Shown in pieces: positions 1 to 64,000 of a stretch of 64,000 bases of DNA. A program made the position numbers and the translations under genes. How positions within the stretch are numbered: the first letter of the stretch is position 1; each line of letters opens with the position of its first letter. This DNA is from Verrucomicrobium sp. (GTDB taxonomy: Bacteria; Verrucomicrobiota; Verrucomicrobiia; Methylacidiphilales; UBA1321). The stretch lies in contig JAFIGT010000033.1 of NCBI GenBank assembly GCA_017849585.1, forward strand, positions 62,001-126,000, read 5' to 3'. The notes below the pieces were generated by a model. It worked only from the letters and a program-made list of their open reading frames with translations. It was not told the DNA's origin and ran no database searches.

Positions 1-39
1 ATCGAATAACCCCCATTTTATTATCGAAAGGAATACCTC

Positions 40-495
40 ATGCGTCATCTCATACTCACAGCTCTGCTGATCGGCCTGCTCTCGGGAGCGGTCCACGCCC
101 AGGAAATTGCCGCCCGCAACGGCGCTCAAGCGACTACCGTCAATGGTGAGATCGTCATCACTTTTGCCTCGAAAAAAGGCGAATGGCCGCCCGCCGTGGG
201 CATCCCGGAAAAGGCATCCGTGGTCGCGGGAAAAAAGATCACGCTTACCTTTGAGGCCAAAGCCACCGAGGCGATGCCTGTGCGCCTTGTGATTTCCGAA
301 TTCGTCGCGCCCTACACACATCTGGCCGGGGCGGAATCGATCAAGCTCGGCACCTCGTGGCAGCCGGTCTCGCTGACTTTCACCGTCAGCGCGACGAGCG
401 CGGCGAATGTGAATCTGCCCTTGATCGTATTTGAAAGTTCCCCCACCAGCGGAGAAGTGCGCGTGCGCAACGTCAAGGCCGTTCCGGCCCCCTAA
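40..495 (+). CDS. Secreted CBM-like single-domain protein
   Basis: A 151-residue protein with a clear signal peptide (hydrophobic stretch at about residues 4-17, likely cleavage after AVHA-Q). A GAAAGGA ribosome-binding site lies 8-10 bases before the ATG. The mature part is one all-beta-looking domain of about 130 residues. It is strikingly similar along its whole length to residues 20-150 of the next protein, sharing KKGEWPPAVGI, APYTHL and VFESSPTSGEVR. That domain resembles carbohydrate-binding modules of the CBM4/9 type, but the assignment is by look only. The gene sits 42 bases before the glycoside hydrolase in the same orientation and is probably cotranscribed. It is a free-standing copy of that enzyme's N-terminal domain. 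Function inferred: extracellular or periplasmic glycan binding. Confidence 0.75.
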   Translation: MRHLILTALLIGLLSGAVHAQEIAARNGAQATTVNGEIVITFASKKGEWPPAVGIPEKASVVAGKKITLTFEAKATEAMPVRLVISEFVAPYTHLAGAESIKLGTSWQPVSLTFTVSATSAANVNLPLIVFESSPTSGEVRVRNVKAVPAP

Positions 496-537
496 TCCTT
501 TCCTTTGAATCGTTTACTCCAGAAAGACCCTCCCTAC

Positions 538-3237
538 ATGCGTTCCTTCATTGTCTCCGTTCTCGTCCTCGGTCTGCTGGCCGGGACCGTCGCCGCCCAG
601 GAACTCTCCGCCCGCAATGGGGCGAAGGCCGATGTTGCCAGCGGTGAAATCGTTGTCCGTTTTGCCGAAAAGAAAGGCGAATGGCCACCCGCTGTCGGCA
701 TCGCCGGAAAGACGGAGGGTGTTGCTGGCAAATCGATCGTACTGGAATTCGAAGCCAAGAGTACGACATCGCTTCCCGTTCGTGTGGTTATCTCCGACTT
801 TGCAGCGCCCTACACCCATCTCTCGCCAGCGCAAACGATTAACATTGGCACGGCGTGGCAAGCCTACTCGCTCACTTTTGCGGTGAGCGCGACGAACGCC
901 GTGAAGATCAATCTGCCGCTGCTCGTTTTCGAGAGCTCTCCCACCAGCGGGGAAGTTCGATTCCGCAATATCAAGACCTCCACGCCAGTAGCGGCTGCAG
1001 CGGCTGCGGCCCTGCCGGCAGTGGAACGGAAGTGGAAGGCCATCGATACGACCAATCTCTTTATCAAGCCTGGTAGCGCGCTCGACTTCACGCCTTTCTT
1101 CGACCAAGCGGCGGCGGGTACGTATGGACGGCTGATCGTGAATAAGAATGGCGAGTTTGCTTTTGCTTCCAAGCCGGACGCGTCGGTGCGCTTCTTCTCG
1201 GTGCAGCTCATGCCGCCGCCGGATTTCACCTTATGGACGGATGAGGATGTGGCGCAGTACGCGGCCGCCATCACGCGCCAGGGCTACAATCTCGTGCGCT
1301 TCCACTTTTTCGATAATCTGATCAATGGCAATTTCCGAGCGGCTCCGCTAAAGGCCACTCTGCCAAACATGGAGCGCTACACGCTGCCGGAGAAGCCGGA
1401 GGAAATCCAATTCGATGCGCGTGCCATCGACCGCTTCCATCTCCTGCTGGCGGAGCTCAAGAAGCGCGGAGTGTACTGGAATCTCGATTTCATGACGTCG
1501 TTTGTCGGCTACTCCAACGGCAAGCTGCAGTCCGCGCCCAAGCAGGGAGGTTTCAACACCAAGGCACAGATGTATGTGAATCCGAATTTCCGCGCCAACT
1601 GGAAAGCGGCGGTCACGCGGTTGCTCAACGACGTGAATCCCTACACCAAGCAGTCAATCAAGAATGATCCCGCCTTGGCTTTGACCACCTGCCTCAACGA
1701 ACCGGAAATCCTGTTCGAACAGCGCAATTACGGTCACGAGTTCGACGGGCCGTGGCATGCTTTCCTCGCGAAGAAATATGGCGATTACAAAAAAATGCGC
1801 GAAGCGTGGGACGGCAAATGTGGTACCACGGTGCTGCCGGAAAATGGCACCTTTGCCGATGTGCCGCCCATCGGCGCGCCGACGGTGCTGACCGATACTC
1901 CGGCTGGTCGCGACATGGCGCAGTGCTGCGGCGGCATGGAATATGAAATGGCGCAGTGGTATCTCGCCACGTTGCGCGAACTTAACTTCCCCGGTCTCGT
2001 CTCGAACTACAATATGCGCACGCGCATTGGCACCGTTCCGGCCCGCTCGCTTTATCCCGTGATCACGATGAACGGCTATCACGCGCATCCGCAGTTCGGC
2101 GAGAGAACCACCGTCAGCCAGGCCAGCTCCTTGGCCGGAGGCGGTGACAGTTTCAAGAGTCAGGCTTTGGCCCGTTTTCTGGATCGGCCGTTTGCGAATA
2201 CGGAATTCGGTCTCGTCTTCTGGAATCCCTATCGTCATGAACAAGGCATGCTCTACGGGGTGGGTGGCGCCTTGCAAAACTGGAGCGCGCTGACCTGTCA
2301 CGCCGAGCAGGTGGTCGATGCCGGGGCCACATTGCGGTGGTTTAACGTCGGAGACGATCCTGTCATTCGCGCTTCTGAAACCATTGAAGCGCTTGCCTTC
2401 CGCCGTGGCGACATCGCCCCGTCGTCGCACACCATCGAGATTCCGCTTACGGATGAATTCATTTATGCCGGTCGCGCGATGAAGGCGCTGGACGACGAAC
2501 TCTCCCGCCTGTGGGTGTTGTGCCGCGTGGGCATTACCTACGGCACGAAGAAGGTGGATTATCCCAAGGTCTTCGCTGTGTCGCCGGACAAGATGGCGGC
2601 CATCGGTGGTAGCATCTGGTTCTCCGAAGTGGCCCGGTCCACCTCCACGACGCAGCTCTCTGCCATTGTGGCCAAGCTCAAGGAAGTGAAAGCATTGCCC
2701 GCAGATAATGAGAGCAATCCCGCGCAAGGCGTGCTGCAGAGCGATACGGGCGAGGTGACGCTCAATACCCGCACCGGTGGCGAAATGTTCGTGCGCGCCC
2801 CGCGCTTCGAAGGCGCGGTGGTGAAGAGTGACAAGAAGGTGAAGCTCGATGCGTTGACGATTGACCAGAGTACCGTTCCGGCTTCGATCACGATGGCGTC
2901 GCTCGACCTTAAGAAGACCCTGCGCGAGGCAAATCGTCTGCTGCTCGTGTTCTCGACCGATGCCCGCAATACGAACATGACCTTCACCGACGCCAAGGAA
3001 GACAAGGTGATCAGTCTCGGTACGTTGCCTGTTCTGGCCCGCACGGGAGAGCTCAAGGTGACGCTCACACGCGCTGCCGCGCCGAAGAAGGTGACCGTCT
3101 ACGCGCTCAAGCTCAATGGCGAACGCGCCGACGAAGTCCCTGCCACGATCTCGGGTAACACGATCGCTCTTGCCATCGACACCGAGAAATTACCCAAGGC
3201 TGGTCCCACACCGTTCTTTGAGCTCGTGGTGGAGTAA
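538..3237 (+). CDS. Secreted clan GH-A glycoside hydrolase with N-terminal CBM-like domain
   Basis: An 899-residue protein when started at the ATG at 538. This start gives a signal peptide (RSFIVSVLVLGLLAGTVAA) matching that of the preceding paralogous protein; a TTG at 505 is possible but would precede the signal peptide with polar residues. Domains: CBM-like (about 22-150), an Ala-rich linker (152-160), a TIM-barrel catalytic domain (about 205-640) and a beta-rich C-terminal part. The catalytic pair fits clan GH-A: an acid/base Glu in CLNEPE near residue 387 and a probable nucleophile Glu in ANTEFG near residue 555. LVRFHFFDN resembles the barrel strand of GH5-like cellulases. The exact family and substrate cannot be told. 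It probably acts outside the cytoplasm on a beta-linked glycan. Confidence 0.8.
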   Translation: MRSFIVSVLVLGLLAGTVAAQELSARNGAKADVASGEIVVRFAEKKGEWPPAVGIAGKTEGVAGKSIVLEFEAKSTTSLPVRVVISDFAAPYTHLSPAQTINIGTAWQAYSLTFAVSATNAVKINLPLLVFESSPTSGEVRFRNIKTSTPVAAAAAAALPAVERKWKAIDTTNLFIKPGSALDFTPFFDQAAAGTYGRLIVNKNGEFAFASKPDASVRFFSVQLMPPPDFTLWTDEDVAQYAAAITRQGYNLVRFHFFDNLINGNFRAAPLKATLPNMERYTLPEKPEEIQFDARAIDRFHLLLAELKKRGVYWNLDFMTSFVGYSNGKLQSAPKQGGFNTKAQMYVNPNFRANWKAAVTRLLNDVNPYTKQSIKNDPALALTTCLNEPEILFEQRNYGHEFDGPWHAFLAKKYGDYKKMREAWDGKCGTTVLPENGTFADVPPIGAPTVLTDTPAGRDMAQCCGGMEYEMAQWYLATLRELNFPGLVSNYNMRTRIGTVPARSLYPVITMNGYHAHPQFGERTTVSQASSLAGGGDSFKSQALARFLDRPFANTEFGLVFWNPYRHEQGMLYGVGGALQNWSALTCHAEQVVDAGATLRWFNVGDDPVIRASETIEALAFRRGDIAPSSHTIEIPLTDEFIYAGRAMKALDDELSRLWVLCRVGITYGTKKVDYPKVFAVSPDKMAAIGGSIWFSEVARSTSTTQLSAIVAKLKEVKALPADNESNPAQGVLQSDTGEVTLNTRTGGEMFVRAPRFEGAVVKSDKKVKLDALTIDQSTVPASITMASLDLKKTLREANRLLLVFSTDARNTNMTFTDAKEDKVISLGTLPVLARTGELKVTLTRAAAPKKVTVYALKLNGERADEVPATISGNTIALAIDTEKLPKAGPTPFFELVVE

Positions 3238-3245
3238 GTTGTAAA

Positions 3246-3274
3246 GGGAAGTCCACATAATCTGCGGACTTCCC
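3246..3274 (+). terminator. Hairpin after the glycoside hydrolase gene
   Basis: Perfect 9-bp arms GGGAAGTCC (3246-3254) and GGACTTCCC (3266-3274) with an 11-base loop start 9 bases after the stop codon. There is no strong T tract, so rho-independent function is likely but not certain. Confidence 0.5.
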
Positions 3275-3331
3275 CTGTCTTAAAAATTGGCATTTGGCAA
3301 TGGCTGGAGGATAAGCTAGGGTCACCGTGCC

Positions 3332-3718
3332 ATGAAAATGTCTACTGTCTCCATTGTCTTCGCCCTGCTCTTTATCGCGCTCGGATTGTTTGGATTCGTC
3401 AGCTACCAGGCCCAAACGGCGCTGATCCCCGCCTACATCGGCGCGGTCCTGCTGATTTGCGGGCTCATGGCGACCAAGGACGAATGGCGCATGCACGCCA
3501 TGCACGGCGCGGTGCTCATCGGCATCATCGGATTTCTCGGCTCGGTTTCGGGCTTGTTGAAATTGCCGAAGCTTCTGGCGGGCGAAGCGCTTGAGCGGCC
3601 CCACGCCGTGACGCTCCAATCGATCATGGCTGTTCTCTGTTTGATCTTCATCGGTCTCTGCGTGAAGTCGTTCATCGACGCCCGCATCGCGCGCCGTAAA
3701 GCCGCAGGCCAGAGCTAA
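3332..3718 (+). CDS. Small multi-pass membrane protein
   Basis: A 128-residue protein made of about four hydrophobic segments (roughly residues 6-25, 31-48, 57-76 and 92-113), with a basic C-terminus (ARIARRKAAGQS) that should lie in the cytoplasm. No catalytic motif is seen and I do not recognise a characterised family. It starts about 60 bases after the hairpin that follows the glycoside hydrolase and ends 13 bases before the beta-lactamase-like gene, so the two are probably cotranscribed. Function unknown; it could be a helper for that enzyme, but nothing in the sequence proves it. Confidence 0.7.
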   Translation: MKMSTVSIVFALLFIALGLFGFVSYQAQTALIPAYIGAVLLICGLMATKDEWRMHAMHGAVLIGIIGFLGSVSGLLKLPKLLAGEALERPHAVTLQSIMAVLCLIFIGLCVKSFIDARIARRKAAGQS

Positions 3719-3731
3719 TCTTCTCCGGGCT

Positions 3732-4544
3732 ATGAAAACGTGGCTGCTGGGCGCGGCGTTTTTGGCGTTATGCACTGGGGCTCTCCTCGCGGAAGCTCCC
3801 GTGGTGCGGAATTGCCGATTGCTCATGGACCCCGCAAGTGGCGAGATCCTCTTGCGCGAAGGGCCGTGCGATGTCCGCCGCAGTCCCTGCTCCACGTTCA
3901 AGGTGCCACTGGCCTTGATGGGATTTGATTCGGGTGTGTTGAAAGATACGCATCATCCCGAGTGGGATTATCTTCCCGAATATCCCTCCAATCGGCCGGA
4001 AGAACAAATCCGCATCAATCCCACCTCGTGGGAGGCGATCTCCGTGGTGTGGTATTCTCAGAAGCTCACCCGTGCGTTGGGCCTGAAAACGTTCCAGAAA
4101 TACGTCGATCAATTCCAGTACGGAAACCGCGATTTGTCCGGTGCTCCGGGCCAGAACAACGGATTGACGAACGCGTGGCTGCAGACCTCGCTGTTGATCT
4201 CGGCGGACGAACAAGCCGCCTTTGTGCGCAAGCTGCTCCAGCGAAAACTGGGTGTTTCCAGTCATGCCTATGAAATGACCGAAGCCGTTCTCCCTCAATT
4301 TCCGGCTGAAGACGGGTGGACATTGACGGGCAAGACCGGTACCGGCTTTCAGGTGAAAGCCGATGGCACCCCCGACCGCAAAAAGCAACTCGGCTGGTTC
4401 ATCGGTTGGGCCACCAAGGGGGAGCGCCGTGTCATCTTCGTTGAGTTCATCATGGACGATATCCCTCAGGAAACCTACGCGGGACTTCGAGCCCGTACCG
4501 GTCTCATCAAGGCGCTACCCGGCCTTCTGGCGAAGAAGCGCTAG
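3732..4544 (+). CDS. Class D (OXA-type) beta-lactamase homologue
   Basis: A 270-residue protein with a signal peptide (KTWLLGAAFLALCTGALLAEA). It carries all the landmark motifs of class D serine beta-lactamases: S54-T-F-K57 (nucleophile plus the lysine that is carbamylated in the family), S104-V-V (SXV), Y130-G-N, a Trp-Leu (149-150) before TSLLISADEQ, and K201-T-G followed by the WFIGW strand. Length is normal for the family. The protein should be periplasmic and hydrolyse beta-lactams; a role in peptidoglycan sensing or as a penicillin-binding relative is the alternative. No BlaR-type regulator is adjacent. The gene lies among housekeeping-like genes with no mobile-element signature, so it looks like an intrinsic chromosomal enzyme. 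Confidence 0.88.
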   Translation: MKTWLLGAAFLALCTGALLAEAPVVRNCRLLMDPASGEILLREGPCDVRRSPCSTFKVPLALMGFDSGVLKDTHHPEWDYLPEYPSNRPEEQIRINPTSWEAISVVWYSQKLTRALGLKTFQKYVDQFQYGNRDLSGAPGQNNGLTNAWLQTSLLISADEQAAFVRKLLQRKLGVSSHAYEMTEAVLPQFPAEDGWTLTGKTGTGFQVKADGTPDRKKQLGWFIGWATKGERRVIFVEFIMDDIPQETYAGLRARTGLIKALPGLLAKKR

Positions 4545-4571
4545 AATCTTTTTGCAACGGCTCAAGGGCTT

Positions 4572-4895
4572 CTATCCGGGGTTAATTGGACCCATCAGTG
4601 CTATGGTGAGCCAGGGAAGGGTGTAAAGCACGCTTAGTATTTGCAAGAGGAGCGTGGCGATTCGTATCGGCCAGCTCGTGGCTTTCCAGAACACATAAAT
4701 GAGACTGCCCAGAGTCGTGAGTGGGGTGATGGGCAATAAGATGAGGACAGTCCAAAGCAATGGCTCCATCCACTTTGGATGGCTCCACCAATTCCTTGCT
4801 AATAGAAGTAACGCGTGGGCCAGCCAAAGTATATTCGGTAAAACCATCCAGAATAATCCCGGGAGCGAGAGCTGTGTTTTTGGAGAGGGAATCAT
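4572..4895 (-). CDS. Small membrane protein coupled to ispH
   Basis: A 107-residue protein with three hydrophobic segments (about residues 13-33, 46-66 and 78-101) and many Trp and Leu residues. Its ATG overlaps the stop codon of ispH in the four-base form ATGA, so translation is probably coupled. No known family is recognised and there are no charged catalytic residues. It is likely an inner-membrane protein of unknown function. Because of its length and the operon overlap I think it is a real gene, though short hydrophobic reading frames can be spurious. Confidence 0.5.
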   Translation of the reverse strand: MIPSPKTQLSLPGLFWMVLPNILWLAHALLLLARNWWSHPKWMEPLLWTVLILLPITPLTTLGSLIYVFWKATSWPIRIATLLLQILSVLYTLPWLTIALMGPINPG

Positions 4896-5785
4896 TTTGC
4901 TTTTGCTCCAGCATGTAAGTTCGGTTTGTTTTCTTGTGCCGTAGCTATTTGCGTCATTTCTTGCTCGACGGCGTCAACCACCGCATCCGGCGTAGACGTG
5001 CCCGCGGTCAGACCGACGCGCGCGACGTTAATCAACCACTCGGTGCGCAGATCGTGCGGGCCTTCCACCGAGTAGGCGCGCACGCCGTACGATTGCGCGG
5101 CGAGGACGAGTTGCCGGGTGTTGTTGCTCTCGCGACCTCCGACCACGACGACGGTTTCCACCTCGGCGCAGAGTTCGCGTAGGGCGTTCTGCCGGTCTTT
5201 CGTGGGCTGGCAAACCGTGTCGGCAAAATAGAGCGCCTGCGTGGGCCGCAGTAAGCGGATGCACAGGACCAGATCACGCACGCGCTCGATCGGCTGGGTG
5301 GTTTGCGAAACGACGCCGAGTCCGCGCTCCGGGGGTAGTTTGGCGATGTCGGATTCCGTTTCAATTACGGTGGCCGCGGGATAATCGCCCGTCAGGCCAA
5401 GCACCTCCACGTGACCGGCCTTGCCGATCACCACGGGATGCAATCCCATCGCGACGAATTCCTGCAGACGATGATGCGCTTTCTGAACCAGAGGGCAGGT
5501 TGTGTCGTGCAACGTGGCGCTGCTTTTCGCCCATACTTCGCGTTGCGTGTCGGAAACACCATGCGCGGTGATGACGTAGTGCGTACCGGGTTGCACGCGC
5601 ACTGTGTTGATATTCTCCGCGACGTCGACCCCTTGCTCACGGAGCGATTGCAGGACATCGGGGTTGTGGACCAATTGACCCAGCACCGTGACCGGGCCTG
5701 ATTGCGCGGCGACCTGTCCTGCGATCGCAATCGCGTCGCGCACGCCGAAACACATTCCGTAGACTCTGGCTCGTTTGATGATCAT
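4892..5785 (-). CDS. ispH: 4-hydroxy-3-methylbut-2-enyl diphosphate reductase
   Basis: A 297-residue protein from the ATG at 5785; an in-frame ATG at 5827 would add 14 residues and run into the palindrome described next, so the shorter form is preferred. IspH makes IPP and DMAPP in the last step of the MEP isoprenoid pathway, using a [4Fe-4S] cluster. The three cluster cysteines are present (C12 in MCFGV, C97 in DTTCP, C192 in DTVCQPT). So are the LVHNP and TAHGVS histidine motifs, QTT near 161-163 and TAGTSTPD near the C-terminus. GKAGHVEV replaces the usual GHPE and SNNT replaces SNST, both mild variants. It lies downstream of a winged-helix regulator and a palindrome that may control it. 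Confidence 0.95.
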   Translation of the reverse strand: MIIKRARVYGMCFGVRDAIAIAGQVAAQSGPVTVLGQLVHNPDVLQSLREQGVDVAENINTVRVQPGTHYVITAHGVSDTQREVWAKSSATLHDTTCPLVQKAHHRLQEFVAMGLHPVVIGKAGHVEVLGLTGDYPAATVIETESDIAKLPPERGLGVVSQTTQPIERVRDLVLCIRLLRPTQALYFADTVCQPTKDRQNALRELCAEVETVVVVGGRESNNTRQLVLAAQSYGVRAYSVEGPHDLRTEWLINVARVGLTAGTSTPDAVVDAVEQEMTQIATAQENKPNLHAGAKAK

Positions 5786-5810
5786 GAATGATTCCTTTGT
5801 TATTTTGGCT

Positions 5811-5833
5811 ATTACTTTGCATGGCAAAGTAAT
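5811..5833. promoter_or_regulatory. Perfect palindrome upstream of ispH (candidate operator)
   Basis: Arms ATTACTTTGC (5811-5820) and GCAAAGTAAT (5824-5833) are perfectly complementary across three bases. The site lies 25 bases before the ispH start and 13 bases after the stop of the winged-helix gene. Its core fits CTTTGYATRGCAAAG, which recurs at 6796-6810, so it is more likely a protein-binding site than a terminator. Confidence 0.6.
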
Positions 5834-5846
5834 AGATCAAATTTTT

Positions 5847-6143
5847 TTAGCTTCGGCTCGTCTTGATGATTTCCTCCAGCAGCTTCAAATAGACTTGAAA
5901 CGCCTGCCTCCCCTTGGTGGTCAGGGCATAGCGGGTCTGCGGGCGATCCAGCATTTCCTTGGTGAAGGAGACGTACCCAGCCTGGTGCAACGTGCGCAGG
6001 TGGGTGATCAGATTGCCGTCGCTCATGTTGAGCTGCGCCTTGAGCTCCTGAAACGGCCACTCGGCCCGCGAGGCGAGGAGCGTCATGATGGACAGACGCC
6101 CCTTCTCGTGGATCAACTTGTCGAGTTTGTCGAAATCGAGCAT
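5847..6143 (-). CDS. Winged-helix transcriptional regulator (HTH_34-like)
   Basis: A 98-residue protein when started at the ATG at 6143, where the sequence becomes typical of the family (MLDFDKLDKLIHEKGRLSIM). An upstream extension to 6416 would overlap the neighbouring membrane-protein gene in another frame and is rejected. It has a winged helix: recognition region about residues 32-55 (LKAQLNMSDGNLITHLRTL) and wing about 56-80 (GYVSF...TRYALTTKGR). It matches the small single-domain regulators often paired with a membrane protein gene, as here (17 bases downstream of it). Two near-identical palindromes flank this pair, one before the membrane protein and one before ispH, and are plausible targets. 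Confidence 0.85.
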   Translation of the reverse strand: MLDFDKLDKLIHEKGRLSIMTLLASRAEWPFQELKAQLNMSDGNLITHLRTLHQAGYVSFTKEMLDRPQTRYALTTKGRQAFQVYLKLLEEIIKTSRS

Positions 6144-6160
6144 GGAGTCCTGGGTAGAGA

Positions 6161-6790
6161 CTAAGCCACCGCTTCGGTTTCGCGTCCGGTCTTCACGGCG
6201 CGCAAGGTGGTGATACCGTAAATCACGTGCAGTACGCCGAATGAGAGGCCCATCGCGGCGGAGCCAAAGAACTGTGGATTTGTGTAAGGATGGCATAGTG
6301 ACCAGAGAAGACCAGTCAGGATGCCGATGACGACAAACGCGCGTCCCAGCCACTGTATTGACGATGGTGCAAATTCCTGGGTGCTCAACAGGGCGAGCCC
6401 ATAAAAAAGCATCCACAACGTCACCAACACTGGAATCGGCGGTAGCATGACCGTAAGTGCGACCCCGGCCAGAAGTGGAGGGATGATGCCACGCAAGGCG
6501 AGCTTCATGCCGGGGGAGATGAAGGGTTCATTACGCAGCCACGCCTGCTTGTGCAACACCACCGCATTGACCACACTGACAAAAATGCAAACGATGATCC
6601 AGGAGGCGACGAAATTTAATTCCGAACCGCTTTGGGCGCAGGCAGTGAGGACTCCCCATCCGCCCAAGGCAATGGCCAGAACGCCGCCGAGGATGGCGGT
6701 GTTGGCGGAGACGGCGCGGTAAATCGTGGCACGCTCCATCAGTGAGCGGATGGTTTTTAGTGTCGTTTCAGCTTCGTTGGCAGTGACCAT
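6161..6790 (-). CDS. Multi-pass membrane protein paired with winged-helix regulator
   Basis: A 209-residue protein from the ATG at 6790; a longer form from 6820 would run through the upstream palindrome. After a polar N-terminus (TANEAETTLKTIRSLMERAT) there are about six hydrophobic segments of which several are joined by short loops. There are no enzymatic motifs. Together with the next gene it forms the common arrangement of a cytoplasmic winged-helix protein and a membrane protein of unknown function; the soluble N-terminus could contact the regulator, but this is inference. A palindrome begins only five bases before its start codon, which suggests repression of the pair by its own regulator. 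Confidence 0.75.
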   Translation of the reverse strand: MVTANEAETTLKTIRSLMERATIYRAVSANTAILGGVLAIALGGWGVLTACAQSGSELNFVASWIIVCIFVSVVNAVVLHKQAWLRNEPFISPGMKLALRGIIPPLLAGVALTVMLPPIPVLVTLWMLFYGLALLSTQEFAPSSIQWLGRAFVVIGILTGLLWSLCHPYTNPQFFGSAAMGLSFGVLHVIYGITTLRAVKTGRETEAVA

Positions 6791-6794
6791 ATTG

Positions 6795-6811
6795 GCTTTG
6801 TATAGCAAAGC
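6795..6811. promoter_or_regulatory. Second copy of the CTTTG-N5-CAAAG palindrome
   Basis: Arms GCTTTG (6795-6800) and CAAAGC (6806-6811) flank TATAG, directly upstream of the membrane-protein/regulator pair. The 15-base core differs from the site before ispH at only two positions. Confidence 0.55.
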
Positions 6812-6863
6812 AATCGGCACGCAAGCGAAATCTTTTGAGTACGAAAGAAATAAAATTCGTCCG

Positions 6864-8318
6864 CTAAACGGGTAGTTTCACCGTGAAGAGTGAGCCCTTG
6901 CCGAGGTGACTCTCCACGGTGACGAGACCGCCGTGCGCGGTCACGATGGCGCGGACAAAGCTCAGCCCGAGGCCTAGACCGCGCTGGGTGCGGCTCGCGT
7001 CGCCACGGAACAAGCGGTTCCAGATGCGGGGCAGATCCTCAGCGGAGATGCCTTCGCCGCTGTCCTGCACGGTCAGCACCACCTGCGCTCCTTCTGCGCG
7101 GATGGCAAGCGACACGTTGCCCTTTTGCGGCGTGTACTTAAGTGCGTTGTCGAGCAGATTGGCGACGACTTGCTGGAGTCGCACGCGGTCGGCATGCAGA
7201 ATGACTCCGGCGGGAAGATCCGTTGCGACGGTGATTTCTTTTTCCTCGGCGATGATGTCGTACAGATCCACAACGGATTCGACCAGCTTGCCGAGGTCGA
7301 CTTCTACGCGGTTGAGCCGCATCGTGCCGGTTTCCGCTTCAGAAATATCCATGAGCGTCATCAACATCGTGCTCACGCGGTCGGACTCCTCCACGCAATC
7401 GGCCAGCGCTTCGCGCAGGGCTTCTGCATTCTCCGGCGATTGCAAGGCCAGTTCCGCCGTCCCGCGCAGGCGGGTGACCGGAGTGCGCAAATCGTGCGCC
7501 ACGTTGTCGAGGGCGGCGCGCATGCCATAGATGAGCGACTCGTTGCGGTCGAGCATGCGGTTGAATAGCGTCACGAGATCGTCGAGCTCATCCCCGTTGC
7601 TCGGGGCTGGTACGCGCGCGCGCATGTCGCCGGTGGAGATGATGGATCGAATTGTCGCGACGAGCTGTCGCAGCGGGAGCAGGGCGCGGTGGGTGATGAT
7701 GGCTCCGCCGCAAAATCCGAGCAGGATCGTCGGCACGAGACCGATGAGAAAGAGCAACCGGAAGCGTTCGAGAAAGCGTGCGCGGTTTTCAGTCAGTAGC
7801 CCCGCCTGCAGCCACGTGCCGTCGCTCGTTGTGGCGGCGGCAGCGCTCCAGATGCGATTCGGATCGTGCGCGGGGATCAGGACGAAGTGGGCGACATCCG
7901 GTTCGCTGGCAGCGGGCAGGGCGCCGAGACGGCGCTGGTCGATGGCCTCGCCGGAGGAGGTCTGCGAGTAGAAAATATTTTGGCGCGGATTCGAAAGCCG
8001 CACGAAAAACGAATCGCGCTCGGCGGCGGCGAGACCGTTGAGTCGTTGTTGCAGGAGCGGCACGCCGCCCTCGTTGTACCAGACGATGCAGAGGCGGACG
8101 CGGTCGAGGGCGATGTCGCGGTCGCGTTGTTGCAGGGTGGCGGCAATAAAGTAATACGCCACGCCATAGAGCGCGCCGAGAGCGATGAGAAGAAAGCCGG
8201 TGTACCAGAGATTCAACCGCAGGCTGAAGGAGCGGCCCGCCCCTTGCCACGCGGTGCTTTTTCCGGCCAATTCCTTGACCAGTTCCGGATGACTGGGCTT
8301 GCTCGATTCGGGGGACAT
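6864..8318 (-). CDS. Two-component sensor histidine kinase
   Basis: A 484-residue membrane kinase. Its ATG shares one base with the stop of the upstream response regulator (TGATG), so the pair is translationally coupled. Order: short cytoplasmic tail, membrane helix 1 (about 36-60), extracytoplasmic domain (61-185), membrane helix 2 (about 188-210), HAMP, HisKA with the phospho-accepting H275 in [13 protein letters not shown], and a HATPase with the N box (LLDNALKY) and glycine-rich boxes ([16 protein letters not shown]). The layout is that of EnvZ/CusS-type kinases partnering OmpR-family regulators. The stimulus cannot be predicted because the sensor domain has no recognisable motif. Confidence 0.93.
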
Positions 8319-8998
8319 CACTTTTTTTCCACACGCAGCGAGTAACCGGAGCCGCGCAGGGTGTGAATCAGCTTGGGTTCGAAATCGCGATCGATCTTGT
8401 TCCGCAGCCGGCACACGAGAACGTCGACGACATTCGTCTGCGGATCGAAACTGTAATCCCAGATATGTTCGAGGATCATTGTTTTCGAAACCACCCGGCC
8501 CGTGTTGCGCAGCAGGTACTCCAGCAATGAAAATTCGCGCGCTTGCAGCTCAATCCGTTGGCCACTACGGGTTACCTCGCGCGAGACGAGATTCATGGAG
8601 AGATCCTCCAGCGAGAGCGTGGTGGTCTCCGCTGTGCGCGTCGCGCGTCGCAGATGCGCTTGCAGACGGGCGAGCAGTTCGGAGAAGGAAAACGGTTTTG
8701 TCAGGTAATCATCACCACCGCGTTGCAAGCCCGCAATGCGGTCGTCCACATCGCGCTTCGCACTCAGAATGATCACCGGCATCTTCAACTGCCGCGCGCG
8801 CCAGCGCTCGATCATGGCCAGTCCGTCGAGCTTCGGCAGCATGATGTCGACCACGGCTGCATCGTAGGGGTTGGCCAGACCGAACTCCACGCCGTCCTCG
8901 CCGTTGTCCGCCACATCCACGGCAAAGCCCGCCTGCTTGAGACCCTTCGCCACGAAGGAGGCGATCTTCTTGTCATCTTCCACGACGAGTATGCGCAC
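8318..8998 (-). CDS. OmpR-family response regulator
   Basis: A 226-residue two-domain regulator. The receiver domain (about 1-115) has the acidic pair E7-D8-D9, the phospho-acceptor D51 in AVVDIMLP and the ILSAK switch Ser/Lys. The winged-helix effector domain (about 130-222) ends with the typical [15 protein letters not shown] and GSGYSL motifs. It is the first gene of the pair with the adjacent histidine kinase. The Bat-type cluster upstream ends 14 bases away (9013), so this two-component system may be transcribed with it. Targets unknown. Confidence 0.93.
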
Positions 8999-9012
8999 AG
9001 GGATAAGGTAGG

Positions 9013-9828
9013 TTAGGGGGTGGCTTTCAGCAAATCCGGTTCCACGGTGGCGATCTGGGATTGGTTCACCCAGGCCGATTTGCCTTTTTCGTACCGGACC
9101 AAAATGTAGTCGCCGTATTTCTTCTCGGCGTTGACCGAATCTCCCTCGGGCAGCGTGGTCATCACCTCGGATTTATCGAAGGGCGAGACGAGCAGCGAGG
9201 CCTGCTTGACGATGACGATGGCTTCGTGCCGGTCCTGCACCGACATCGCGCCGCAGGCGACGATGAGAAAAAGAGCCACCACGTTGAGGAAGAGAATCAA
9301 TCGCCAGATCGGCGTGAGAAGGGGCGTGCTGACGCCGACGCGCTGCAGCCACTCGGGCCGTACCAACCGCACCACCCAGAGCAGGCAGAGGAGGGAGAAA
9401 GCGAAGCTGGCTGTCCACGCCCATTGACTCGGATTCAGTGATTTCAGAAGAACGCGCCACCACCGCTCGGAAGGTTGCGGCAGGCCCGATTGGGACCGGG
9501 CATATTTCAGATTCGCGTGGATGTCGGGGTCGCGCGGATCGAGCCGTAGCGCGCGCTCATAGTTGAGAATGGCGAGTCCGACTTGACCATGACGGTAGTA
9601 AGCGTTACCGAGATTGAACAATACCGAGGCGGAGTAACCGTTTTGCTTGAGGAGATTTTCGTAACTGCTGATGGCCTCGGCATACTTGCCCGAGCCGAAC
9701 GCGCGATTCGCCGCATCGAAGGCCGTATCGGCGGGCGCGGCGTGAAGCAGGCCCGATGACAATAAGACGAGTGCTAGGAAGAGGGCCGTCCTGCAACGCA
9801 AGAAAACGATCGCGGAAGTTTGCATCAT
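9013..9828 (-). CDS. BatE-like TPR and SH3 domain protein
   Basis: A 271-residue protein. The start at 9828 makes an ATGA overlap with the stop of the BatD gene and is followed by a signal-like hydrophobic stretch (LFLALVLLSSGLLHAAPA). TPR repeats (about 30-110, including SASVLFNLGNAYYRHGQVG) are followed by two membrane helices (about 135-155 and 170-192) and a C-terminal SH3b-like domain (about 200-262, VKQASLLVSPFDKSEVMTTL). This is the BatE architecture of Bacteroidetes, Spirochaetes and Verrucomicrobia. It probably works in a membrane complex with BatA, B and D, whose biochemical role is not firmly known; links to envelope stress and aerotolerance have been proposed. Confidence 0.8.
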   Translation of the reverse strand: MMQTSAIVFLRCRTALFLALVLLSSGLLHAAPADTAFDAANRAFGSGKYAEAISSYENLLKQNGYSASVLFNLGNAYYRHGQVGLAILNYERALRLDPRDPDIHANLKYARSQSGLPQPSERWWRVLLKSLNPSQWAWTASFAFSLLCLLWVVRLVRPEWLQRVGVSTPLLTPIWRLILFLNVVALFLIVACGAMSVQDRHEAIVIVKQASLLVSPFDKSEVMTTLPEGDSVNAEKKYGDYILVRYEKGKSAWVNQSQIATVEPDLLKATP

Positions 9829-11732
9829 ACCTTCTTCTCCAATCGGCCCAGCAGTGACACGATGGCTTTTTGCCAATCGGCGAGCGTGACATCGGTGCGG
9901 GCTTCGCCCGAGTAAGCCATTTCATCGGCGACGAGAAAGAGGCTCTTCAGCGAGTCGGCCAGTTCCGTGCTGCGTTCGCTGATGACCTCGAACGTGATGT
10001 CATCGGCCTTGATGCGCCAGCGGTCCGCCAGCCGGAACTGCACGGCGCGGCGCGCGGCGGTGAAGAACGCGGCGGCATCGTTGCGCGTCACCGCGGTATT
10101 CATCGCTTCCAGTTGCGCGCGTACCGCGCGGTTCGCTTCGTGGGTGCGGGCGTAATTGGGATCATTCTCCAGGCGTTGACGACGGCGGGCGACGAGAAAT
10201 CCCGCCACCAGAGCGATCAGGGGGACGCCTTGCGCAGCGATGAAAAGCGGATTGCGGTAGATGGGTGTGAAATTCGCGACGAAGGGAGAGAGGTACACTT
10301 TGATCGGTACCAGCGCTGGCTCGGCCGGTTTGGTATCCTCCTCGACTTTTTGAGCGGCGGAGGGAGTTGCGGTCGGCGTGGCTGCTGCGACCGGCGATGC
10401 CGGAGCTTCGCTGATGACCACGCGTGGCGCTTCCGCCGTGCGCGTTACGTACTGTTTGAGATCGGGATTAAAGAAAGTGAAAGAGATGGGCGGAAGCGAT
10501 CCCACTTTCAGTGGCACCACGGCCTCGGTGAAAATTTTGCGGCCTTCCAGACCGAGATCATCACGTAACTCGATCTTGCTTGTGGGCGTGTAGGTCTTGA
10601 ATCCGTCAGTCGAGGTGAGTACGGGCGCATTCACGCGGTCGAGGTTGCCTTTGCCATCGATCGTCATCTCGAGGCTGATCGGCTCGCCCACTTTTACCTT
10701 GTCCGGCTGCGCCTTGACGGTGAGGGTGTAATCGCCAATCGCGCCGCTGAAGTTCTCCGGCTTGCCATCGCTTGGTACGGACGTAATTTTCCAATTTTGT
10801 GTGGTGCTCTGCACCTTCTTTTCCACCATGCGATATTGTGAGAACATCGCATCAAGAATGCTTTCGTCGAGTCCGCCGGGGCGGCGCATCTTTACCCGTT
10901 CCGCCACGCGGATACTTTGTTCGACGCCGACGGAATAATCGCCCGTTTTGACCGGCACAACGGCGACATTCCAAATCCCGACATTATAGAGCGTGTTGTC
11001 GATCATCTCCTGATCTTGCTCGAGTTTTTTAGGCAACGTCACGGTGAAGGCATCGCTGAGGAATTTCAACGGCGAGGGGACGAGTTCCGCCTGACGATCG
11101 GCGCGTACATAGAGCTTCACCGTCACCGGCACCACCTGGCCCACCACCATTTCATTGCGCGGACTGTAAAGTCGTAGAAATACCACTTCGTTCCCGACGT
11201 TCACCGGTTTCGGCGTGGTTGTGCTCGGGCGCGGGGCTGGAGCCTGTGTTTGCGGATCGGGTGCGGTGTTACCTGTCACATACGGAGACGAAGCCGCAGG
11301 AGCAGAAACGGGCGGCGGTGCCTGACCCTGACCTTGGAATACTTTCAGTGCCAGCGGCGCAGTGGCGACCTTCTGTCCGCCTGCTTCGACTTGGAAAGAG
11401 GGAATGACATATTGGCCCTCTGCGTTGGGCAGCACCGCAAAGACATAAAAACTTTGCTGGGCCATCACGCCATTAATAATCTGCAGCGAGCTCTGCGTGC
11501 CGCGCGAGACGATTTCGAGATTTTCCACCTGCGGCAGGTTGATCCGCGCCGAGCTCGCGCCGGTCACTTCAACAGTCAACTGCGCGGCCTGGCCGAGCGC
11601 GACCTGTCGCGGCTCGATCGTTGCGCGGACGCTGACATCGGCGGCTCGCAACGACAGCAGACCGAGCCCGGCCAGCAAGCCCATGCAGGCGGCGGCGGTC
11701 ACGTAGACCCGGGTCTGAGACATCGTTTTCAT
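9825..11732 (-). CDS. batD: BatD-like membrane protein
   Basis: A 635-residue protein with an N-terminal signal peptide or anchor (about 10-30). It has a long extracytoplasmic part made of beta-sandwich repeats (starting VSVRATIEPRQVALGQAAQL, the hallmark BatD opening), a Pro/Ala/Thr-rich segment (about 140-175), one transmembrane helix near 500 (LFIAAQGVPLIALVAGFLVARRR) and a cytoplasmic C-terminal helical domain. An AAGGA ribosome-binding site lies about 10 bases before the ATG, 12 bases after the upstream stop. Family and neighbourhood both point to BatD (oxygen-tolerance protein family), the outer scaffold of the Bat complex. Confidence 0.85.
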   Translation of the reverse strand: MKTMSQTRVYVTAAACMGLLAGLGLLSLRAADVSVRATIEPRQVALGQAAQLTVEVTGASSARINLPQVENLEIVSRGTQSSLQIINGVMAQQSFYVFAVLPNAEGQYVIPSFQVEAGGQKVATAPLALKVFQGQGQAPPPVSAPAASSPYVTGNTAPDPQTQAPAPRPSTTTPKPVNVGNEVVFLRLYSPRNEMVVGQVVPVTVKLYVRADRQAELVPSPLKFLSDAFTVTLPKKLEQDQEMIDNTLYNVGIWNVAVVPVKTGDYSVGVEQSIRVAERVKMRRPGGLDESILDAMFSQYRMVEKKVQSTTQNWKITSVPSDGKPENFSGAIGDYTLTVKAQPDKVKVGEPISLEMTIDGKGNLDRVNAPVLTSTDGFKTYTPTSKIELRDDLGLEGRKIFTEAVVPLKVGSLPPISFTFFNPDLKQYVTRTAEAPRVVISEAPASPVAAATPTATPSAAQKVEEDTKPAEPALVPIKVYLSPFVANFTPIYRNPLFIAAQGVPLIALVAGFLVARRRQRLENDPNYARTHEANRAVRAQLEAMNTAVTRNDAAAFFTAARRAVQFRLADRWRIKADDITFEVISERSTELADSLKSLFLVADEMAYSGEARTDVTLADWQKAIVSLLGRLEKKV

Positions 11733-11744
11733 TTTGGAAAATCC

Positions 11745-13784
11745 TTACCAATCCTTCTTCACCTCGCGCTGGTCGGCTTTCTCGTTCTGTTTGCCTTGCA
11801 GTAGCATTACCTTCTTCTCATCTCCCTTGGCAGAATCAAGCAGATTACGCGCTTCCGCCTTGCTCATTTGACCGGGTCGGGGTTCTTCGCCACCGTCTTC
11901 ACCCTGTTTGGCCTGCTGCGGCTTTTGATCCGGCTGCTGGCCCGGCTTGTTTTCCGGCTGGGCGGGTTGCTTCTTCTCCTCGGGTTTTTGACCGTTCTGT
12001 CCGGCCTGATCCTTGTTCTGATTCTGATCTTTTTTCTCGTCAGGTTTGCCGCCCTGATTTTGGTTCTGGGAGTTAGACGAATTCGATTGGTTGTTTTTGT
12101 CCTGATTTTTATCTTTGTTCTCAGGATTCTGATTCTTGTCTTTATCGGATTGATTTTGATTCTGCTGGTTCTTGTCCTGATTCTTTTGATCCTGCTTTTG
12201 CTGCTGATCCTGTTGCTGGTCGTTCTTCTGTTGTTGCGGCGGTTGCTGCTTCTTCAATTCCTCCAGCTTCTTCTTCACGTAATCGCGGTTGTACTTTGCA
12301 TCGGCGTCATCGGCCTTGATGCGTAGTGCACCTTCATAGGCTTGAATCGCCTGTTCCCACGCACCAATGGTTTGCTGGGGATTGCTCTTCTCGGTTTCCT
12401 GACCGATACGATACAGTGTGTTGCCGAGATTATAGGATGTATTTTGGACGAGCACCGGATCCTGTGCTCCGAGCGCTTTCTGAAAGGCTTGGGCGGCCTC
12501 GTTCCATTGGCCGGCCTTGTAGGCAGAAGCGCCTACGTTGTATTGCAACTCTGCGCGATCCGGATGCTTCTTTTCCTCGGCGGAATATTGCTGCAGGGCC
12601 ACGCCGTACTGCCCCTTCTTGTAAGCTTTCTCGGCCGAGCCGGGCGAAGCCTGCGCTGTTAATCCCGAGAGCAGTAGAGCGCTCAGAAGGATCGCCACCG
12701 GGGCAGAACGCTTGCGGTCGTGTCGTTGCACGGTGATGTGATGCTTCGGTCGGATGTCGCGCGATTCAAGGCGGCGCTTGGCCGGAGCGCGACGTTCAAT
12801 GAGGAGCAGTTCGATGATGAAGAGCGCGAGCGCCAATCCGAGCGGCCATTGGAAGCGCTCGTAGTAGACGCGTTGCTGGCGAGAGGAGAGGTCGTATTGC
12901 GGCAGCGTCTTTAGATCACGATTGTAGACCTTGATCAGACCCTGGCCATCGGAGCCGAGAGGCTCGTAGGAGCCTCCGGTGACGTCCGCGATCTGGCGCA
13001 GCATCTTCTCATCCAGGCGAGACTTCACGAAGTTGCCGTTCTCATCCTTGGCGAAAGCCACGCCACCGCGTTCATCCGGCACGGGAACAAGTTCGCCGGT
13101 CGAGGAACCGACGCCGATCGTATAGATTTTCACGCCTTGTTTCGCTGCATCTCGGGCCACATCGAGAGCGCGGCCTTCCAGATCTTCGCCATCGGTGATC
13201 AGGACAAGGATCTTGTGATTCTGACCTTCGTTCACGAACGCTGCCTCGGCTTCCGTGATGGCGCTGGCCACATCGGTGCCGCCGCGCGGAATGATCGTCG
13301 TGTCGAGTGCCTGCAGACTTTCCAGAAAAGCGGAGTGGTCCAGCGTGAGCGGGCATTGCAGGAACGCTTCGCCCGCGAAGGCAATCAGGCCGACGCGGTC
13401 GCCGCCGATTTGGTCGACAAGGTCATTCACCGCGAGCTTGGCACGGGTCAGACGGTCCGGTTTCACATCCTGCGCAAGCATGCTCTTGGACGTATCGACC
13501 GCGATCAGAATATCGATGCCGCGGCGCTTGATTTCTTCCCAATAAAAGCCCCATTGCGGACGCGCCAGCGCGGTGAAGAGCATCGCCACGGCGAGCACCC
13601 AGAGGATCTGTTTGATCAGGCGCAATTGCGGCGACATGCTCGCCGTGAGTTGCGGCAGGAGATGACTCGCGGCAAATTTCTCGAGTGTGCGGCGTCGAGC
13701 CTGACCGGACAGGCGGAACGCGAGCACGAGCAGAGCACAGACGGCGAGACCAACAGCGAGCCAGAGGGGTTGGGCAAAAGTCAT
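11745..13784 (-). CDS. BatB-BatC fusion: VWA domain plus TPR and Gln/Asn/Lys-rich tail
   Basis: A 679-residue protein. The N-terminal half is BatB: two membrane helices (about 7-25 and 57-75), a von Willebrand A domain (about 90-285) with the metal site D-T-S-K-S and later T and D residues, and a third helix (about 315-332). The second half begins with a hydrophobic stretch (PVAILLSALLLSGLTAQASP, about 362-381), continues with TPR repeats (about 385-510) and ends in about 150 residues very rich in Gln, Asn, Lys and Asp. BatB and BatC are separate genes in many species; here they form one continuous frame. The internal hydrophobic stretch looks like the old BatC signal peptide and would now act as a membrane segment. 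Confidence 0.85.
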   Translation of the reverse strand: MTFAQPLWLAVGLAVCALLVLAFRLSGQARRRTLEKFAASHLLPQLTASMSPQLRLIKQILWVLAVAMLFTALARPQWGFYWEEIKRRGIDILIAVDTSKSMLAQDVKPDRLTRAKLAVNDLVDQIGGDRVGLIAFAGEAFLQCPLTLDHSAFLESLQALDTTIIPRGGTDVASAITEAEAAFVNEGQNHKILVLITDGEDLEGRALDVARDAAKQGVKIYTIGVGSSTGELVPVPDERGGVAFAKDENGNFVKSRLDEKMLRQIADVTGGSYEPLGSDGQGLIKVYNRDLKTLPQYDLSSRQQRVYYERFQWPLGLALALFIIELLLIERRAPAKRRLESRDIRPKHHITVQRHDRKRSAPVAILLSALLLSGLTAQASPGSAEKAYKKGQYGVALQQYSAEEKKHPDRAELQYNVGASAYKAGQWNEAAQAFQKALGAQDPVLVQNTSYNLGNTLYRIGQETEKSNPQQTIGAWEQAIQAYEGALRIKADDADAKYNRDYVKKKLEELKKQQPPQQQKNDQQQDQQQKQDQKNQDKNQQNQNQSDKDKNQNPENKDKNQDKNNQSNSSNSQNQNQGGKPDEKKDQNQNKDQAGQNGQKPEEKKQPAQPENKPGQQPDQKPQQAKQGEDGGEEPRPGQMSKAEARNLLDSAKGDEKKVMLLQGKQNEKADQREVKKDW

Positions 13785-13802
13785 GGGATTCTCCAGTGGG
13801 TA

Positions 13803-14804
13803 TTAGGGCAATCTCCGAAAGCGGGTGTGGGCGAGACCGAGCTCCGCGCCGAGCAGTAGGAAGGCCGGGATCAACGCCATCGCAAAGAGGTCGCGGAAGT
13901 TCTCGTACTTCTTCATCGTCTGCGTGGTCTTTTCCAGGCGATCGATCTCCGCGTAAATGCGGCGCAGCGAATCGGTATCCGTGGCGCGGTAGAAGCGGCC
14001 CCCAGTGATGTCCGCGATGGTCTTGAGATTCTTTTCGTCCACATCGACCGGGATGGTGACGATGCGGCGACGACCGAATTCATCGGTAACCGGAATCGGG
14101 GCGGGACCTTCGGAACCGGCGGCGATGGTGTAGACCTTCACCCCAAGCGCATGGGCCGCTTCGGCGGCGGTGAGGGGAGCGATCTTGCCGGTGTTGTTCA
14201 CGCCGTCGGTGAGAAGGACGATCACTTTGGACTTGGCGACCTGACCACGCAGGCGGTTCACGCTCGAGGCGAGACCCGAACCGATGGCGGTGCCATCCTG
14301 GCTCAGACCGACCTGCAGGCGTTCGATATTTTGCAGCAACCAATCGTGATCGAGCGTCAGCGGGCTGACGAGATACGGTTGTCCCGCGAAGGCTACCATG
14401 CCGATGCGGTCATTGGGTCGCGCTTCCACAAACTTGCCGACCACTTCCTTCACCACTTCCAGTCGTGAGATGGCCTGACCCGCACGTTGGTAATCCATCG
14501 CCTGCATCGAGCCGGACACGTCGACCGCGAGAATCATGTCGATACCGCTGGCGTTGACCTCGGTGGAGCTCTTGCCGTGCTGCGGCCGGGCGAGGGCGAT
14601 GATCACAAATGCGAGAGCGAGCAGGCGCAAGGTCGTCAACCACGCGCCCGCACTGGTGCGGCGCAGCGTGCCGAGACGGCGCACCGTGTCGACGCTCGGA
14701 TATTGCACGGCGGCGGCGCGGCCCTTGCGGCCCATCCAGAGCGCGAGCAGGGGAAGGAGCAGGAGCAGCCAGAGAAATTCGGGATTGGCAAAACGGTAGA
14801 GCAT
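13803..14804 (-). CDS. batA: BatA-like VWA membrane protein
   Basis: A 333-residue protein with N-terminal membrane helices (about 8-25 and 55-75), a von Willebrand A domain (about 88-280) with a complete metal-ion-dependent adhesion motif (D-V-S-G-S near 95-99, then LTLDHD and TDGVNN) and a C-terminal helix (about 305-325). It is the first VWA protein of the Bat cluster, 18 bases upstream of the BatB-BatC fusion. It probably interacts through its VWA domain with MoxR and BatB at the cytoplasmic or periplasmic membrane face. Confidence 0.88.
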   Translation of the reverse strand: MLYRFANPEFLWLLLLLPLLALWMGRKGRAAAVQYPSVDTVRRLGTLRRTSAGAWLTTLRLLALAFVIIALARPQHGKSSTEVNASGIDMILAVDVSGSMQAMDYQRAGQAISRLEVVKEVVGKFVEARPNDRIGMVAFAGQPYLVSPLTLDHDWLLQNIERLQVGLSQDGTAIGSGLASSVNRLRGQVAKSKVIVLLTDGVNNTGKIAPLTAAEAAHALGVKVYTIAAGSEGPAPIPVTDEFGRRRIVTIPVDVDEKNLKTIADITGGRFYRATDTDSLRRIYAEIDRLEKTTQTMKKYENFRDLFAMALIPAFLLLGAELGLAHTRFRRLP

Positions 14805-14818
14805 GGGGACTCCTTTTC

Positions 14819-15664
14819 TTAAGCTTCGGAGCTACGTAATTCGGGGGCGGTGGGAGACTGGGCTTCGAGCGCGGGATTGGTGGCGGTCACGAACGCCACC
14901 GCGCTGGTGTGCATCTTCTCCATTTCCTCGGGCGAGAGCGTCCAGCGGGCGAACTTGGCCAGATCGCAATGCTTGAGGAAGTCTTCCAGCAGCGGCGCAT
15001 GTTCGGCCAGGCGAGTCGAGGGTTTCTCGACGAGGTCGTGGAGAAATTCCTCCGTCGTGCGATGCGCGGCACGGGTGCCGAAGCGGGCTTCGATGTAGTT
15101 GCGGGTGATCTCCGACACGCGGAAGGAATACTCACGCACCTTGTCCGGAGCCATAAGGCTGCGAGCCTGGTCGAGGGCTTCGAGAGCAAGTTCAAACGAC
15201 GTCTTGGCCCGTTCCTTTGCGCGGCTCTTCCACCAGCGATAGAGCGCATACAGCGCAGCGGCGAGGGCGAGTCCGCCCGCCAGATAGGCCAGCCACATCC
15301 ACGACGGCGCAATGTGCACCACGCCGCGAATGTCGCGGATGTCGTCTGCCGTTGTGGTGCTCATGGCAGAGGCGGGTAGCGTCGCACTGCCGGGAGTGGC
15401 GACGGAGAACGGCGCAGAGGATGTTGTGGTGGGAACAGCAGTTGAGTTCGTGCTGCCGTATTTGAGAGGGTCGGCCGAGGCGAGATCGATCGCGAGGAAA
15501 ATCAGCGCCAGCGTGAGCACTGCGGCCCAAAGCTGTGACAATAGACGGCGCGGGGCCAGGGGGTGTTCCGCCACTTGGGCTTGGGCGCGATAGCTCGGGA
15601 TGGCACTCACATTGCGGCGATGCGCGTAGCGTGGGGGCGGGGGAAATTGCAGAATGGTAGCCAT
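14819..15664 (-). CDS. DUF4381-like membrane protein of Bat cluster
   Basis: A 281-residue protein. The start at 15664 follows the DUF58 stop by a single base, so the two are coupled. A basic N-terminus is followed by a membrane helix (about 45-65), a Ser/Thr/Ala-rich extracytoplasmic stretch, a second helix (about 122-142, MWLAYLAGGLALAAALYALY) and a cytoplasmic helical domain (about 145-260) with EITRNYIEARFG and TTEEFLHDL, typical of DUF4381-like proteins between DUF58 and batA. Exact role unknown. Confidence 0.75.
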   Translation of the reverse strand: MATILQFPPPPRYAHRRNVSAIPSYRAQAQVAEHPLAPRRLLSQLWAAVLTLALIFLAIDLASADPLKYGSTNSTAVPTTTSSAPFSVATPGSATLPASAMSTTTADDIRDIRGVVHIAPSWMWLAYLAGGLALAAALYALYRWWKSRAKERAKTSFELALEALDQARSLMAPDKVREYSFRVSEITRNYIEARFGTRAAHRTTEEFLHDLVEKPSTRLAEHAPLLEDFLKHCDLAKFARWTLSPEEMEKMHTSAVAFVTATNPALEAQSPTAPELRSSEA

Positions 15665-15665
15665 G

Positions 15666-16574
15666 TTAGCGTCTCCTCTTTTCACGGGAGTTGAAGAAAT
15701 TCAGCAGCGCTGGGACGTACGGTTTTCCCGTGGCCAGCTCGAGTGTCTCCACGCCGCTCGAGCGGGTCAGGTGGCGCAGTTCATCCAGGCGTTCCTCGCT
15801 CAGCGCGGCAAAGGCGCGGCGGGTTTCCTCGTTGGCGGTGTTGATCTCGTATTGTTCCCCCGTCTCGGCATCCTCCACGGTGAGCAAGCCCATGTCTGGT
15901 AGTTCATGTTCATGCCGGTCGGAGATCGACAGGGCAATCAGGTCATGGCGTTTGTTCGTCAGCCGCAGCGCGGTTTGCAGCGGCGGCAGCGGCGTGATGA
16001 AGTCGGACAGCAGGAAGACCACCGCGCGGCGCTTGAGCACGCGATTCACAAAGTCGAGCGCGAGCGGGATGTCGGTGCCCTGCTGGCGCGGTTCGAAGAA
16101 AAGGATTTCGCGCACGACGCGGAGTACATGACTGCGGCCTTTTTGCGGCGGGATGTAGGCTTCGATCTGGTCGGTGAAGAGCACCGCGCCGACTTTGTCG
16201 CGATTGCGGATGGCAGAGAAGGCGAGGACGCTGGCCACCTCGGCGGCGAGTTCGCGCTTGCTCTGCGCGTTGGAACCGAAATTGCCGGATGCGCTCAAAT
16301 CGATCATCAGCATGATCGTGAGTTCGCGCTCCTCGGTGAATTTCTTCACGAAGGTCGTGCCGCTGCGCGCAGTCACATTCCAGTCGATCATGCGCACCTC
16401 GTCGCCGGGCGAGTACTCGCGCACCTCGTCGAAGTCCATGCCCCGTCCCTTGAAGACGGAATGGTATTCGCCTGCGAGAGAGTCGTTGACGAGTCGATTG
16501 GTGCGGATTTCGATCTGCCGCACCTTCTTCAAAATCTCCCGCGTGCGATCGCGGCCTTTGAGTTCGGTTTTCAT
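15666..16574 (-). CDS. DUF58 domain protein
   Basis: A 302-residue soluble protein started at the ATG at 16574 (MKTELKGRDRTREILKKVRQ), the usual family N-terminus; a further 27 residues upstream do not look like the family. The diagnostic block GRGMDFDEVREYSPGDEVR followed by IDWNVTARSG is at about 45-75, and the VWA-like fold follows with LMIDLSASGNFGS. DUF58 proteins are constant partners of MoxR ATPases and are thought to be their substrates or adaptors. It lies between moxR (105-base gap) and the DUF4381-like gene. Confidence 0.9.
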   Translation of the reverse strand: MKTELKGRDRTREILKKVRQIEIRTNRLVNDSLAGEYHSVFKGRGMDFDEVREYSPGDEVRMIDWNVTARSGTTFVKKFTEERELTIMLMIDLSASGNFGSNAQSKRELAAEVASVLAFSAIRNRDKVGAVLFTDQIEAYIPPQKGRSHVLRVVREILFFEPRQQGTDIPLALDFVNRVLKRRAVVFLLSDFITPLPPLQTALRLTNKRHDLIALSISDRHEHELPDMGLLTVEDAETGEQYEINTANEETRRAFAALSEERLDELRHLTRSSGVETLELATGKPYVPALLNFFNSREKRRR

Positions 16575-16679
16575 GACCTGTCCAGTTCCAATGTTAATCT
16601 GCTGACACAACCCGGCGTTTCGCGCCACCCCTCTTGTGAGAGGGGACTCCTGCATGCGCTCCGGAATCGATGCCGTGCT

Positions 16680-17753
16680 TTACGGCACCGGGAGCGTATC
16701 GAGGATCTTGGTGATGATCTGTTCGGACGTGGTGTTCTCCGCCTCGGCTTCGTAGGTGACCGTGACGCGGTGACGCAGGACATCGTGAGCCATCATCTTC
16801 ACATCCTGCGGGGTGACGTAACCGCGGCCCTGGAGGAATGCGTAGGCTTTCGAGACGAGCGTGAGGGCGATGGTGGCACGAGGGGATGCGCCGTATTCGA
16901 TGAACCCGGCGAGGTCAAGATTGTACGCCTTTGGATCGCGTGTCGCGAGCACGATGTCGACGATGTAATCCTTCACCTTGTCATCGATGTAGATCGTGTT
17001 CACCACCTGGCGCGAGGCGACGATGTCGTCGCACGTGACGACCGGTTGCACCGGTGCCATCGGTTCCGTCGAGGCCATCGTGTCGAGAATGGCGCGCTCT
17101 TCACTACGGTTCGGATAGGTGATCACGAGCTTGAGCATGAAGCGGTCGACCTGTGCTTCGGGGAGTTGATACGTGCCTTCCTGCTCCACCGGGTTCTGCG
17201 TGGCCATCACGAGGAACGGATCGGGCAGCGTGTAGGTCGAATCGCCGATGGTGACCTGGCGTTCCTGCATTGCTTCGAGCAGCGCGCTCTGCACCTTGGC
17301 CGGGGCGCGGTTGATTTCATCGGCGAGCACCATGTTCGCGAAAATCGGACCGTGCTTGGTGTTGAAGGTGCCTTCGCGCGGATTGTAAATGAGCGTACCC
17401 ACGATGTCCGCCGGGAGCATGTCGGGCGTGAACTGGATGCGTTGGAATTTCGATTGAATCGCCGAGGCGAGCGTCTTCAGCGCGAGAGTCTTCGCGAGTC
17501 CGGGCACGCCTTCCAGCAGGATGTGACCGTTGGCAACCAGGCCGATGATGAGGCGGTCGACGAGGTATTTCTGGCCGACAATGACGCGGCCCATTTCCTG
17601 TTGAAGCGGGCGCACCCACGCGGAGGTGCGCTGCACGGATTCGTTGATGGCTTGGATGCTGGTGTTGTGGTTCACGGTGGAGGGCGCGCGGAAGCGATCA
17701 ATCGCCGTCGGTTCCTGGCGCGGGGGGTTGAGGGTTGCGGCTGAGTTGGACAT
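16680..17753 (-). CDS. moxR: MoxR-family AAA+ ATPase
   Basis: A 357-residue cytoplasmic ATPase, first gene of the leftward Bat-type cluster. Walker A is LEGVPGLAKT (about 80-89), Walker B is MVLADEIN (about 141-148), sensor 1 is MATQNP, and the sensor 2 and lid region contain GASPRATIAL. MoxR proteins act as chaperone-like ATPases that remodel VWA-domain partners, which here would be DUF58, BatA and the BatB-BatC fusion. The first 30 residues (Pro/Ala/Asn-rich) are outside the conserved domain. Confidence 0.93.
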   Translation of the reverse strand: MSNSAATLNPPRQEPTAIDRFRAPSTVNHNTSIQAINESVQRTSAWVRPLQQEMGRVIVGQKYLVDRLIIGLVANGHILLEGVPGLAKTLALKTLASAIQSKFQRIQFTPDMLPADIVGTLIYNPREGTFNTKHGPIFANMVLADEINRAPAKVQSALLEAMQERQVTIGDSTYTLPDPFLVMATQNPVEQEGTYQLPEAQVDRFMLKLVITYPNRSEERAILDTMASTEPMAPVQPVVTCDDIVASRQVVNTIYIDDKVKDYIVDIVLATRDPKAYNLDLAGFIEYGASPRATIALTLVSKAYAFLQGRGYVTPQDVKMMAHDVLRHRVTVTYEAEAENTTSEQIITKILDTLPVP

Positions 17754-17909
17754 GGTGACCTCGGTGTTGGTGGGGTTGTTCGCTTTCGGGTGTTTCGATC
17801 TGACATGACCCTGCCAGATGCCCTTTGCGGCAACCTTTCGCCAACATTACAGATCAGTAATGTTCTGAGCCCCAACGATACGCAGCGAAACGAAAGTGAA
17901 AAGTCCGTA

Positions 17910-17985
17910 TTTGGAGGACGCTGTCCTCCAAACCTCCCGCTCAAGGAAATCATTTCCTTGAGCGGGGGTATGGGGCGGAGCCCCA
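17910..17985. repeat. Cluster of three adjacent palindromes (REP-like)
   Basis: Three perfect hairpins stand almost back to back. TTTGGAGGAC/GTCCTCCAAA (17910-17919, 17923-17932); CCCGCTCAAGGAAAT/ATTTCCTTGAGCGGG (17936-17950, 17952-17966); TGGGGC/GCCCCA (17971-17976, 17980-17985). They lie in the 232-base gap between moxR and the SGNH hydrolase, starting right at the 3' end of the latter. This looks like a dispersed bacterial palindromic repeat; it could also terminate the SGNH gene. I see no other copy in the window. Confidence 0.6.
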
Positions 17986-19203
17986 TTACAAGCCAGCTGA
18001 GCCGATGCCGGTGACGATGAAATCGGTGCCGGTGCTCTTCTCGTTTTTATCGGGGCGCAACTCGATGCGCACGCGATGGGTGCCGGGTTTGAGATCCTTG
18101 CCCACGACTTGCGTCAGGTTGAATCCGCCCCACGTTTGCTCGAACCACGCATCCACAATCACCGGAGTGCCACCATCGATCGTCACGCTCGCCTTGCCCA
18201 TCGGGCCATTGATCTTCCAGTACTGGAGGAAAATGAGTGTACCCTGCACATCGAATTCCAGCACGCTGCCCGGTTGGGATGTCTTCCATCCCGTGGCCTT
18301 GCGATTGCTTGGCGTATCAAAGGTCCAGCCTTGATTCGCCACCGGCTTCAAATCGGCGGCGGTAAAGAGCGACGTCCGCTCGTACAGATCCGTGAACAGC
18401 GGCGCGGGGATCGGTTTGGCTTCCGCCAGCTTGCCGTCTTCAGGGAGCGTCTCCAGCACCTTTGCGAACAGGGCGTCGACCGTCTGCGCGGTGTAACCAT
18501 GGCCGAGATCGTTCGGGTGGACCGTATCCGGGCTGATGTCCTCCCACTTCACCTTGCCCGATTGCATTTCCGGGAAAATTGCATCGCGATAGCTTATCAT
18601 CGGCAGGTCATAATGGGTGCCCACTTTGGTGAACCACTCCTGCGCGTTGCCACCATCCTTGCGCAGCATGAACAAGAGCACCACGGCGGTTTTCTCCGGG
18701 CTCTTCAATGCCTGGCGAACCACACCTTCCAGCGTCTGTGCGCTTGCTTCACTGTTGCCGTCGTTCACCGCATACTCGACGACCAGCACATCAGGATGCT
18801 TGGAAAGCACATCGCGTTGCAGTCGCAACGCGCCGAAATTCGAGCCCGTGGCGCCGATGCCCGCATTGATCAATTCAATCTGCGCCTTCGGGAACGTCTT
18901 GCGCCACCAGTCGCCGATCACTTCCGCATAGCGCTTGTCTTTCACCGTGGCGCGCGCGCCTTCCGTGATCGAGCCGCCGATGCACGCCACCACTACTTTT
19001 TCCCCACGACGCGCCTTCGCCAAAGCGGCCTGCAGGCGGGCCGTGTCGCCGAGATTCACCAGACTGCGCTGAAGGACGTCCGGCGAGAGGGTCGGCGACA
19101 GCGGAGCGGCAGGTGCCTCCTGGGCGTGTGATGGGAGCGGTCCTTGGAAAGCGAGGCAAAGGGCGAGAAGTCCGGCGGTGCGGGGAAAGTTGGCGATGCG
19201 CAT
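17986..19203 (-). CDS. Secreted SGNH/GDSL-type esterase
   Basis: A 405-residue protein. The start at 19203 has an AGGATGG-like ribosome-binding site and opens a signal peptide (FPRTAGLLALCLAFQG, cleavage near SHA-Q). The SGNH landmarks are GGSITEG (block I Ser), NAGIGATGSNFG (block II Gly), YAVNDG (block III Asn) and DTVHPNDLGH (block V Asp-His). The C-terminal 130 residues form a beta-rich module (GTLIFLQYWKINGPMGKASV) of the kind fused to carbohydrate esterases of this group. Substrate is probably an acetylated glycan. Two relatives occur at 27264-28400 and 28585-30201, but this copy is outside the LacI-controlled region. Confidence 0.83.
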   Translation of the reverse strand: MRIANFPRTAGLLALCLAFQGPLPSHAQEAPAAPLSPTLSPDVLQRSLVNLGDTARLQAALAKARRGEKVVVACIGGSITEGARATVKDKRYAEVIGDWWRKTFPKAQIELINAGIGATGSNFGALRLQRDVLSKHPDVLVVEYAVNDGNSEASAQTLEGVVRQALKSPEKTAVVLLFMLRKDGGNAQEWFTKVGTHYDLPMISYRDAIFPEMQSGKVKWEDISPDTVHPNDLGHGYTAQTVDALFAKVLETLPEDGKLAEAKPIPAPLFTDLYERTSLFTAADLKPVANQGWTFDTPSNRKATGWKTSQPGSVLEFDVQGTLIFLQYWKINGPMGKASVTIDGGTPVIVDAWFEQTWGGFNLTQVVGKDLKPGTHRVRIELRPDKNEKSTGTDFIVTGIGSAGL

Positions 19204-19355
19204 AAGTGCCATCCTAGCGATTGTGCGGAGGCGAGGCAAGGGCGTCGTCTTTCGGATGTGAAATGCAATCGGCCATTCTGGCGATGAGAGAAAGGGTCGG
19301 GAGAAGTTGTGGCTTGTGGCATCGTTTGACTTGGCTACAACGGAGAAAAGTCTCC

Positions 19356-19841
19356 ATGTCCTGCCTGCCGGATGGTTTTCAGTTTTTCGATCCGGGTCGC
19401 CTTGTTGACGGCGACCTCACGCTGATTGTTTCCGAATATTATCCTGGCGACCCCACCATCCGCTACGTCCCCGCCTATTACTTTCAGATGACCCATTCCG
19501 TCACCGGCGAAAATATGGGACACATCCATCTTCGCGTCGGCGACAACGAGCAGATTTATTATTGCGGTCACATCGGCTATGGCGTCCACGAACGTTTTCG
19601 CGGTCACCGCCTCGCTGGCCGTGCCTGCCGGTTGATTTTTCCTCTTGCCCGCGCCCACGGCATTCACCCGCTCTGGATTACCTGCAATCCCGAGAACACC
19701 CCCTCGCGCCGCACCTGCGAACGGCTTGGCGGCAAGCTCGTGGAAATTATCTCCCTGCCGGAAGAATCCGAGTTGTTCCTCATCGGCGACCGCGAAAAAT
19801 GCCGGTATTGGTTTGAACTGGCCGATTTCGACAATTCGTGA
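19356..19841 (+). CDS. GNAT-family N-acetyltransferase
   Basis: A 161-residue protein from the ATG at 19356, which is preceded by GGAGAAAAG; upstream in-frame ATGs give a sequence unlike the family. The acetyl-CoA binding motif A is seen as GYGVHERFRGHRLAGRAC (about 75-92), followed by LWITCNPENTPSRRTCERLG, the usual GNAT motif B region. The acceptor substrate cannot be predicted; small-molecule amine acetylation is likely. It is 16 bases upstream of the metallo-hydrolase gene in the same direction. Confidence 0.85.
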   Translation: MSCLPDGFQFFDPGRLVDGDLTLIVSEYYPGDPTIRYVPAYYFQMTHSVTGENMGHIHLRVGDNEQIYYCGHIGYGVHERFRGHRLAGRACRLIFPLARAHGIHPLWITCNPENTPSRRTCERLGGKLVEIISLPEESELFLIGDREKCRYWFELADFDNS

Positions 19842-19857
19842 AATCGTAGAGAATTGT

Positions 19858-20658
19858 ATGTCGACCACCTCACTTTCCTTTCCCGTCCAGATTACCGTCA
19901 TGGGGAGTGGCACCTCACAGGGCGTCCCGATGATCGGCTGCGACTGCCCCGTTTGCCGGTCCACTGATCCCCGTGATCACCGCACCCGTTGCTCCCTCGT
20001 TGTCGCCACGCCCGACACCACCATTCTCATCGACACACCGCCCGAACTGCGCCTTCAAGCCCTTCGCACTGGACTCAAGCATGTCGATGCGGTTTTCCTC
20101 ACTCACGCTCACGCCGATCACATCATGGGTTTCGACGATTTGCGCCGCTTCTGCGATATCAAGAAAGGCGCCATGCCGGTCTACGCCTCGCCAGTCACCC
20201 TCGCCAGCGTCGCCAATGTTTTCCCCTACGCCTTCGACCCGAAGAACCGCATTCCCGGCTACGTTTCCGTCGACAGCCACCCCGTCACCGACAGCTTCAC
20301 CCTCGGCGGACTCACCATCACGCCCTACACGCTGCCCCATGGACGCTTTAATACCTACGGTTACCTCTTCCAACGTGCGGGCGAAAAAATCTTTGCCTAC
20401 ATGAACGATTGCAAGGACATCCCTGCGCCTGCGCGTGAGGCCATCCGCGATGTCAATGTCCTCATGATTGACGGCTTGCGCGACGAGGCCCATCCCACGC
20501 ACCTCACCGTCGGGGAGGCCATGGCCATTGGCCGCGACGTTCGTGCCAAGCACGTGTATTTGACCCACATCACCCATCAGAAGACCCACGCCCAACGTGA
20601 AACCGAGTTACCCAAAGGCGTGCAATTGGCTTACGATGGGCTAAGCTTCACCGTATGA
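19858..20658 (+). CDS. MBL-fold metallo-hydrolase (PhnP-like)
   Basis: A 266-residue protein. It starts with VMGSGTSQGVPMIGCDCPVC, whose Cys residues resemble the structural zinc site of PhnP-type phosphodiesterases, and continues with the metal-binding motif THAHADHIMG (about 82-91) and later conserved His residues (LPHGR, LTHITHQ). Likely a cyclic or nucleotide phosphodiesterase in the cytoplasm. No phosphonate genes are nearby, so a phn role is not implied. Its stop overlaps the start of the next gene (ATGA, 20655-20658). Confidence 0.88.
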   Translation: MSTTSLSFPVQITVMGSGTSQGVPMIGCDCPVCRSTDPRDHRTRCSLVVATPDTTILIDTPPELRLQALRTGLKHVDAVFLTHAHADHIMGFDDLRRFCDIKKGAMPVYASPVTLASVANVFPYAFDPKNRIPGYVSVDSHPVTDSFTLGGLTITPYTLPHGRFNTYGYLFQRAGEKIFAYMNDCKDIPAPAREAIRDVNVLMIDGLRDEAHPTHLTVGEAMAIGRDVRAKHVYLTHITHQKTHAQRETELPKGVQLAYDGLSFTV

Positions 20659-22391
20659 GCCCACGCCGCCTCATCCCGCAGCCGGAATCGTCTTGCGGTC
20701 GGGGCGTGAGGCTTCTTCTTTTTCTCCTCCTGCTGGGTGCCGCGTTGCCTTCGGCCGCGCGCGCCACGGCGGAAGATCTTCGCCAGCATCTCCTCGTCGT
20801 TTACAACAAAAATGCGGTCGAGGGTGAAAAACTGGCCCGCTATTACGCCGAGAAACGGCAGATCGCCGCCGACCACGTGCTCGGCATCGACTGCCCTGAC
20901 GTCGAGGAAATCGACCGCGCCACCTACAACGACAAGTTACGCGCGCCCATCGATGCCTATCTCGTTAGTCAGGGGTGGATCACCCGCGAAACCACCAATC
21001 TCGCCGCCGGTCCGAAAAGTATCGCCGTGCAGGTTGCCACGCGAAACGACATCTGGTGCCTGGCGCTCATTCGTGGCATTCCCCTACGCATTCAGAATGA
21101 TCCCTTGGTCAACGACACCCCGCATCTCAAGCCCGAACTCAACACCAACGCGGCCAGCGTCGATTCCGAACTCGCCACCCTGCCCATCCTCGGCCTGCCG
21201 ATGAATGGGCCCGCGCTCAACCCCTACTACTTTGCCGGGTACGCCCGCGAGTTCGACGCACTCGATGCGCGCCGCCAGATTCTTGTCGCCCGCCTCGATG
21301 CTCCGGCCGTGTCCGATGTCCAGCGCATGATCGATGAAAGCCTCGTTGCCGAGACCAACCGACTTACCGGCAACGTCTGCCTCGATGCACGCGGATTCAC
21401 CGACAAGAACAATCCCTATGTCCTTGGCGACGACTGGCTGCGCAACGCCCTCATCTCCCTTGCCCGCGAAGGCTGGCCCATCGAGTTCGACAACAATCCC
21501 GACCTCATTGCAGCCAATCTTCCCATTAACCAAATCGCTCTCTATGCCGGTTGGTACACCACCGACGCGCAAGGGCCCTTCTTCCAGCCTCCGCGCCGCT
21601 TCGCCACCGGTGCCATCGCCTACCATCTCCACTCCTTCAGCGCCTCCACCCTCCGCAGCCGCACCGCCAACTGGTGCGGCCCCCTCCTCAGCGCCGGGGC
21701 GGCCGCCACCATGGGCTGCGTGTACGAGCCCTACCTCGATCTCACGCCGCACATCGATATTTTTATCGATCGACTCCTGCAGGGCTACACGCTGGTGGAG
21801 GCCGGCACCATGTCGCAAAAAGGACTCTCGTGGATGGTTACCATCGTCGGCGATCCGCTCTACCGGCCTTTCCGCGAAAAATTTCCCGAGGCCCTCACCC
21901 ATGCTCGAGAACAAAACAGCATCAATCTCGAATGGCTCGAATTGCAGCAAGCCCGCCTCTCCATGCAAAACGGCATCGTTTCTCCCGCCACGCTGAAGAA
22001 ACAACTCATCAACTCCATGGCCACCGAAATCTCGTGGGAAGGCTACGCCGATCTCCTCGCGACTTCCGGCAGTCCTGCCGATCTCAACGACAGCCTTGCC
22101 GCCTATCGTCAGGCGATGAAATTGTGTTTCGGTGCCGTCGACCAGATTCGCATCGGATTGAAAATGGTGCGGCTCGCTGCGAAGACCCGCCAACCCGACG
22201 TCGCCAAAGCGACCCTCAAGCAACTCGCGCAACGCTGGCCCCGCGATGTGACTTTCTATGGTCTCGACACCGAGCTCACCCGGCTCACCACTGGCGGAGC
22301 TCCGGTTCCCGTGAATGTGCCGCCATCGGATTCGACTTCCGCTCCCGTCCCTGCCTCGACACCGGTATCCGAACCAGCGACTGCACCGTGA
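20655..22391 (+). CDS. TIGR03790 family secreted protein
   Basis: A 578-residue protein with a signal peptide (LLLFLLLLGAALPSAARA). The mature N-terminus (HLLVVYNKNAVEGEKLARYY) and the following DHVLGIDCPDVEEIDRATY block are those of TIGR03790, an uncharacterised family common in Verrucomicrobia, Acidobacteria and Planctomycetes. The C-terminal 150 residues look alpha-helical and repeat-like, followed by a Pro/Ser/Ala-rich tail. Translationally coupled to the metallo-hydrolase. Function unknown; the protein should be outside the cytoplasm. Confidence 0.8.
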   Translation: MSPRRLIPQPESSCGRGVRLLLFLLLLGAALPSAARATAEDLRQHLLVVYNKNAVEGEKLARYYAEKRQIAADHVLGIDCPDVEEIDRATYNDKLRAPIDAYLVSQGWITRETTNLAAGPKSIAVQVATRNDIWCLALIRGIPLRIQNDPLVNDTPHLKPELNTNAASVDSELATLPILGLPMNGPALNPYYFAGYAREFDALDARRQILVARLDAPAVSDVQRMIDESLVAETNRLTGNVCLDARGFTDKNNPYVLGDDWLRNALISLAREGWPIEFDNNPDLIAANLPINQIALYAGWYTTDAQGPFFQPPRRFATGAIAYHLHSFSASTLRSRTANWCGPLLSAGAAATMGCVYEPYLDLTPHIDIFIDRLLQGYTLVEAGTMSQKGLSWMVTIVGDPLYRPFREKFPEALTHAREQNSINLEWLELQQARLSMQNGIVSPATLKKQLINSMATEISWEGYADLLATSGSPADLNDSLAAYRQAMKLCFGAVDQIRIGLKMVRLAAKTRQPDVAKATLKQLAQRWPRDVTFYGLDTELTRLTTGGAPVPVNVPPSDSTSAPVPASTPVSEPATAP

Positions 22392-22468
22392 ATTTCAAAT
22401 TCGCCATCCCGGAGCGGTGGGTGTAGCCTTCTCTCATTGGCATTTGGAAATTTTAAATTGGCAATCTC

Positions 22469-23335
22469 ATGATCCTCATCGACACCCACGCTCACCTTGA
22501 CTACACCAACTTCGATTCCGACCGTCCCCAGGTGCTGACCCGCGCCACCGAGACCGAGGTGAAGGAAATGATCTCCATTGGGACGCATCTCGAATCCAGC
22601 GCGCGCGCGGTCGAGCTCGCAAACAACTTCCCCAACGTCTGGGCCACGGTCGGCATTCATCCCAGCGAAGCGGATACTGCTACGGAAAATTTCATCGATA
22701 CCCTGCGCCAACTCGCCGCCAATCCCCGCGTCGTCGCCATTGGCGAGATCGGGCTCGACTATCATCGTCTACCCAGTCTCGAAATTTCCCCCAAGCCCGG
22801 CGACGTCTTTGCCGCCACCGTTTCCGTCGATCCCGGCACGCTCACCGCGAAAATTGCGGATGACGATTACAAAAATAAGCAGGCCATTGTCTTTCGCGAA
22901 CAGCTCGACCTCGCCGTTGAACTTAACCTCAACGTCGTCATCCACCAGCGCGACGCCTGGGATGACACGATTGCCATCCTCGACGATTACACGGGAAAAC
23001 TGCGCGGCGTTTTCCATTGCTTCGGCGGCACGCTCGATCAGGCCAACCAGATTCTCGCCATGGGCCATCTCGTGTCCTTCACCGGCATCGTCACGTTCAA
23101 GAACGCCCGCGAAGTGCAGGCTACGGTCCAGGGCGTGCCGCTCGATCAATTCATGGTCGAAACCGATTGCCCCTACCTCGCACCCGTGCCGCACCGCGGC
23201 AAACGGTGCGAACCGGCGTTCACCCGTCTCGTTGCGGAAAAAATCGCTTCCTTGCGTGGCATCCCGCTCGAAGAAGTCGCCCTCGCCACCACCGCCACCG
23301 CTCGCCGTTTCTTCAACTTCACCCGGCAGGGTTGA
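22469..23335 (+). CDS. tatD: TatD-family metal-dependent hydrolase
   Basis: A 288-residue TIM-barrel hydrolase. Metal-binding landmarks are present: IDTHAHLDY (His-X-His), GEIGLDYHR (Glu), NVVIHQRDA (His), GVFHCFGG (His) and ETDCPYLAPVP (Asp). The family includes 3'-5' DNases and D-aminoacyl-tRNA deacylase-like proteins. About 25 extra residues between GEIGLDYHR and the FREQLDLA helix form an insertion relative to the most compact members. It is the last gene of the rightward group and converges on the large GH71-like gene. Confidence 0.9.
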   Translation: MILIDTHAHLDYTNFDSDRPQVLTRATETEVKEMISIGTHLESSARAVELANNFPNVWATVGIHPSEADTATENFIDTLRQLAANPRVVAIGEIGLDYHRLPSLEISPKPGDVFAATVSVDPGTLTAKIADDDYKNKQAIVFREQLDLAVELNLNVVIHQRDAWDDTIAILDDYTGKLRGVFHCFGGTLDQANQILAMGHLVSFTGIVTFKNAREVQATVQGVPLDQFMVETDCPYLAPVPHRGKRCEPAFTRLVAEKIASLRGIPLEEVALATTATARRFFNFTRQG

Positions 23336-23464
23336 TGTTTTAAAGGGAAATATAACAGCCAATAGCAGGCGAAGTGGTAGCTCAGCCGATCAAGCTTTTC
23401 CATTCGGATGGCTCTGGGCACGGGATCAAAGAAGAAGGCATGCCACAATTCCGAGTTCACGGTT

Positions 23465-26400
23465 TTACCGCCAATTGTTGCCTTGAGTCAGCCGACTGAC
23501 TTCGTCGGCGCTGATGGCAGCTCCGATTACTTCCACTTCATCCATGGTCCCGATAAATCCCAAAACACCGCTGGTGGTCGCTGTGCTGAAGCTGATGCCT
23601 GGGGTTTGATGTGTTCGTTGATAAACCGGCGCTAAACCTGAACTTTGGCCGATGAGTATGCCGTCGAGGTATAGCTTGAGCGAGGTAAGATCATAAACGC
23701 ACACGAGATGATTCCATCCGGTGTGCAGTGCCTGGTTGGCTTGCAGACTGGCCGATAAGCCGGCGCGTTGCAGAGTAAGAATGGGCACGCCACTCGAATT
23801 CAATTGAATGGTAAATGGGCTTGCGTTTAGTTGCTTCCAAATTGGGGTTGAAGTATTTCCGATGGTGACATTGATCCAGAGGCTGGTGGTTTGCGCTCCG
23901 ACTGGACTGGATTTGGATCGAAAACGAACGACAGTGCCGTCGTTGATCAACTGGAGTGCCTTGCCTCTACAACCATCAACCCATGCATAATGATTGTTCG
24001 TCTCCTGATCATAGTTGGCGGTTTGGCCGTCACCCAATCCACCATACTCCACCCAAGCTCGACCTGATTGATGGCTGGAACCGCGGTCGTTAAGCCTGAA
24101 GCCGGCCCCTTCTTCAAAGTCGAGATGGAAGTAGGGAATCCGGCTGCGCGAGAGTGAGGCTGTGATTACTTGGCTCGCGGTGAATGTATTGAGATTTACG
24201 CCGCTATAAGGTGAAACGAAATCATCCATATCTCCTCCTGCGCGAATCAACTGAATCGGTACAGATGTGGTGGCTAGGGTTTGACTGGATTGAACGATCA
24301 CTGGATTAGAGAACGCAATTTTTCCGGAGGTGTACCAAGTGATGGCTTGGAGTACGCGCAGACCTTCCATGTCTGTTGCAAGTGGGACATGTCTCACGTA
24401 GGTTCCTTGCCCCGATAGGGGGTAATCCAGATTCGCATCGGTTGTATCTGAAGTCAGAACTAGGTTAAGGGTAACTTTGCGGTCATTGATTGTGACGGTT
24501 TTAGCCACGTTTCGCTTTTGTAGATCTCCCAGATTGGTTGAGAGCGATGTGATAGAGGGATAATCTGGAAGAGATAGCTGTATGACGCTGGATGTGGTGC
24601 AATCAAACCGGGCAACACGAGTCCGGTAATCGCCTGCGGGATAGGAAGAGAACACGGCGCTGACACTTTCGACGCTGGTGATGGAGCTTAGATAATGAGG
24701 GCTGTATAAGTCGTGAATGAGGCCGTTACCAATACTCAGCATCAGGGGGATGTTTTCAGAGGCTTCCACTCGGAGAAATAAATTCGACAGTGTGGCCAAA
24801 GTTGTCGACGAGCGAAATCCCCCAAGACTAAGGGATCCCTCGCAGAGAGTGAGACGCTTGATACTCTCGGTTGAACTGATTGTGACTTGCGCTTGCTCCA
24901 CGGGCGATGAATTGGTGATTGTCAATGTTGGCTGGGTGGCCGTGATCCACGATAAATCGATGGAATAGGGAACCGGCAGTTTTACGAGGTTGTATCGCAG
25001 TCGCGTTGTTGCCAATGGGAGCTGGTTATAAAGAAGGTTCCAGTTTCCTCCGCTTGTCTCGCGTACCTGAATAGTGACGAAGGGTTGAACGGCATCCATA
25101 ACGCCAACCACTGAGGTCGTATCCCAACTCAAAGTGAGCAATGACTCTGCATTCACGTTTCCAGAGATGGTGTTGCTGAGCGTAACGGAGGTGCCGCCAT
25201 TCACTGGACGCAGTTCCACAGTGACATTGACATCGCAACGTTTGTCGGTAGCGGGCAATCCGGCGCATTGGAAATAAAAGGTGTCGCCGTACAGCAGTTC
25301 GTTGGGGTAGGACACCACAATGCGCGGGCTTGGGAAAGGGCTTTTAGCATTGTCCATCAGCCCTCGAAAAAATTTTAGCAGTGTATTGTATCCCCACACG
25401 TTGCGGCTTGATGGCACCCATAACGATTCATTGCAATCGTTCCAGGTGACGAGCAGAACCTGACGGTAGCCCAGTGCCATCCAGAGGTGCATGGTGTCGA
25501 TGATGTTTTTTATTCCATGAAAAGGCACTCGTGTTGCCTGTCCGGGACGATTGGAACTGTCGTAACCGGCCGCAATGGAGGGTATCCACAAAAAATCAGA
25601 CGCTAAACTCTTAAGTCGCTGATCCAGTGCCACACAGGCGTCGCGATCCCAGAAGCGATCGAATCCATGGGCTGCATCGCAGGATACTGTTAATAACCAG
25701 CTCAACGTTCCGCACTGTACCGGTTTGGGCCAAAGTTGATTGAGTAGATCTGGGCGATCCAAGGCAATTTTATCAAACTGAGAGATCTTTTTTATCAGGC
25801 GAACACTGACTCCCCGTGCGCGCAGCTGACCGTTAAACGCGTCCATGCCGGCGGCGGTTTCGGACCAAGCGGTCGCACTATAGAGAAAATGACAAGGCTC
25901 TCCGGCGTATTGATAGGCCATTGGATCATTGGCATGTTGCAGGATGTAGTCAGCCACGGTATTGGCTGCGATCACTGGATCGGACGAAAGCGTGGCCGAA
26001 GTCCACTCTGGCGCCAGATAAAAGGTAGTGCCTGTCGCCGTCAGAATGGCATTGGCGGCTGTGAAGGCCGCTGAGGGAACACCCCCAAGCATTTGAAAGC
26101 CACTCACCCCACTTTCGATAGCTTGCAGCATATGTTGCTGGAGATCGGTGGCTGAATCTCCGGATTGTTGGTTGAATGGCCAAGCGTCATTGTTTCCGCC
26201 CACATGTGGGTGAGCATGCAGATGAGCATTGGGCACTTGCGGCATATAGTGGGCCCAAACCACGGCCGGAATTGTGGAAAGGACGGTCAACTGATCGATG
26301 CGGAGGATGGACGATCCCGCTGCCGTTGATACATAAAATCCGATTCCAGTAACGAAGGATGACGGCAAATCACTAGTCAAAACTGAACCCAGAGCCATCG

Positions 26401-26947
26401 CCGATCCAGATGGGTTGAGCGTAAAATTTCGCCAGTTCGACGAGGCCGTTGAAAAGGTCAGACTTTTTTCCACTGCCGATGTTGTGGCACCGGCAAAAAG
26501 AGGGGCACTGGATATAACCGGACTCGTCGTAAAGGTAGTGCTAGACGCATACCAATTATCGTCGATTTTGAGCAACAGTCGCACGGTGGTGGCGCTATTG
26601 CTATTGCCCATGTTCCATTTGATGACGCTCTTTGAGGCATTGAAACTGATGCCGGTCTGGACCAACGCGTAGTTATTGGCGGAACTGGTATTGAGTGCCA
26701 GGTAGCCGTAAGAACTGCCCGGATTTCCTGCCAGATTGGAGAGGAATGAGAGTGACGTTTCAGAGGTAATGCTCGTGGCCGCGCTGCCTTGGTAGGAATA
26801 CCATCCTGTAGTGCTTTCTGTGATATTCCCGGCTGTCAGGTTGTCAAAGGATTGCTGATAGAGAGATTGGGCCAAAAGAGGACATACGCTTGGGAGTGCA
26901 ATCAGGAAAGATATCAAAAGAAAACGACTTATCGTTACGGTTATCAT
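23465..26947 (-). CDS. Secreted GH71-like protein with PEP-CTERM-partner domain and LamG domain
   Basis: A 1160-residue secreted protein (signal peptide about 8-27) preceded by AAGGAG. The N-terminal domain (about 28-228) is homologous to the whole mature part of the PEP-CTERM protein at 37843-38652. The middle resembles GH71 alpha-1,3-glucanases: VVWAHYMPQVP opening, GVSGFQML, and TWNDCNES near residue 502, matching the acidic motif of that family. Then comes a beta-rich region and a concanavalin/LamG domain (about 930-1155, with WNHLVCVYDLTSLKLYLDG). A close paralogue without the N-terminal domain is at 34890-37778. An operator-like palindrome sits 109 bases upstream. Likely an extracellular endo-glucanase acting on an alpha-linked glycan; the linkage is inferred. 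Confidence 0.8.
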   Translation of the reverse strand: MITVTISRFLLISFLIALPSVCPLLAQSLYQQSFDNLTAGNITESTTGWYSYQGSAATSITSETSLSFLSNLAGNPGSSYGYLALNTSSANNYALVQTGISFNASKSVIKWNMGNSNSATTVRLLLKIDDNWYASSTTFTTSPVISSAPLFAGATTSAVEKSLTFSTASSNWRNFTLNPSGSAMALGSVLTSDLPSSFVTGIGFYVSTAAGSSILRIDQLTVLSTIPAVVWAHYMPQVPNAHLHAHPHVGGNNDAWPFNQQSGDSATDLQQHMLQAIESGVSGFQMLGGVPSAAFTAANAILTATGTTFYLAPEWTSATLSSDPVIAANTVADYILQHANDPMAYQYAGEPCHFLYSATAWSETAAGMDAFNGQLRARGVSVRLIKKISQFDKIALDRPDLLNQLWPKPVQCGTLSWLLTVSCDAAHGFDRFWDRDACVALDQRLKSLASDFLWIPSIAAGYDSSNRPGQATRVPFHGIKNIIDTMHLWMALGYRQVLLVTWNDCNESLWVPSSRNVWGYNTLLKFFRGLMDNAKSPFPSPRIVVSYPNELLYGDTFYFQCAGLPATDKRCDVNVTVELRPVNGGTSVTLSNTISGNVNAESLLTLSWDTTSVVGVMDAVQPFVTIQVRETSGGNWNLLYNQLPLATTRLRYNLVKLPVPYSIDLSWITATQPTLTITNSSPVEQAQVTISSTESIKRLTLCEGSLSLGGFRSSTTLATLSNLFLRVEASENIPLMLSIGNGLIHDLYSPHYLSSITSVESVSAVFSSYPAGDYRTRVARFDCTTSSVIQLSLPDYPSITSLSTNLGDLQKRNVAKTVTINDRKVTLNLVLTSDTTDANLDYPLSGQGTYVRHVPLATDMEGLRVLQAITWYTSGKIAFSNPVIVQSSQTLATTSVPIQLIRAGGDMDDFVSPYSGVNLNTFTASQVITASLSRSRIPYFHLDFEEGAGFRLNDRGSSHQSGRAWVEYGGLGDGQTANYDQETNNHYAWVDGCRGKALQLINDGTVVRFRSKSSPVGAQTTSLWINVTIGNTSTPIWKQLNASPFTIQLNSSGVPILTLQRAGLSASLQANQALHTGWNHLVCVYDLTSLKLYLDGILIGQSSGLAPVYQRTHQTPGISFSTATTSGVLGFIGTMDEVEVIGAAISADEVSRLTQGNNWR

Positions 26948-27263
26948 AGTCGAAAGGCTCCTTGGTTGTCCTGTTTTCTGACGATGTGCGAGTGACTAGG
27001 GCGTGGCTTGATTGAGATATATGTTTGCGGGCGGCCTCCGTTCAATATGGTCGTTTTCGAACAGTTCGATTATTGTAATTGAAATTTTTAAGGGAAATCT
27101 TGTCTTGTACTGTGTTGGAATCTGAAGAAGTGCTGCCTTTAGGAGCTAAGACTTATTTGGGCGTAATGAAGCTGAATGGTACGCTCACTTTTTCTGCGTA
27201 CCATGGCTTGAAGGCAGCTGTTAGAGGCTACTCAAAGCGCCGGTATGTAGGCAGTAGCTCTAT
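26948..27263. other. Intergenic region with promoter and operator of the GH71-like gene
   Basis: This 316-base gap contains the AAGGAG ribosome-binding site of the leftward gene (near 26955-26960), an operator-like palindrome at 27057-27069 and no convincing gene. A 62-codon rightward frame (27079-27267) has no ribosome-binding site, no recognisable domain and overlaps the end of the next gene, so it is not called. Confidence 0.6.
27057..27069. promoter_or_regulatory. LacI-type operator copy 1: TCGAACAGTTCGA
   Basis: A perfect 13-bp odd palindrome, one of five identical copies (central A/T allowed) in 23-45 kb. It lies 109 bases before the start of the 1160-residue GH71-like gene. The likely binder is the LacI-family protein encoded at 39780-40838. 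Confidence 0.7.
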
Positions 27264-28400
27264 TTAGTGGCGTTCCACCGTAGCGGGCTCACCTGCAATG
27301 CAGAGGCTTTCGAGCCGCAGTTCTTGACCGGGCTGCAACTCAGGGATGATTTCCACTTTATGCTCTACGGCGGGGTCAAGACCTTGCGCCAGCATTTCAA
27401 AATAGCGGCCGACTCCGGTTTTCCATTGAGCGCCGATGTCGACGGTTTTTACTTTTATTCCATCGATATGGATGTGGTACTTGCCAGAAGTGGGAGTGCC
27501 CTCACCAAAGAAGAAGAGGTTGCGCCCACGCACAAAGAGGACGAGTGGCTCGGGTGCGTTGGGGGAGGTGTCCTTGTCACGCGAGGCTACCGCGACGGAG
27601 TCCATCCAGCGCGAGGGGATAAAATCATAAGCGACGGCGTTGCGGTTCGGCATGCCGGGTTGCCAGCCGGTTGGCCATTTTCCGCTTGAACCTAGTCGGT
27701 ACCGCCTGACGGTCATGTACGTATCGGCAAAAAGCATCTTATCGGGAACAGTGCAGCGGCTCTTGTGTTGAATGGCGGTCAGATAGGCCTGCCACGCTGC
27801 TTGCGCATACAGGGCATAACCGGCATCACCCGGGTGAGTGGAATCCTGAGGCAAATCCCAAAGGGTGTCCGGAGTGGTTTTCCCGCTGGCGACACACGCT
27901 TTGACGAGGGTGACGGCATCGGCCAGCGGCAGTGCATAGGCTTGGCCAATGGCCTTGTGTTGTTCATCGAGTGGACGTACCGGGGGCTGGGGCAGGACAT
28001 CTTTTTTTGCAGGCAGAATTACTTGCACCACCGGAATTCCCGAGGAGATGAGGCGTCGGATGATCGATTCGTAGGCGGCGAGACGGTCAGGGTCCGGTGC
28101 GGAAAAGGGATCATCATTGATGGTAAAATCGAGAAAGAGGAGATCAGGTTTTTGCGACAAGACGTCGCGCTCCAGGCGGAAGGCCGCTAGCTGCGAACCG
28201 GTGCCGCCGATGGCAGCATCCCAAAAACGGAAGTGTGCTGCGGGATAGCGTCTTTCGAATTCCCGCGACACCAACGCTCGATACGACGTGACTTGTGGGT
28301 TGGTGGCTTGGGCCCCCCAAGTCAGGCTTCCTCCCAAAAAGGCGATGGTAAGAGATTTGCCGGAAGTGGCGCGTTGGTCAAATTGATCGAAGCTAGGCAT
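27264..28400 (-). CDS. SGNH/GDSL-type hydrolase without signal peptide
   Basis: A 378-residue protein with the same SGNH blocks as its relatives in this window: LGGSLTWGAQAT (Ser), DAAIGGTGSQ (Gly), FTINDDPFS (Asn) and DSTHPGDAGYALYAQA (Asp-His). The C-terminal part (about 235-375) is a beta-rich module. Unlike the other two copies it starts directly with MPSFDQFDQ and shows no hydrophobic leader, so it is probably cytoplasmic; a leader lost by mutation upstream is the alternative, and no in-frame start extends it. It is the last gene of the long leftward unit of the glycan-utilisation region, 184 bases after the preceding gene. Likely deacetylates oligosaccharides. Confidence 0.8.
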   Translation of the reverse strand: MPSFDQFDQRATSGKSLTIAFLGGSLTWGAQATNPQVTSYRALVSREFERRYPAAHFRFWDAAIGGTGSQLAAFRLERDVLSQKPDLLFLDFTINDDPFSAPDPDRLAAYESIIRRLISSGIPVVQVILPAKKDVLPQPPVRPLDEQHKAIGQAYALPLADAVTLVKACVASGKTTPDTLWDLPQDSTHPGDAGYALYAQAAWQAYLTAIQHKSRCTVPDKMLFADTYMTVRRYRLGSSGKWPTGWQPGMPNRNAVAYDFIPSRWMDSVAVASRDKDTSPNAPEPLVLFVRGRNLFFFGEGTPTSGKYHIHIDGIKVKTVDIGAQWKTGVGRYFEMLAQGLDPAVEHKVEIIPELQPGQELRLESLCIAGEPATVERH

Positions 28401-28584
28401 GGCAGAGTTTTCTTTGGTGAAAAGTGGACAGGTAATTGTTAGGAGAATAACAAGGAGTTGAGAAGCGGGTATTTTCTACGCTTATCACAAATCGCTTCAT
28501 CGTTCAGGCTGCCGGATAATCTCCGCTGATGGAAACGTCAAGCGCTAGATCAAGGGGAGCTAAAAACCCAGGCTTATCGGTAAT

Positions 28585-30201
28585 CTATTCCCATATCCCT
28601 GCACAAAAATTAAAACCATTCATTCCAGCGCCAATTTTAACAAGCAATGGATTGCTGCCTGGTTTCAATGTAATGGGGATGAGCATGAGATCCTTGGGTG
28701 AACCGTGTGGTTTATCGAGCGTGACCATCAGCTTCCCATTCACCCAAATTTTAGCAAAGTAGTCGCAGGCGATGGCCAGTAGAACCTGTCGCGATTCTAA
28801 TGATTGGATTTCGGTGACCGCGTAGGCCACAGCAGGCTTCTGGCTGGTCGAGAGTTTATAAAAATCCAAGATTGGATCAGCGGTTGGAGAGACCGGCTTC
28901 CACAGAACTTCGACTGGGTTTATCTCCGGTGCAAAGCGTTTCTCCATATAATCCAAAGCGTCTTTGGGTGCGGTCGTGATGGGCTCGGGAGTGTAAGGGC
29001 CGCTCCACTTCCATGACGTTGGCTGGAGCGTTCGATAGTGAAGTTGCGCCAATTTCTCAGCCGGGTACAATCCTCGCTCTGCGGTATAGGGCGAACTCTG
29101 ATTCTCTCCGGCCACCAGCAGGTAGCCGAGCTTCACTGGACCATTGATATGTGTCGTCGTTGGATTGTCGGATTTTGACGGCAATACTACTTGCAATCGA
29201 TGGTCGCCGGGGGGGAGGTTCTGACCGGGCAGAGTATAACTATAGCCACCACGACTATTGGTTGCCAGAGGCGTGGGTAATCGTTCGTCCACGCTCACAA
29301 AACAACTGCCATAGCTTTTATCCATAGCGTAGAAGAGTCCGAACGTGGTTCCGCGAACCGGTATGGATAGAGATGCCCCAGGAGTCTCGGAACTTAATGT
29401 GCCTAGAAAAAATCGATTCCACCAGAATGACAGTGTGCTTTCCCGCTTCCAGGTGCCGCCATAATTGTACGCAACTAGAGGAATCATGCGTGCATCAAGC
29501 AGGAGGGGCTTGGTGCTAAGCGGAGAAGGTAGGCTCGATTTGGTTTTCCAAGTGGTATTGGTCAGATAAGGTTCCAATGTTTTCGCAATGATATCGGCAT
29601 ACAAGGCGTGTCCGTTGGGGTTGGGGTGTACATTGTCGGAAAAATAAGTCTCCCAAGTCACGTCTCCTTGCGCAAGTTGCGCATCAATTGCCTGTTGAAG
29701 ATCGACTTCGAGCAGTTGATAGTGTCTGGCTACACGTCGATGGCGTGCCAGATTCACTCCGCCCTTGGCTGCTGCCTCCACCATGACAATGGCGGGGGGG
29801 TGCGGCAATTTCTTGAGCCGGACTACGATGGTCTCAAGATAATGAATGACATCTTCATCGCCCACACCCCCGTCGTTCACACAGAATTCTATAAAAACTA
29901 TGTCGGGTTGATACGCGATCACATCCCGATCTAGTCGAAAAATTCCCAGTGCGCTGCCGGTCGCGCTCATGCCGGAGTTGACGATGGTGATTTGGCTTTT
30001 CGGCAATCTTTGACGCAGCCAATCGGCCGCCCAACCGTCACCTGCCTGTGTAATCGATCCACCCAGGTACACGATGCGCAAGGGCTGGCCTTTCCTTGCC
30101 TTGGCAAAAGCCTGACCGACGTCAGCCCCTGTCTCCATGCGTTGGCATCCGGCGAGCCAAAGTACGAGAAGAGAAAGGATCGATACGAGTACCCGCCTCA
30201 C
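28585..30201 (-). CDS. SGNH/GDSL-type hydrolase lipoprotein
   Basis: A 538-residue protein with a lipoprotein signal (VLVSILSLLVLWLAGC, lipobox LAGC at 16-19). The SGNH blocks are YLGGSITQAGDGW, NSGMSATGSALG, EFCVNDGG and DNVHPNPNGHALY. The C-terminal third contains a second beta-rich module that includes LLAIACDYFAKIWVNGKLM and GSNPLLVKIGAGMNGF, a jelly-roll-like pattern found in carbohydrate-active enzymes. Likely a membrane-attached carbohydrate O-acyl esterase. It belongs to the leftward operon headed by the PEP-CTERM gene at 37843-38652. Confidence 0.82.
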   Translation of the reverse strand: MRRVLVSILSLLVLWLAGCQRMETGADVGQAFAKARKGQPLRIVYLGGSITQAGDGWAADWLRQRLPKSQITIVNSGMSATGSALGIFRLDRDVIAYQPDIVFIEFCVNDGGVGDEDVIHYLETIVVRLKKLPHPPAIVMVEAAAKGGVNLARHRRVARHYQLLEVDLQQAIDAQLAQGDVTWETYFSDNVHPNPNGHALYADIIAKTLEPYLTNTTWKTKSSLPSPLSTKPLLLDARMIPLVAYNYGGTWKRESTLSFWWNRFFLGTLSSETPGASLSIPVRGTTFGLFYAMDKSYGSCFVSVDERLPTPLATNSRGGYSYTLPGQNLPPGDHRLQVVLPSKSDNPTTTHINGPVKLGYLLVAGENQSSPYTAERGLYPAEKLAQLHYRTLQPTSWKWSGPYTPEPITTAPKDALDYMEKRFAPEINPVEVLWKPVSPTADPILDFYKLSTSQKPAVAYAVTEIQSLESRQVLLAIACDYFAKIWVNGKLMVTLDKPHGSPKDLMLIPITLKPGSNPLLVKIGAGMNGFNFCAGIWE

Positions 30202-30243
30202 GCTGAGTATCCTTCTGCGTTCATGTGGTCATTATAAAGCAAG

Positions 30244-31791
30244 TTACTTTCCATCGGTCCAGTGATCTGTACGGAAAGGGGCCGCAGGCAACCCAAGATC
30301 GTTGAACAACACGGCTGCCGCATTGCCCCGCCAGCAATAGCGGATGGATTGTGGTTCAGGAACCTCTGCGCACGAAACAATGATGCGGTTTCCCGAGACG
30401 GAGGCGGTCGCGGCGTAAAATTGATGATCGGCTCCTGCCAGCTCGAACGAGCGTCTGCCGTCGGTCGCTGCAGGCTTTATGTGCATGGTCCGGCCGCAAG
30501 TTTCAAACTGCAGTGTCATGCGATTGCCTTCCCGTGTTGCGGAGAGAAATTGTGGCCCGGTGTCGACTACCTCTTCTGCAAAAATCAAGCGCCTCGCCAC
30601 CAAGGCAAGGCGTTTTCCAACGTCCTGCTTGTTGAGCGGATGGATATCCACCGGATTGCCTATATCGACGGTCACAACCAGGCCTGTGGCGGGCAGGCTT
30701 AGTACGGAAGCCTGTGCTTCTCGCAATTGAGCCCACACGGTGCCCAAATCGCTGCCGCCACCCTTGAAGTTTGGAAGCTGCACCACGATCACTGGCAAGG
30801 TGGGTTTCTTCCACGCTTGACGCCAATCCGCAATTACGGCGTGCAAAAGATCCCGATACTCGGTGACCCGCGCGGCATTGGCCTCGCCTTGATACCATAG
30901 CACCGCGCGGACTGTGTAAGGAATCACCGGACGCGTCATCCACTCATACGCCTGTGATGGTGCTTCACGATCGCCCGGCGCTCCCAGCGGAACAATAGGT
31001 TTGGCTTCGTTGAAGGGTTGGCTCAAGTTCTTGGCTTCCTGCTGGCGTTGCGTCCAGAGCGCGAGCTTCTGGTCGTGTAGCTTCTTTCGCTCGGGATAGG
31101 TGGCTTGCAGGGCCTCCCACCGTTTCGCGATGAATTGAAAAGAGGGAGTGGCGATCAGCTCCGGATTGAGCCACGCTTCAATTGGAGTGCCGCCCCATGA
31201 GCAATTGATCAAACCTTGCGGTTGGTGGTTTACTTGGTGAAGATCGCGCGCGAAGAAATAACCAGCGGCAGTGAACTTGCCGACCGTCTCGGGTGTACAT
31301 ACTTCCCATTGACCTGCTAGTTTTCCTGCTGGAGTGCCGGGTTGTGGTATCGGTACCTTGAATTGGCGAATTTCCGGATAACGTGCTTCAGCGATTTCCG
31401 CAGCCGCATTGGCGGCCCGGGAAACGGGAAGTTCCATGTTCGACTGTCCGGAACAAAACCAGACATCGCCGACTACGACATTCGAACTCACTGCCCGTCC
31501 CGAGGTACTTTCAAAAATCAAGTCGCCCCCTTGTCCCGTTTTCAATGTGGGCAAGGTGACTTCCCAATGTCCTGAGGCATCGGCCTTGGCTTGGCCGGTT
31601 GTCTCCTGAAATTTGACCGTGACGATTTCATCCGGCGACGCTTCTCCCCAGACGATGACGGGCTCATCCCTCTGCAGCACCGCATTGGGCCCAAATAACG
31701 CGCAGGGTGTGGGGACTGCCCATGTAAGAGTGACGCAACCATGGAGCAGTAACGTGGCTCCAGCAGCCTTCCAGCTTAGTCGTGGCGTCAC
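30244..31791 (-). CDS. Sialate O-acetylesterase-like (SASA domain) protein
   Basis: A 515-residue protein with a signal peptide (about 1-27). An N-terminal beta domain (LFGPNAVLQRDEPVIVWGEA, the usual opening of this family) is followed by the SASA catalytic domain, with the nucleophile Ser in CSGQSNMELP (about 115-124) and LWYQGEANA near 300. The family removes acetyl groups from sialic acids, but Verrucomicrobial and Bacteroidetes members often act on acetylated plant polysaccharides. Its position between two other esterases and a GH71-like gene supports debranching of an acetylated glycan. It starts 10 bases downstream of the preceding gene. Confidence 0.88.
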   Translation of the reverse strand: MTPRLSWKAAGATLLLHGCVTLTWAVPTPCALFGPNAVLQRDEPVIVWGEASPDEIVTVKFQETTGQAKADASGHWEVTLPTLKTGQGGDLIFESTSGRAVSSNVVVGDVWFCSGQSNMELPVSRAANAAAEIAEARYPEIRQFKVPIPQPGTPAGKLAGQWEVCTPETVGKFTAAGYFFARDLHQVNHQPQGLINCSWGGTPIEAWLNPELIATPSFQFIAKRWEALQATYPERKKLHDQKLALWTQRQQEAKNLSQPFNEAKPIVPLGAPGDREAPSQAYEWMTRPVIPYTVRAVLWYQGEANAARVTEYRDLLHAVIADWRQAWKKPTLPVIVVQLPNFKGGGSDLGTVWAQLREAQASVLSLPATGLVVTVDIGNPVDIHPLNKQDVGKRLALVARRLIFAEEVVDTGPQFLSATREGNRMTLQFETCGRTMHIKPAATDGRRSFELAGADHQFYAATASVSGNRIIVSCAEVPEPQSIRYCWRGNAAAVLFNDLGLPAAPFRTDHWTDGK

Positions 31792-31801
31792 AGCGCTCTC
31801 C

Positions 31802-34048
31802 TTATTTTTCTGAAGGTTCCGGCGTTACGATACCGCCATGATACATCAGGTTCGGATACTCGACCTTGTCGAGAATGGCATAGCGTCCCCGACCAGAAAT
31901 CACTGGCTGACCTTCGCGCCAGAGAGAGAAGATAGGCGTGAAGGCTTGGCCAGGTGGCAGTGGCACTTTGAATGATGTGATTCCTTTACCTGCACGCATT
32001 ACTTGAGTTGCGGTGCCTAGTTGAATCCGGAGTTCGCCCGGTTCCTTCAGGAAGGCCAACAACTCAATTTCATTGCAGGTCTCCACCGCTTTGTCGCCAC
32101 CTTCCTTGATGAGTCGCCATTTTTCACCACGACCGGGATCTATATCGGTGTGATGTCGGCGATAGAAATAATAGAGTGTGTCTTTAACGATGGGGGGTTG
32201 CACACCCAGCTTGAACCATTGCAGGTAATAAGTATTGAGGTCGTGCGCTGAAAAACCAATTGAGGTGGAGGGAGCCTGTGCCTGTTCGGTGTAGTCAGAC
32301 CAAGTGGTGATGAATATCCAGTCCGACTTGTCTTGAATGGCTGCCATCCACGTTTTACGCAGCGTCTCGCTGTTGTGCGCTTCCCAGTAGCAACGTTCCC
32401 GCGTGCGCATGTCCTGCAAGGCAATCGGTGAAACGGCGAGTCTGGTCATCGATCGCACCTTCGGTACCCAGTGGTAGTCGATGGGAGAGCGTGGACCCCA
32501 ATCGGCCATCCCATAACATAGCGAGGCATAAGTACTCAGTTTTTCCGTGGAGCAACCATTAAACTGCCCCAGGAAGGTGACGGGAATTTTTTGGGCATTG
32601 AGGCGGTCGATTACGCGTTGCCACCACTGGGCTGTATAACGTTCCGTGCCCCACTTGCTCAACAGGACGCGACCATCTTCCAGTCGGTAGGCCTGCGGAT
32701 GCGTCAGCGCCTGTTTCACGATGGGCGAGTCGGCATAGGCATTCGTCCAGGCCACTTCGGTGTCCACATCTTTCGGGAGACTGGGCGGGGGTTTCGGACC
32801 GGCATAAATGGCTGGGATAATTTTGAAATTCGGATCGACCCGCTTCGCGGCTTCCATCAAGGCAAAGGAGCGCTCATTGAATCCATGAATTTCCGCAGGC
32901 CGATCATAGCTCTCCGGCAGGGCGAAGAGATCGAGGAGAAAACCATCCAGTCCCATTTGGATCGCGAGACGTACTTCCTCCTCCATGGCGCGAATCAGGA
33001 CCTCATTCTTCGTCAGCCCTTTTTCCATCGGTGCGCGGGGCAGTGGGCGATAGAGCAATTCAGTTCCGGCTTTGAGCCGATCGGCCGGGGTTAATGAAGG
33101 ATTGAATAAGCGTCGGGTGTAAGAGATCAGGCCAGGGTCTTCATCGGAATAACCTGATGGATAAATCTCATAATAATAGGCAAATGCCTTGCGCGGTGAG
33201 CCGCGCAATTCGGCTGTCGACGCTTGCTTGAATGGCAACCAGGCATCGCGGGGGGCGTCGACCCTTCCAGCCATCAATACATTGTCCAACATCCAGCCGC
33301 CCGTGCGATTTGAGGGGCCGCCACTATAAAAGCGAAGTTTCCGGTAGAGACCGGGCGAACCCAAGGCGATCACATTGGATTGACCAGGGTGTGATTTGTC
33401 GTGAATAGGAGTCACGACCAACCGCGCTTCGTGCGGCGTGGGGAATTGGATCGCCACATGATACCAGAGATCGGGCGACAAGGCGCAGACCTTTTGCAGC
33501 GTTCCTTGAATCGAACCCGCCTGCAGTTCTCCGGCCTCACCCAGTCGTACCTTTAAACCGGCACCGGCATCGTCTGTGAGTTCACATGTGAAATCGACTC
33601 CGCTGCCTTCGGCCAAAGCTCCGGATAATGCAAAATCAAATCCAAGATAAAGTCGGTCTTGTGGCGGCGGAGCAAATGAATAGGAAATACCGCAACCCTG
33701 TCCGCTGATGGCACTGGCATCTCTCATCACCAGTCCCTTGCCGGTTATTTGATTGCCGATGAAGGGAGATTCTCCCACAGCTTCCAAACTTAGTTTAACA
33801 CCATCCGCGAATGCTCCAATCGTCTGCCAGGGAAATGGTGGTAATGCCCCGATGATATATTCGTCGAATCGATCCACGGGCAATTGCTCCACACCCAAGG
33901 GAAGGGAGACGTGAGTCGATGCCAAGGTGATCGTGGCATCCTTGATTTTGGATTCTGACTTGCAGTCAGTCCGTGCGCTCAGTGCGAAGAGAAGCACCAC
34001 AAGTGAAAAAGAAGAAAGCCAAGCCTTGTGGCGTGTAAATAGTCTCAT
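31802..34048 (-). CDS. Secreted GH71-like glycoside hydrolase with N-terminal beta-sandwich
   Basis: A 748-residue protein from the ATG at 34048, which opens a signal peptide (HKAWLSSFSLVVLLFALSA). The N-terminal beta-sandwich domain (about 30-265; LYLGFDFALSGALAEGSGV, LWYHVAIQFP) is LamG-like. The catalytic part (about 285-650) shares with GH71-like proteins the FAYYYEIYPSGY opening, MGLDGFLLDLFALPES and TTWSDYTEQ near residue 581, equivalent to TWND-ES of the two larger paralogues. It is more divergent than those two are from each other. Third GH71-like enzyme of the region, hence possibly a different linkage or chain-length preference. Confidence 0.72.
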   Translation of the reverse strand: MRLFTRHKAWLSSFSLVVLLFALSARTDCKSESKIKDATITLASTHVSLPLGVEQLPVDRFDEYIIGALPPFPWQTIGAFADGVKLSLEAVGESPFIGNQITGKGLVMRDASAISGQGCGISYSFAPPPQDRLYLGFDFALSGALAEGSGVDFTCELTDDAGAGLKVRLGEAGELQAGSIQGTLQKVCALSPDLWYHVAIQFPTPHEARLVVTPIHDKSHPGQSNVIALGSPGLYRKLRFYSGGPSNRTGGWMLDNVLMAGRVDAPRDAWLPFKQASTAELRGSPRKAFAYYYEIYPSGYSDEDPGLISYTRRLFNPSLTPADRLKAGTELLYRPLPRAPMEKGLTKNEVLIRAMEEEVRLAIQMGLDGFLLDLFALPESYDRPAEIHGFNERSFALMEAAKRVDPNFKIIPAIYAGPKPPPSLPKDVDTEVAWTNAYADSPIVKQALTHPQAYRLEDGRVLLSKWGTERYTAQWWQRVIDRLNAQKIPVTFLGQFNGCSTEKLSTYASLCYGMADWGPRSPIDYHWVPKVRSMTRLAVSPIALQDMRTRERCYWEAHNSETLRKTWMAAIQDKSDWIFITTWSDYTEQAQAPSTSIGFSAHDLNTYYLQWFKLGVQPPIVKDTLYYFYRRHHTDIDPGRGEKWRLIKEGGDKAVETCNEIELLAFLKEPGELRIQLGTATQVMRAGKGITSFKVPLPPGQAFTPIFSLWREGQPVISGRGRYAILDKVEYPNLMYHGGIVTPEPSEK

Positions 34049-34079
34049 AAATCCAGTGCATTGCAGTTTGAGGACAGAT

Positions 34080-34880
34080 TCAATCCGAGCTAACCGCAAG
34101 GTTGTCGATGGCAAATCCGCTGCCACCGTTCGCGGCAACATTCACGAGCCGAATGACCCACGCGTTCCAATTAGACGGTTGCGCTGCCTTGCCGCTCAAT
34201 TCCTTCAGTCCCAGATCAATCCCATCCAGTCCCGATGGTGAAAAAGAAGCTTCGTTCTTGGTTAGATTCTTGTAGAGCAGGGCGCCTCTCCCGTTGCCAC
34301 CGTTATCCAGAAAATTCATTTCCAAGCGCAGGCGTAACCAATCCCCAGTCTGAACGGATTCCGGTAGCGGTGCTCGTAGGAATACTTCCTTGCCTCCCTT
34401 GAACACAATGACTACCAGATGATTGGCCGGAGCATTCTTGGTTTTGCTGAAAGTTGAAAACAGACCAATCCGTGGTGAAATCAGTGGTAAGGCTGGCTTG
34501 CTTTTGAATTCGTCGTTCACCGTCAAACCCAAAGTCGTAGAACGTTCCTCCTGTGTCGGTCCATTCCATTGTATGTCCGCTTCCAGCCGTGCTTTGTTCT
34601 CAGTACCTGAGAACATCTTTTTATCCATGGGGCGGAAAACACCACCGGCGCCACCACCAATGGTCAGTATTTGCGTGGTGTTGGATCCTTCACCCGCACC
34701 AACGCGCGGATAGCACACATTCAGGCAAATAACCCATTCATCGCGTTTGGGTAGAAAGCCGTCGCTTAGATGATCAAAATCATACTTGGCCTCCTCTGCG
34801 GCGGATGGCAGCAACAACAGGCCAGTACATACCAGCGCGATAGAAAGGTACTTAATTGGAATGACGTGTTGAGTGATCAT
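34080..34880 (-). CDS. Secreted protein of unknown function (beta-sandwich)
   Basis: A 266-residue protein with a signal peptide (YLSIALVCTGLLLLPSAA). The rest is a single beta-rich domain that looks like a concanavalin-type fold (ARLEADIQWNGPTQEERSTT, WLRLRLEMNFLDNGGNG, GFAIDNLAV at the end). The pattern suggests a glycan-binding or polysaccharide-lyase-like sandwich without visible catalytic residues. It lies nine bases after the 962-residue GH71-like gene and 31 bases before the 748-residue one, so it is embedded in the operon. I do not recognise a named family. Confidence 0.7.
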   Translation of the reverse strand: MITQHVIPIKYLSIALVCTGLLLLPSAAEEAKYDFDHLSDGFLPKRDEWVICLNVCYPRVGAGEGSNTTQILTIGGGAGGVFRPMDKKMFSGTENKARLEADIQWNGPTQEERSTTLGLTVNDEFKSKPALPLISPRIGLFSTFSKTKNAPANHLVVIVFKGGKEVFLRAPLPESVQTGDWLRLRLEMNFLDNGGNGRGALLYKNLTKNEASFSPSGLDGIDLGLKELSGKAAQPSNWNAWVIRLVNVAANGGSGFAIDNLAVSSD

Positions 34881-34889
34881 GGATTTCCT

Positions 34890-37778
34890 TTACGGCTTAG
34901 TTTCACTATTTCGCCAGACGCCACCATTGGCCAGAGCCTTGATGGCCGCAGCGTCGATTCCGGCCCCAATGATTTGGATTTCGTCCAGCTGTCCCGTAAA
35001 CGCCGGTGCGCGACTGGATCGATTTGTAAAACCGATTGCAGGGGATTGATGTGTTCGTTGGTAAACGGGTTTCACATTCTCGATGGTGCCGATTTCAACG
35101 CCATTCAGATAGAACCGCACGGTAGCGAGATCATACACAAAAGTGAGATGGTTCCAGCCCTCGCTGAATTCTGCCGTAAAAGACTTTTCTGCCTTGGCGC
35201 CACCGCGTGTAAAGCGCACGACCAGGGTACCGTCTGGCTGGATGGTCAGAGTGAACGGTCCGGATTGCAGTTGAGACCACCCAGGCATCGCCCCAAGAGA
35301 GGACTTTTTGATGCCAACCCAAATACTGGAGGTCTCCGATCCCATCGGCGCAGACTTGGAGCGGAAGCGAATGCGCGTGTTGTCACCAAGTTGCAGAGCC
35401 GGGCCACGCCATCCCTTTTCGATCCACTGATAACGCCCAGTATCCTCGGGTTCCTGTCCCTGCTCGCGTTTCGCCTGGTCCGACTCCAAATAGGCCCTTC
35501 CCGCCTGCTGACTGGTCCCCCGGTCATTGAGTCGGGCGCCAGCGCCCTCATTCAAAGGCAGGTGAAAATAGGGTACGCGATCACGCGGCAACTGACCGGT
35601 TCGCACATCAGATGCACCGAAGGGATTGAGTGAGATCTCGGAGGCGCCATCGATAAAGGAGTCATAGGTTCCCTTGGTGTCGATCCATTGAACCGGAGTG
35701 ATCTCGCCTGAATTTCGAGGACGCAGTACGGTGGGAGGTGAAACGCTGACGCGGCCCGATTCGTGCCACGCCCACGCAGTCAATACTCGCTCACCTTCAA
35801 ATTCGGAGTAGAGCGGGAGATGTCTGTGGCTCTGGACTGCAGTGCCAAGCGGGTAATTGATATTGGGCTCGCTGGCATCCGTGGTCAGCACCAAGCTAAT
35901 TGTCACCTTCCTGCCGTCCACTATCACGGTACGGGTGGCCATTCCCTTTTCAAGGTCGTTCAATGTGACAATAATTGACTCGTTCTCGGGCGACTTGGCG
36001 CAACGCAGGCTAATCGTCGATTCTTTATTCAGAGACATGCGGGCGACGCGCGTGCGGTATTCTCCTCCAGGTGGATGGGCTGGAAATGTGGCCTGGACTG
36101 CTTCGATTATTTTGACTGATTCGCCTAACTTTGGATACGGACTATAGAGATCATGAATCAGTCCATTGCGAACTGAGAGGATTAGGGAGGCTTCACGGGA
36201 TGCCTCTATCTTTAGAAAAATATCGCGGTAATCGATCGGAGCGCTTTCATTGGCCTGAGGACTTGTTATTTGGGGGCGGAAAACACCTAGGCTTCGCGTG
36301 CCTTCGCAAAGTACGAGACGCTGGATCGGATCACCATTATCAACCATCTTGACAGTGCATGCAGTCAATGGCCGGGCGTCTTGAACTGAGAGAGAGACGG
36401 CGGACGGCTTTGCCATCTTTTCGAGATCGATGGAATAGGGAACCGGATACTGGACGAGGTTGTAACGCAGTGTGATGGGCGGTAATGCGATTTCCTGATA
36501 AAGCGGCTTCCAGGTTTTGTCCGTCTTGTTTTTGCGTTCGATCGTGACGTATGGTTGCAGCGCCGCTACGCCCTCCATGAATCCAGTTGAAGTAGTGGAC
36601 AATTCGACGAGTGTTTCGCTTGTGCTTTCCTTGGCTCCTCCAGAGAGTTCGATGGGGGGCGTGGTCGAAGCGGAACCGAATGGCTTCAGTTTCACTTTGG
36701 TTCGCCATTCGATTGTGGCATCGCGTTCTGGCAGGACCAACACTTGAAAGAATAGGGAGTCGCCCAATAGACATTCGACCGGGTACGATACAACAACACG
36801 AGGTTCCTTGAAGGGGCTTTTTCCGGTTTCTGAGAGGCTGTGAAAATATTGTAGAATCGTATTATGACCCCAGATATTCCGGCTTGAAGGAATTTCGAGC
36901 GACTCTTGCGGATCATTCCATGTGACGAGCATGAGTTGGCGAAAGCCGCGACTAAGCCATTGCCTGAGCGAATTGACCAAGGTGTTCAAGCCGTTCGCTG
37001 GGACATGAATCGCTTGCCCTGTGCGGTTCGAACTGTCGTAACCCGAAGCGATGCCTGGTACGAAATAAAATTGGTCCGGGGGAAACATTCTAAGCTGGTT
37101 GACGATAGCATCAACCATCTCAGTCGTTAACTCGCCATGAGTCCAGGTTTGCACGGCTTCCCAACCCGAGGTGAGCAACCAATCCTTGCTCGCCGTGATC
37201 TCAGCAGGCCGAAACGTCGGCACTAGCAGCACGTTGATACCGTCTTTTTTTAATCGCTCTTTCAACGGGATGATGAATTTCTCCGAGCCAGGGTTCCAGA
37301 AGAAATGAACTGGCTTGCCCTTGACGCGGTATACATGCGGATCTCCGGCATGTTGACTTGTAAAGGCCGCAATGTTCTGCACAGCTTTCTCCAAATCGCG
37401 CGGCGCCAGCCATTGCGGGGCAATATAGAAAAGTTGACCCGTTTCGGTGCGAATTTCCCGGGCTGCTTCGAACACCGCCTCACTTGGAATGGCCAGCATC
37501 TGGAATCCGTTAATGCCACTGGCCAGAGCCTGACGGATATCCTCTTTATAATCATCCTTAAGCAGTATGTGCTGCGAATTGAGTGGCCAAGCATCATGGT
37601 TGCCCTCTGCGTGCGGGTGCGCGTGCAGATGGCCATGCGGCACCATTGGCATATAGTGCGCCCAGAAGATGACCGGGTTGCTTGATTCCGATACCGGCTG
37701 GCTCTCTTGGGCGGCGATCCCGTGCAGTCCAAGCCCTATGGCTAGAGCCAGCCATCCACCCATCATCAAACGCCTCAT
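34890..37778 (-). CDS. Secreted GH71-like protein with LamG domain
   Basis: A 962-residue protein from the ATG at 37778 with a signal peptide (MMGGWLALAIGLGLHGIAAQ); a GTG at 37814 is an alternative start. It is collinear with residues 228-1160 of the protein at 23465-26947: VIFWAHYMP opening, HLHAHPH, FQML, TWNDPQES near residue 288, the middle beta domain (YRTRVARM) and the C-terminal LamG domain (WNHLTFVYDLATVRFYLNG). It lacks the N-terminal adaptor domain, which is instead encoded by the separate gene just upstream. Likely an extracellular alpha-glucanase-type hydrolase acting with that PEP-CTERM protein. Confidence 0.8.
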   Translation of the reverse strand: MRRLMMGGWLALAIGLGLHGIAAQESQPVSESSNPVIFWAHYMPMVPHGHLHAHPHAEGNHDAWPLNSQHILLKDDYKEDIRQALASGINGFQMLAIPSEAVFEAAREIRTETGQLFYIAPQWLAPRDLEKAVQNIAAFTSQHAGDPHVYRVKGKPVHFFWNPGSEKFIIPLKERLKKDGINVLLVPTFRPAEITASKDWLLTSGWEAVQTWTHGELTTEMVDAIVNQLRMFPPDQFYFVPGIASGYDSSNRTGQAIHVPANGLNTLVNSLRQWLSRGFRQLMLVTWNDPQESLEIPSSRNIWGHNTILQYFHSLSETGKSPFKEPRVVVSYPVECLLGDSLFFQVLVLPERDATIEWRTKVKLKPFGSASTTPPIELSGGAKESTSETLVELSTTSTGFMEGVAALQPYVTIERKNKTDKTWKPLYQEIALPPITLRYNLVQYPVPYSIDLEKMAKPSAVSLSVQDARPLTACTVKMVDNGDPIQRLVLCEGTRSLGVFRPQITSPQANESAPIDYRDIFLKIEASREASLILSVRNGLIHDLYSPYPKLGESVKIIEAVQATFPAHPPGGEYRTRVARMSLNKESTISLRCAKSPENESIIVTLNDLEKGMATRTVIVDGRKVTISLVLTTDASEPNINYPLGTAVQSHRHLPLYSEFEGERVLTAWAWHESGRVSVSPPTVLRPRNSGEITPVQWIDTKGTYDSFIDGASEISLNPFGASDVRTGQLPRDRVPYFHLPLNEGAGARLNDRGTSQQAGRAYLESDQAKREQGQEPEDTGRYQWIEKGWRGPALQLGDNTRIRFRSKSAPMGSETSSIWVGIKKSSLGAMPGWSQLQSGPFTLTIQPDGTLVVRFTRGGAKAEKSFTAEFSEGWNHLTFVYDLATVRFYLNGVEIGTIENVKPVYQRTHQSPAIGFTNRSSRAPAFTGQLDEIQIIGAGIDAAAIKALANGGVWRNSETKP

Positions 37779-37842
37779 ACTTGATCGTTCTACAATTTGT
37801 AATCTCGCAATCACGCTTTAGCCACGATGGTCACTCGATGCA

Positions 37843-38652
37843 CTAATCGGCATCCTCTTCCGCGCGTAGTTTAATACCGGCGCGACGCGCACCCAAGCAT
37901 GCAAAAATCAGCCCCAAACTCGTCAGTAACTGCGTTGTCGGTTCGGGGATAGCGGTGATGGTCAGGGTATCGAACCGGCCTACGACTTGGGAGTTAGGCG
38001 TTGTCACATAAAGCCCTATGCCCGTGATGTCGCTTGAGCCGAGGCTGATTAACGTATTATCCAAACTCATGCTGCTTCCCGCGGTCAGGGAGAGCGCGTA
38101 CCAACTCAATGAGTCGGCGTCGAAGGTGAGTGTTTTTTCCACGGAGGCGGTGGGTGCGGATGAAAAATTCGCGGCTGTCGTAATGGGTGTGCTCGAGGTG
38201 AAAGTAGTGCTGGAGACGTACCAACTACCGGCTACCTGCACCATCAGCGCGGCAGTGAGTGCAGAGCTATTGTTACCCATATTCCAGGTGATGGTGCTAC
38301 CTGCGACGTTCATGCTGGAAAAGGTTTCAAACATGGCCAGCGAGGTGGCGTAATTCCCTGCACCCAGCGATTGATTGACGACGGCTAGATAGCCTCCTTG
38401 CGTGCTGGGATTACCCGTTTGATAGGCCAGAAACGTAATGATCGAATCTGAAGTCAAATCCGTTGCGGATGCTCCTTGATAAGTGTGCCAACCAACTGCG
38501 CTTTCAGTTAGATTCGTATTGCCGGTCGTATTGGTGAAGGTTTCTTGATAGAGAACTTGAGCGGGTAGCGCTGTGGTGAGGACTTCCAAGAGGAAGAGTA
38601 TCACGCACGCAGATAAGGGACGCATGGAGTGGAGAGTTGAGGTCATTTTCAT
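37843..38652 (-). CDS. PEP-CTERM protein, first gene of GH71 operon
   Basis: A 269-residue protein with a signal peptide (about 11-31, cleavage near LPA-Q), a single domain (about 32-225) and a C-terminal sorting signal: AIPEPT, a hydrophobic helix (LLTSLGLIFACLGA) and basic residues (ARRAGIKLRA). PEP-CTERM proteins are processed by an exosortase, which is not encoded in this window. The main domain is homologous along its whole length to the N-terminal domain of the 1160-residue GH71-like protein. It heads the leftward unit that runs through 34890, 34080, 31802, 30244, 28585 and probably 27264. An operator copy lies 96 bases upstream. Confidence 0.85.
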   Translation of the reverse strand: MKMTSTLHSMRPLSACVILFLLEVLTTALPAQVLYQETFTNTTGNTNLTESAVGWHTYQGASATDLTSDSIITFLAYQTGNPSTQGGYLAVVNQSLGAGNYATSLAMFETFSSMNVAGSTITWNMGNNSSALTAALMVQVAGSWYVSSTTFTSSTPITTAANFSSAPTASVEKTLTFDADSLSWYALSLTAGSSMSLDNTLISLGSSDITGIGLYVTTPNSQVVGRFDTLTITAIPEPTTQLLTSLGLIFACLGARRAGIKLRAEEDAD

Positions 38653-38748
38653 AAGTTAATTTGGTTGATGACGGTAATGTGCTGAAACGATCTGCTTTCC
38701 GTACTAGCAATTTATAAGGCGCTTACGTTGCAAACAAATACATTGGTA

Positions 38749-38761
38749 TCGAACAGTTCGA
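38749..38761. promoter_or_regulatory. LacI-type operator copy 2: TCGAACAGTTCGA
   Basis: Extends to a perfect 15-bp palindrome ATCGAACAGTTCGAT (38748-38762). It lies 96 bases upstream of the PEP-CTERM gene that heads the long leftward operon and 37 bases after the stop of the pseudopilin gene. Confidence 0.75.
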
Positions 38762-38798
38762 TTTAAGAGTTAGATCAAGTGAATAGGTGAAGTGACGA

Positions 38799-39527
38799 CT
38801 AGGGGTTCCAGATCAAGCTGTTGTTGCTTCCGTGGGCCACTTGTTCCGGAAGCAGGCTTTCCACATGACCATCACAGAATGCGATATTAGCGCGGCCGTC
38901 GCCATAGCTGGTTAGCCCTTCCGCGCGCTTTACCTTCGCGGGACGCGATGCATTGGGGGTGTAATGGCGAAAGGCGACCGTGCCCACGCTGGCAAAAGGA
39001 GTTAATCGAACGGCCACTAGCCGGTCCGTATTGGAAGTAAAGTTGTCCCCCATCAAGATTGTGATCGAAGATTGTGAGATGGATTGGACTTTGCGAGGTG
39101 GTGTTGCAGAGGATGTCTGAGATCCCAGCAAATACTCATTAATGGCATAAGATACAGAACCCGTGCCTGCATTATTAAGATCTACCTGCTTGATCTCCGG
39201 ACACTGGAAAGCCGAGTTGGCAATGCTACGGGTCGTGTAGACACTGATCCCGATATAGGGTGCCACATCGTACTGCCAGACCACTGGGTTCCAATTGCAC
39301 CAACCCGAGGGAAGCTGTCCGTCATGCTCCGCCGCAAACAGCAGGACCCCCTTGGCCAGTACAGACAAACGAGCGGAGCATTTGGCTTGCTGCGCTTGGC
39401 GCATGACTTTTTGTCCAGAGCTAAAAATCAAGGCGGTCAACACCGCTATAATAGAAACCGTTACAAGCAATTCCACTAAGGTGAAGGCTCTCATTCGCTT
39501 TCTCATTAGGTAAGTCGCCTGTCTCAT
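38799..39527 (-). CDS. Type II-secretion-like pseudopilin with H-X9-DG ending
   Basis: About 242 residues from the ATG at 39527; starts at 39506 and 39494 would also keep the prepilin signal. It has a type IV prepilin-like leader ending before F-T-L-V-E-L-L (methylation and cleavage motif with Glu5) and a hydrophobic helix (VTVSIIAVLTALIFSS). The C-terminal NIAFCDGHVESLLPEQV is the signature of the H-X9-DG pseudopilins abundant in Planctomycetes and Verrucomicrobia. These are thought to be minor pilins or secreted substrate binders. It is transcribed divergently from the LacI gene and may share its control region. Confidence 0.85.
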   Translation of the reverse strand: MRQATYLMRKRMRAFTLVELLVTVSIIAVLTALIFSSGQKVMRQAQQAKCSARLSVLAKGVLLFAAEHDGQLPSGWCNWNPVVWQYDVAPYIGISVYTTRSIANSAFQCPEIKQVDLNNAGTGSVSYAINEYLLGSQTSSATPPRKVQSISQSSITILMGDNFTSNTDRLVAVRLTPFASVGTVAFRHYTPNASRPAKVKRAEGLTSYGDGRANIAFCDGHVESLLPEQVAHGSNNSLIWNP

Positions 39528-39763
39528 ATCTAAATTTTCAGGAGAGGATGCCAGTATTTTCACCGTTTATTATCGGCATCTGTTCTTAATTCTGGTGTCG
39601 GTTGCGCTTGGGTGAGCAGCCGACATCCTGTGGTTGCCTTAATAGGGGCAGCGCAATTTGCATGGGGTGTTCTTTCATTAAATCCTCGGATTGAGGAGAT
39701 GACGGATATTCGCCTCGATTGCAATCTTCTTTACTTCGGCTGCTTGAATCAACTAGGTTGCCA

Positions 39764-39776
39764 TCGAACAGTTCGA
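39764..39776. promoter_or_regulatory. LacI-type operator copy 3, touching the regulator start
   Basis: A 15-bp palindrome ATCGAACAGTTCGAT (39763-39777) ends only two bases before the ATG of the LacI-family gene. Binding here would block transcription or early elongation, giving autoregulation. It lies 236 bases upstream of the divergent pseudopilin gene. Confidence 0.75.
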
Positions 39777-39779
39777 TTT

Positions 39780-40838
39780 ATGAAGCGTTCCCCTTCCATG
39801 TCGGCGATTGCTAAAGAGACTGGTGTTGCCAAATCCACGGTATCTCTTGCGCTGCGAAATGACCCTCGAGTTGCCCTGTCCCTGCGCGAACAAATTCAAA
39901 AAGTAGCCGCCAGAATGGGCTACCAGACAAATGCGTTGGTAGCGCGATTGATGTATGAACTGCGTTCCACACGCAAACAAAGATATGTCGCTTCGCTGGC
40001 TTTTATTAATGCCCACAAAGTTGCCAACATCCGCAAAAAGATCAGCAACGTCAACGACTGGCTTGAAGGAGCGGAACAGCAGGCACAGCGGCTCGGTTAT
40101 AGTGTGGATCATTTTTGGCTGCATGATCCTGATATGCCTATTGAGCGGTTGGCCCGCATCTTTTACGCCAGGAACATCCAAGGTGTTGCCTTTTACGGTT
40201 TGCAAGATGACAGTTGCGTGCAGTGTTGTGAGCCAATCTGGAGTCGCTTCCCTTCCGTAACCATGGGAGTTCGCTGCAAGCAGCCTGCCCTCCACTTCGT
40301 TTCAAATGACCATTACTCCACTGCCATGCAAGCGTGCGAGCAGTTGAAAAGTCGGGGGTATTCTCGCATTGGCATTATTTTGGATCGCTGGATCGACAAT
40401 AAATTGGAACATCGTTTTGTCGCCGGTTACCACGAAAGCCTAACTCAAAAGGCAAAAAAAATACCCATCTTGTATCTGGAAGATGTTAAAGAATATCCCC
40501 GCCCGGAAGGGAAACGAAAATTTACTCAATGGCTCAACAAGCACCGTCCCGATGCATGCGTCTGCCTGAATAGTTTCATACTGGATTGGATCAAGGAAAA
40601 ATCGATCGCGATCCCGGATGAGCTGGGAGTCGTTTTCCTCGATCTGCCGCGTGAACTTAAAGGCATCGCGGCTGGCATGGAGCAGCAGCAGATATGGACT
40701 GGCATGACGGCCACGGATAATCTGATCGGCCAGATTCTAAGGCGAGAGGTAGGCATCCCCATCTTTCAGCGAGGCATCATGATCGAAAGCCAATGGTGTC
40801 CTGGCCCGACAGTGCGTGAACCAGTCAGAGCCACTTGA
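39780..40838 (+). CDS. LacI/GalR-family transcriptional regulator
   Basis: A 352-residue regulator from the ATG at 39780; a longer frame from 39612 would place 56 unrelated residues before the DNA-binding domain. The helix-turn-helix is at the N-terminus (SAIAKETGVAKSTVSLALRN, about 8-27) with the usual hinge helix region (MGYQTNALVARLM). The periplasmic-binding-protein-like sensor domain follows (about 65-340; FYGLQDDS, SRIGIILDRW). The neighbouring genes indicate a sugar or sugar-acid inducer. Five palindromes TCGAACWGTTCGA precede this gene and four other units in the region, and LacI proteins bind just such odd palindromes. No Shine-Dalgarno sequence is visible. Its last 14 bases overlap the 3' end of the convergent esterase gene. 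Confidence 0.9.
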   Translation: MKRSPSMSAIAKETGVAKSTVSLALRNDPRVALSLREQIQKVAARMGYQTNALVARLMYELRSTRKQRYVASLAFINAHKVANIRKKISNVNDWLEGAEQQAQRLGYSVDHFWLHDPDMPIERLARIFYARNIQGVAFYGLQDDSCVQCCEPIWSRFPSVTMGVRCKQPALHFVSNDHYSTAMQACEQLKSRGYSRIGIILDRWIDNKLEHRFVAGYHESLTQKAKKIPILYLEDVKEYPRPEGKRKFTQWLNKHRPDACVCLNSFILDWIKEKSIAIPDELGVVFLDLPRELKGIAAGMEQQQIWTGMTATDNLIGQILRREVGIPIFQRGIMIESQWCPGPTVREPVRAT

Positions 40839-41850
40839 GCAAGAACGCCTGAGCCTTGCCATCTGGGTCGTACTCATGTCCGCCGGGATGGGTTCTCGAC
40901 TCAAATCGATCTCGAATTCCTAACGACTGATAGGTTCCAGCCACCTCCTCTGCGACAGCTGGAAAACCATCCACGGCGAACACCTCGTCTCTTTGACCAG
41001 TCTCCAGAAAAAGCGGTCTTGGGCAAATCATCCGGGCGACTTCACTGTCGAGAAACTGGCACGCGCTTCCTGTCCAAACCCAGTCTTCCCAGTTGTACCG
41101 GTAGCGGTCATTGATGAAGCATGAGGAAACGGCTACTCGAATTCGTGGCTCCAATGCTGTCAGATACAAGGTATAAAAGCCTCCGTACGACAATCCAGCC
41201 ATGCCGATACGGCTTGCGTCGATTTCCTCGTAAGTCACCAGCCAGTTCAGGAATGTCCGCAACGTTTGTAAATCCATCGCTGCCCGAGAACCTCCCAGAT
41301 GGCGAAATTCCCGATCCAATAAATTCTGGTCAAAGGCCGGCCTCTGTCCATCGTGCCACACCAATAGCTGTGGCGCAAAAATCGCTACAGGATGGTCTCG
41401 CAATCCACCGATCAACGCATTGTAATTGGCAGAAGATCCATCGGTGAGTCCTGCGGCTAATTCCGGCGCTCCCAGTCCGCCGTGCTGCGCCAAAACCAGC
41501 GGGTAGCGTCCCCGATCCCTCGGTAAAAAAAGTAATCCATACGCACGAACCGCGCCGAGCACATCCAGATTGATACGATACACACGGCTTCTCGAGTCTT
41601 CCGAAATCAAGGTTACGGTTGCTTGCGGATCGCCTGTCGACTCCGTGAGGGGCCAGCCCAGCATGCCCTGCAGTGCTGCACGATATTTCTCGAGGCTGGC
41701 TGCGTAAGTCTCGGGTGACTGTAGATTCGGGCAAAAAAATTGACGGCGGGATAGCGCGGCTTGTTCCCGTTTTCGGGTGAGAAGATTGTGCACAGAGTCC
41801 AAATAAGAGGCTCGTTCGCGATCAAAATCTTCACGGCTGTTTGTTGACAT
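40825..41850 (-). CDS. Alpha/beta-hydrolase (acetyl-xylan-esterase-like)
   Basis: A 341-residue protein from the ATG at 41850 (MSTNSREDFDRERASYL). An upstream extension to 41994 would cross the operator and the divergent gene. It has an alpha/beta hydrolase fold with nucleophile Ser in GLSYGG (near residue 221) and His in the C-terminal HPGGHEYDPDG. No signal peptide, so probably cytoplasmic. The sequence type is near the acetyl xylan esterase / dienelactone hydrolase groups often found in plant-polysaccharide loci (compare with CE7/CE15 relatives). Likely removes acyl groups from imported oligosaccharides. It is divergent from the enolase-superfamily gene across operator copy 4. Confidence 0.8.
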   Translation of the reverse strand: MSTNSREDFDRERASYLDSVHNLLTRKREQAALSRRQFFCPNLQSPETYAASLEKYRAALQGMLGWPLTESTGDPQATVTLISEDSRSRVYRINLDVLGAVRAYGLLFLPRDRGRYPLVLAQHGGLGAPELAAGLTDGSSANYNALIGGLRDHPVAIFAPQLLVWHDGQRPAFDQNLLDREFRHLGGSRAAMDLQTLRTFLNWLVTYEEIDASRIGMAGLSYGGFYTLYLTALEPRIRVAVSSCFINDRYRYNWEDWVWTGSACQFLDSEVARMICPRPLFLETGQRDEVFAVDGFPAVAEEVAGTYQSLGIRDRFESRTHPGGHEYDPDGKAQAFLLKWL

Positions 41851-41896
41851 ATCAGCAGCCTTATCCAGCCAAAGTGGAACGTCAAGCGGTACGCCT

Positions 41897-41909
41897 TCGA
41901 ACTGTTCGA
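41897..41909. promoter_or_regulatory. LacI-type operator copy 4 in divergent promoter region
   Basis: Extends to TTCGAACTGTTCGAA (41896-41910), a perfect 15-bp palindrome. It is 46 bases from the esterase start and 65 bases from the enolase-superfamily start, so a single site could serve both directions. Confidence 0.72.
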
Positions 41910-41974
41910 ATCTAGGAGGCTTGTGAAGGATCCAGTATCGGATGAAGAATCCCTCCAGAACCTCAGCTTTCTCT

Positions 41975-43147
41975 ATGAAATTGACTAACTTCAAGACTTT
42001 CGTTTGCGACGCTTATCGGACCAACTGGGTTTTCGTTAAAATCGAAACCGACAACGGCCTACACGGCTGGGGCGAGGCTACGCTTGAGTACAAGGAGCAG
42101 GCGATGGTCGGAGCTCTCAACGATTTGCGGCGCGGCCTCGAGCATCGTGATCTCAGCGATATTGAAGCGTGGTGGCAGGATGCCTACCGCGATGCCTACT
42201 GGCGCGGTGGAGCCGTTCTCACCAGCGCGCTTTCGGCCGTAGAAATGGCCTTGTGGGATATTAAAGGTAAATCGCTTGGCGTTCCGGTCTATCAATTGTT
42301 TGGGGGCAAAGTGCGCACCCGTGTTCCCTGCTACGCCAACGCCTGGTTTGCCAATGCCAAGGAGCCCGCTCAATTTGCAGACAAGGCGGAGGAAGCTGTG
42401 AAGCTGGGCTACAAGGCGTTGAAGTGGGATCCCTTCGGGTCGGCGTTTCGCGCGCTACCCGTGTCCGGCTTAAGAAAATCCCTCGATATGGTTGAGGCCG
42501 TAGTCGATCGGATTTCCGGACAGGCCGAAGTCATTATCGAAGGCCATGGTCGCTTTGAATTGCCGACAGCGCGTCGCATCGCGCGCGCACTCGAAGACTA
42601 TGACATTCTCTGGCTGGAGGAGCCGCTCATTCCCGGAAATCTTGAAAATTATGCGCGCTTGCGCGCCGAGACCCGTACGCCGATCTCGCTCGGAGAGCGG
42701 CTGTATACGCGCTGGGATTATCGCGAGGTTTTCGAGAAAGGCTGCGCCGACTTCATCCAACCCGATGTTTCTCATGCAGGTGGTATTAGTGAATTGCGCA
42801 AGATCGCGGCCATCGCCGAGATGTGGCAGATCGCTTTCTGCCCTCATAATCCTTCTGGCCCGGTGGCCAATGCAGCGACGCTGCAACTAGCCGCCTGTAC
42901 GCCTAACTTTCTTTACCTCGAGACCATGGCCACGGATGTCCCGTGGCGTAATGAAGTAGCTCGGGAAACCTGTCAACTCGTCAATGGCGAGATGCTTATT
43001 TCCGATGCCCCGGGCTTGGGTGTCGATATCGATGAAGAGGCTATCCTCCGGCATCCCTATCAAGTGCATGACCTGCGCCATTACACCGGCGCTTTGACCA
43101 GCATCCGTCCAGCAGATGCCACTGCCACTTTCACGGCTCAAGTCTAA
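41975..43147 (+). CDS. Mandelate racemase/enolase superfamily sugar-acid dehydratase (galactonate-dehydratase-like)
   Basis: A 390-residue protein from the ATG at 41975 (MKLTNFKTFVCDAYRTNWVF, a typical N-terminus of the group); an ATG at 41942 is less likely. Order: capping domain (1-115) and barrel with KALKWDPFG (about 147-155), the metal ligands in IIEGHGRF, WLEEPLIP and SLGERLYTR, and the QPDVSHAGGI and FCPHNPSGP blocks with the catalytic His. This set fits D-galactonate dehydratase and close sugar-acid dehydratases. Product would be a 2-keto-3-deoxy sugar acid. It starts a unit with an SDR oxidoreductase three bases downstream, which could supply or use a sugar acid. Confidence 0.85.
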   Translation: MKLTNFKTFVCDAYRTNWVFVKIETDNGLHGWGEATLEYKEQAMVGALNDLRRGLEHRDLSDIEAWWQDAYRDAYWRGGAVLTSALSAVEMALWDIKGKSLGVPVYQLFGGKVRTRVPCYANAWFANAKEPAQFADKAEEAVKLGYKALKWDPFGSAFRALPVSGLRKSLDMVEAVVDRISGQAEVIIEGHGRFELPTARRIARALEDYDILWLEEPLIPGNLENYARLRAETRTPISLGERLYTRWDYREVFEKGCADFIQPDVSHAGGISELRKIAAIAEMWQIAFCPHNPSGPVANAATLQLAACTPNFLYLETMATDVPWRNEVARETCQLVNGEMLISDAPGLGVDIDEEAILRHPYQVHDLRHYTGALTSIRPADATATFTAQV

Positions 43148-43149
43148 AT

Positions 43150-43950
43150 ATGATGCGCTCTACAGTCTCATTCGACTTTACAGGTAAAACAGTCCTAGTG
43201 ACTGGGTCCACTCAGAACCTCGGACTCTCCATCGCCATGTCTTATGCGGAGGCCGGAGCATGCGTCGTACTCCATGGAGTAACTCAAGCCGAAGCTGATG
43301 CGACGCTAGATCAATTACTTGGCGAGCATGCCGATTGGAGGCTAGAGGCTCTGGGTTTCGATCTTTCCCAGTCCTCGCAGATTGAGAAGGGCTTCGCTCA
43401 GCTAGAGAAGGGTGGCATAATGCCTGACATCCTCGTCAATAACGCGGCGCATCTTGGCCTCGGGGTCAATGGATTCCTCGAGCAAACACCGGAGTTCTTC
43501 CGAGACGTGTTGGAGGTGAATCTCCTCGGGGCCTTCCGTTGCAGTCAACTCGCCGCCGCTCGCATGATCCAAAATGGAGGCGGCTCCATCGTCAACATCT
43601 CCTCGCTCGCCGGAGAGCGCGTCATTCCACGCAGGAGCGCCTACAGTGTCGGCAAAGCTGCGCTGGATAATTTAACGCGTTCCATGGCCGTGGAACTCGC
43701 CGCCCAAAATATACGCGTCAACGCTGTGGTTGCCGGATACATCTGGACCGAACGGTGGAATGGTCTTACCGAGGAAGTATGCTCCCGCCGTCGTGCCAAT
43801 ACGCCTGCCGGTCAACCCACTCAACAAAGAGAAATTGCACAGACCGTACTATTTCTCTCAAGTGATGCGGCTCCCACGCTCAATGGTGCTCGCATCGTCA
43901 TCGACGGTGGTCTCGGCATCCAGCAACTTCCTTCTGATATCTATGTATAG
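43150..43950 (+). CDS. SDR-family oxidoreductase
   Basis: A 266-residue short-chain dehydrogenase/reductase. It has the nucleotide-binding motif TGSTQNLGLSIA (about 16-27), NNAAHLG, the catalytic Ser in IVNISSLAGE, and Y165-S-V-G-K169. The C-terminal DGGLGIQQLP matches classical SDRs. It probably oxidises a sugar or uronate-derived intermediate in the pathway of the adjacent dehydratase; the substrate is not deducible. It starts two bases after the previous stop, and a second ATG directly follows the first. Confidence 0.88.
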   Translation: MMRSTVSFDFTGKTVLVTGSTQNLGLSIAMSYAEAGACVVLHGVTQAEADATLDQLLGEHADWRLEALGFDLSQSSQIEKGFAQLEKGGIMPDILVNNAAHLGLGVNGFLEQTPEFFRDVLEVNLLGAFRCSQLAAARMIQNGGGSIVNISSLAGERVIPRRSAYSVGKAALDNLTRSMAVELAAQNIRVNAVVAGYIWTERWNGLTEEVCSRRRANTPAGQPTQQREIAQTVLFLSSDAAPTLNGARIVIDGGLGIQQLPSDIYV

Positions 43951-44029
43951 AAATAAAAGACTTTGAGAATTTTACGTTGCTCGAAACACCCTTCATCGCA
44001 ATCCCATATTACCACTCCTACTCTTGCTT

Positions 44030-44740
44030 ATGAGACGCTCCCACTATTTGCTGGTCACTTGCCTGAGCTACCTTCGCTTTCTTGGTTGTCTCCTCCTCAT
44101 GCTCCTGCCCATACGCTCAGAGACGACTTACTTTTCAGATAACTTCAGCGATAATGATTATTCCCGCCCTCTGTGGGTAACGCGTACACCCGAACAGCCA
44201 TGGAAAGTGGTCGAAGATCGCGGAAAGCATGCGCTCGTTTCCGGTGGTAAAAAAAGCTGGGACATTTTAATGACCAAGGATTTTATCCATCCCATCGTTG
44301 ACGGCGTTTTTGAACTCGAGGTCAAAGTACGCTTCAACTCCGATGAAGTCTTGAAGGACGGCTTGAACCAATTCGAGATCTATCTCACCGACTCCGTTAA
44401 AAAGGATGGTTCGGGATATCGACTTTCAATAGCCCAAGGAACTACAGCTAACTCGGCGTTGCGTAAGAAAACCAGCGAAGGGTACGCCACCATTGCACCG
44501 ATGCAGACCAAGTATCGCTTTTCGACAAGCGAATATACCACGGTAAATTGGAGTCGCACGTCAGATGGCTCCATGATAGTCGCGATTAACGGTACCCCTT
44601 ACTTCACGGCTCATGATTCCACTTATGAACGCTTTGATACGCTCTCGCTTGGGACTGTGCTTGGCGGTAAAGGCTCGCCGGAATCGGTATCACCTCTGGT
44701 GGTCTATTTCACCGATATTAAGCTGCAGTCAGCAAAGTAA
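44030..44740 (+). CDS. Secreted concanavalin-like protein of unknown function
   Basis: A 236-residue protein from the ATG at 44030. It has a signal peptide (about 10-32, FLGCLLLMLLPIRS-E) and one beta-sandwich domain (about 35-236) with VDGVFELEVKVRFNS, QFEIYLTDSVKKDGSGYRLS and DTLSLGTVLGG. The pattern recalls DUF1080/LamG-type jelly rolls found next to polysaccharide-degrading enzymes. No catalytic residue is evident. It lies 79 bases after the SDR gene and is followed by operator copy 5. Likely glycan binding outside the cytoplasm; family not recognised with confidence. Confidence 0.7.
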   Translation: MRRSHYLLVTCLSYLRFLGCLLLMLLPIRSETTYFSDNFSDNDYSRPLWVTRTPEQPWKVVEDRGKHALVSGGKKSWDILMTKDFIHPIVDGVFELEVKVRFNSDEVLKDGLNQFEIYLTDSVKKDGSGYRLSIAQGTTANSALRKKTSEGYATIAPMQTKYRFSTSEYTTVNWSRTSDGSMIVAINGTPYFTAHDSTYERFDTLSLGTVLGGKGSPESVSPLVVYFTDIKLQSAK

Positions 44741-44785
44741 GCCGACTTTTCGGGGCATCCTTTTAATTTCAAATCTGGCCGTTAA

Positions 44786-44798
44786 TCGAACTGTTCGA
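44786..44798. promoter_or_regulatory. LacI-type operator copy 5: TCGAACTGTTCGA
   Basis: The same 13-bp palindrome, 46 bases upstream of the cytoplasmic glycoside hydrolase gene at 44845. Confidence 0.72.
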
Positions 44799-44844
44799 AA
44801 TCCATCGTTTTGACCCGCGTAATTACCCGTGGGACCCTTTGGTT

Positions 44845-46374
44845 ATGACAACGATTCTCCGTTCCTCTCCAGCGTCTGCGCAACCTAGATCCAACTCTCA
44901 ACCGATCTCCCGCATCCCCAAGCGTCCGGCGCAATTTGAAGACTATTCCAACCTGACTTATCTTGGTCAGCTCAAAACGAAGAAAAGCACCGAGATTACT
45001 TCCTCGCGGTTGGGTGTTGGTTTCGAAACCTTGGATCGTCAAATGTGGGATCCCAATCAAGCGTGGCCGGTGCTCAATGAATTGGGGATCAAATGGGCGC
45101 GCGTGCAAACGGGTTGGGCTCGAACCGAAAAGCAGTCTGGCGTTTATGATTTCGCGTGGCTCGACGAGATTGTGGATAAATTGATAGAGCGTGGGGTAAC
45201 TCCCTGGCTCAGTCTTAGTTTTGGCAACCCCCTTTATCAAACTACAGACAATGCAGCAGGACGTGGTTTCCCCCCGATCCGCTCTCAACGCGAACGCCAA
45301 GCCTGGCAACATTATATTCGGGCCCTGACGGTTCACTTTCGCAATCGCATCACCCACTATGAAGTGTGGAATGAACCCGATTTGACTCCCTTTTGGCAAC
45401 CGTTGCCCAAGGCCACGGAATATGTCGATTTAGTCCGGTTGACGGTGGCGGCGTTACGTGAACAGCAGCCGACGGCAAAAGTCATCGGTGGTGCCATCGC
45501 TTGGGGCATGACTCCATGGAGCATTAAGTTCCTTGAGGACTGCTTCAGGAACGGATTGCATGAACTCATCGACATTGTCTCCTATCACGGTTACAAATCG
45601 ATTCCCGAACGGCACAGTACCCAGGAATTTCCCGCGTTCCAGCATCTGCTTAAAAAGTATAAGCCCTCCCTTATTTCGTGGCAGGGTGAGGCCGGAGTTC
45701 AATCCTATGTGCCTGAAAAGGCCAAGGGTGTCGGCGCTCTCTCGACCATGAAATCAAGTGAGTCAATCCAGGCCCGCATGCTATTGCGCCGTTTTTTGCT
45801 CGAACTCGGCAACGACTGCGCCATGAGCAGTTACTTTCACATGGCCGACTTTGCCCACTACGCCGAGTTTCGAGAAACTTTTCACTATGGACTGTTGCGC
45901 TTAAAAGATGGATCGCCCAAGCCGGCCTATTTCGCCATGCAAACATTGGCTACTCTGCTGAGTGATCCGATGGAAGTGGCTAACGGCCGTACATCCTGCC
46001 ACATGAGCATACTTTCTGACACTAACGATCCTCGTGCCACCAAGGCATCCACGTGGCAGGTGAACTTTGTCCACCGCAACGTCCCCATCCATGCCTGGTG
46101 GTTTCCCACCTCAGTGGAGGACGATCCTGTCGTGCAAGCCATGGAAATGACCTACTGGATCGAGCAAGGATTGCACCTGGAAAATCCCGTGGTGATTGAT
46201 CCGGTGACCCAGCAAGTCTATGCTACACGCTTCGAGATGGACAAACGAACCTGCGCCGAAACGTGGATGCATCCCGATCCCGCGGCCGAAGGCGTCCGTG
46301 TCTTCAAGCCGCTGCCAATCAGCAATACGCCGCTCATCCTCACCGATCGCTCTATCGTTTCGATTATAGAATAG
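44845..46374 (+). CDS. Cytoplasmic clan GH-A glycoside hydrolase (GH39-like)
   Basis: A 509-residue protein from the ATG at 44845 with no signal peptide. It has a TIM-barrel with GVGFETLDRQMWDP, LGIKWARVQTGWARTEKQ and YDFAWLDEIVDKL, an acid/base Glu in YEVWNEPDLTPFW (E177) and a probable nucleophile in WQGEAGVQSY (E282). The pattern is closest by look to GH39 and related families such as beta-xylosidases. A C-terminal beta domain (about 400-509) ends in PLPISNTPLILTDRS. It probably cleaves oligosaccharides after uptake. It has its own operator copy, so it forms a separate unit of the LacI regulon. Confidence 0.78.
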   Translation: MTTILRSSPASAQPRSNSQPISRIPKRPAQFEDYSNLTYLGQLKTKKSTEITSSRLGVGFETLDRQMWDPNQAWPVLNELGIKWARVQTGWARTEKQSGVYDFAWLDEIVDKLIERGVTPWLSLSFGNPLYQTTDNAAGRGFPPIRSQRERQAWQHYIRALTVHFRNRITHYEVWNEPDLTPFWQPLPKATEYVDLVRLTVAALREQQPTAKVIGGAIAWGMTPWSIKFLEDCFRNGLHELIDIVSYHGYKSIPERHSTQEFPAFQHLLKKYKPSLISWQGEAGVQSYVPEKAKGVGALSTMKSSESIQARMLLRRFLLELGNDCAMSSYFHMADFAHYAEFRETFHYGLLRLKDGSPKPAYFAMQTLATLLSDPMEVANGRTSCHMSILSDTNDPRATKASTWQVNFVHRNVPIHAWWFPTSVEDDPVVQAMEMTYWIEQGLHLENPVVIDPVTQQVYATRFEMDKRTCAETWMHPDPAAEGVRVFKPLPISNTPLILTDRSIVSIIE

Positions 46375-46403
46375 AGTCTGTCTTGCTGGGTGGCGCGGGC
46401 TAG

Positions 46404-46499
46404 GGGCTATCCGAAAAATGGAAGTGGGACGCTGTTGTTTTGATGCTGCAGTTCGAAAACCGGAGAGGTGCGATCGATTCCCACTTTTTTGGATAGCCT
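46404..46499. mobile_element. MITE-like element, 96 bp, IS5-type CTAG target duplication
   Basis: Imperfect terminal inverted repeats: left GGGCTATCCGAAAAA (46404-46418) and right TTTTTTGGATAGCCT (46485-46499), both also containing a GTGGGA/TCCCAC pair further in. The element is flanked on both sides by CTAG (46400-46403 and 46500-46503), matching the 4-bp YTAR duplications of IS5-family elements. It is too short for a transposase. It lies in the gap between two convergent genes and could also act as a terminator. Confidence 0.6.
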
Positions 46500-46621
46500 C
46501 TAGGATTGGACTAAGGCTTATCCCGCTCCTATCGAATCACAGCGGTTGGGATGGAGCGATGGGAAATGATAACCAAAGCTCCATGCCCATTGGCTTTAAG
46601 GAGGAAGGTGATGTTGCTTTC

Positions 46622-49600
46622 TTATTCTGTGATGATTTCCAACTGCTGATCGATGATTTGCTCGGTGACCCGGTTAATGGCGATGTGCAGCCAATAACGC
46701 TGCTCCCCCTCGACGATAAAATCCTCGAGCCGGGTGGCGTCCGGAGGGTATTTTCCGGTCTGCGCGACAAGATCAATCATCAGGTTCCAGGTGCCTACCT
46801 GTCCCAGGTTTGCAAGAGTTCGGAGGAGGTTTTCGCGTTCGGATTTGAGTTTGATCGATTTGAAGTCCGCAAGCCCATCACTGGAATGGAAGAGCCGCAC
46901 GACGAGATCTGACTTGTTCGACAAGGGACCCTGCGCCGTATTCGCGGGATCGGTAAAGGTGACCCAGCTCTTGGCGATGTCCGCGGGTTGAGTGGTGGTG
47001 TTACTGAGGGCAACGGCGAGGACGGTCGCATTGCGGGTGTTCAGATCGAGACGACCCGAGGTCGGTTCGTTTTCGGAGGATTCGTAGAGGCAGAACAATT
47101 CGAGAAGTCCGGAGTCGGGGCTGTCCTCGGTGAAGAAATTCAGCGTGCGCCAGGGATTATCGCGGAGGACTTTTCCCAGTTCGACGAGGCTTTGGAACGG
47201 GCGATCGAGATGAATGGGGCGATCCTTGCTGTTGAGATAGGGATTTCCCAAGCCGGGGCCCTGATCGGAGGGGGAACCGTAGAGTCCGCTATCGGCCAGT
47301 CGGGCGATGCCGTCGGGATCTTTGATGACGGTATTTCCCGAGTAGGAATTTGTGGCTATTTCCTTGCCGCTATTGCGGCAGAGTGTGGCTGGGAAGTAGG
47401 AGCTGTTGGCGCCTTTGTTGGCGATGTTGGCAGGCACTCCTTGCATTTGGGGGTTTGCCGTTGTCCTAGGTTCTATTCCACTCGCATTGGTTTGGTTCCA
47501 GTCCGCTCCGCCATAGCCGCTCGTGGCAAATTTGGATTCGTCGCTGGCGCCGGGGAGATTGCTCAACAGGGGAGCTGTACTCCAGAGAGGTTTAAAGCCG
47601 ACGTTTCTGGCCTGGGGCGTGCCTGCGGCGTTGGATGAGGACGTATTGCCGTTCAACCAGCGGACAAAAATGGCTGGGATAATCCGGATGGTGAGTGGAT
47701 CTATTTTCTGATAGTGGAGCGAACCGTTTTCTCCCCAGACATCGACTTGGTCAAACATGCCATTGGCGACTTGTTGCGCGTTTGCCAGTAGAGTTAGGTC
47801 GACATCATTGGGGAATGTTGGTTTTCTCCAAGGATTATGGCCGCTATTGAATGCCTTGGTGGGGTCTGAGACCCACGTGGAACGATCGGCTGTATTCATG
47901 CCGAAGAGAAAACTGTAGGGGACCCAGACTCCGGGGTTTTGTTCAAACTCCAGCAGTACTTGTCCATCCGTCATGCGCGTGACAACTTCGCCCTTGTTGC
48001 GGAGAGTTTTTTTGGCTTCCGGCGTCAAATCGGCGTAGCCCGTCGTCTGCGGGAAGTCGGAGGGTTTATTCGATCCGGCCAAGACCTTGACGATGCCTTC
48101 TCTCAGCGTGGTCAGCTCAAGGGGCATGTCTTTGAGCCGGAGTCCGACGTACTGTTTGCCTTCCAAAACGGTGTTCGCGCCACCCAAGGGTGGGGTTTTC
48201 TCCCATGCTCCGCCGCTGGCTGATCCGCCAGATAAAGTACCACTGACATCTTCAGCGGCAACGAGCGTGGCTTCGGCAAAACCTCTGGCACCACGGCCCG
48301 GACTATCGGACCTAAGCTGGATGTTGGTCATGGGACTGAAAGGGACCGTGGTGGTTTCTCCATAAATACCGATGCCTTCTGGTGAGGATGGATTACCTTG
48401 AAGTGTGGTGGCCCAGTTGCAGCGGGTCATTATCGTTCCTCCAAAGGACAGGCGTACTTTTGGGATGTCTCCGCTAATCGCCCCGGCGTTTTGATGTGGA
48501 TTCCAGAGTCCGGGCAGGGAATAGAAGGAGAGACTGGCTCCCGAGTTGGCTATGGCACAGATCGTTTTGAAGACATTGACTTGGGGGAGATTTTCCACGC
48601 CGCAGATTTGATAGTAGACGGAATAGACGGGGCATTCGATGACGGTCGGGTACGAGTCGTCGTCATATTGATCAATGATATTGGCCGCGATCCGGCAGAT
48701 TTGCAGGGTCGATTTCAATTCGTATGTTTTGGGGTCGAGCTGTTGATTCGCTCCTCCATAGTAGCCGAGAGAGCCGGTTAAGATTCCGGCTTGGATCAGT
48801 TCAAAGAAATTGGGTTCCCGCCGTGGGCTTTCGGCGGCGATTTGATCGAGGGTGGAAAGGATCGGTTTGGCGCTGGAGCTGGAGGAGCCGACATATTTCC
48901 AGACTTTGGCTCCGGGTGTAATGTTAGATCCGGACCACTCGAGCCCAAAGCACGCGCGGATGGCTTCCGCACCGACTCCTGCTTTAGGGCCGTTCCGCGT
49001 CAGCCATTTCAATCTTTCGAGAGGAAAACGTTTCCGCACCACGGGATCACCGGCAACGACCTTGTACATATAGCGCGTCCCGTCGCTGTGATAGGAAGTA
49101 ATCTGGTCATCCGCATTGACGCGGACCAGAGGGACAAAGCGATTGGTGGACCCCGTGGTATAGGCGAGGTCCTTATATTTAAACAGCCCTGCGGCGGGAG
49201 CGTTGGTGGCCGGCCGCCATGTGGGCATGCCTGATTCGCGGGAGAAGGTCGTGAGGTAGGGCAGGGCGTTGGTCGAAATGCCGACGGAGCCGCTTTGCGC
49301 GGCTTTGATCAGATCCTGTCGACCGATAAATGTGGTGTCGCCGCTGGCCGTCTTGCGAAAGCCGTTGGTGCTGGCGAATGAGGTGAGGTGGGTGATGTAG
49401 GTATCGGGCGACTGTGAGGTCGTGGCATTGCGCCACGCGACCAGTTGATCTGGGTCGATGAGTTTGGTGCCGGAACTGTCCTTGAGTTGCGTCAGATCGA
49501 CTCCCGCGAGTGTCCCTTCGATCTGGCGGACTTGCTCGGGAGTCATGGACGTGGGATGCCCTGCCACCGTGATATCGAGCAACCCGCCGACATCGTAAAT

Positions 49601-50278
49601 GGCGTAGGCCACGCGACCGATCACGTAATTGGTGTTGGCGTAGGTGGGGTTATTGAGTGTTCCATTCACGGCGGCGCCGAACTGAAGACCCGCGGCATTG
49701 GTCAGGCCGTTGCGGGTGATCAACGACCAGTATGGAGTCGTGTTGGGGGAAGGGAATTTTCCCAGCTGCGGTTTGCTCCATCGATTGGTGGTGATGGCTC
49801 GTCCGTTACGCGACTTCACGGTGGAACTCAGTGTCGTGGACGTCATCAAGCTCGTATAGAGGGAGCCTTGATAAGCGGGTTGGTTGGTGCTGATCCGGAT
49901 GAGCGACGGCATCGCCGCGTTGGTGCCGCAGCGGGCCGGTACTTGCGCAGCGCTGGTGATATTGGTGTGAATAGGACGATTCACATAGAGGTTGTTGGGT
50001 CCCATGTCGGGAAGGGAATCCTTGCGCATTTCTTTGCGTAGATCCTCGACGAGTACCTGAAGCGCTCCGAGTGCGAGATTTTTGGCCTTGGCGGACTGGC
50101 TGTAGGATGCGGTGGCCGCCTTGTCGTGCTGCATCATCGCGATGAAGGTCACCAGCATGATGGACGCGAGCGTGACCATGGTCAGGGTGATGAGCAGCGC
50201 CATCCCCTGTTGTGGAGCGGGAGAATGATCCCGAAAATGTCGACGAGATTCAGCGAATGGGCGTGGAGAGTGTGACAT
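46622..50278 (-). CDS. Verru_Chthon cassette protein A
   Basis: A 1218-residue protein from the ATG at 50278, overlapping the end of the upstream C gene by 29 bases. After a polar leader it has a prepilin-like hydrophobic segment (about 27-50, GMALLITLTMVTLASIMLVT) and a long helical stretch, then a very large extracytoplasmic domain rich in Asn, Thr, Gly and Pro. It ends with HIAINRVTEQIIDQQLEI. This length, N-terminus and position with three pseudopilin genes match the A member of the Verru_Chthon cassette known from Verrucomicrobium and Chthoniobacter. The role is unknown; a PilX/GspK-like tip protein of a pseudopilus is the best guess. Confidence 0.85.
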   Translation of the reverse strand: MSHSPRPFAESRRHFRDHSPAPQQGMALLITLTMVTLASIMLVTFIAMMQHDKAATASYSQSAKAKNLALGALQVLVEDLRKEMRKDSLPDMGPNNLYVNRPIHTNITSAAQVPARCGTNAAMPSLIRISTNQPAYQGSLYTSLMTSTTLSSTVKSRNGRAITTNRWSKPQLGKFPSPNTTPYWSLITRNGLTNAAGLQFGAAVNGTLNNPTYANTNYVIGRVAYAIYDVGGLLDITVAGHPTSMTPEQVRQIEGTLAGVDLTQLKDSSGTKLIDPDQLVAWRNATTSQSPDTYITHLTSFASTNGFRKTASGDTTFIGRQDLIKAAQSGSVGISTNALPYLTTFSRESGMPTWRPATNAPAAGLFKYKDLAYTTGSTNRFVPLVRVNADDQITSYHSDGTRYMYKVVAGDPVVRKRFPLERLKWLTRNGPKAGVGAEAIRACFGLEWSGSNITPGAKVWKYVGSSSSSAKPILSTLDQIAAESPRREPNFFELIQAGILTGSLGYYGGANQQLDPKTYELKSTLQICRIAANIIDQYDDDSYPTVIECPVYSVYYQICGVENLPQVNVFKTICAIANSGASLSFYSLPGLWNPHQNAGAISGDIPKVRLSFGGTIMTRCNWATTLQGNPSSPEGIGIYGETTTVPFSPMTNIQLRSDSPGRGARGFAEATLVAAEDVSGTLSGGSASGGAWEKTPPLGGANTVLEGKQYVGLRLKDMPLELTTLREGIVKVLAGSNKPSDFPQTTGYADLTPEAKKTLRNKGEVVTRMTDGQVLLEFEQNPGVWVPYSFLFGMNTADRSTWVSDPTKAFNSGHNPWRKPTFPNDVDLTLLANAQQVANGMFDQVDVWGENGSLHYQKIDPLTIRIIPAIFVRWLNGNTSSSNAAGTPQARNVGFKPLWSTAPLLSNLPGASDESKFATSGYGGADWNQTNASGIEPRTTANPQMQGVPANIANKGANSSYFPATLCRNSGKEIATNSYSGNTVIKDPDGIARLADSGLYGSPSDQGPGLGNPYLNSKDRPIHLDRPFQSLVELGKVLRDNPWRTLNFFTEDSPDSGLLELFCLYESSENEPTSGRLDLNTRNATVLAVALSNTTTQPADIAKSWVTFTDPANTAQGPLSNKSDLVVRLFHSSDGLADFKSIKLKSERENLLRTLANLGQVGTWNLMIDLVAQTGKYPPDATRLEDFIVEGEQRYWLHIAINRVTEQIIDQQLEIITE

Positions 50279-51047
50279 AGCGTTGGTAAGTCTTGATACC
50301 GCTGGCGAGTTTACTCGGATACCTCGTCCAATCGAGTTGGCTTGAGAGGTATCCATCCCACGTCGATTTGACATCGATGCCGCTCTGCGCGGCAGTGGTC
50401 AGCTTTTGCCGCAGATCGCGAATCTGGTCGGACGAGAGCTGCTTGAGGCAGGGATCGTCGATCACGGCCAGATTAAGGCTGATGGCGCGAAGTGGATTGT
50501 CCACAGAGACGGTGTATTGGCGTGACGCGGTGCCGTCCTTGAAATGGAAAATCGCCTCGAATCCGACGACCCCTTCGATGGTGTCGCGCTGGGTGAGCGC
50601 AGGAAGGCTGGACCCCGGTGGGGCGCTAAAGCGGACAGTCTGCGCAGAGCTGGCCCAGGTTGCGCCGGCATCCCCCCGTTGCAGAGTGCTCTTTTCCGAA
50701 GTGGAATCGATCTTGTAGGAAACCAGTGAGATTTGCCGCGGGCTGCCGCTGATGATGCCGGCTTGTTGGGTGTAGAATTCAAAATTGGAATTGGAAAATG
50801 CCGGCAAGTCCGAGCGTAACAAGATACCGTTGAGATCGCGCGCCATCGCATCCAGCATGCAGCGGGCCTTGGTAAAATTATTGGCCCGTTGCAGGCCGGT
50901 ATTGCAGGTCAGGCTCGTGGAAAAAAGAATTGTGGAAAGGGAGATGACGATCATCGCGAGGATGGCCATGGCGACGGACATTTCCACCAGAGTGAAGGCT
51001 CTCCGGGGAGTCGTGTCAGCGCAGGGGAATGTAGGTGAGCGTTTCAT
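50250..51047 (-). CDS. Verru_Chthon cassette protein C (pseudopilin)
   Basis: A 265-residue protein from the ATG at 51047, overlapping the preceding gene by 32 bases. Prepilin leader ending in RRA, then FTLVEMSVAMAILAMIVI with Glu5, and a type II secretion J-like extended domain. Order within the cassette (D, B, C, A in transcription order) matches the described gene set. Probably a minor pseudopilin. Confidence 0.83.
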   Translation of the reverse strand: MKRSPTFPCADTTPRRAFTLVEMSVAMAILAMIVISLSTILFSTSLTCNTGLQRANNFTKARCMLDAMARDLNGILLRSDLPAFSNSNFEFYTQQAGIISGSPRQISLVSYKIDSTSEKSTLQRGDAGATWASSAQTVRFSAPPGSSLPALTQRDTIEGVVGFEAIFHFKDGTASRQYTVSVDNPLRAISLNLAVIDDPCLKQLSSDQIRDLRQKLTTAAQSGIDVKSTWDGYLSSQLDWTRYPSKLASGIKTYQRYVTLSTPIR

Positions 51048-51510
51048 AACGGAATGCCTGGGGATTGGATGGATTTTGTTGGGCCGGCCAGGAAAGCATG
51101 AGATAGACTTGCGCCACTTTTTCGCCAGTGAGGAAGTTCGTTCCCGCCTGGCAGGTGGCCATGAAGGTATCGAAGCCGGGGCTGTTCGTGAGGTAACCGG
51201 ATGCCGTGATGTACGAAGTGGAGGAGCTGCCATTAAGGTAGGCCGGTCCATAAGCACGGTTCAGAACCGGAATGGCCAGATTAGCCATTTGATTCGTGGA
51301 AGAGGTCGGGCAGATCCGCCGCATCTCGAGCATTTTTTCGGCTAGATTCACCGCACTGATTCGTCCTTCGGACTCCCGATTGATGCGAAGTCCCGCAGTG
51401 AAAAGTCCAATCACCGACATCAAGGCAAACGCACAGATGCCGAGGGCCATCACCACTTCCACAAGACTGAAGGCGCGCGCGCTGAGGTTGCGAGAGGAAA
51501 AAAGGGGCAT
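51016..51510 (-). CDS. Verru_Chthon cassette protein B (pseudopilin)
   Basis: A 164-residue protein from the ATG at 51510, 32 bases after the D gene. It has a prepilin leader (MPLFSSRNLSARA), the FSLVEVVMALGICAFALMSV helix and the downstream EKMLEMRR and tail domain of a GspI-like minor pseudopilin. In the cassette it is member B. No separate peptidase or assembly ATPase is encoded nearby, so it must use shared machinery. Confidence 0.83.
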   Translation of the reverse strand: MPLFSSRNLSARAFSLVEVVMALGICAFALMSVIGLFTAGLRINRESEGRISAVNLAEKMLEMRRICPTSSTNQMANLAIPVLNRAYGPAYLNGSSSTSYITASGYLTNSPGFDTFMATCQAGTNFLTGEKVAQVYLMLSWPAQQNPSNPQAFRYETLTYIPLR

Positions 51511-51542
51511 GAAAACTCTCCTGCTCTTCGAAGGTTGCCGTG

Positions 51543-52241
51543 CTAGGGACGATATACTTGAGTCATCCCGGTGAAGCCATTGATGCGGACCACTACGACG
51601 TTGCGACTGCTTTTGTCTTGGGCCGCCACTTTGGATTGCAGGCCGAACTCGACGAGATTGATCGCTCTTCCGGTTTGATTGCGCACGCCCCCATTCGGGG
51701 TGAATTGCAGCATGCGTGTAAAACGAACGGGAGAGGTAGAAGTCGAACCGGGAATCTTGACGGAAAAGGCCATGCCATTCGAGCACAGCGCATTTTCCAT
51801 GTTGCTCGCCGGGTTGGGCGGTTGGTCGAAAAGCGAGCGAAGCGAAGTGTCTCCAGCCTCTTTGAGCTCGACTTGCTTAAAAGTTTCCACGCGATGAATC
51901 AGGCTGACGGAGGCGTTGGGGATCAGCCCGAGGTCCGGGGTGGACTCTGTCAAGTCCGTGCCGTCGTTCGATGCCGCGATGACCATGGACATCTTCAGAT
52001 TGGTGGTGTCCTGATAAAAGCCGACCCAGACGTAAGTATTTTGCGCGACGGCATACTCGCGAGCCTGCTCGAGCTGGCTTGCCACCGAGGTCGCTGTTTG
52101 CGTGACCAAGCCGCTCCGATTCAAGGAGGTCAATGCGGGGAGAGAGGCGACTGCGAGCATGGCAATGAGACAAATCACGACCAAAAGTTCAACCATGCTA
52201 AAGGCGAGGCGCGACAGCCGAAGAGGCGTTTTTGAGTTCAT
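51543..52241 (-). CDS. Verru_Chthon cassette protein D (pseudopilin)
   Basis: A 232-residue protein from the ATG at 52241, the first gene of the cassette. It has a short leader (MNSKTPLRLSRLA), then FSMVELLVVICLIAMLAVA with the Glu5 residue, and QLEQAREYAVAQNTYVWVGF typical of GspH-like pseudopilins. It begins the leftward unit D-B-C-A, with a 19-bp palindrome 45 bases upstream of its start. Confidence 0.83.
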   Translation of the reverse strand: MNSKTPLRLSRLAFSMVELLVVICLIAMLAVASLPALTSLNRSGLVTQTATSVASQLEQAREYAVAQNTYVWVGFYQDTTNLKMSMVIAASNDGTDLTESTPDLGLIPNASVSLIHRVETFKQVELKEAGDTSLRSLFDQPPNPASNMENALCSNGMAFSVKIPGSTSTSPVRFTRMLQFTPNGGVRNQTGRAINLVEFGLQSKVAAQDKSSRNVVVVRINGFTGMTQVYRP

Positions 52242-52679
52242 TGTATACACAAAGTAATCCTCTATTTATATAAAAGCAAGCTATACATTAAAGATAATCT
52301 TTAATTGAGGCGTGCCTCTGACTCGCTCGCCAATGTTGGAGCTAGTCGATGAATGAAATGATTTTATCTAGATGGGCTTGGTGTGCAAATTAACGCGTAA
52401 GTTGATTGTAATAAGCGTATTAAATAATAAAAAATGATCCCTATGCTGAGGACGCGTATAAATACACGAGTAGGCATTAAAATGAATGCGGATTAGGCAG
52501 AAAACCCAATATTGCGCTTTGCTGTAGAAACCGAGCTCCCAATCTGCAGGAAATTCGCGCTAAATCTGAAATAAAGATAATTATAAAATATAATGTTGAT
52601 TTTTTGATCGGTATAACGCATATTGAGAATGTAGCTAGGAGGACGAAAGCTGGAATTAATACAAAACGAAAAAGAAACT
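52242..52679. other. AT-rich intergenic control region between cassette and PEP-CTERM gene
   Basis: This 438-base divergent gap is clearly more A+T-rich than its surroundings. It holds the palindrome at 52287-52305, presumably the promoters of both flanking units, and a TAGGAGGA string at 52636-52643 about 37 bases before the rightward ATG at 52680. That is too far for a normal ribosome-binding site. No gene-like frame was seen. Confidence 0.55.
52287..52305. promoter_or_regulatory. 19-bp palindrome upstream of Verru_Chthon cassette
   Basis: Perfect arms ATTAAAGAT and ATCTTTAAT around a single A, 45 bases before the first cassette gene. No T tract follows on either side, and it stands at a promoter position, so a regulator-binding site is likely. 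Confidence 0.45.
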
Positions 52680-54413
52680 ATGAGATCATCAATCATAACG
52701 CGTATGACAAAAGGGCTGGTTGCCGTGGGGGTACTGCTGGCGGTTGGTTCCCTGCAGGCACAACAACTGAGCTGGAGTGGCGGATCAAGCACGAACTGGC
52801 AGGACCCTGCCAATTGGGGTGGCACCAATGTTCCAGATGTTTCGGGAGAGTATGCCAACTTTAATTATGTGGGAACGCCGACACTGCCTTTACTGTTGAA
52901 TGGCGATGTCACGCTTGGGGCGGTAAGTTCACCGACTTCGCCTGCTCTACGCTATGCGCAAGGTACTTCTCTGCTCACGATCAGTGGGCAGAACACTCCG
53001 AGTAATAATACGCTAACGCTACAGGCGGGTGGTGGTACTTATGTTACTGTAGATGGCGGCGGAGCGGGGCAATCGCCGAAAGTGGTTTTGGACAATATGA
53101 ATGTGGTCTTCAATAATGCATCGTTAAGCACGGGGATCATCGGGGTTGGCCGTTCAGGTGTGTTTACGCTGGGATCGGCGACGAATGTGACTATAGCCAA
53201 CGGTTCGAGGCTACTTATTCAGGCTGTGCGTGATGGTGATGCTGGAACGGTGAATATCAACAGTGCGTCGTTCAATGCGGGGAATCCTGGAATGTCTACG
53301 GGGGTTCCTCCAGTGCCTTTTGCGTTTTTGACCATTGATCAAGGCACGGTGAACTGGGGTGTGGGTAGTTTCTCGACTACTGCAGCGACTCCGACATTGG
53401 CTGTTACGGGCAAGGCCAAGTCTAGCGTGGTGAGTCCGGCGACATTGAACTTTAAGTCGAATTATAGCTCAGGCACGACGAGTGGCGTCATTCGTGCGGG
53501 GTCTGGCGGTGTGAGTTCTGCTGTGGTCGTATCGGCGGATAACGGTGTAAAGGTAACCGATACGGTGGAGGTGGCCGGTTATGGCAATACGGGAGTGACG
53601 AACTCGGTGACCATTGGTGTGACGGCGGCAAGTTCTACGGCCACATTCGGCGGTGTGCACATCGAGCAGTACAACAATGAGAACACTGTGGGCAATACCA
53701 CGACGGTTTCTTTCAAGGCTGCTTCCGATAGTACGGCGGTCTTCACGGGATCGGTGCAGGGATGGCGCCACAGCGGCATCACGACGGGTACGACCGTTTT
53801 TACCAAGACGGGTGCTGGAACGGTGATTTTCGCGGGGAACGATACGACAATGTGGCATGATGGTAGCTACGCGGCAGCAGCCGGCGGTGCGTTTGATATT
53901 CAGGAGGGCAAGCTCGTACTCAAGTCCACGGCCTCGTACACAGGGGCATCCGCGATGTACATCAACTCGGTTGTTCGTAATGGGGCGACGCTTGAACTCG
54001 GGGCTTCCAACCAGATCACCAATACGGCCAGCCTGACGTTGAACGGCGGCACATTCGATGCGAATAATTTCGCTGAAACGTTGGGTGAGCTGATTGTCTC
54101 GGCCAATTCGTTCCTCTCGATTGACGCAGGGGCGTTGCTTGCCTTTGGATCGAGCCAGTCGGATTGGGGTAGCTTCACGCTGGACATCACCGGAACGTTG
54201 GATGCCACCGGGATTCGCTTTGGATCGAGCGATGCCGGTTTGCTGGCGAGTAATCTGGATAACCTTCTCTACAATGGTCAGGCGGGCCTGATCTCGATCA
54301 ACGCGAGTGGTTATTTGACGGCTATTCCTGAACCCTCGTCTGCGGCATTTCTGATTGCTGGCATGCTTGGTTTAGGTTGGGTGACTCGTCGCCGTAGCGC
54401 GGTGAGTCTGTAG
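52680..54413 (+). CDS. PEP-CTERM autotransporter-like beta-helix protein
   Basis: A 577-residue secreted protein with a signal peptide (about 9-28). Its start after cleavage (QLSWSGGSSTNWQDPANWGG) is typical of autotransporter-associated beta-strand repeat proteins. The body is a Gly/Thr/Ser/Val-rich repeat region expected to form a right-handed beta-helix; one repeat shows TTVFTKTGAGTVIFAGN. The C-terminus has AIPEPSS, a hydrophobic helix (AFLIAGMLGLGWV) and RRRSAVSL, a PEP-CTERM sorting signal. Likely a large surface or matrix protein handled by an exosortase encoded elsewhere. Followed by a strong hairpin. Confidence 0.87.
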   Translation: MRSSIITRMTKGLVAVGVLLAVGSLQAQQLSWSGGSSTNWQDPANWGGTNVPDVSGEYANFNYVGTPTLPLLLNGDVTLGAVSSPTSPALRYAQGTSLLTISGQNTPSNNTLTLQAGGGTYVTVDGGGAGQSPKVVLDNMNVVFNNASLSTGIIGVGRSGVFTLGSATNVTIANGSRLLIQAVRDGDAGTVNINSASFNAGNPGMSTGVPPVPFAFLTIDQGTVNWGVGSFSTTAATPTLAVTGKAKSSVVSPATLNFKSNYSSGTTSGVIRAGSGGVSSAVVVSADNGVKVTDTVEVAGYGNTGVTNSVTIGVTAASSTATFGGVHIEQYNNENTVGNTTTVSFKAASDSTAVFTGSVQGWRHSGITTGTTVFTKTGAGTVIFAGNDTTMWHDGSYAAAAGGAFDIQEGKLVLKSTASYTGASAMYINSVVRNGATLELGASNQITNTASLTLNGGTFDANNFAETLGELIVSANSFLSIDAGALLAFGSSQSDWGSFTLDITGTLDATGIRFGSSDAGLLASNLDNLLYNGQAGLISINASGYLTAIPEPSSAAFLIAGMLGLGWVTRRRSAVSL

Positions 54414-54451
54414 GTTTTGTCCCCAGGGCCGGCGGTGATGGTCCGCTGAAT

Positions 54452-54485
54452 GGAGTCGCTCTTTGAACGCGTGAAGAGCGACTCC
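54452..54485 (+). terminator. Strong hairpin after the beta-helix PEP-CTERM gene
   Basis: Perfect 12-bp arms GGAGTCGCTCTT (54452-54463) and AAGAGCGACTCC (54474-54485) with a 10-base loop, 38 bases after the stop. No run of T follows, so it may be a terminator or an RNA-stabilising stem. Its position argues that the next protein does not start at the ATG at 54450. Confidence 0.55.
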
Positions 54486-54620
54486 GGTCCTGGCCGGTTT
54501 ATTCTCGAAATTACTACTGGAGACGGTTGCGGCCGAAGCGACCGCTTCATTGCCACCCACGGGCAAATCCCAAAGCGAGTTTGTCTCAAGTTCGTAAACC
54601 TCTTGCGAAAGAATCATCGA

Positions 54621-56474
54621 GTGACGAATACAATCCGCAGTCTTGGTCCATGGTCGCTGCACTTGGCAGTACTCTTTTTTATCGAACTGGGGATGATTTG
54701 TTCCGGTGGTGCGCCGGTGAATGAATTTGTGGCGGAAGATTTTTCATCTGGGCTAGTGAGCGGTTGGATTGTGGGAACAGGTTCGAATTCCGTTACGCTT
54801 GGCAATGGCGATGTGTTTGCGGTCGGTTCGATGACGTATAGTGGGACTTCGGTAATGACGAAAGCTCTGCAGGTGCAGGACTACAGCCCTTACGCCACGT
54901 CAAGCAGTCCAATTCGTTTTCATTCACAAAATGCGTACAACGTTCTGGCGACAGCGAACAAGATTGTGCAGCTCAATGTGGATCTCTACATCGACAGCGC
55001 GATTACCTCGCTGAATCCGAATGCCAATTTGGCGAGGAGTAAAACAGCGTCGGCTTCATCCGTCGAAGCTTACAGCAGTAACTTCGCGGCCAATGCCGTT
55101 GACGGAGTGCGAACCGATTCGAGCAAATGGACCGGATCGAATACGGACCCGTCCTGGTTCATGGTCGATCTGGGAGACCTTTACAATGTCAACAAGGTCA
55201 CTCTTTATTGGGAGCCCTACGCGTACGGAATCAATTACGAGATTCAAACCAGTACGGATGCTTCGAATTGGACCACGCAAGCGGCGGTCACGGGTAATTC
55301 GACTGTGGGTACCGATGCGCCGCTGACGTACACCTTTTCTGCCGCGAGTGCCCGCTATGTGCGCATGTACGGCACATCCCATAACAGCCATGCCGGGGGA
55401 TGGGGTTTTTCGCTATACGAATTTGAAGTTTATGGCTCGTCGGATACAGTCACCACCACCACCACTACGAGCGGCTATGCCGTCACCCGGATGGGGATAT
55501 TTGACACAACGACTTCCGGCTATCTTTCTACCAGAAATAGCATTTCTCTGAGTGTCGATGCGAATTCGTCGACCAACAACATCGCGATTGTGGCCTCGAG
55601 TTCCAGCGGCGCACTGCGGAACGTGGCGACCTTCTCCAGGACGGCTTCGACTTTGCTGGGATTACATACTTACGGGCTTCAAGTCGATTATCGACAGAGC
55701 ACGACAGCTCCGATTGTCAGCGCGTACTGCGATGGGACTTTTATCGGTCAGGCTGTGCTCAATGGTTTGGAAGGAGTGAAGCTCGGAGGTTCAGGGACCA
55801 CCCAGGCCTCGGCGGTCCGGGTTCTCGTCGAGGCGACTTCTACGGCGACGAGCGGGGCTAACATCTGGCTGGATAACGTCAGTCTTTCAGCGTTCGATGC
55901 AGCCTCAATCGTGATTGCCGCGCCATCAGCGACCGCGCCGGCGATTCAATCCGCCGTGTCGAGACGCGCGCACGGTAGTCTGGGCGACTACGATATTCCA
56001 ATCAACTTCCTCTCTGGAAGCTCCGCTCCGTCAAGTACGACTGTGGAGTGCCGCTCGGGTGGGCAGTCGAATATTGTGGTCACGTTCGACAAGGCGATTA
56101 CAACGGCTACAGCCACTCTCGTATCAGGTACGGCGACCATCGGAACGCTGTCGTACAATGCGGCGGCGAAAACCGTTATCATTCCGCTCACTGGCGTGAC
56201 TAACGTGCAGAAAGTCCAGCTTCGCTTGACGAATATTCAGTCCGCCGATGGTGGGTCTCTGCCCAGCGTCTATCTGGCCTTTGGTTATCTGATCGGGGAT
56301 GTGACGGGTGATGGATATGTGACGTCTCCTGATGCGGTTCAGGTGCGCAACGGAACCGGACTACAGGCCGGGCAAGCCGGGTACAATTTACGGGCAGACA
56401 TCAACGCGGACGGATACATCACCTCTCCCGATGCGGTTCAAGTGCGAAACAATACGGGAAAGCAATTGCCTTAA
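54621..56474 (+). CDS. Secreted F5/8C (discoidin) and dockerin protein
   Basis: About 617 residues from a GTG at 54621, which gives a good signal peptide (LHLAVLFFIELGMICSGGA). An ATG at 54450 would add 57 residues encoded partly in the hairpin and is disfavoured. Order: beta domain half 1 (about 35-130), F5/8 type C domain (about 133-270; ANLARSKTASAS, VDLGDLYNVNKVTLYW, RYVRMYG), beta domain half 2 (about 285-430), an Ig-like domain (about 435-555) and a C-terminal type I dockerin with two calcium loops (DVTGDGYVTSPD and DINADGYITSPD). No catalytic residues seen: probably a glycan-binding scaffold component. Next gene encodes a cohesin-like PEP-CTERM protein. Confidence 0.8.
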   Translation: MTNTIRSLGPWSLHLAVLFFIELGMICSGGAPVNEFVAEDFSSGLVSGWIVGTGSNSVTLGNGDVFAVGSMTYSGTSVMTKALQVQDYSPYATSSSPIRFHSQNAYNVLATANKIVQLNVDLYIDSAITSLNPNANLARSKTASASSVEAYSSNFAANAVDGVRTDSSKWTGSNTDPSWFMVDLGDLYNVNKVTLYWEPYAYGINYEIQTSTDASNWTTQAAVTGNSTVGTDAPLTYTFSAASARYVRMYGTSHNSHAGGWGFSLYEFEVYGSSDTVTTTTTTSGYAVTRMGIFDTTTSGYLSTRNSISLSVDANSSTNNIAIVASSSSGALRNVATFSRTASTLLGLHTYGLQVDYRQSTTAPIVSAYCDGTFIGQAVLNGLEGVKLGGSGTTQASAVRVLVEATSTATSGANIWLDNVSLSAFDAASIVIAAPSATAPAIQSAVSRRAHGSLGDYDIPINFLSGSSAPSSTTVECRSGGQSNIVVTFDKAITTATATLVSGTATIGTLSYNAAAKTVIIPLTGVTNVQKVQLRLTNIQSADGGSLPSVYLAFGYLIGDVTGDGYVTSPDAVQVRNGTGLQAGQAGYNLRADINADGYITSPDAVQVRNNTGKQLP

Positions 56475-56497
56475 AAAACAAAGCGGAAATTATCCTC

Positions 56498-57094
56498 ATG
56501 AAAATAATCTATAATGCCCTCTTTTCACTGGCCCTGACATTGGTTGCAGGCTGGATGTTGCAGTCGACCTCGGCTGCGACATTGGCCGTGGTGGATGCGG
56601 CCAATCCGGGGCAGTCGACGATTCTGATTACTCCCGGGAGCACTTTTTCGGTAAGCGTCATTGTCTCGGGTTTGACCTCGGCCAGTCCCGTTGATTCGTT
56701 TGACTTGCAACTGGCGGCATTGCCAACAGGGTTAACACTGAACGCGATCACGTCACCCCTTTCCTCGAGCGGCTGGTTTGTCAGTTCCAATGTGGGGGAT
56801 AACTCGAGCATGGGGTATGCGAGCTCCACAGGTTATGATTTTTACACGGATTCCGTGCTGCTGAATTACTCGCTGACGGCGGACATCTCATTGGCTGCAG
56901 GAGTTGTTGGTGAGCTGACTTTTTCCGCCGAGGCGGCCAAGAACGCCCTTTACGATTCGAATGGGCTGGTGATTGCCATGAACAAGATTGGACTGCAAGT
57001 CACGGCCATACCGGAACCGACTTGTGCCGGGTTACTGCTGATCGGGTTGACTGGATCTCTCGTCTATCGTCGCAAGAGTGTCCAACGTCGCTGA
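56498..57094 (+). CDS. Cohesin-like PEP-CTERM protein
   Basis: A 198-residue protein with a signal peptide (about 6-27). One beta-sandwich domain (about 30-165) shows the cohesin-like pattern: ITPGSTFSVSVIVSGL, VDSFDLQLAALPTGLTLNAI and, near the end, AAGVVGELTFSAEA. The tail AIPEPT, LLLIGLTGSLVY and RRKSVQRR is a PEP-CTERM signal. Directly preceded (23 bases) by the dockerin protein and followed (23 bases) by a large hydrolase. Inferred role: a surface-anchored cohesin that recruits dockerin-bearing proteins. Cohesin identity is by pattern only; another beta-sandwich family is possible. Confidence 0.75.
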   Translation: MKIIYNALFSLALTLVAGWMLQSTSAATLAVVDAANPGQSTILITPGSTFSVSVIVSGLTSASPVDSFDLQLAALPTGLTLNAITSPLSSSGWFVSSNVGDNSSMGYASSTGYDFYTDSVLLNYSLTADISLAAGVVGELTFSAEAAKNALYDSNGLVIAMNKIGLQVTAIPEPTCAGLLLIGLTGSLVYRRKSVQRR

Positions 57095-57117
57095 GTTTAT
57101 TTAACCGTGGAGGCTTG

Positions 57118-59940
57118 ATGAATCTGATTCGATGGATCTTCGTTGCGGTAATTTCTCTTTTATTGATGGAGAAACCGGTCTTCGGTCTTACCACTTTGTT
57201 TTCAGATTCGTTCGAAGGTGTCGCATCGAATGCGTCGGCGTGGCGATATGGAACCGGGTCGATTGCCTCGGCCCTTGCCGCAGGAGATTCCTTTTCCATC
57301 AACACCAGCAGCGCTCTCTTGGTGGTATCGGATGCCGCTCCCTATTCCTCAGGAAGTCCTGTGGTTATTCATTCCATATCGGGTTCTAATTTCTATGCCA
57401 CTGCCGATAAAGTACTGCAGTTGAATATGGAGCTCACGATCACCAATTCGGCGGTGGTCTATACGCTCGGTTTATTTGATTCCAGTTCGGCAGCCTATGC
57501 TGTCGGGGCAAATTCCATTGCGCTCAGTATTATTCCCGGGGCGACGTCAAACAATGTCACCCTTTATGCCACCGGAAGTTCGGGTGCGGTGGTTTCGACG
57601 GTGACCACTACGGTGACGCAATCCCGGTTGATTGGGACGCACAACTATGCGCTTCAGGTCGATTATATATCGGGTACGACAAGCCCTGTGGTACGTGCCT
57701 ATTCGAATGGTGTCCTGTTGGCGACGCTGACCTTCACGGCCAATGATGGAATTCATCCTCAAGCGAGCGGGGCGACGCAGGGCACGGCGGTTCGCTCGTT
57801 TGTCCGTGGCGTGTCGACGGCGGGTTCGGGTGCCTCATTTGCGCTGAAGCGAGTGAATTTGTATTCGTATACCCCGGGGGCTTTATTGAGTCAGCTTCAG
57901 GCATCGCGCGCGGTGAACCGGGGCGTCTTTGGCCAGAACATTCTGGCTGGTGAGGAAAAGTATTATTATTCCATGTACGGAAACGGCTTTTGGAATCCCG
58001 CCACGATGACTTACTCGTCGATCCTGGTGAACAAGGCCAAGAGTGAACTGGGAAGCGTGACTTCGCTGCGGTATCCGGGAGGGGGAATGGCCTGTCGTTT
58101 CGATTTTCGCAAGACCATTGGACCGGTGAGCGATCGCGTGGATGCAACGGATACTGACGGCAGCGGCAATGTGACGGTCAAAGGCAAATGGTCGTTCGGT
58201 TTGGATGAGTTTATGTCATTGTGCAAAAGTTTTGGAGCGGAGCCAATGTACACGGCGCCGGACGTGCTTTTGCCTGCGGCGCAGATGCCCGAGCATGTGG
58301 CCAATCTGGTGGAATATCTCAACGCTCCCGCAACGGCGGGAAATCCGTGGGCGCTCAAGCGGCAGACCAACACCGGGGGCAATGCCTCGGGATATGGGGT
58401 CAGATATTTCGAGATGGGGAACGAAACGTATTATCTGGAAAGCGAGATGAACGCGCTGACCTATTCTGCCTATGTAAGGGATGGCGGTTGGGCGATGCGG
58501 GCCGTCGACCCCTCGGTGCAGATCGGTGTAGTGGCCAAAGAGAGCGGCCGTGAGTTGCAGAATGATTGGGATGCGACGGTGTTGGAGAATACTGGGAGTG
58601 TTGTTGATTTTGTGATTCTCCATATTTATCAGCCCTTCTCTTCCACCGGAGACAAGGTGTATTCGGACCCCATCAAAGTGGAGAAAACAGCCATGGCGAT
58701 GGGCGATTATCTCGAATATCAGCTTAAAGCGACTCACGACACAATTGAAGTGCTGGCAGGAAAGCGGTTGCCGTTGGCGATTACGGAATTTAACGCCCAG
58801 TTGGTGAATAAGACGGTGGGTGTTCCCACCTATCGGCTATCGTATGCCTTGGGCATGCAAATGTCCGACATGCTGCGCGTTTTTCTGAAGCCCGAATATG
58901 GAGTGATTACGGCAAACTACTGGCAGATGTTTAGCAACTCCTATGGCCCGCTGAGTTACAATTTATATGCCACGGCGACGGCATCTACGACCTTCCGGGA
59001 GTATCCAGCCTATCCTGTCTTCAAATTGTGGGGTCAACATTTCAAGGGATCGACGCTGCTTACGACTACGGTCAGCGGACCTCAGTCGAGCTATCCCGGT
59101 TACCGGGGGATTGCGCCCGCCATGGGGAGCACTTATCAGCCGGAAGCTTATTTGGGTTCGATGGATCTGACATCAACTATATCGGGTCAGATAGCTTCCA
59201 TTAATACAGATCTCGGCGGAGCCGGGACAGCCACCGCGACCATGAATGGTGACGCCTTGCAAATAGTCTTTAATGGATATGACTCGAATCGCGGTGGATC
59301 TCTGGGAAATTGGCCGCAGATCGCCACCTACACCTATTCTTCACCCGGGCGCTACGATTATGTTCTCTCCTACGAAGCCCGGTATGTGGCTGGTGCGGCA
59401 TCGCCTTCCCGACCGTTGTGGATCACGGCGGCAAGCGAAGGGGATACGACATCCAATCTCACGATGGATCCGATCGTTAATTCGAGTTATCAACCTTTCT
59501 ACGGATGGTACCGCTCGGAGATGAGTTCCAATCAGGCAACGGTTACGCTCAATATTTTGAGCGGATCGACGGCGACCACGAGTGTAACGTTTTCGGGGAC
59601 GCTGCAGGTCCGCAACATGGTGATGGATCTCTACCGACAGGAGTCATTGCCGGCTCATTCGATCATCTCCAGTGCGGCCAGCATTTCCAGTGATGGGAAT
59701 ACGTACTACATCATCGTGGCCAACAAAAGTAACTATGCCGTTCCTGCGACGCTGTCATTCAGCGGATTCACGGGAAGCTCGGCAAAATATTGGCAGGTCA
59801 ATGCGCCGACCACTTGGAAGGCGGATCTGGATACGGCAGTATGGACCGTTTCCGGATCGGCTTTCGCTCTCAGCGGAGGCGCTTCTGCGGCGTATACATT
59901 TCCTCCGCATTCCATGACGGCGATCGAGGTGTATAAATAA
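57118..59940 (+). CDS. Large secreted GH51/GH39-like glycoside hydrolase
   Basis: A 940-residue protein from the ATG at 57118, preceded by GTGGAGG. It has a signal peptide (WIFVAVISLLLMEKPVFG). An N-terminal beta domain (about 22-240) is homologous to the split domain of the dockerin protein. The barrel (about 250-640) has an acid/base Glu in FEMGNETYY (E436) and a probable nucleophile in AITEFNAQL (E557), the clan GH-A arrangement seen in GH51 alpha-arabinofuranosidases and GH39. The C-terminal 290 residues are beta-rich and CBM6-like (RYDYVLSYEARYVAG), then a final Ig-like domain. It has no dockerin of its own. Likely arabinan- or xylan-directed; substrate uncertain. Confidence 0.8.
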   Translation: MNLIRWIFVAVISLLLMEKPVFGLTTLFSDSFEGVASNASAWRYGTGSIASALAAGDSFSINTSSALLVVSDAAPYSSGSPVVIHSISGSNFYATADKVLQLNMELTITNSAVVYTLGLFDSSSAAYAVGANSIALSIIPGATSNNVTLYATGSSGAVVSTVTTTVTQSRLIGTHNYALQVDYISGTTSPVVRAYSNGVLLATLTFTANDGIHPQASGATQGTAVRSFVRGVSTAGSGASFALKRVNLYSYTPGALLSQLQASRAVNRGVFGQNILAGEEKYYYSMYGNGFWNPATMTYSSILVNKAKSELGSVTSLRYPGGGMACRFDFRKTIGPVSDRVDATDTDGSGNVTVKGKWSFGLDEFMSLCKSFGAEPMYTAPDVLLPAAQMPEHVANLVEYLNAPATAGNPWALKRQTNTGGNASGYGVRYFEMGNETYYLESEMNALTYSAYVRDGGWAMRAVDPSVQIGVVAKESGRELQNDWDATVLENTGSVVDFVILHIYQPFSSTGDKVYSDPIKVEKTAMAMGDYLEYQLKATHDTIEVLAGKRLPLAITEFNAQLVNKTVGVPTYRLSYALGMQMSDMLRVFLKPEYGVITANYWQMFSNSYGPLSYNLYATATASTTFREYPAYPVFKLWGQHFKGSTLLTTTVSGPQSSYPGYRGIAPAMGSTYQPEAYLGSMDLTSTISGQIASINTDLGGAGTATATMNGDALQIVFNGYDSNRGGSLGNWPQIATYTYSSPGRYDYVLSYEARYVAGAASPSRPLWITAASEGDTTSNLTMDPIVNSSYQPFYGWYRSEMSSNQATVTLNILSGSTATTSVTFSGTLQVRNMVMDLYRQESLPAHSIISSAASISSDGNTYYIIVANKSNYAVPATLSFSGFTGSSAKYWQVNAPTTWKADLDTAVWTVSGSAFALSGGASAAYTFPPHSMTAIEVYK

Positions 59941-59962
59941 CTCTCGAAGCGCAGATCGAGAG
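59941..59962. terminator. Hairpin between convergent genes
   Basis: Arms CTCTCGA (59941-59947) and TCGAGAG (59956-59962) with an 8-base loop, immediately after the stop of the rightward hydrolase. No T tract; weak terminator call. Confidence 0.35.
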
Positions 59963-60000
59963 TGGCGCCGCTCGATGTGGAATCCCGCGGCGCAAAGAGA

Positions 60001-60771
60001 TTATTCGACCAGATGCTCGGAGATGTAGCGAAAGCTTTTCTCGAGGGAATCGAGGGGATCTCCAGGGCACGTGTCTTGTTCTACGGCGAACCATTTGCAG
60101 CCGGATTTTTCCGCGGCCTCGATGATGCGTTTGAAGTTCAAGTTGCCAGCGCCGATCTCGCAATGCATCGGCTGATTTTGATCCGTGGTCAGATAATCTT
60201 TGATGTGGAGAATCGGCAGGCGATTTGCCAGTTGCTGGCACCACCAGACGATGTCGCCGCCGCCATGTTGAACCCAATAGGTGTCAAGCTCACCCTGTAG
60301 ATGGCGAGGATTTGTGCCTGCATAGATGAGTTCCAAAACCGCTTTGCCTTGCAGCTTGCGGAATTCGACGTTGTGATTGTGATAGCACAGGGTTTGCCCG
60401 GCCTGGGCTAGTATGGCGCCCGACTTATCCAATCCTGCAATCAGAGACTGCACGCTCTCCTTGCTGGAGAAATTCACGTCTGCGGGCCATGGATAAGCGG
60501 TAATTGCACAGCCCAGTTTCTGCAGGCGTTCGACGATCTTGTGTGGGTTTTTCAGAATCTCGATTCCGGACTCGTGAGTGGCGCAACAGGTCATGCCTTC
60601 GCCGCGGAGAATGGTAACGAGCTCTTCTTCGGCAATGGCCCCCATGCCACTAACCTGCACGGCGGTGTAACCAATCTTCCGCAGTTTGCGCAGAGTGCTG
60701 GCGATATCGGTCGGGGTTTTAAGAAGATCGCGACAGGTGAAAAGTTGGACGGCAACTTGATCGAGTTTCAT
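60001..60771 (-). CDS. Sugar phosphate isomerase/epimerase (TIM barrel)
   Basis: A 256-residue xylose-isomerase-like TIM-barrel protein with YTAVQVSGMG, LCYHNHNVEF (metal-binding His/Glu region), GELDTYWVQHGGG and WFAVEQDTCPG. It belongs to the IolE/YcjR-type family that works with Gfo/Idh/MocA oxidoreductases in sugar or cyclitol catabolism. Its start overlaps the stop of the upstream oxidoreductase gene (ATGA, 60768-60771). Likely isomerises or dehydrates a keto-sugar made by those enzymes. Confidence 0.88.
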   Translation of the reverse strand: MKLDQVAVQLFTCRDLLKTPTDIASTLRKLRKIGYTAVQVSGMGAIAEEELVTILRGEGMTCCATHESGIEILKNPHKIVERLQKLGCAITAYPWPADVNFSSKESVQSLIAGLDKSGAILAQAGQTLCYHNHNVEFRKLQGKAVLELIYAGTNPRHLQGELDTYWVQHGGGDIVWWCQQLANRLPILHIKDYLTTDQNQPMHCEIGAGNLNFKRIIEAAEKSGCKWFAVEQDTCPGDPLDSLEKSFRYISEHLVE

Positions 60772-61931
60772 GTGGAGCTTTTTTGAAGATAATTTCCGAA
60801 TCCTCCCTGATATGGAGAAACGGTTTTCTGAAAATGAGAATTGAAAATCAGATTTTGCAGCGTTTTTTCGTAAACGGCTGCCTGAATCGGAAGTTCCACG
60901 ATTGACTGGTGTACGGAGGAGAGAATCATGGAATTGATCAATTCAACGGCATGTAAGCCATCGCTGGCAGGGGATAGGAGTTTGTCGCCGCGCAAAATGG
61001 CTCCGACAAAATTCTTGATGATCCCGACATGCTGCTCACCGTGATCGGGGATGCTAATATCAAGGATCTCCGCAGGGGGCATCTTGTATCCTTCGGGGGT
61101 GGAGCGGATATAGTCGCTGCTTGATACTTGATTCCGATGGAAGGTCAAGCGATCTCCCTCCTTCACCAATCGTCCCATGTCGCCGATCACTTCCAGTCGG
61201 TTCACTCCTGGGGCCTCTCCTGTGGAGGTGATGAAGGTGGCGGTTGTTCCGTCATAGTATTGGAAGATGGCGGATACCTCGTCTTCCACTTCAATATGAT
61301 GGTAGCGAGCCAGACTGCACACGGCATGGACTTTGTGGGGCATGCCGAAGATCCACTGAAATAGATCGAGGTTGTGTACACTTTGGTTGAGCAGCACGCC
61401 GCCTCCTTCTCCCTCCCACGTGGCGCGCCAGGCACTCGAATCATAGTAGGCTTGGGAGCGAAACCAATCGGTGATGGTCCAATGAATGCGATGAATGCGG
61501 CCCAACTCTCCTTTTTGCACCATGTGACGAATCGTCTGGTAATAGGGATCGGTTCGCTGGTTGAGCATCACGGCAAAAACCTGTGTTTTCTTGCGAGGCG
61601 TAGCGAGGAGCCTCAGACAGTCGGCCTTATGGACTGAGAGAGGCTTTTCCATCAGGACATGCAGCCCCGAATCAAGTGCTTCGATTCCGATTGGAGTATG
61701 GGAATAGTGTGGCGTGGCGATTAGGACGGCGTCGATTTTCCCCGAGTGGATGAGATCGGACGACTGGCTGTAGAAAGGAAGTCCTTTGCCGACGGATTGT
61801 TTGACCGGATTGGAATCACAAACGGCCGTTAATTCGCAATCCGGCACCTCACCGTTTAGCAGGGTTTCGACATGATGCCGGCCCATGTTGCCCAACCCGA
61901 TAATTCCTAGCCTGACTGCTTCCGGCTTCAT
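60768..61931 (-). CDS. Gfo/Idh/MocA-family oxidoreductase (copy 2)
   Basis: A 387-residue NAD(P)-dependent oxidoreductase. Rossmann motif LGIIGLGNMGRHHVETLL, the EKPLSVHKADC lysine motif, and GEGGGVLLNQSVHNLDLFQW with the catalytic-site residues. It is closely similar to the next gene upstream along its whole length (WRATWEGEGGGVLLNQ in both), so the two arose by duplication. The order oxidoreductase, oxidoreductase, isomerase suggests stepwise catabolism of one sugar. Substrate unknown. Confidence 0.9.
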   Translation of the reverse strand: MKPEAVRLGIIGLGNMGRHHVETLLNGEVPDCELTAVCDSNPVKQSVGKGLPFYSQSSDLIHSGKIDAVLIATPHYSHTPIGIEALDSGLHVLMEKPLSVHKADCLRLLATPRKKTQVFAVMLNQRTDPYYQTIRHMVQKGELGRIHRIHWTITDWFRSQAYYDSSAWRATWEGEGGGVLLNQSVHNLDLFQWIFGMPHKVHAVCSLARYHHIEVEDEVSAIFQYYDGTTATFITSTGEAPGVNRLEVIGDMGRLVKEGDRLTFHRNQVSSSDYIRSTPEGYKMPPAEILDISIPDHGEQHVGIIKNFVGAILRGDKLLSPASDGLHAVELINSMILSSVHQSIVELPIQAAVYEKTLQNLIFNSHFQKTVSPYQGGFGNYLQKSST

Positions 61932-61945
61932 AATTTGCGAAGACG

Positions 61946-63112
61946 TTATTTGAACGAACTGGAGAAATCCTCAGCAACGTCTGTCTGTACGGTCGTTTTG
62001 GTTTTGCGGTCTGATTGATGGATCAATCCCGTGAGCGTCTTTTCATACTCGCTACTGGAAAGGGGCAGTTCGACGGTCATGTCATGTATTGCCGAGTGGA
62101 TGATGGCATTGCCTAATTCCACGGAACGAATGCCCTCTTTGGCTGGAGAGAGCAGCGCCTCGCCTTTGAGGATCGCATTGGTGAAATTTTTGAGAATACC
62201 CGCGTGCTGTTCGCCCTTTTGCACCACGGGAATCGTGGCATGCCACACTTCCGGCTGGCCAAACCCAAAGGGAGTCTCGCGGCTGAAGCGGCTCATTTGA
62301 ATCTCGTTGCGCGTATAGGTGAGGGTGCCACCTTCCATGACCAGCTTGCCTTGTTCGCCGGTCACTTCGAGGCGGTTGGTTCCGGGGGCTTCCCCGGTTG
62401 TGGTGATGAAGACGCCTGTGCAGCCGTTTTCATATTCCATATACGCGGTCACACTGTCTTCCACCTCGATATCGTGATAACGGCCAAACTGACAGAAACC
62501 GCGAACCTTTTTGGGCATGCCAAAGATCCATTGGAAAAGATCGAGATTGTGCGGGCATTGATTGAGCAGCACGCCGCCGCCTTCTCCCTCCCACGTGGCG
62601 CGCCAGCCCCCCGAGGCGTAGTAGGCATGCGTGCGGAACCAATCGGTGATGATCCAGTTGATGCGCTGAATTTTTCCGAGCTCTCCCCCTTGAACCATGC
62701 TGCGGATCTTTTGATAAATGGAATCCGTTCTCTGGTTGAACATGGCTGCGAAGATTTGATTCGGATTGCGATGGGCCGCGATGAGTCGTTCACAATCGGC
62801 TTTATGCGCCGAGATCGGTTTCTCTACCAAGACATGGTATCCCGCATTGAGGGCGTCGATTCCAATGGTGGTATGGGAATAGTGCGGTGTGGCGATGAGG
62901 ATGGCGTCGACCAGATTTGACTTCAGAAGATCGCGATGGTTGAGGAAGTGGTGGTAGGCCGGAAATTTCTGAAGCTTTGATTCTACGACGTCACAAATGG
63001 CGACAAGCTTGAGGCCGGGGATTTTGTCGGACCCGAGCCAAGACATATGCCAGTTGCCCATGTTTCCCATGCCGATTAAGCCAAGGCGGACAGTTTCGAG
63101 AGTATTTTTCAT
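61946..63112 (-). CDS. Gfo/Idh/MocA-family oxidoreductase (copy 1)
   Basis: A 388-residue protein with the same domain plan: VRLGLIGMGNMGNWHMSWL at the N-terminus, EKPISAHKADC, GEGGGVLLNQCPHNLDLFQW and TTGEAPGTNRLEVTGE. It lies 14 bases upstream of its paralogue. The C-terminal tail (KTKTTVQTDVAEDFSSSFK) extends beyond the paralogue. First gene of the catabolic unit after the LacI-type regulator gene, with a palindrome in the 261-base gap between them. Confidence 0.9.
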   Translation of the reverse strand: MKNTLETVRLGLIGMGNMGNWHMSWLGSDKIPGLKLVAICDVVESKLQKFPAYHHFLNHRDLLKSNLVDAILIATPHYSHTTIGIDALNAGYHVLVEKPISAHKADCERLIAAHRNPNQIFAAMFNQRTDSIYQKIRSMVQGGELGKIQRINWIITDWFRTHAYYASGGWRATWEGEGGGVLLNQCPHNLDLFQWIFGMPKKVRGFCQFGRYHDIEVEDSVTAYMEYENGCTGVFITTTGEAPGTNRLEVTGEQGKLVMEGGTLTYTRNEIQMSRFSRETPFGFGQPEVWHATIPVVQKGEQHAGILKNFTNAILKGEALLSPAKEGIRSVELGNAIIHSAIHDMTVELPLSSSEYEKTLTGLIHQSDRKTKTTVQTDVAEDFSSSFK

Positions 63113-63373
63113 GCGGAATAGAATCGTTTCTTGTTGAAAATAAGTTAGTTAGGATGAAATTATGCGTGAAAGAAAGAGGGCTGAGATGCGAGATGGGGCG
63201 ATGAGGTTCCCGATTTCTTGTATATCATCATTTAATATGATCATTTTGTCAAATAAAAGCATTCAATATTATTGCCGATAAAGCCGGATCGATGATGGGC
63301 GCAGGGAATGCGCGTGTAACCGGATGGAGAAATAGCCAGCCGAGAGACGCTTCCTTGTGTAAAGGCGAGGGGG
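63113..63373. other. Intergenic region before the Gfo/Idh unit
   Basis: A 261-base AT-rich gap with the imperfect palindrome at 63224-63244 and no gene-like frame. It probably contains the promoter of the catabolic unit. Confidence 0.4.
63224..63244. promoter_or_regulatory. Imperfect palindrome before Gfo/Idh unit
   Basis: ATCATCAT and ATGATCAT (7 of 8 positions complementary) around TTAAT, 111 bases upstream of the first oxidoreductase gene. It could be the operator of the LacI-type regulator encoded just upstream. A+T-rich sequence makes chance palindromes more likely, hence low confidence. Confidence 0.3.
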
Positions 63374-64000
63374 TTAGGCGCTCTGTCGGATCATCAGCTC
63401 GCCGCGGATTTGGACGTCTGTGTTTTCCACGGGAGTGCCATTTACAAGGTTATTGAGTAACGTAAAGGCTTGCTGTCCAATAGCTTCAAATGGAACGTGG
63501 TATGTAGTCAAGCTGATCTGGGTCGCATTGGCGATAGAGATGTCATCGATGCCAATGACCTTTAAATCTTCTGGTACGCGGATATTCAATGAGCGCGCTG
63601 TCTCTATCAAGGCGACAGCGAGAAAGTCATAGAGACATACAACGCCTTCCAAATCAGTGGCTTGCTTTAAATAGTTTTGGGCGATTCGCGTTGGCTCGCG
63701 TAGGGGATGTTCATGAGAAGGATTCATCTGGGGCGCGAGATGGACGAGAGCTGAATTGTAAGGAATACCTGCCTCCTCGAGAGCCTTGCGGTAGCCCAGA
63801 TGTTTTTCGCGAGCGATCTGGGTCCAAGCGTGATTGGCTAGGAAGCCGATGCGCTTCAGGCCCTGTTTGATGAGATGGTTTGTGACGGTGTAGCCTTCGT
63901 GGAAGAAGTCAGCGGTTACTGACGGGCAACCGGTTCCTGGCAGAGCCATGCCAGCGAGAACGATGGGAATCTCTGAGGCCATGACAATTTGGGAAAACTG
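63374..64000 (-). CDS. LacI/GalR-family regulator, partial at window edge
   Basis: The reading frame continues open to the end of the window, so the 5' part, with the DNA-binding domain, is missing. The visible 208 residues are a LacI-type sensor domain: IPIVLAGMALPG, GLKRIGFLANHAWT, GVVCLYDFLAVALIETA, VIGIDDISIANATQISLTT and the terminal VQIRGELMIRQSA. An apparent ATG at 63982 is internal. It is distinct from the LacI-type regulator at 39780 and probably controls the downstream oxidoreductase/isomerase unit. Confidence 0.88.
   Translation of the reverse strand, partial: QFSQIVMASEIPIVLAGMALPGTGCPSVTADFFHEGYTVTNHLIKQGLKRIGFLANHAWTQIAREKHLGYRKALEEAGIPYNSALVHLAPQMNPSHEHPLREPTRIAQNYLKQATDLEGVVCLYDFLAVALIETARSLNIRVPEDLKVIGIDDISIANATQISLTTYHVPFEAIGQQAFTLLNNLVNGTPVENTDVQIRGELMIRQSA

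Follow-up and report, generated by a model that had tools for sequence, protein, structure and literature searches.

A cohesin-fold protein with a PEP-CTERM tail as the probable surface anchor of a neighbouring dockerin protein in a lake-type verrucomicrobium

Introduction

Can a cohesin that carries an exosortase sorting signal fix a dockerin protein to the surface of a Gram-negative bacterium? The question is posed by three consecutive genes (54621-56474, 56498-57094 and 57118-59940) in a window of 64,000 nucleotides, the whole stretch of DNA analysed here (G000:C14:62001-126000), which belongs to the 4.79 Mb genome of a lake-type verrucomicrobium. The initial annotation had described them as genes for a dockerin protein, a cohesin-like PEP-CTERM protein and a GH51/GH39-like hydrolase, spaced by 23 bases each and possibly forming an exosortase-anchored cellulosome-like system, with the caveat that the cohesin call was based on sequence pattern only. 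Its nearest relative with a name is a congener, Verrucomicrobia bacterium Tous-C9LFEB (G002), a MAG from a freshwater reservoir for which the name Candidatus Verrucococcus diazotrophicus has been proposed and in which 218 glycoside hydrolases are reported (PMC5673642).

Results

The locus and its three genes

Both intergenic gaps measure 23 bp, as the initial annotation had stated, and the three-gene set (54621-59940) is syntenic in G002. The features of the locus are as follows.

52680..54413, + strand: PEP-CTERM protein of the upstream gene, weakly matching a passenger repeat; its position is syntenic in the relative
54621..56474, + strand: secreted dockerin protein with a signal peptide, a LamG-like beta-sandwich into which an F5/8 type C domain is inserted, then an SRRxHG module and the C-terminal dockerin
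55047..55391, + strand: F5/8 type C / galactose-binding-like domain, CBM32-like (PF00754, 69 bits; PF22633, 72 bits)
55953..56294, + strand: SRRxHG...ECRSGG module directly before the dockerin, present in the two dockerin proteins of this genome and in relatives
56295..56450, + strand: type I dockerin with two calcium-binding loops in near-symmetric repeats (PF00404)
56498..57094, + strand: protein of 198 aa with a cohesin fold by prediction, a signal peptide and a PEP-CTERM tail; probable anchor/receptor
57008..57076, + strand: PEP-CTERM sorting signal, with PEP motif, hydrophobic stretch and basic end (TIGR02595, residues 171-193)
57118..59940, + strand: secreted GH51-like hydrolase with an N-terminal LamG-like domain (NF051901 and PDB GH51 matches)

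The upstream PEP-CTERM gene is probably a unit apart from the dockerin set; promoter and terminator scans gave nothing above shuffles. On the other side lie convergent genes for two Gfo/Idh/MocA oxidoreductases, a xylose-isomerase-like protein and a LacI-type sensor domain, and because of these neighbours the locus as a whole probably serves sugar use. Elsewhere in the window, the region 46622-52250 contains pseudopilin-like genes whose products have N-termini of the type IV prepilin kind and, on the minus strand, a 1250-aa ORF with no match in Pfam.

The C-terminus of the first protein is a real type I dockerin, as had been proposed: residues 559-610, counted from the GTG start codon at 54621 (an alternative upstream ATG lies at 54450), match PF00404 with 32.3 bits (E=1.2e-7, cut-off 22.9), and the two canonical calcium loops are DVTGDGYVTSPD and DINADGYITSPD. 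The signal peptides of this protein and of the cohesin-like protein were assigned by eye. The beta-sandwich of the dockerin protein, which has no Pfam name, is read as LamG-like, and the nearest solved relatives of the F5/8 type C domain are the CBM32 modules of glucanase/chitosanase (4zy9, E=2e-19). The SRRxHG...ECRSGG module, kept across families and likewise without a Pfam name, is placed like an X module, of which it is a possible analogue. Between this genome and G002, all 66 of 66 dockerin residues are identical at a dS of 0.52 (dN/dS 0.00), with dN/dS values of 0.08 for the whole dockerin protein and 0.15 for the cohesin-like protein.

The second protein terminates in the sequence AIPEPTCAGLLLIGLTGSLVYRRKSVQRR, in agreement with the sorting signal claimed for it; TIGR02595 scores 18.8 bits in the genome search and 15.0 in hmmscan, where the cut-off is 16. 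The tripartite tail, in a genome that encodes two exosortases (TIGR02602, above cut-off) and about 88 PEP-CTERM proteins, places it in the PEP-CTERM class. As for the hydrolase, the GH51-like half of its earlier designation holds, with matches to PDB GH51 arabinofuranosidases (E about 4e-12) in which a GNE motif aligns with the acid/base, whereas no evidence for GH39 was obtained; its NF051901 score is 77 bits where the curated GH51 arabinofuranosidase family requires 625. Its LamG-like N-terminal domain and the LamG-like domain of the dockerin protein are paralogues, with 37% identity over 151 residues, and scans of the hydrolase revealed neither a dockerin nor a PEP-CTERM signal.

Cohesin identity of the partner protein

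The caveat attached to the cohesin call was right, since the PF00963 search of 56498-57094 is empty. Pfam and NCBIfam scans are likewise without a cohesin, a genome-wide PF00963 search returned zero matches, and phmmer against the PDB gave a spurious antibody match only. By sequence profile the protein is thus no cohesin, whereas by four other lines (a Pfam cohesin in a sister genome, two fold models and group scores in hhalign) it probably is one. The first line is its positional counterpart in another member of the genus (G001, L055:7051-7668), which matches PF00963 with 38.3 bits (E=1.8e-9, cut-off 24.1), carries a PEP-CTERM tail and stands immediately downstream of the single dockerin gene found in that genome. 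The second is an AlphaFold model of 56498-57094, low in confidence (mean pLDDT 53) and built from three sequences of which none is recognised as a cohesin; its best Foldseek match in the PDB is 2xdh (E=2.4e-6), the non-cellulosomal cohesin from Archaeoglobus fulgidus, and matches 1-22 in VIA are all cohesins, with Z up to 10.1. A predicted cohesin jelly-roll fold is thereby supported, at pLDDT 53. The third line is a model of a second, independent group of partners (group B), in which the cohesin part lies mostly at pLDDT 70-90 and matches 1-16 are all cohesins. Finally, in hhalign against a cohesin profile the partners as a group outscore 28 other PEP-CTERM proteins encoded in the same genome (Mann-Whitney p about 1e-5 with the Pfam-positive partner left out); the group of 56498-57094 itself reaches E=0.0016 at a probability of 16%. 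A profile of the window-type partner has clear matches only in G000 and G002 among 286 genomes of the class, so that no deep alignment is available for it. There is a precedent in Ruminococcus, where divergent cohesins overlooked by InterProScan were found only via AlphaFold2 (PMC11557425). In a read-through construct (L121:3824-4612) modelled as a complex, the cohesin is folded and the dockerin unfolded (pLDDT <50).

These data also define the most obvious alternative, namely that the PEP-CTERM protein is an ordinary matrix beta-sandwich, its jelly-roll simply a shared one and its adjacency to the dockerin gene a matter of co-regulation and not of binding. The empty PF00963 search fits this alternative, as does the abundance of PEP-CTERM proteins in the genome, and pilin and integrin domains, which share the cohesin jelly-roll, reach Z values of 7.5-8.5, only 1.5-2 lower than the cohesins. 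Against it stands the true Pfam cohesin at the same position in G001, together with the recurrence of the gene pair.

Recurrence of the dockerin-partner pair

The genome contains exactly two PF00404 dockerin genes, so that the count of further dockerins anticipated in the initial annotation yields one other, with the same partner gene behind it. This second gene (L003:6612-10313), whose long product contains PA14 and Calx-beta domains, is followed after 4 bp by a PEP-CTERM paralogue of 56498-57094 (39% identity, E=1.6e-17). Both dockerin genes of the genome (2/2) therefore have a cohesin-like PEP-CTERM paralogue 4-23 bp downstream. Chance adjacency is unlikely even for two pairs, because PEP-CTERM genes make up only roughly 2% of the genome: with about 88 of them among an estimated total of roughly 4,200 genes, a rate taken from this genome, the chance is ∼2% per neighbour and about 4e-4 for such a neighbour at both dockerin genes, relatives not counted.

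In family f1, six of six PF00404 genes are followed, at a spacing of 4-35 bp, by a gene for a secreted PEP-CTERM protein of ∼200 aa, and the same order occurs outside this family in G073 (twice), G190, where the dockerin protein is rhamnogalacturonan-lyase-like, and G222. As a blind test, a profile made only from the partner domain of group B, stripped of signal peptide and PEP-CTERM, was run against 305 genomes of the class. It recovered five further genomes, four of which (G550, G538, G517 and G565) have an adjoining upstream gene that ends in an SRxHG module and a dockerin, two of these four dockerins scoring below the Pfam cut-off. A group B partner-type protein stands without a neighbouring dockerin gene in G011 (L174 4698-5402), a genome that is 65% complete. 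When contigs were scanned with four dockerin modules, three loci emerged, of which two lie in Tous-C9LFEB and the third in a Chthoniobacterales MAG. Counting orthologues once, the pair is found at about eleven independent loci in four families, a count that leaves aside G176 (L134) from another class, where a PEP-CTERM gene comes after a dockerin gene. Elsewhere in the phylum, dockerins and Pfam cohesins without PEP-CTERM occur as neighbouring or overlapping genes, or fused. The constant order and short spacing over so many loci, the four of five new genomes with an upstream dockerin in the blind test, and these neighbours and fusions all argue against the ordinary matrix protein, which we regard as unlikely.

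Arrangements elsewhere in the phylum take several forms. At L104 2210-6145 and L114 2416-6420 a single chain of about 1,315 aa contains both domains, the dockerin ahead of the cohesin; about a dozen genomes share this architecture, all from one genus that is Akkermansia-like by an inferred name. At L100, L113, L117 and L154, a Pfam cohesin gene without PEP-CTERM follows the dockerin gene at -4 to +5 bp. Some dockerin proteins have a weak cohesin just N-terminal of the dockerin.

Outside f1, dockerins without an adjoining partner are found in G015, in G016 and for most of G222. Such partnerless dockerins, and the single chains of the Akkermansia-like genomes, would fit a reading in which the dockerin binds in trans or within its own protein (e.g. 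to the SRRxHG module) and the cohesin-like protein has another ligand. This is very unlikely for the present genome, in which no other cohesin candidate was found and both dockerins adjoin a partner.

A probable tether and not a cellulosome

The set is a non-cellulosomal cohesin-dockerin pair in its organization, the dockerin and cohesin-like genes being adjacent. It is not a cellulosome, because there is one cohesin per protein, the genome has two dockerins and the hydrolase carries none. A search with PF00963 and our own profiles found no multi-cohesin scaffoldin in the genome, only the two single-module partner proteins, and with two dockerins there is no large complement of dockerin-bearing carbohydrate-active enzymes. 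Of the exosortase-anchored cellulosome-like system first proposed, the neighbouring pair of dockerin and cohesin-fold PEP-CTERM protein and the exosortases stand, whereas the multi-enzyme scaffold does not, and 'cellulosome-like' was too strong a term for a locus whose hydrolase has neither dockerin nor PEP-CTERM signal. A cellulosome-like complex in which the cohesin protein is a scaffold block that collects hydrolases, the GH51-like enzyme included, does draw on the glycan context (the F5/8 type C domain, the GH51-like enzyme, and the sugar oxidoreductases and LacI-type sensor nearby), on the 218 glycoside hydrolases of G002 (PMC5673642) and on G538, G550 and G222, where multiple dockerin proteins surround a single anchor. 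Given the two dockerins, the single cohesin per partner and the dockerin-free hydrolase of the present genome, we consider it highly improbable here. In some relatives a single anchor may be shared by multiple dockerin proteins.

In G222 (L108, L140-L142), 11 dockerins and one cohesin-like PEP-CTERM anchor were found. L173 284-9000 and L175 1-7860 each show one cohesin-like PEP-CTERM gene amid several SRxHG-dockerin proteins.

The reading that we favour, at a probability of roughly 0.7, is a two-component surface tether in which the PEP-CTERM cohesin holds the lectin-like dockerin protein. Both proteins would be exported by Sec, and one of the two exosortases would recognize and process the cohesin protein by its PEP-CTERM tail, as is assumed for PEP-CTERM proteins in general. 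We infer that the dockerin, with calcium in both loops, plugs specifically into the single cohesin module. The lectin-like protein would thereby stay at the cell envelope or within the extracellular matrix, anchored without a sorting signal of its own because the cohesin binds it, and may serve the GH51-like hydrolase by binding glycan through its F5/8 type C and LamG-like domains. Each dockerin protein of this genome would have a dedicated cohesin, at 1:1 in two pairs, and dockerin and PEP-CTERM would be alternative C-terminal routes to the same place.

The most direct sign of such an exchange comes from a single case, G005, in which the dockerin is carried by a TIGR03118 protein (302 bits). 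The other two TIGR03118 proteins found in the phylum have PEP-CTERM ends, ..GLFGSITPVPEPSTY.. in G155 and ..GLFGRLTAVPVPEPGTT.. in G199. At the equivalent point the G005 protein reads ..GLFGKLAVPPTL.. and continues into an SRxxG module and the dockerin, and a cohesin-like PEP-CTERM gene lies 9 bp downstream. Judged from these sequences, a dockerin together with a PEP-CTERM cohesin appears to substitute for the PEP-CTERM tail. A wider proposal, which we hold tentatively and at slightly less than even odds, is that exosortase-sorted cohesins are general receptors that extend the PEP-CTERM route to untagged proteins, the SRxHG-dockerin (calcium-dependent docking) and PEP-CTERM (direct attachment) being interchangeable in Verrucomicrobiota. 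If this is true, surface proteins could therefore be added or exchanged after secretion.

Discussion

The pair at 54621-57094 and its relatives suggest that dockerin proteins can be attached to the cell surface in a new way. Non-cellulosomal cohesin-dockerin pairs are already known, and what is new is the version with a PEP-CTERM-tailed cohesin; a combination of PEP-CTERM with dockerin or cohesin was not found in the open-access papers searched, where absence is not proof. According to one account, no function is known for cohesins and dockerins that lie outside the cellulosome (PMC5244752), and a cohesin with an exosortase signal beside its dockerin would give them a concrete, testable function. 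It would add PEP-CTERM/exosortase to SLH domains and sortase as a further anchoring route, and surface display in Gram-negatives could draw on it as a new, orthogonal cohesin-dockerin set. For PEP-CTERM proteins, whose roles are mostly not known, it would mean a task as receptors.

A close parallel is the AF2375/AF2376 pair of Archaeoglobus fulgidus, whose genes we take to be adjacent: cohesins and dockerins are few there too, a scaffoldin is lacking, and 2xdh is the top Foldseek match of 56498-57094. We know of no PEP-CTERM tail on the Archaeoglobus proteins, which are archaeal and whose neighbouring proteins are not a lectin and GH51 set. ANME archaea likewise combine non-cellulolytic use of cohesins and dockerins with an exosortase-like system in one cell, dockerin/cohesin proteins being numerous and archaeosortases present (PMC9012536, PMC5244752); in the accessible portions of these sources, one of which, the only paper found to mention both dockerin and exosortase, lists them separately (PMC5244752), a sorting-signal cohesin beside a dockerin gene is not described. 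The anchoring scaffoldins of Acetivibrio (SLH) and Ruminococcus (sortase-linked) similarly fuse a cohesin to a surface-attachment device that receives dockerin proteins (PMC11557425). Those scaffoldins employ S-layer domains or LPXTG sortase in Gram-positives, whereas the present genome has PEP-CTERM/exosortase in a Gram-negative phylum, a single cohesin and no primary scaffoldin. With the surface proteins of the PEP-CTERM/exosortase (EpsH) system, finally, the partner protein shares the tripartite C-terminal signal and a genome with TIGR02602 exosortases; the difference is that the tagged protein here is probably a cohesin, and could extend sorting to a second protein that bears a dockerin.
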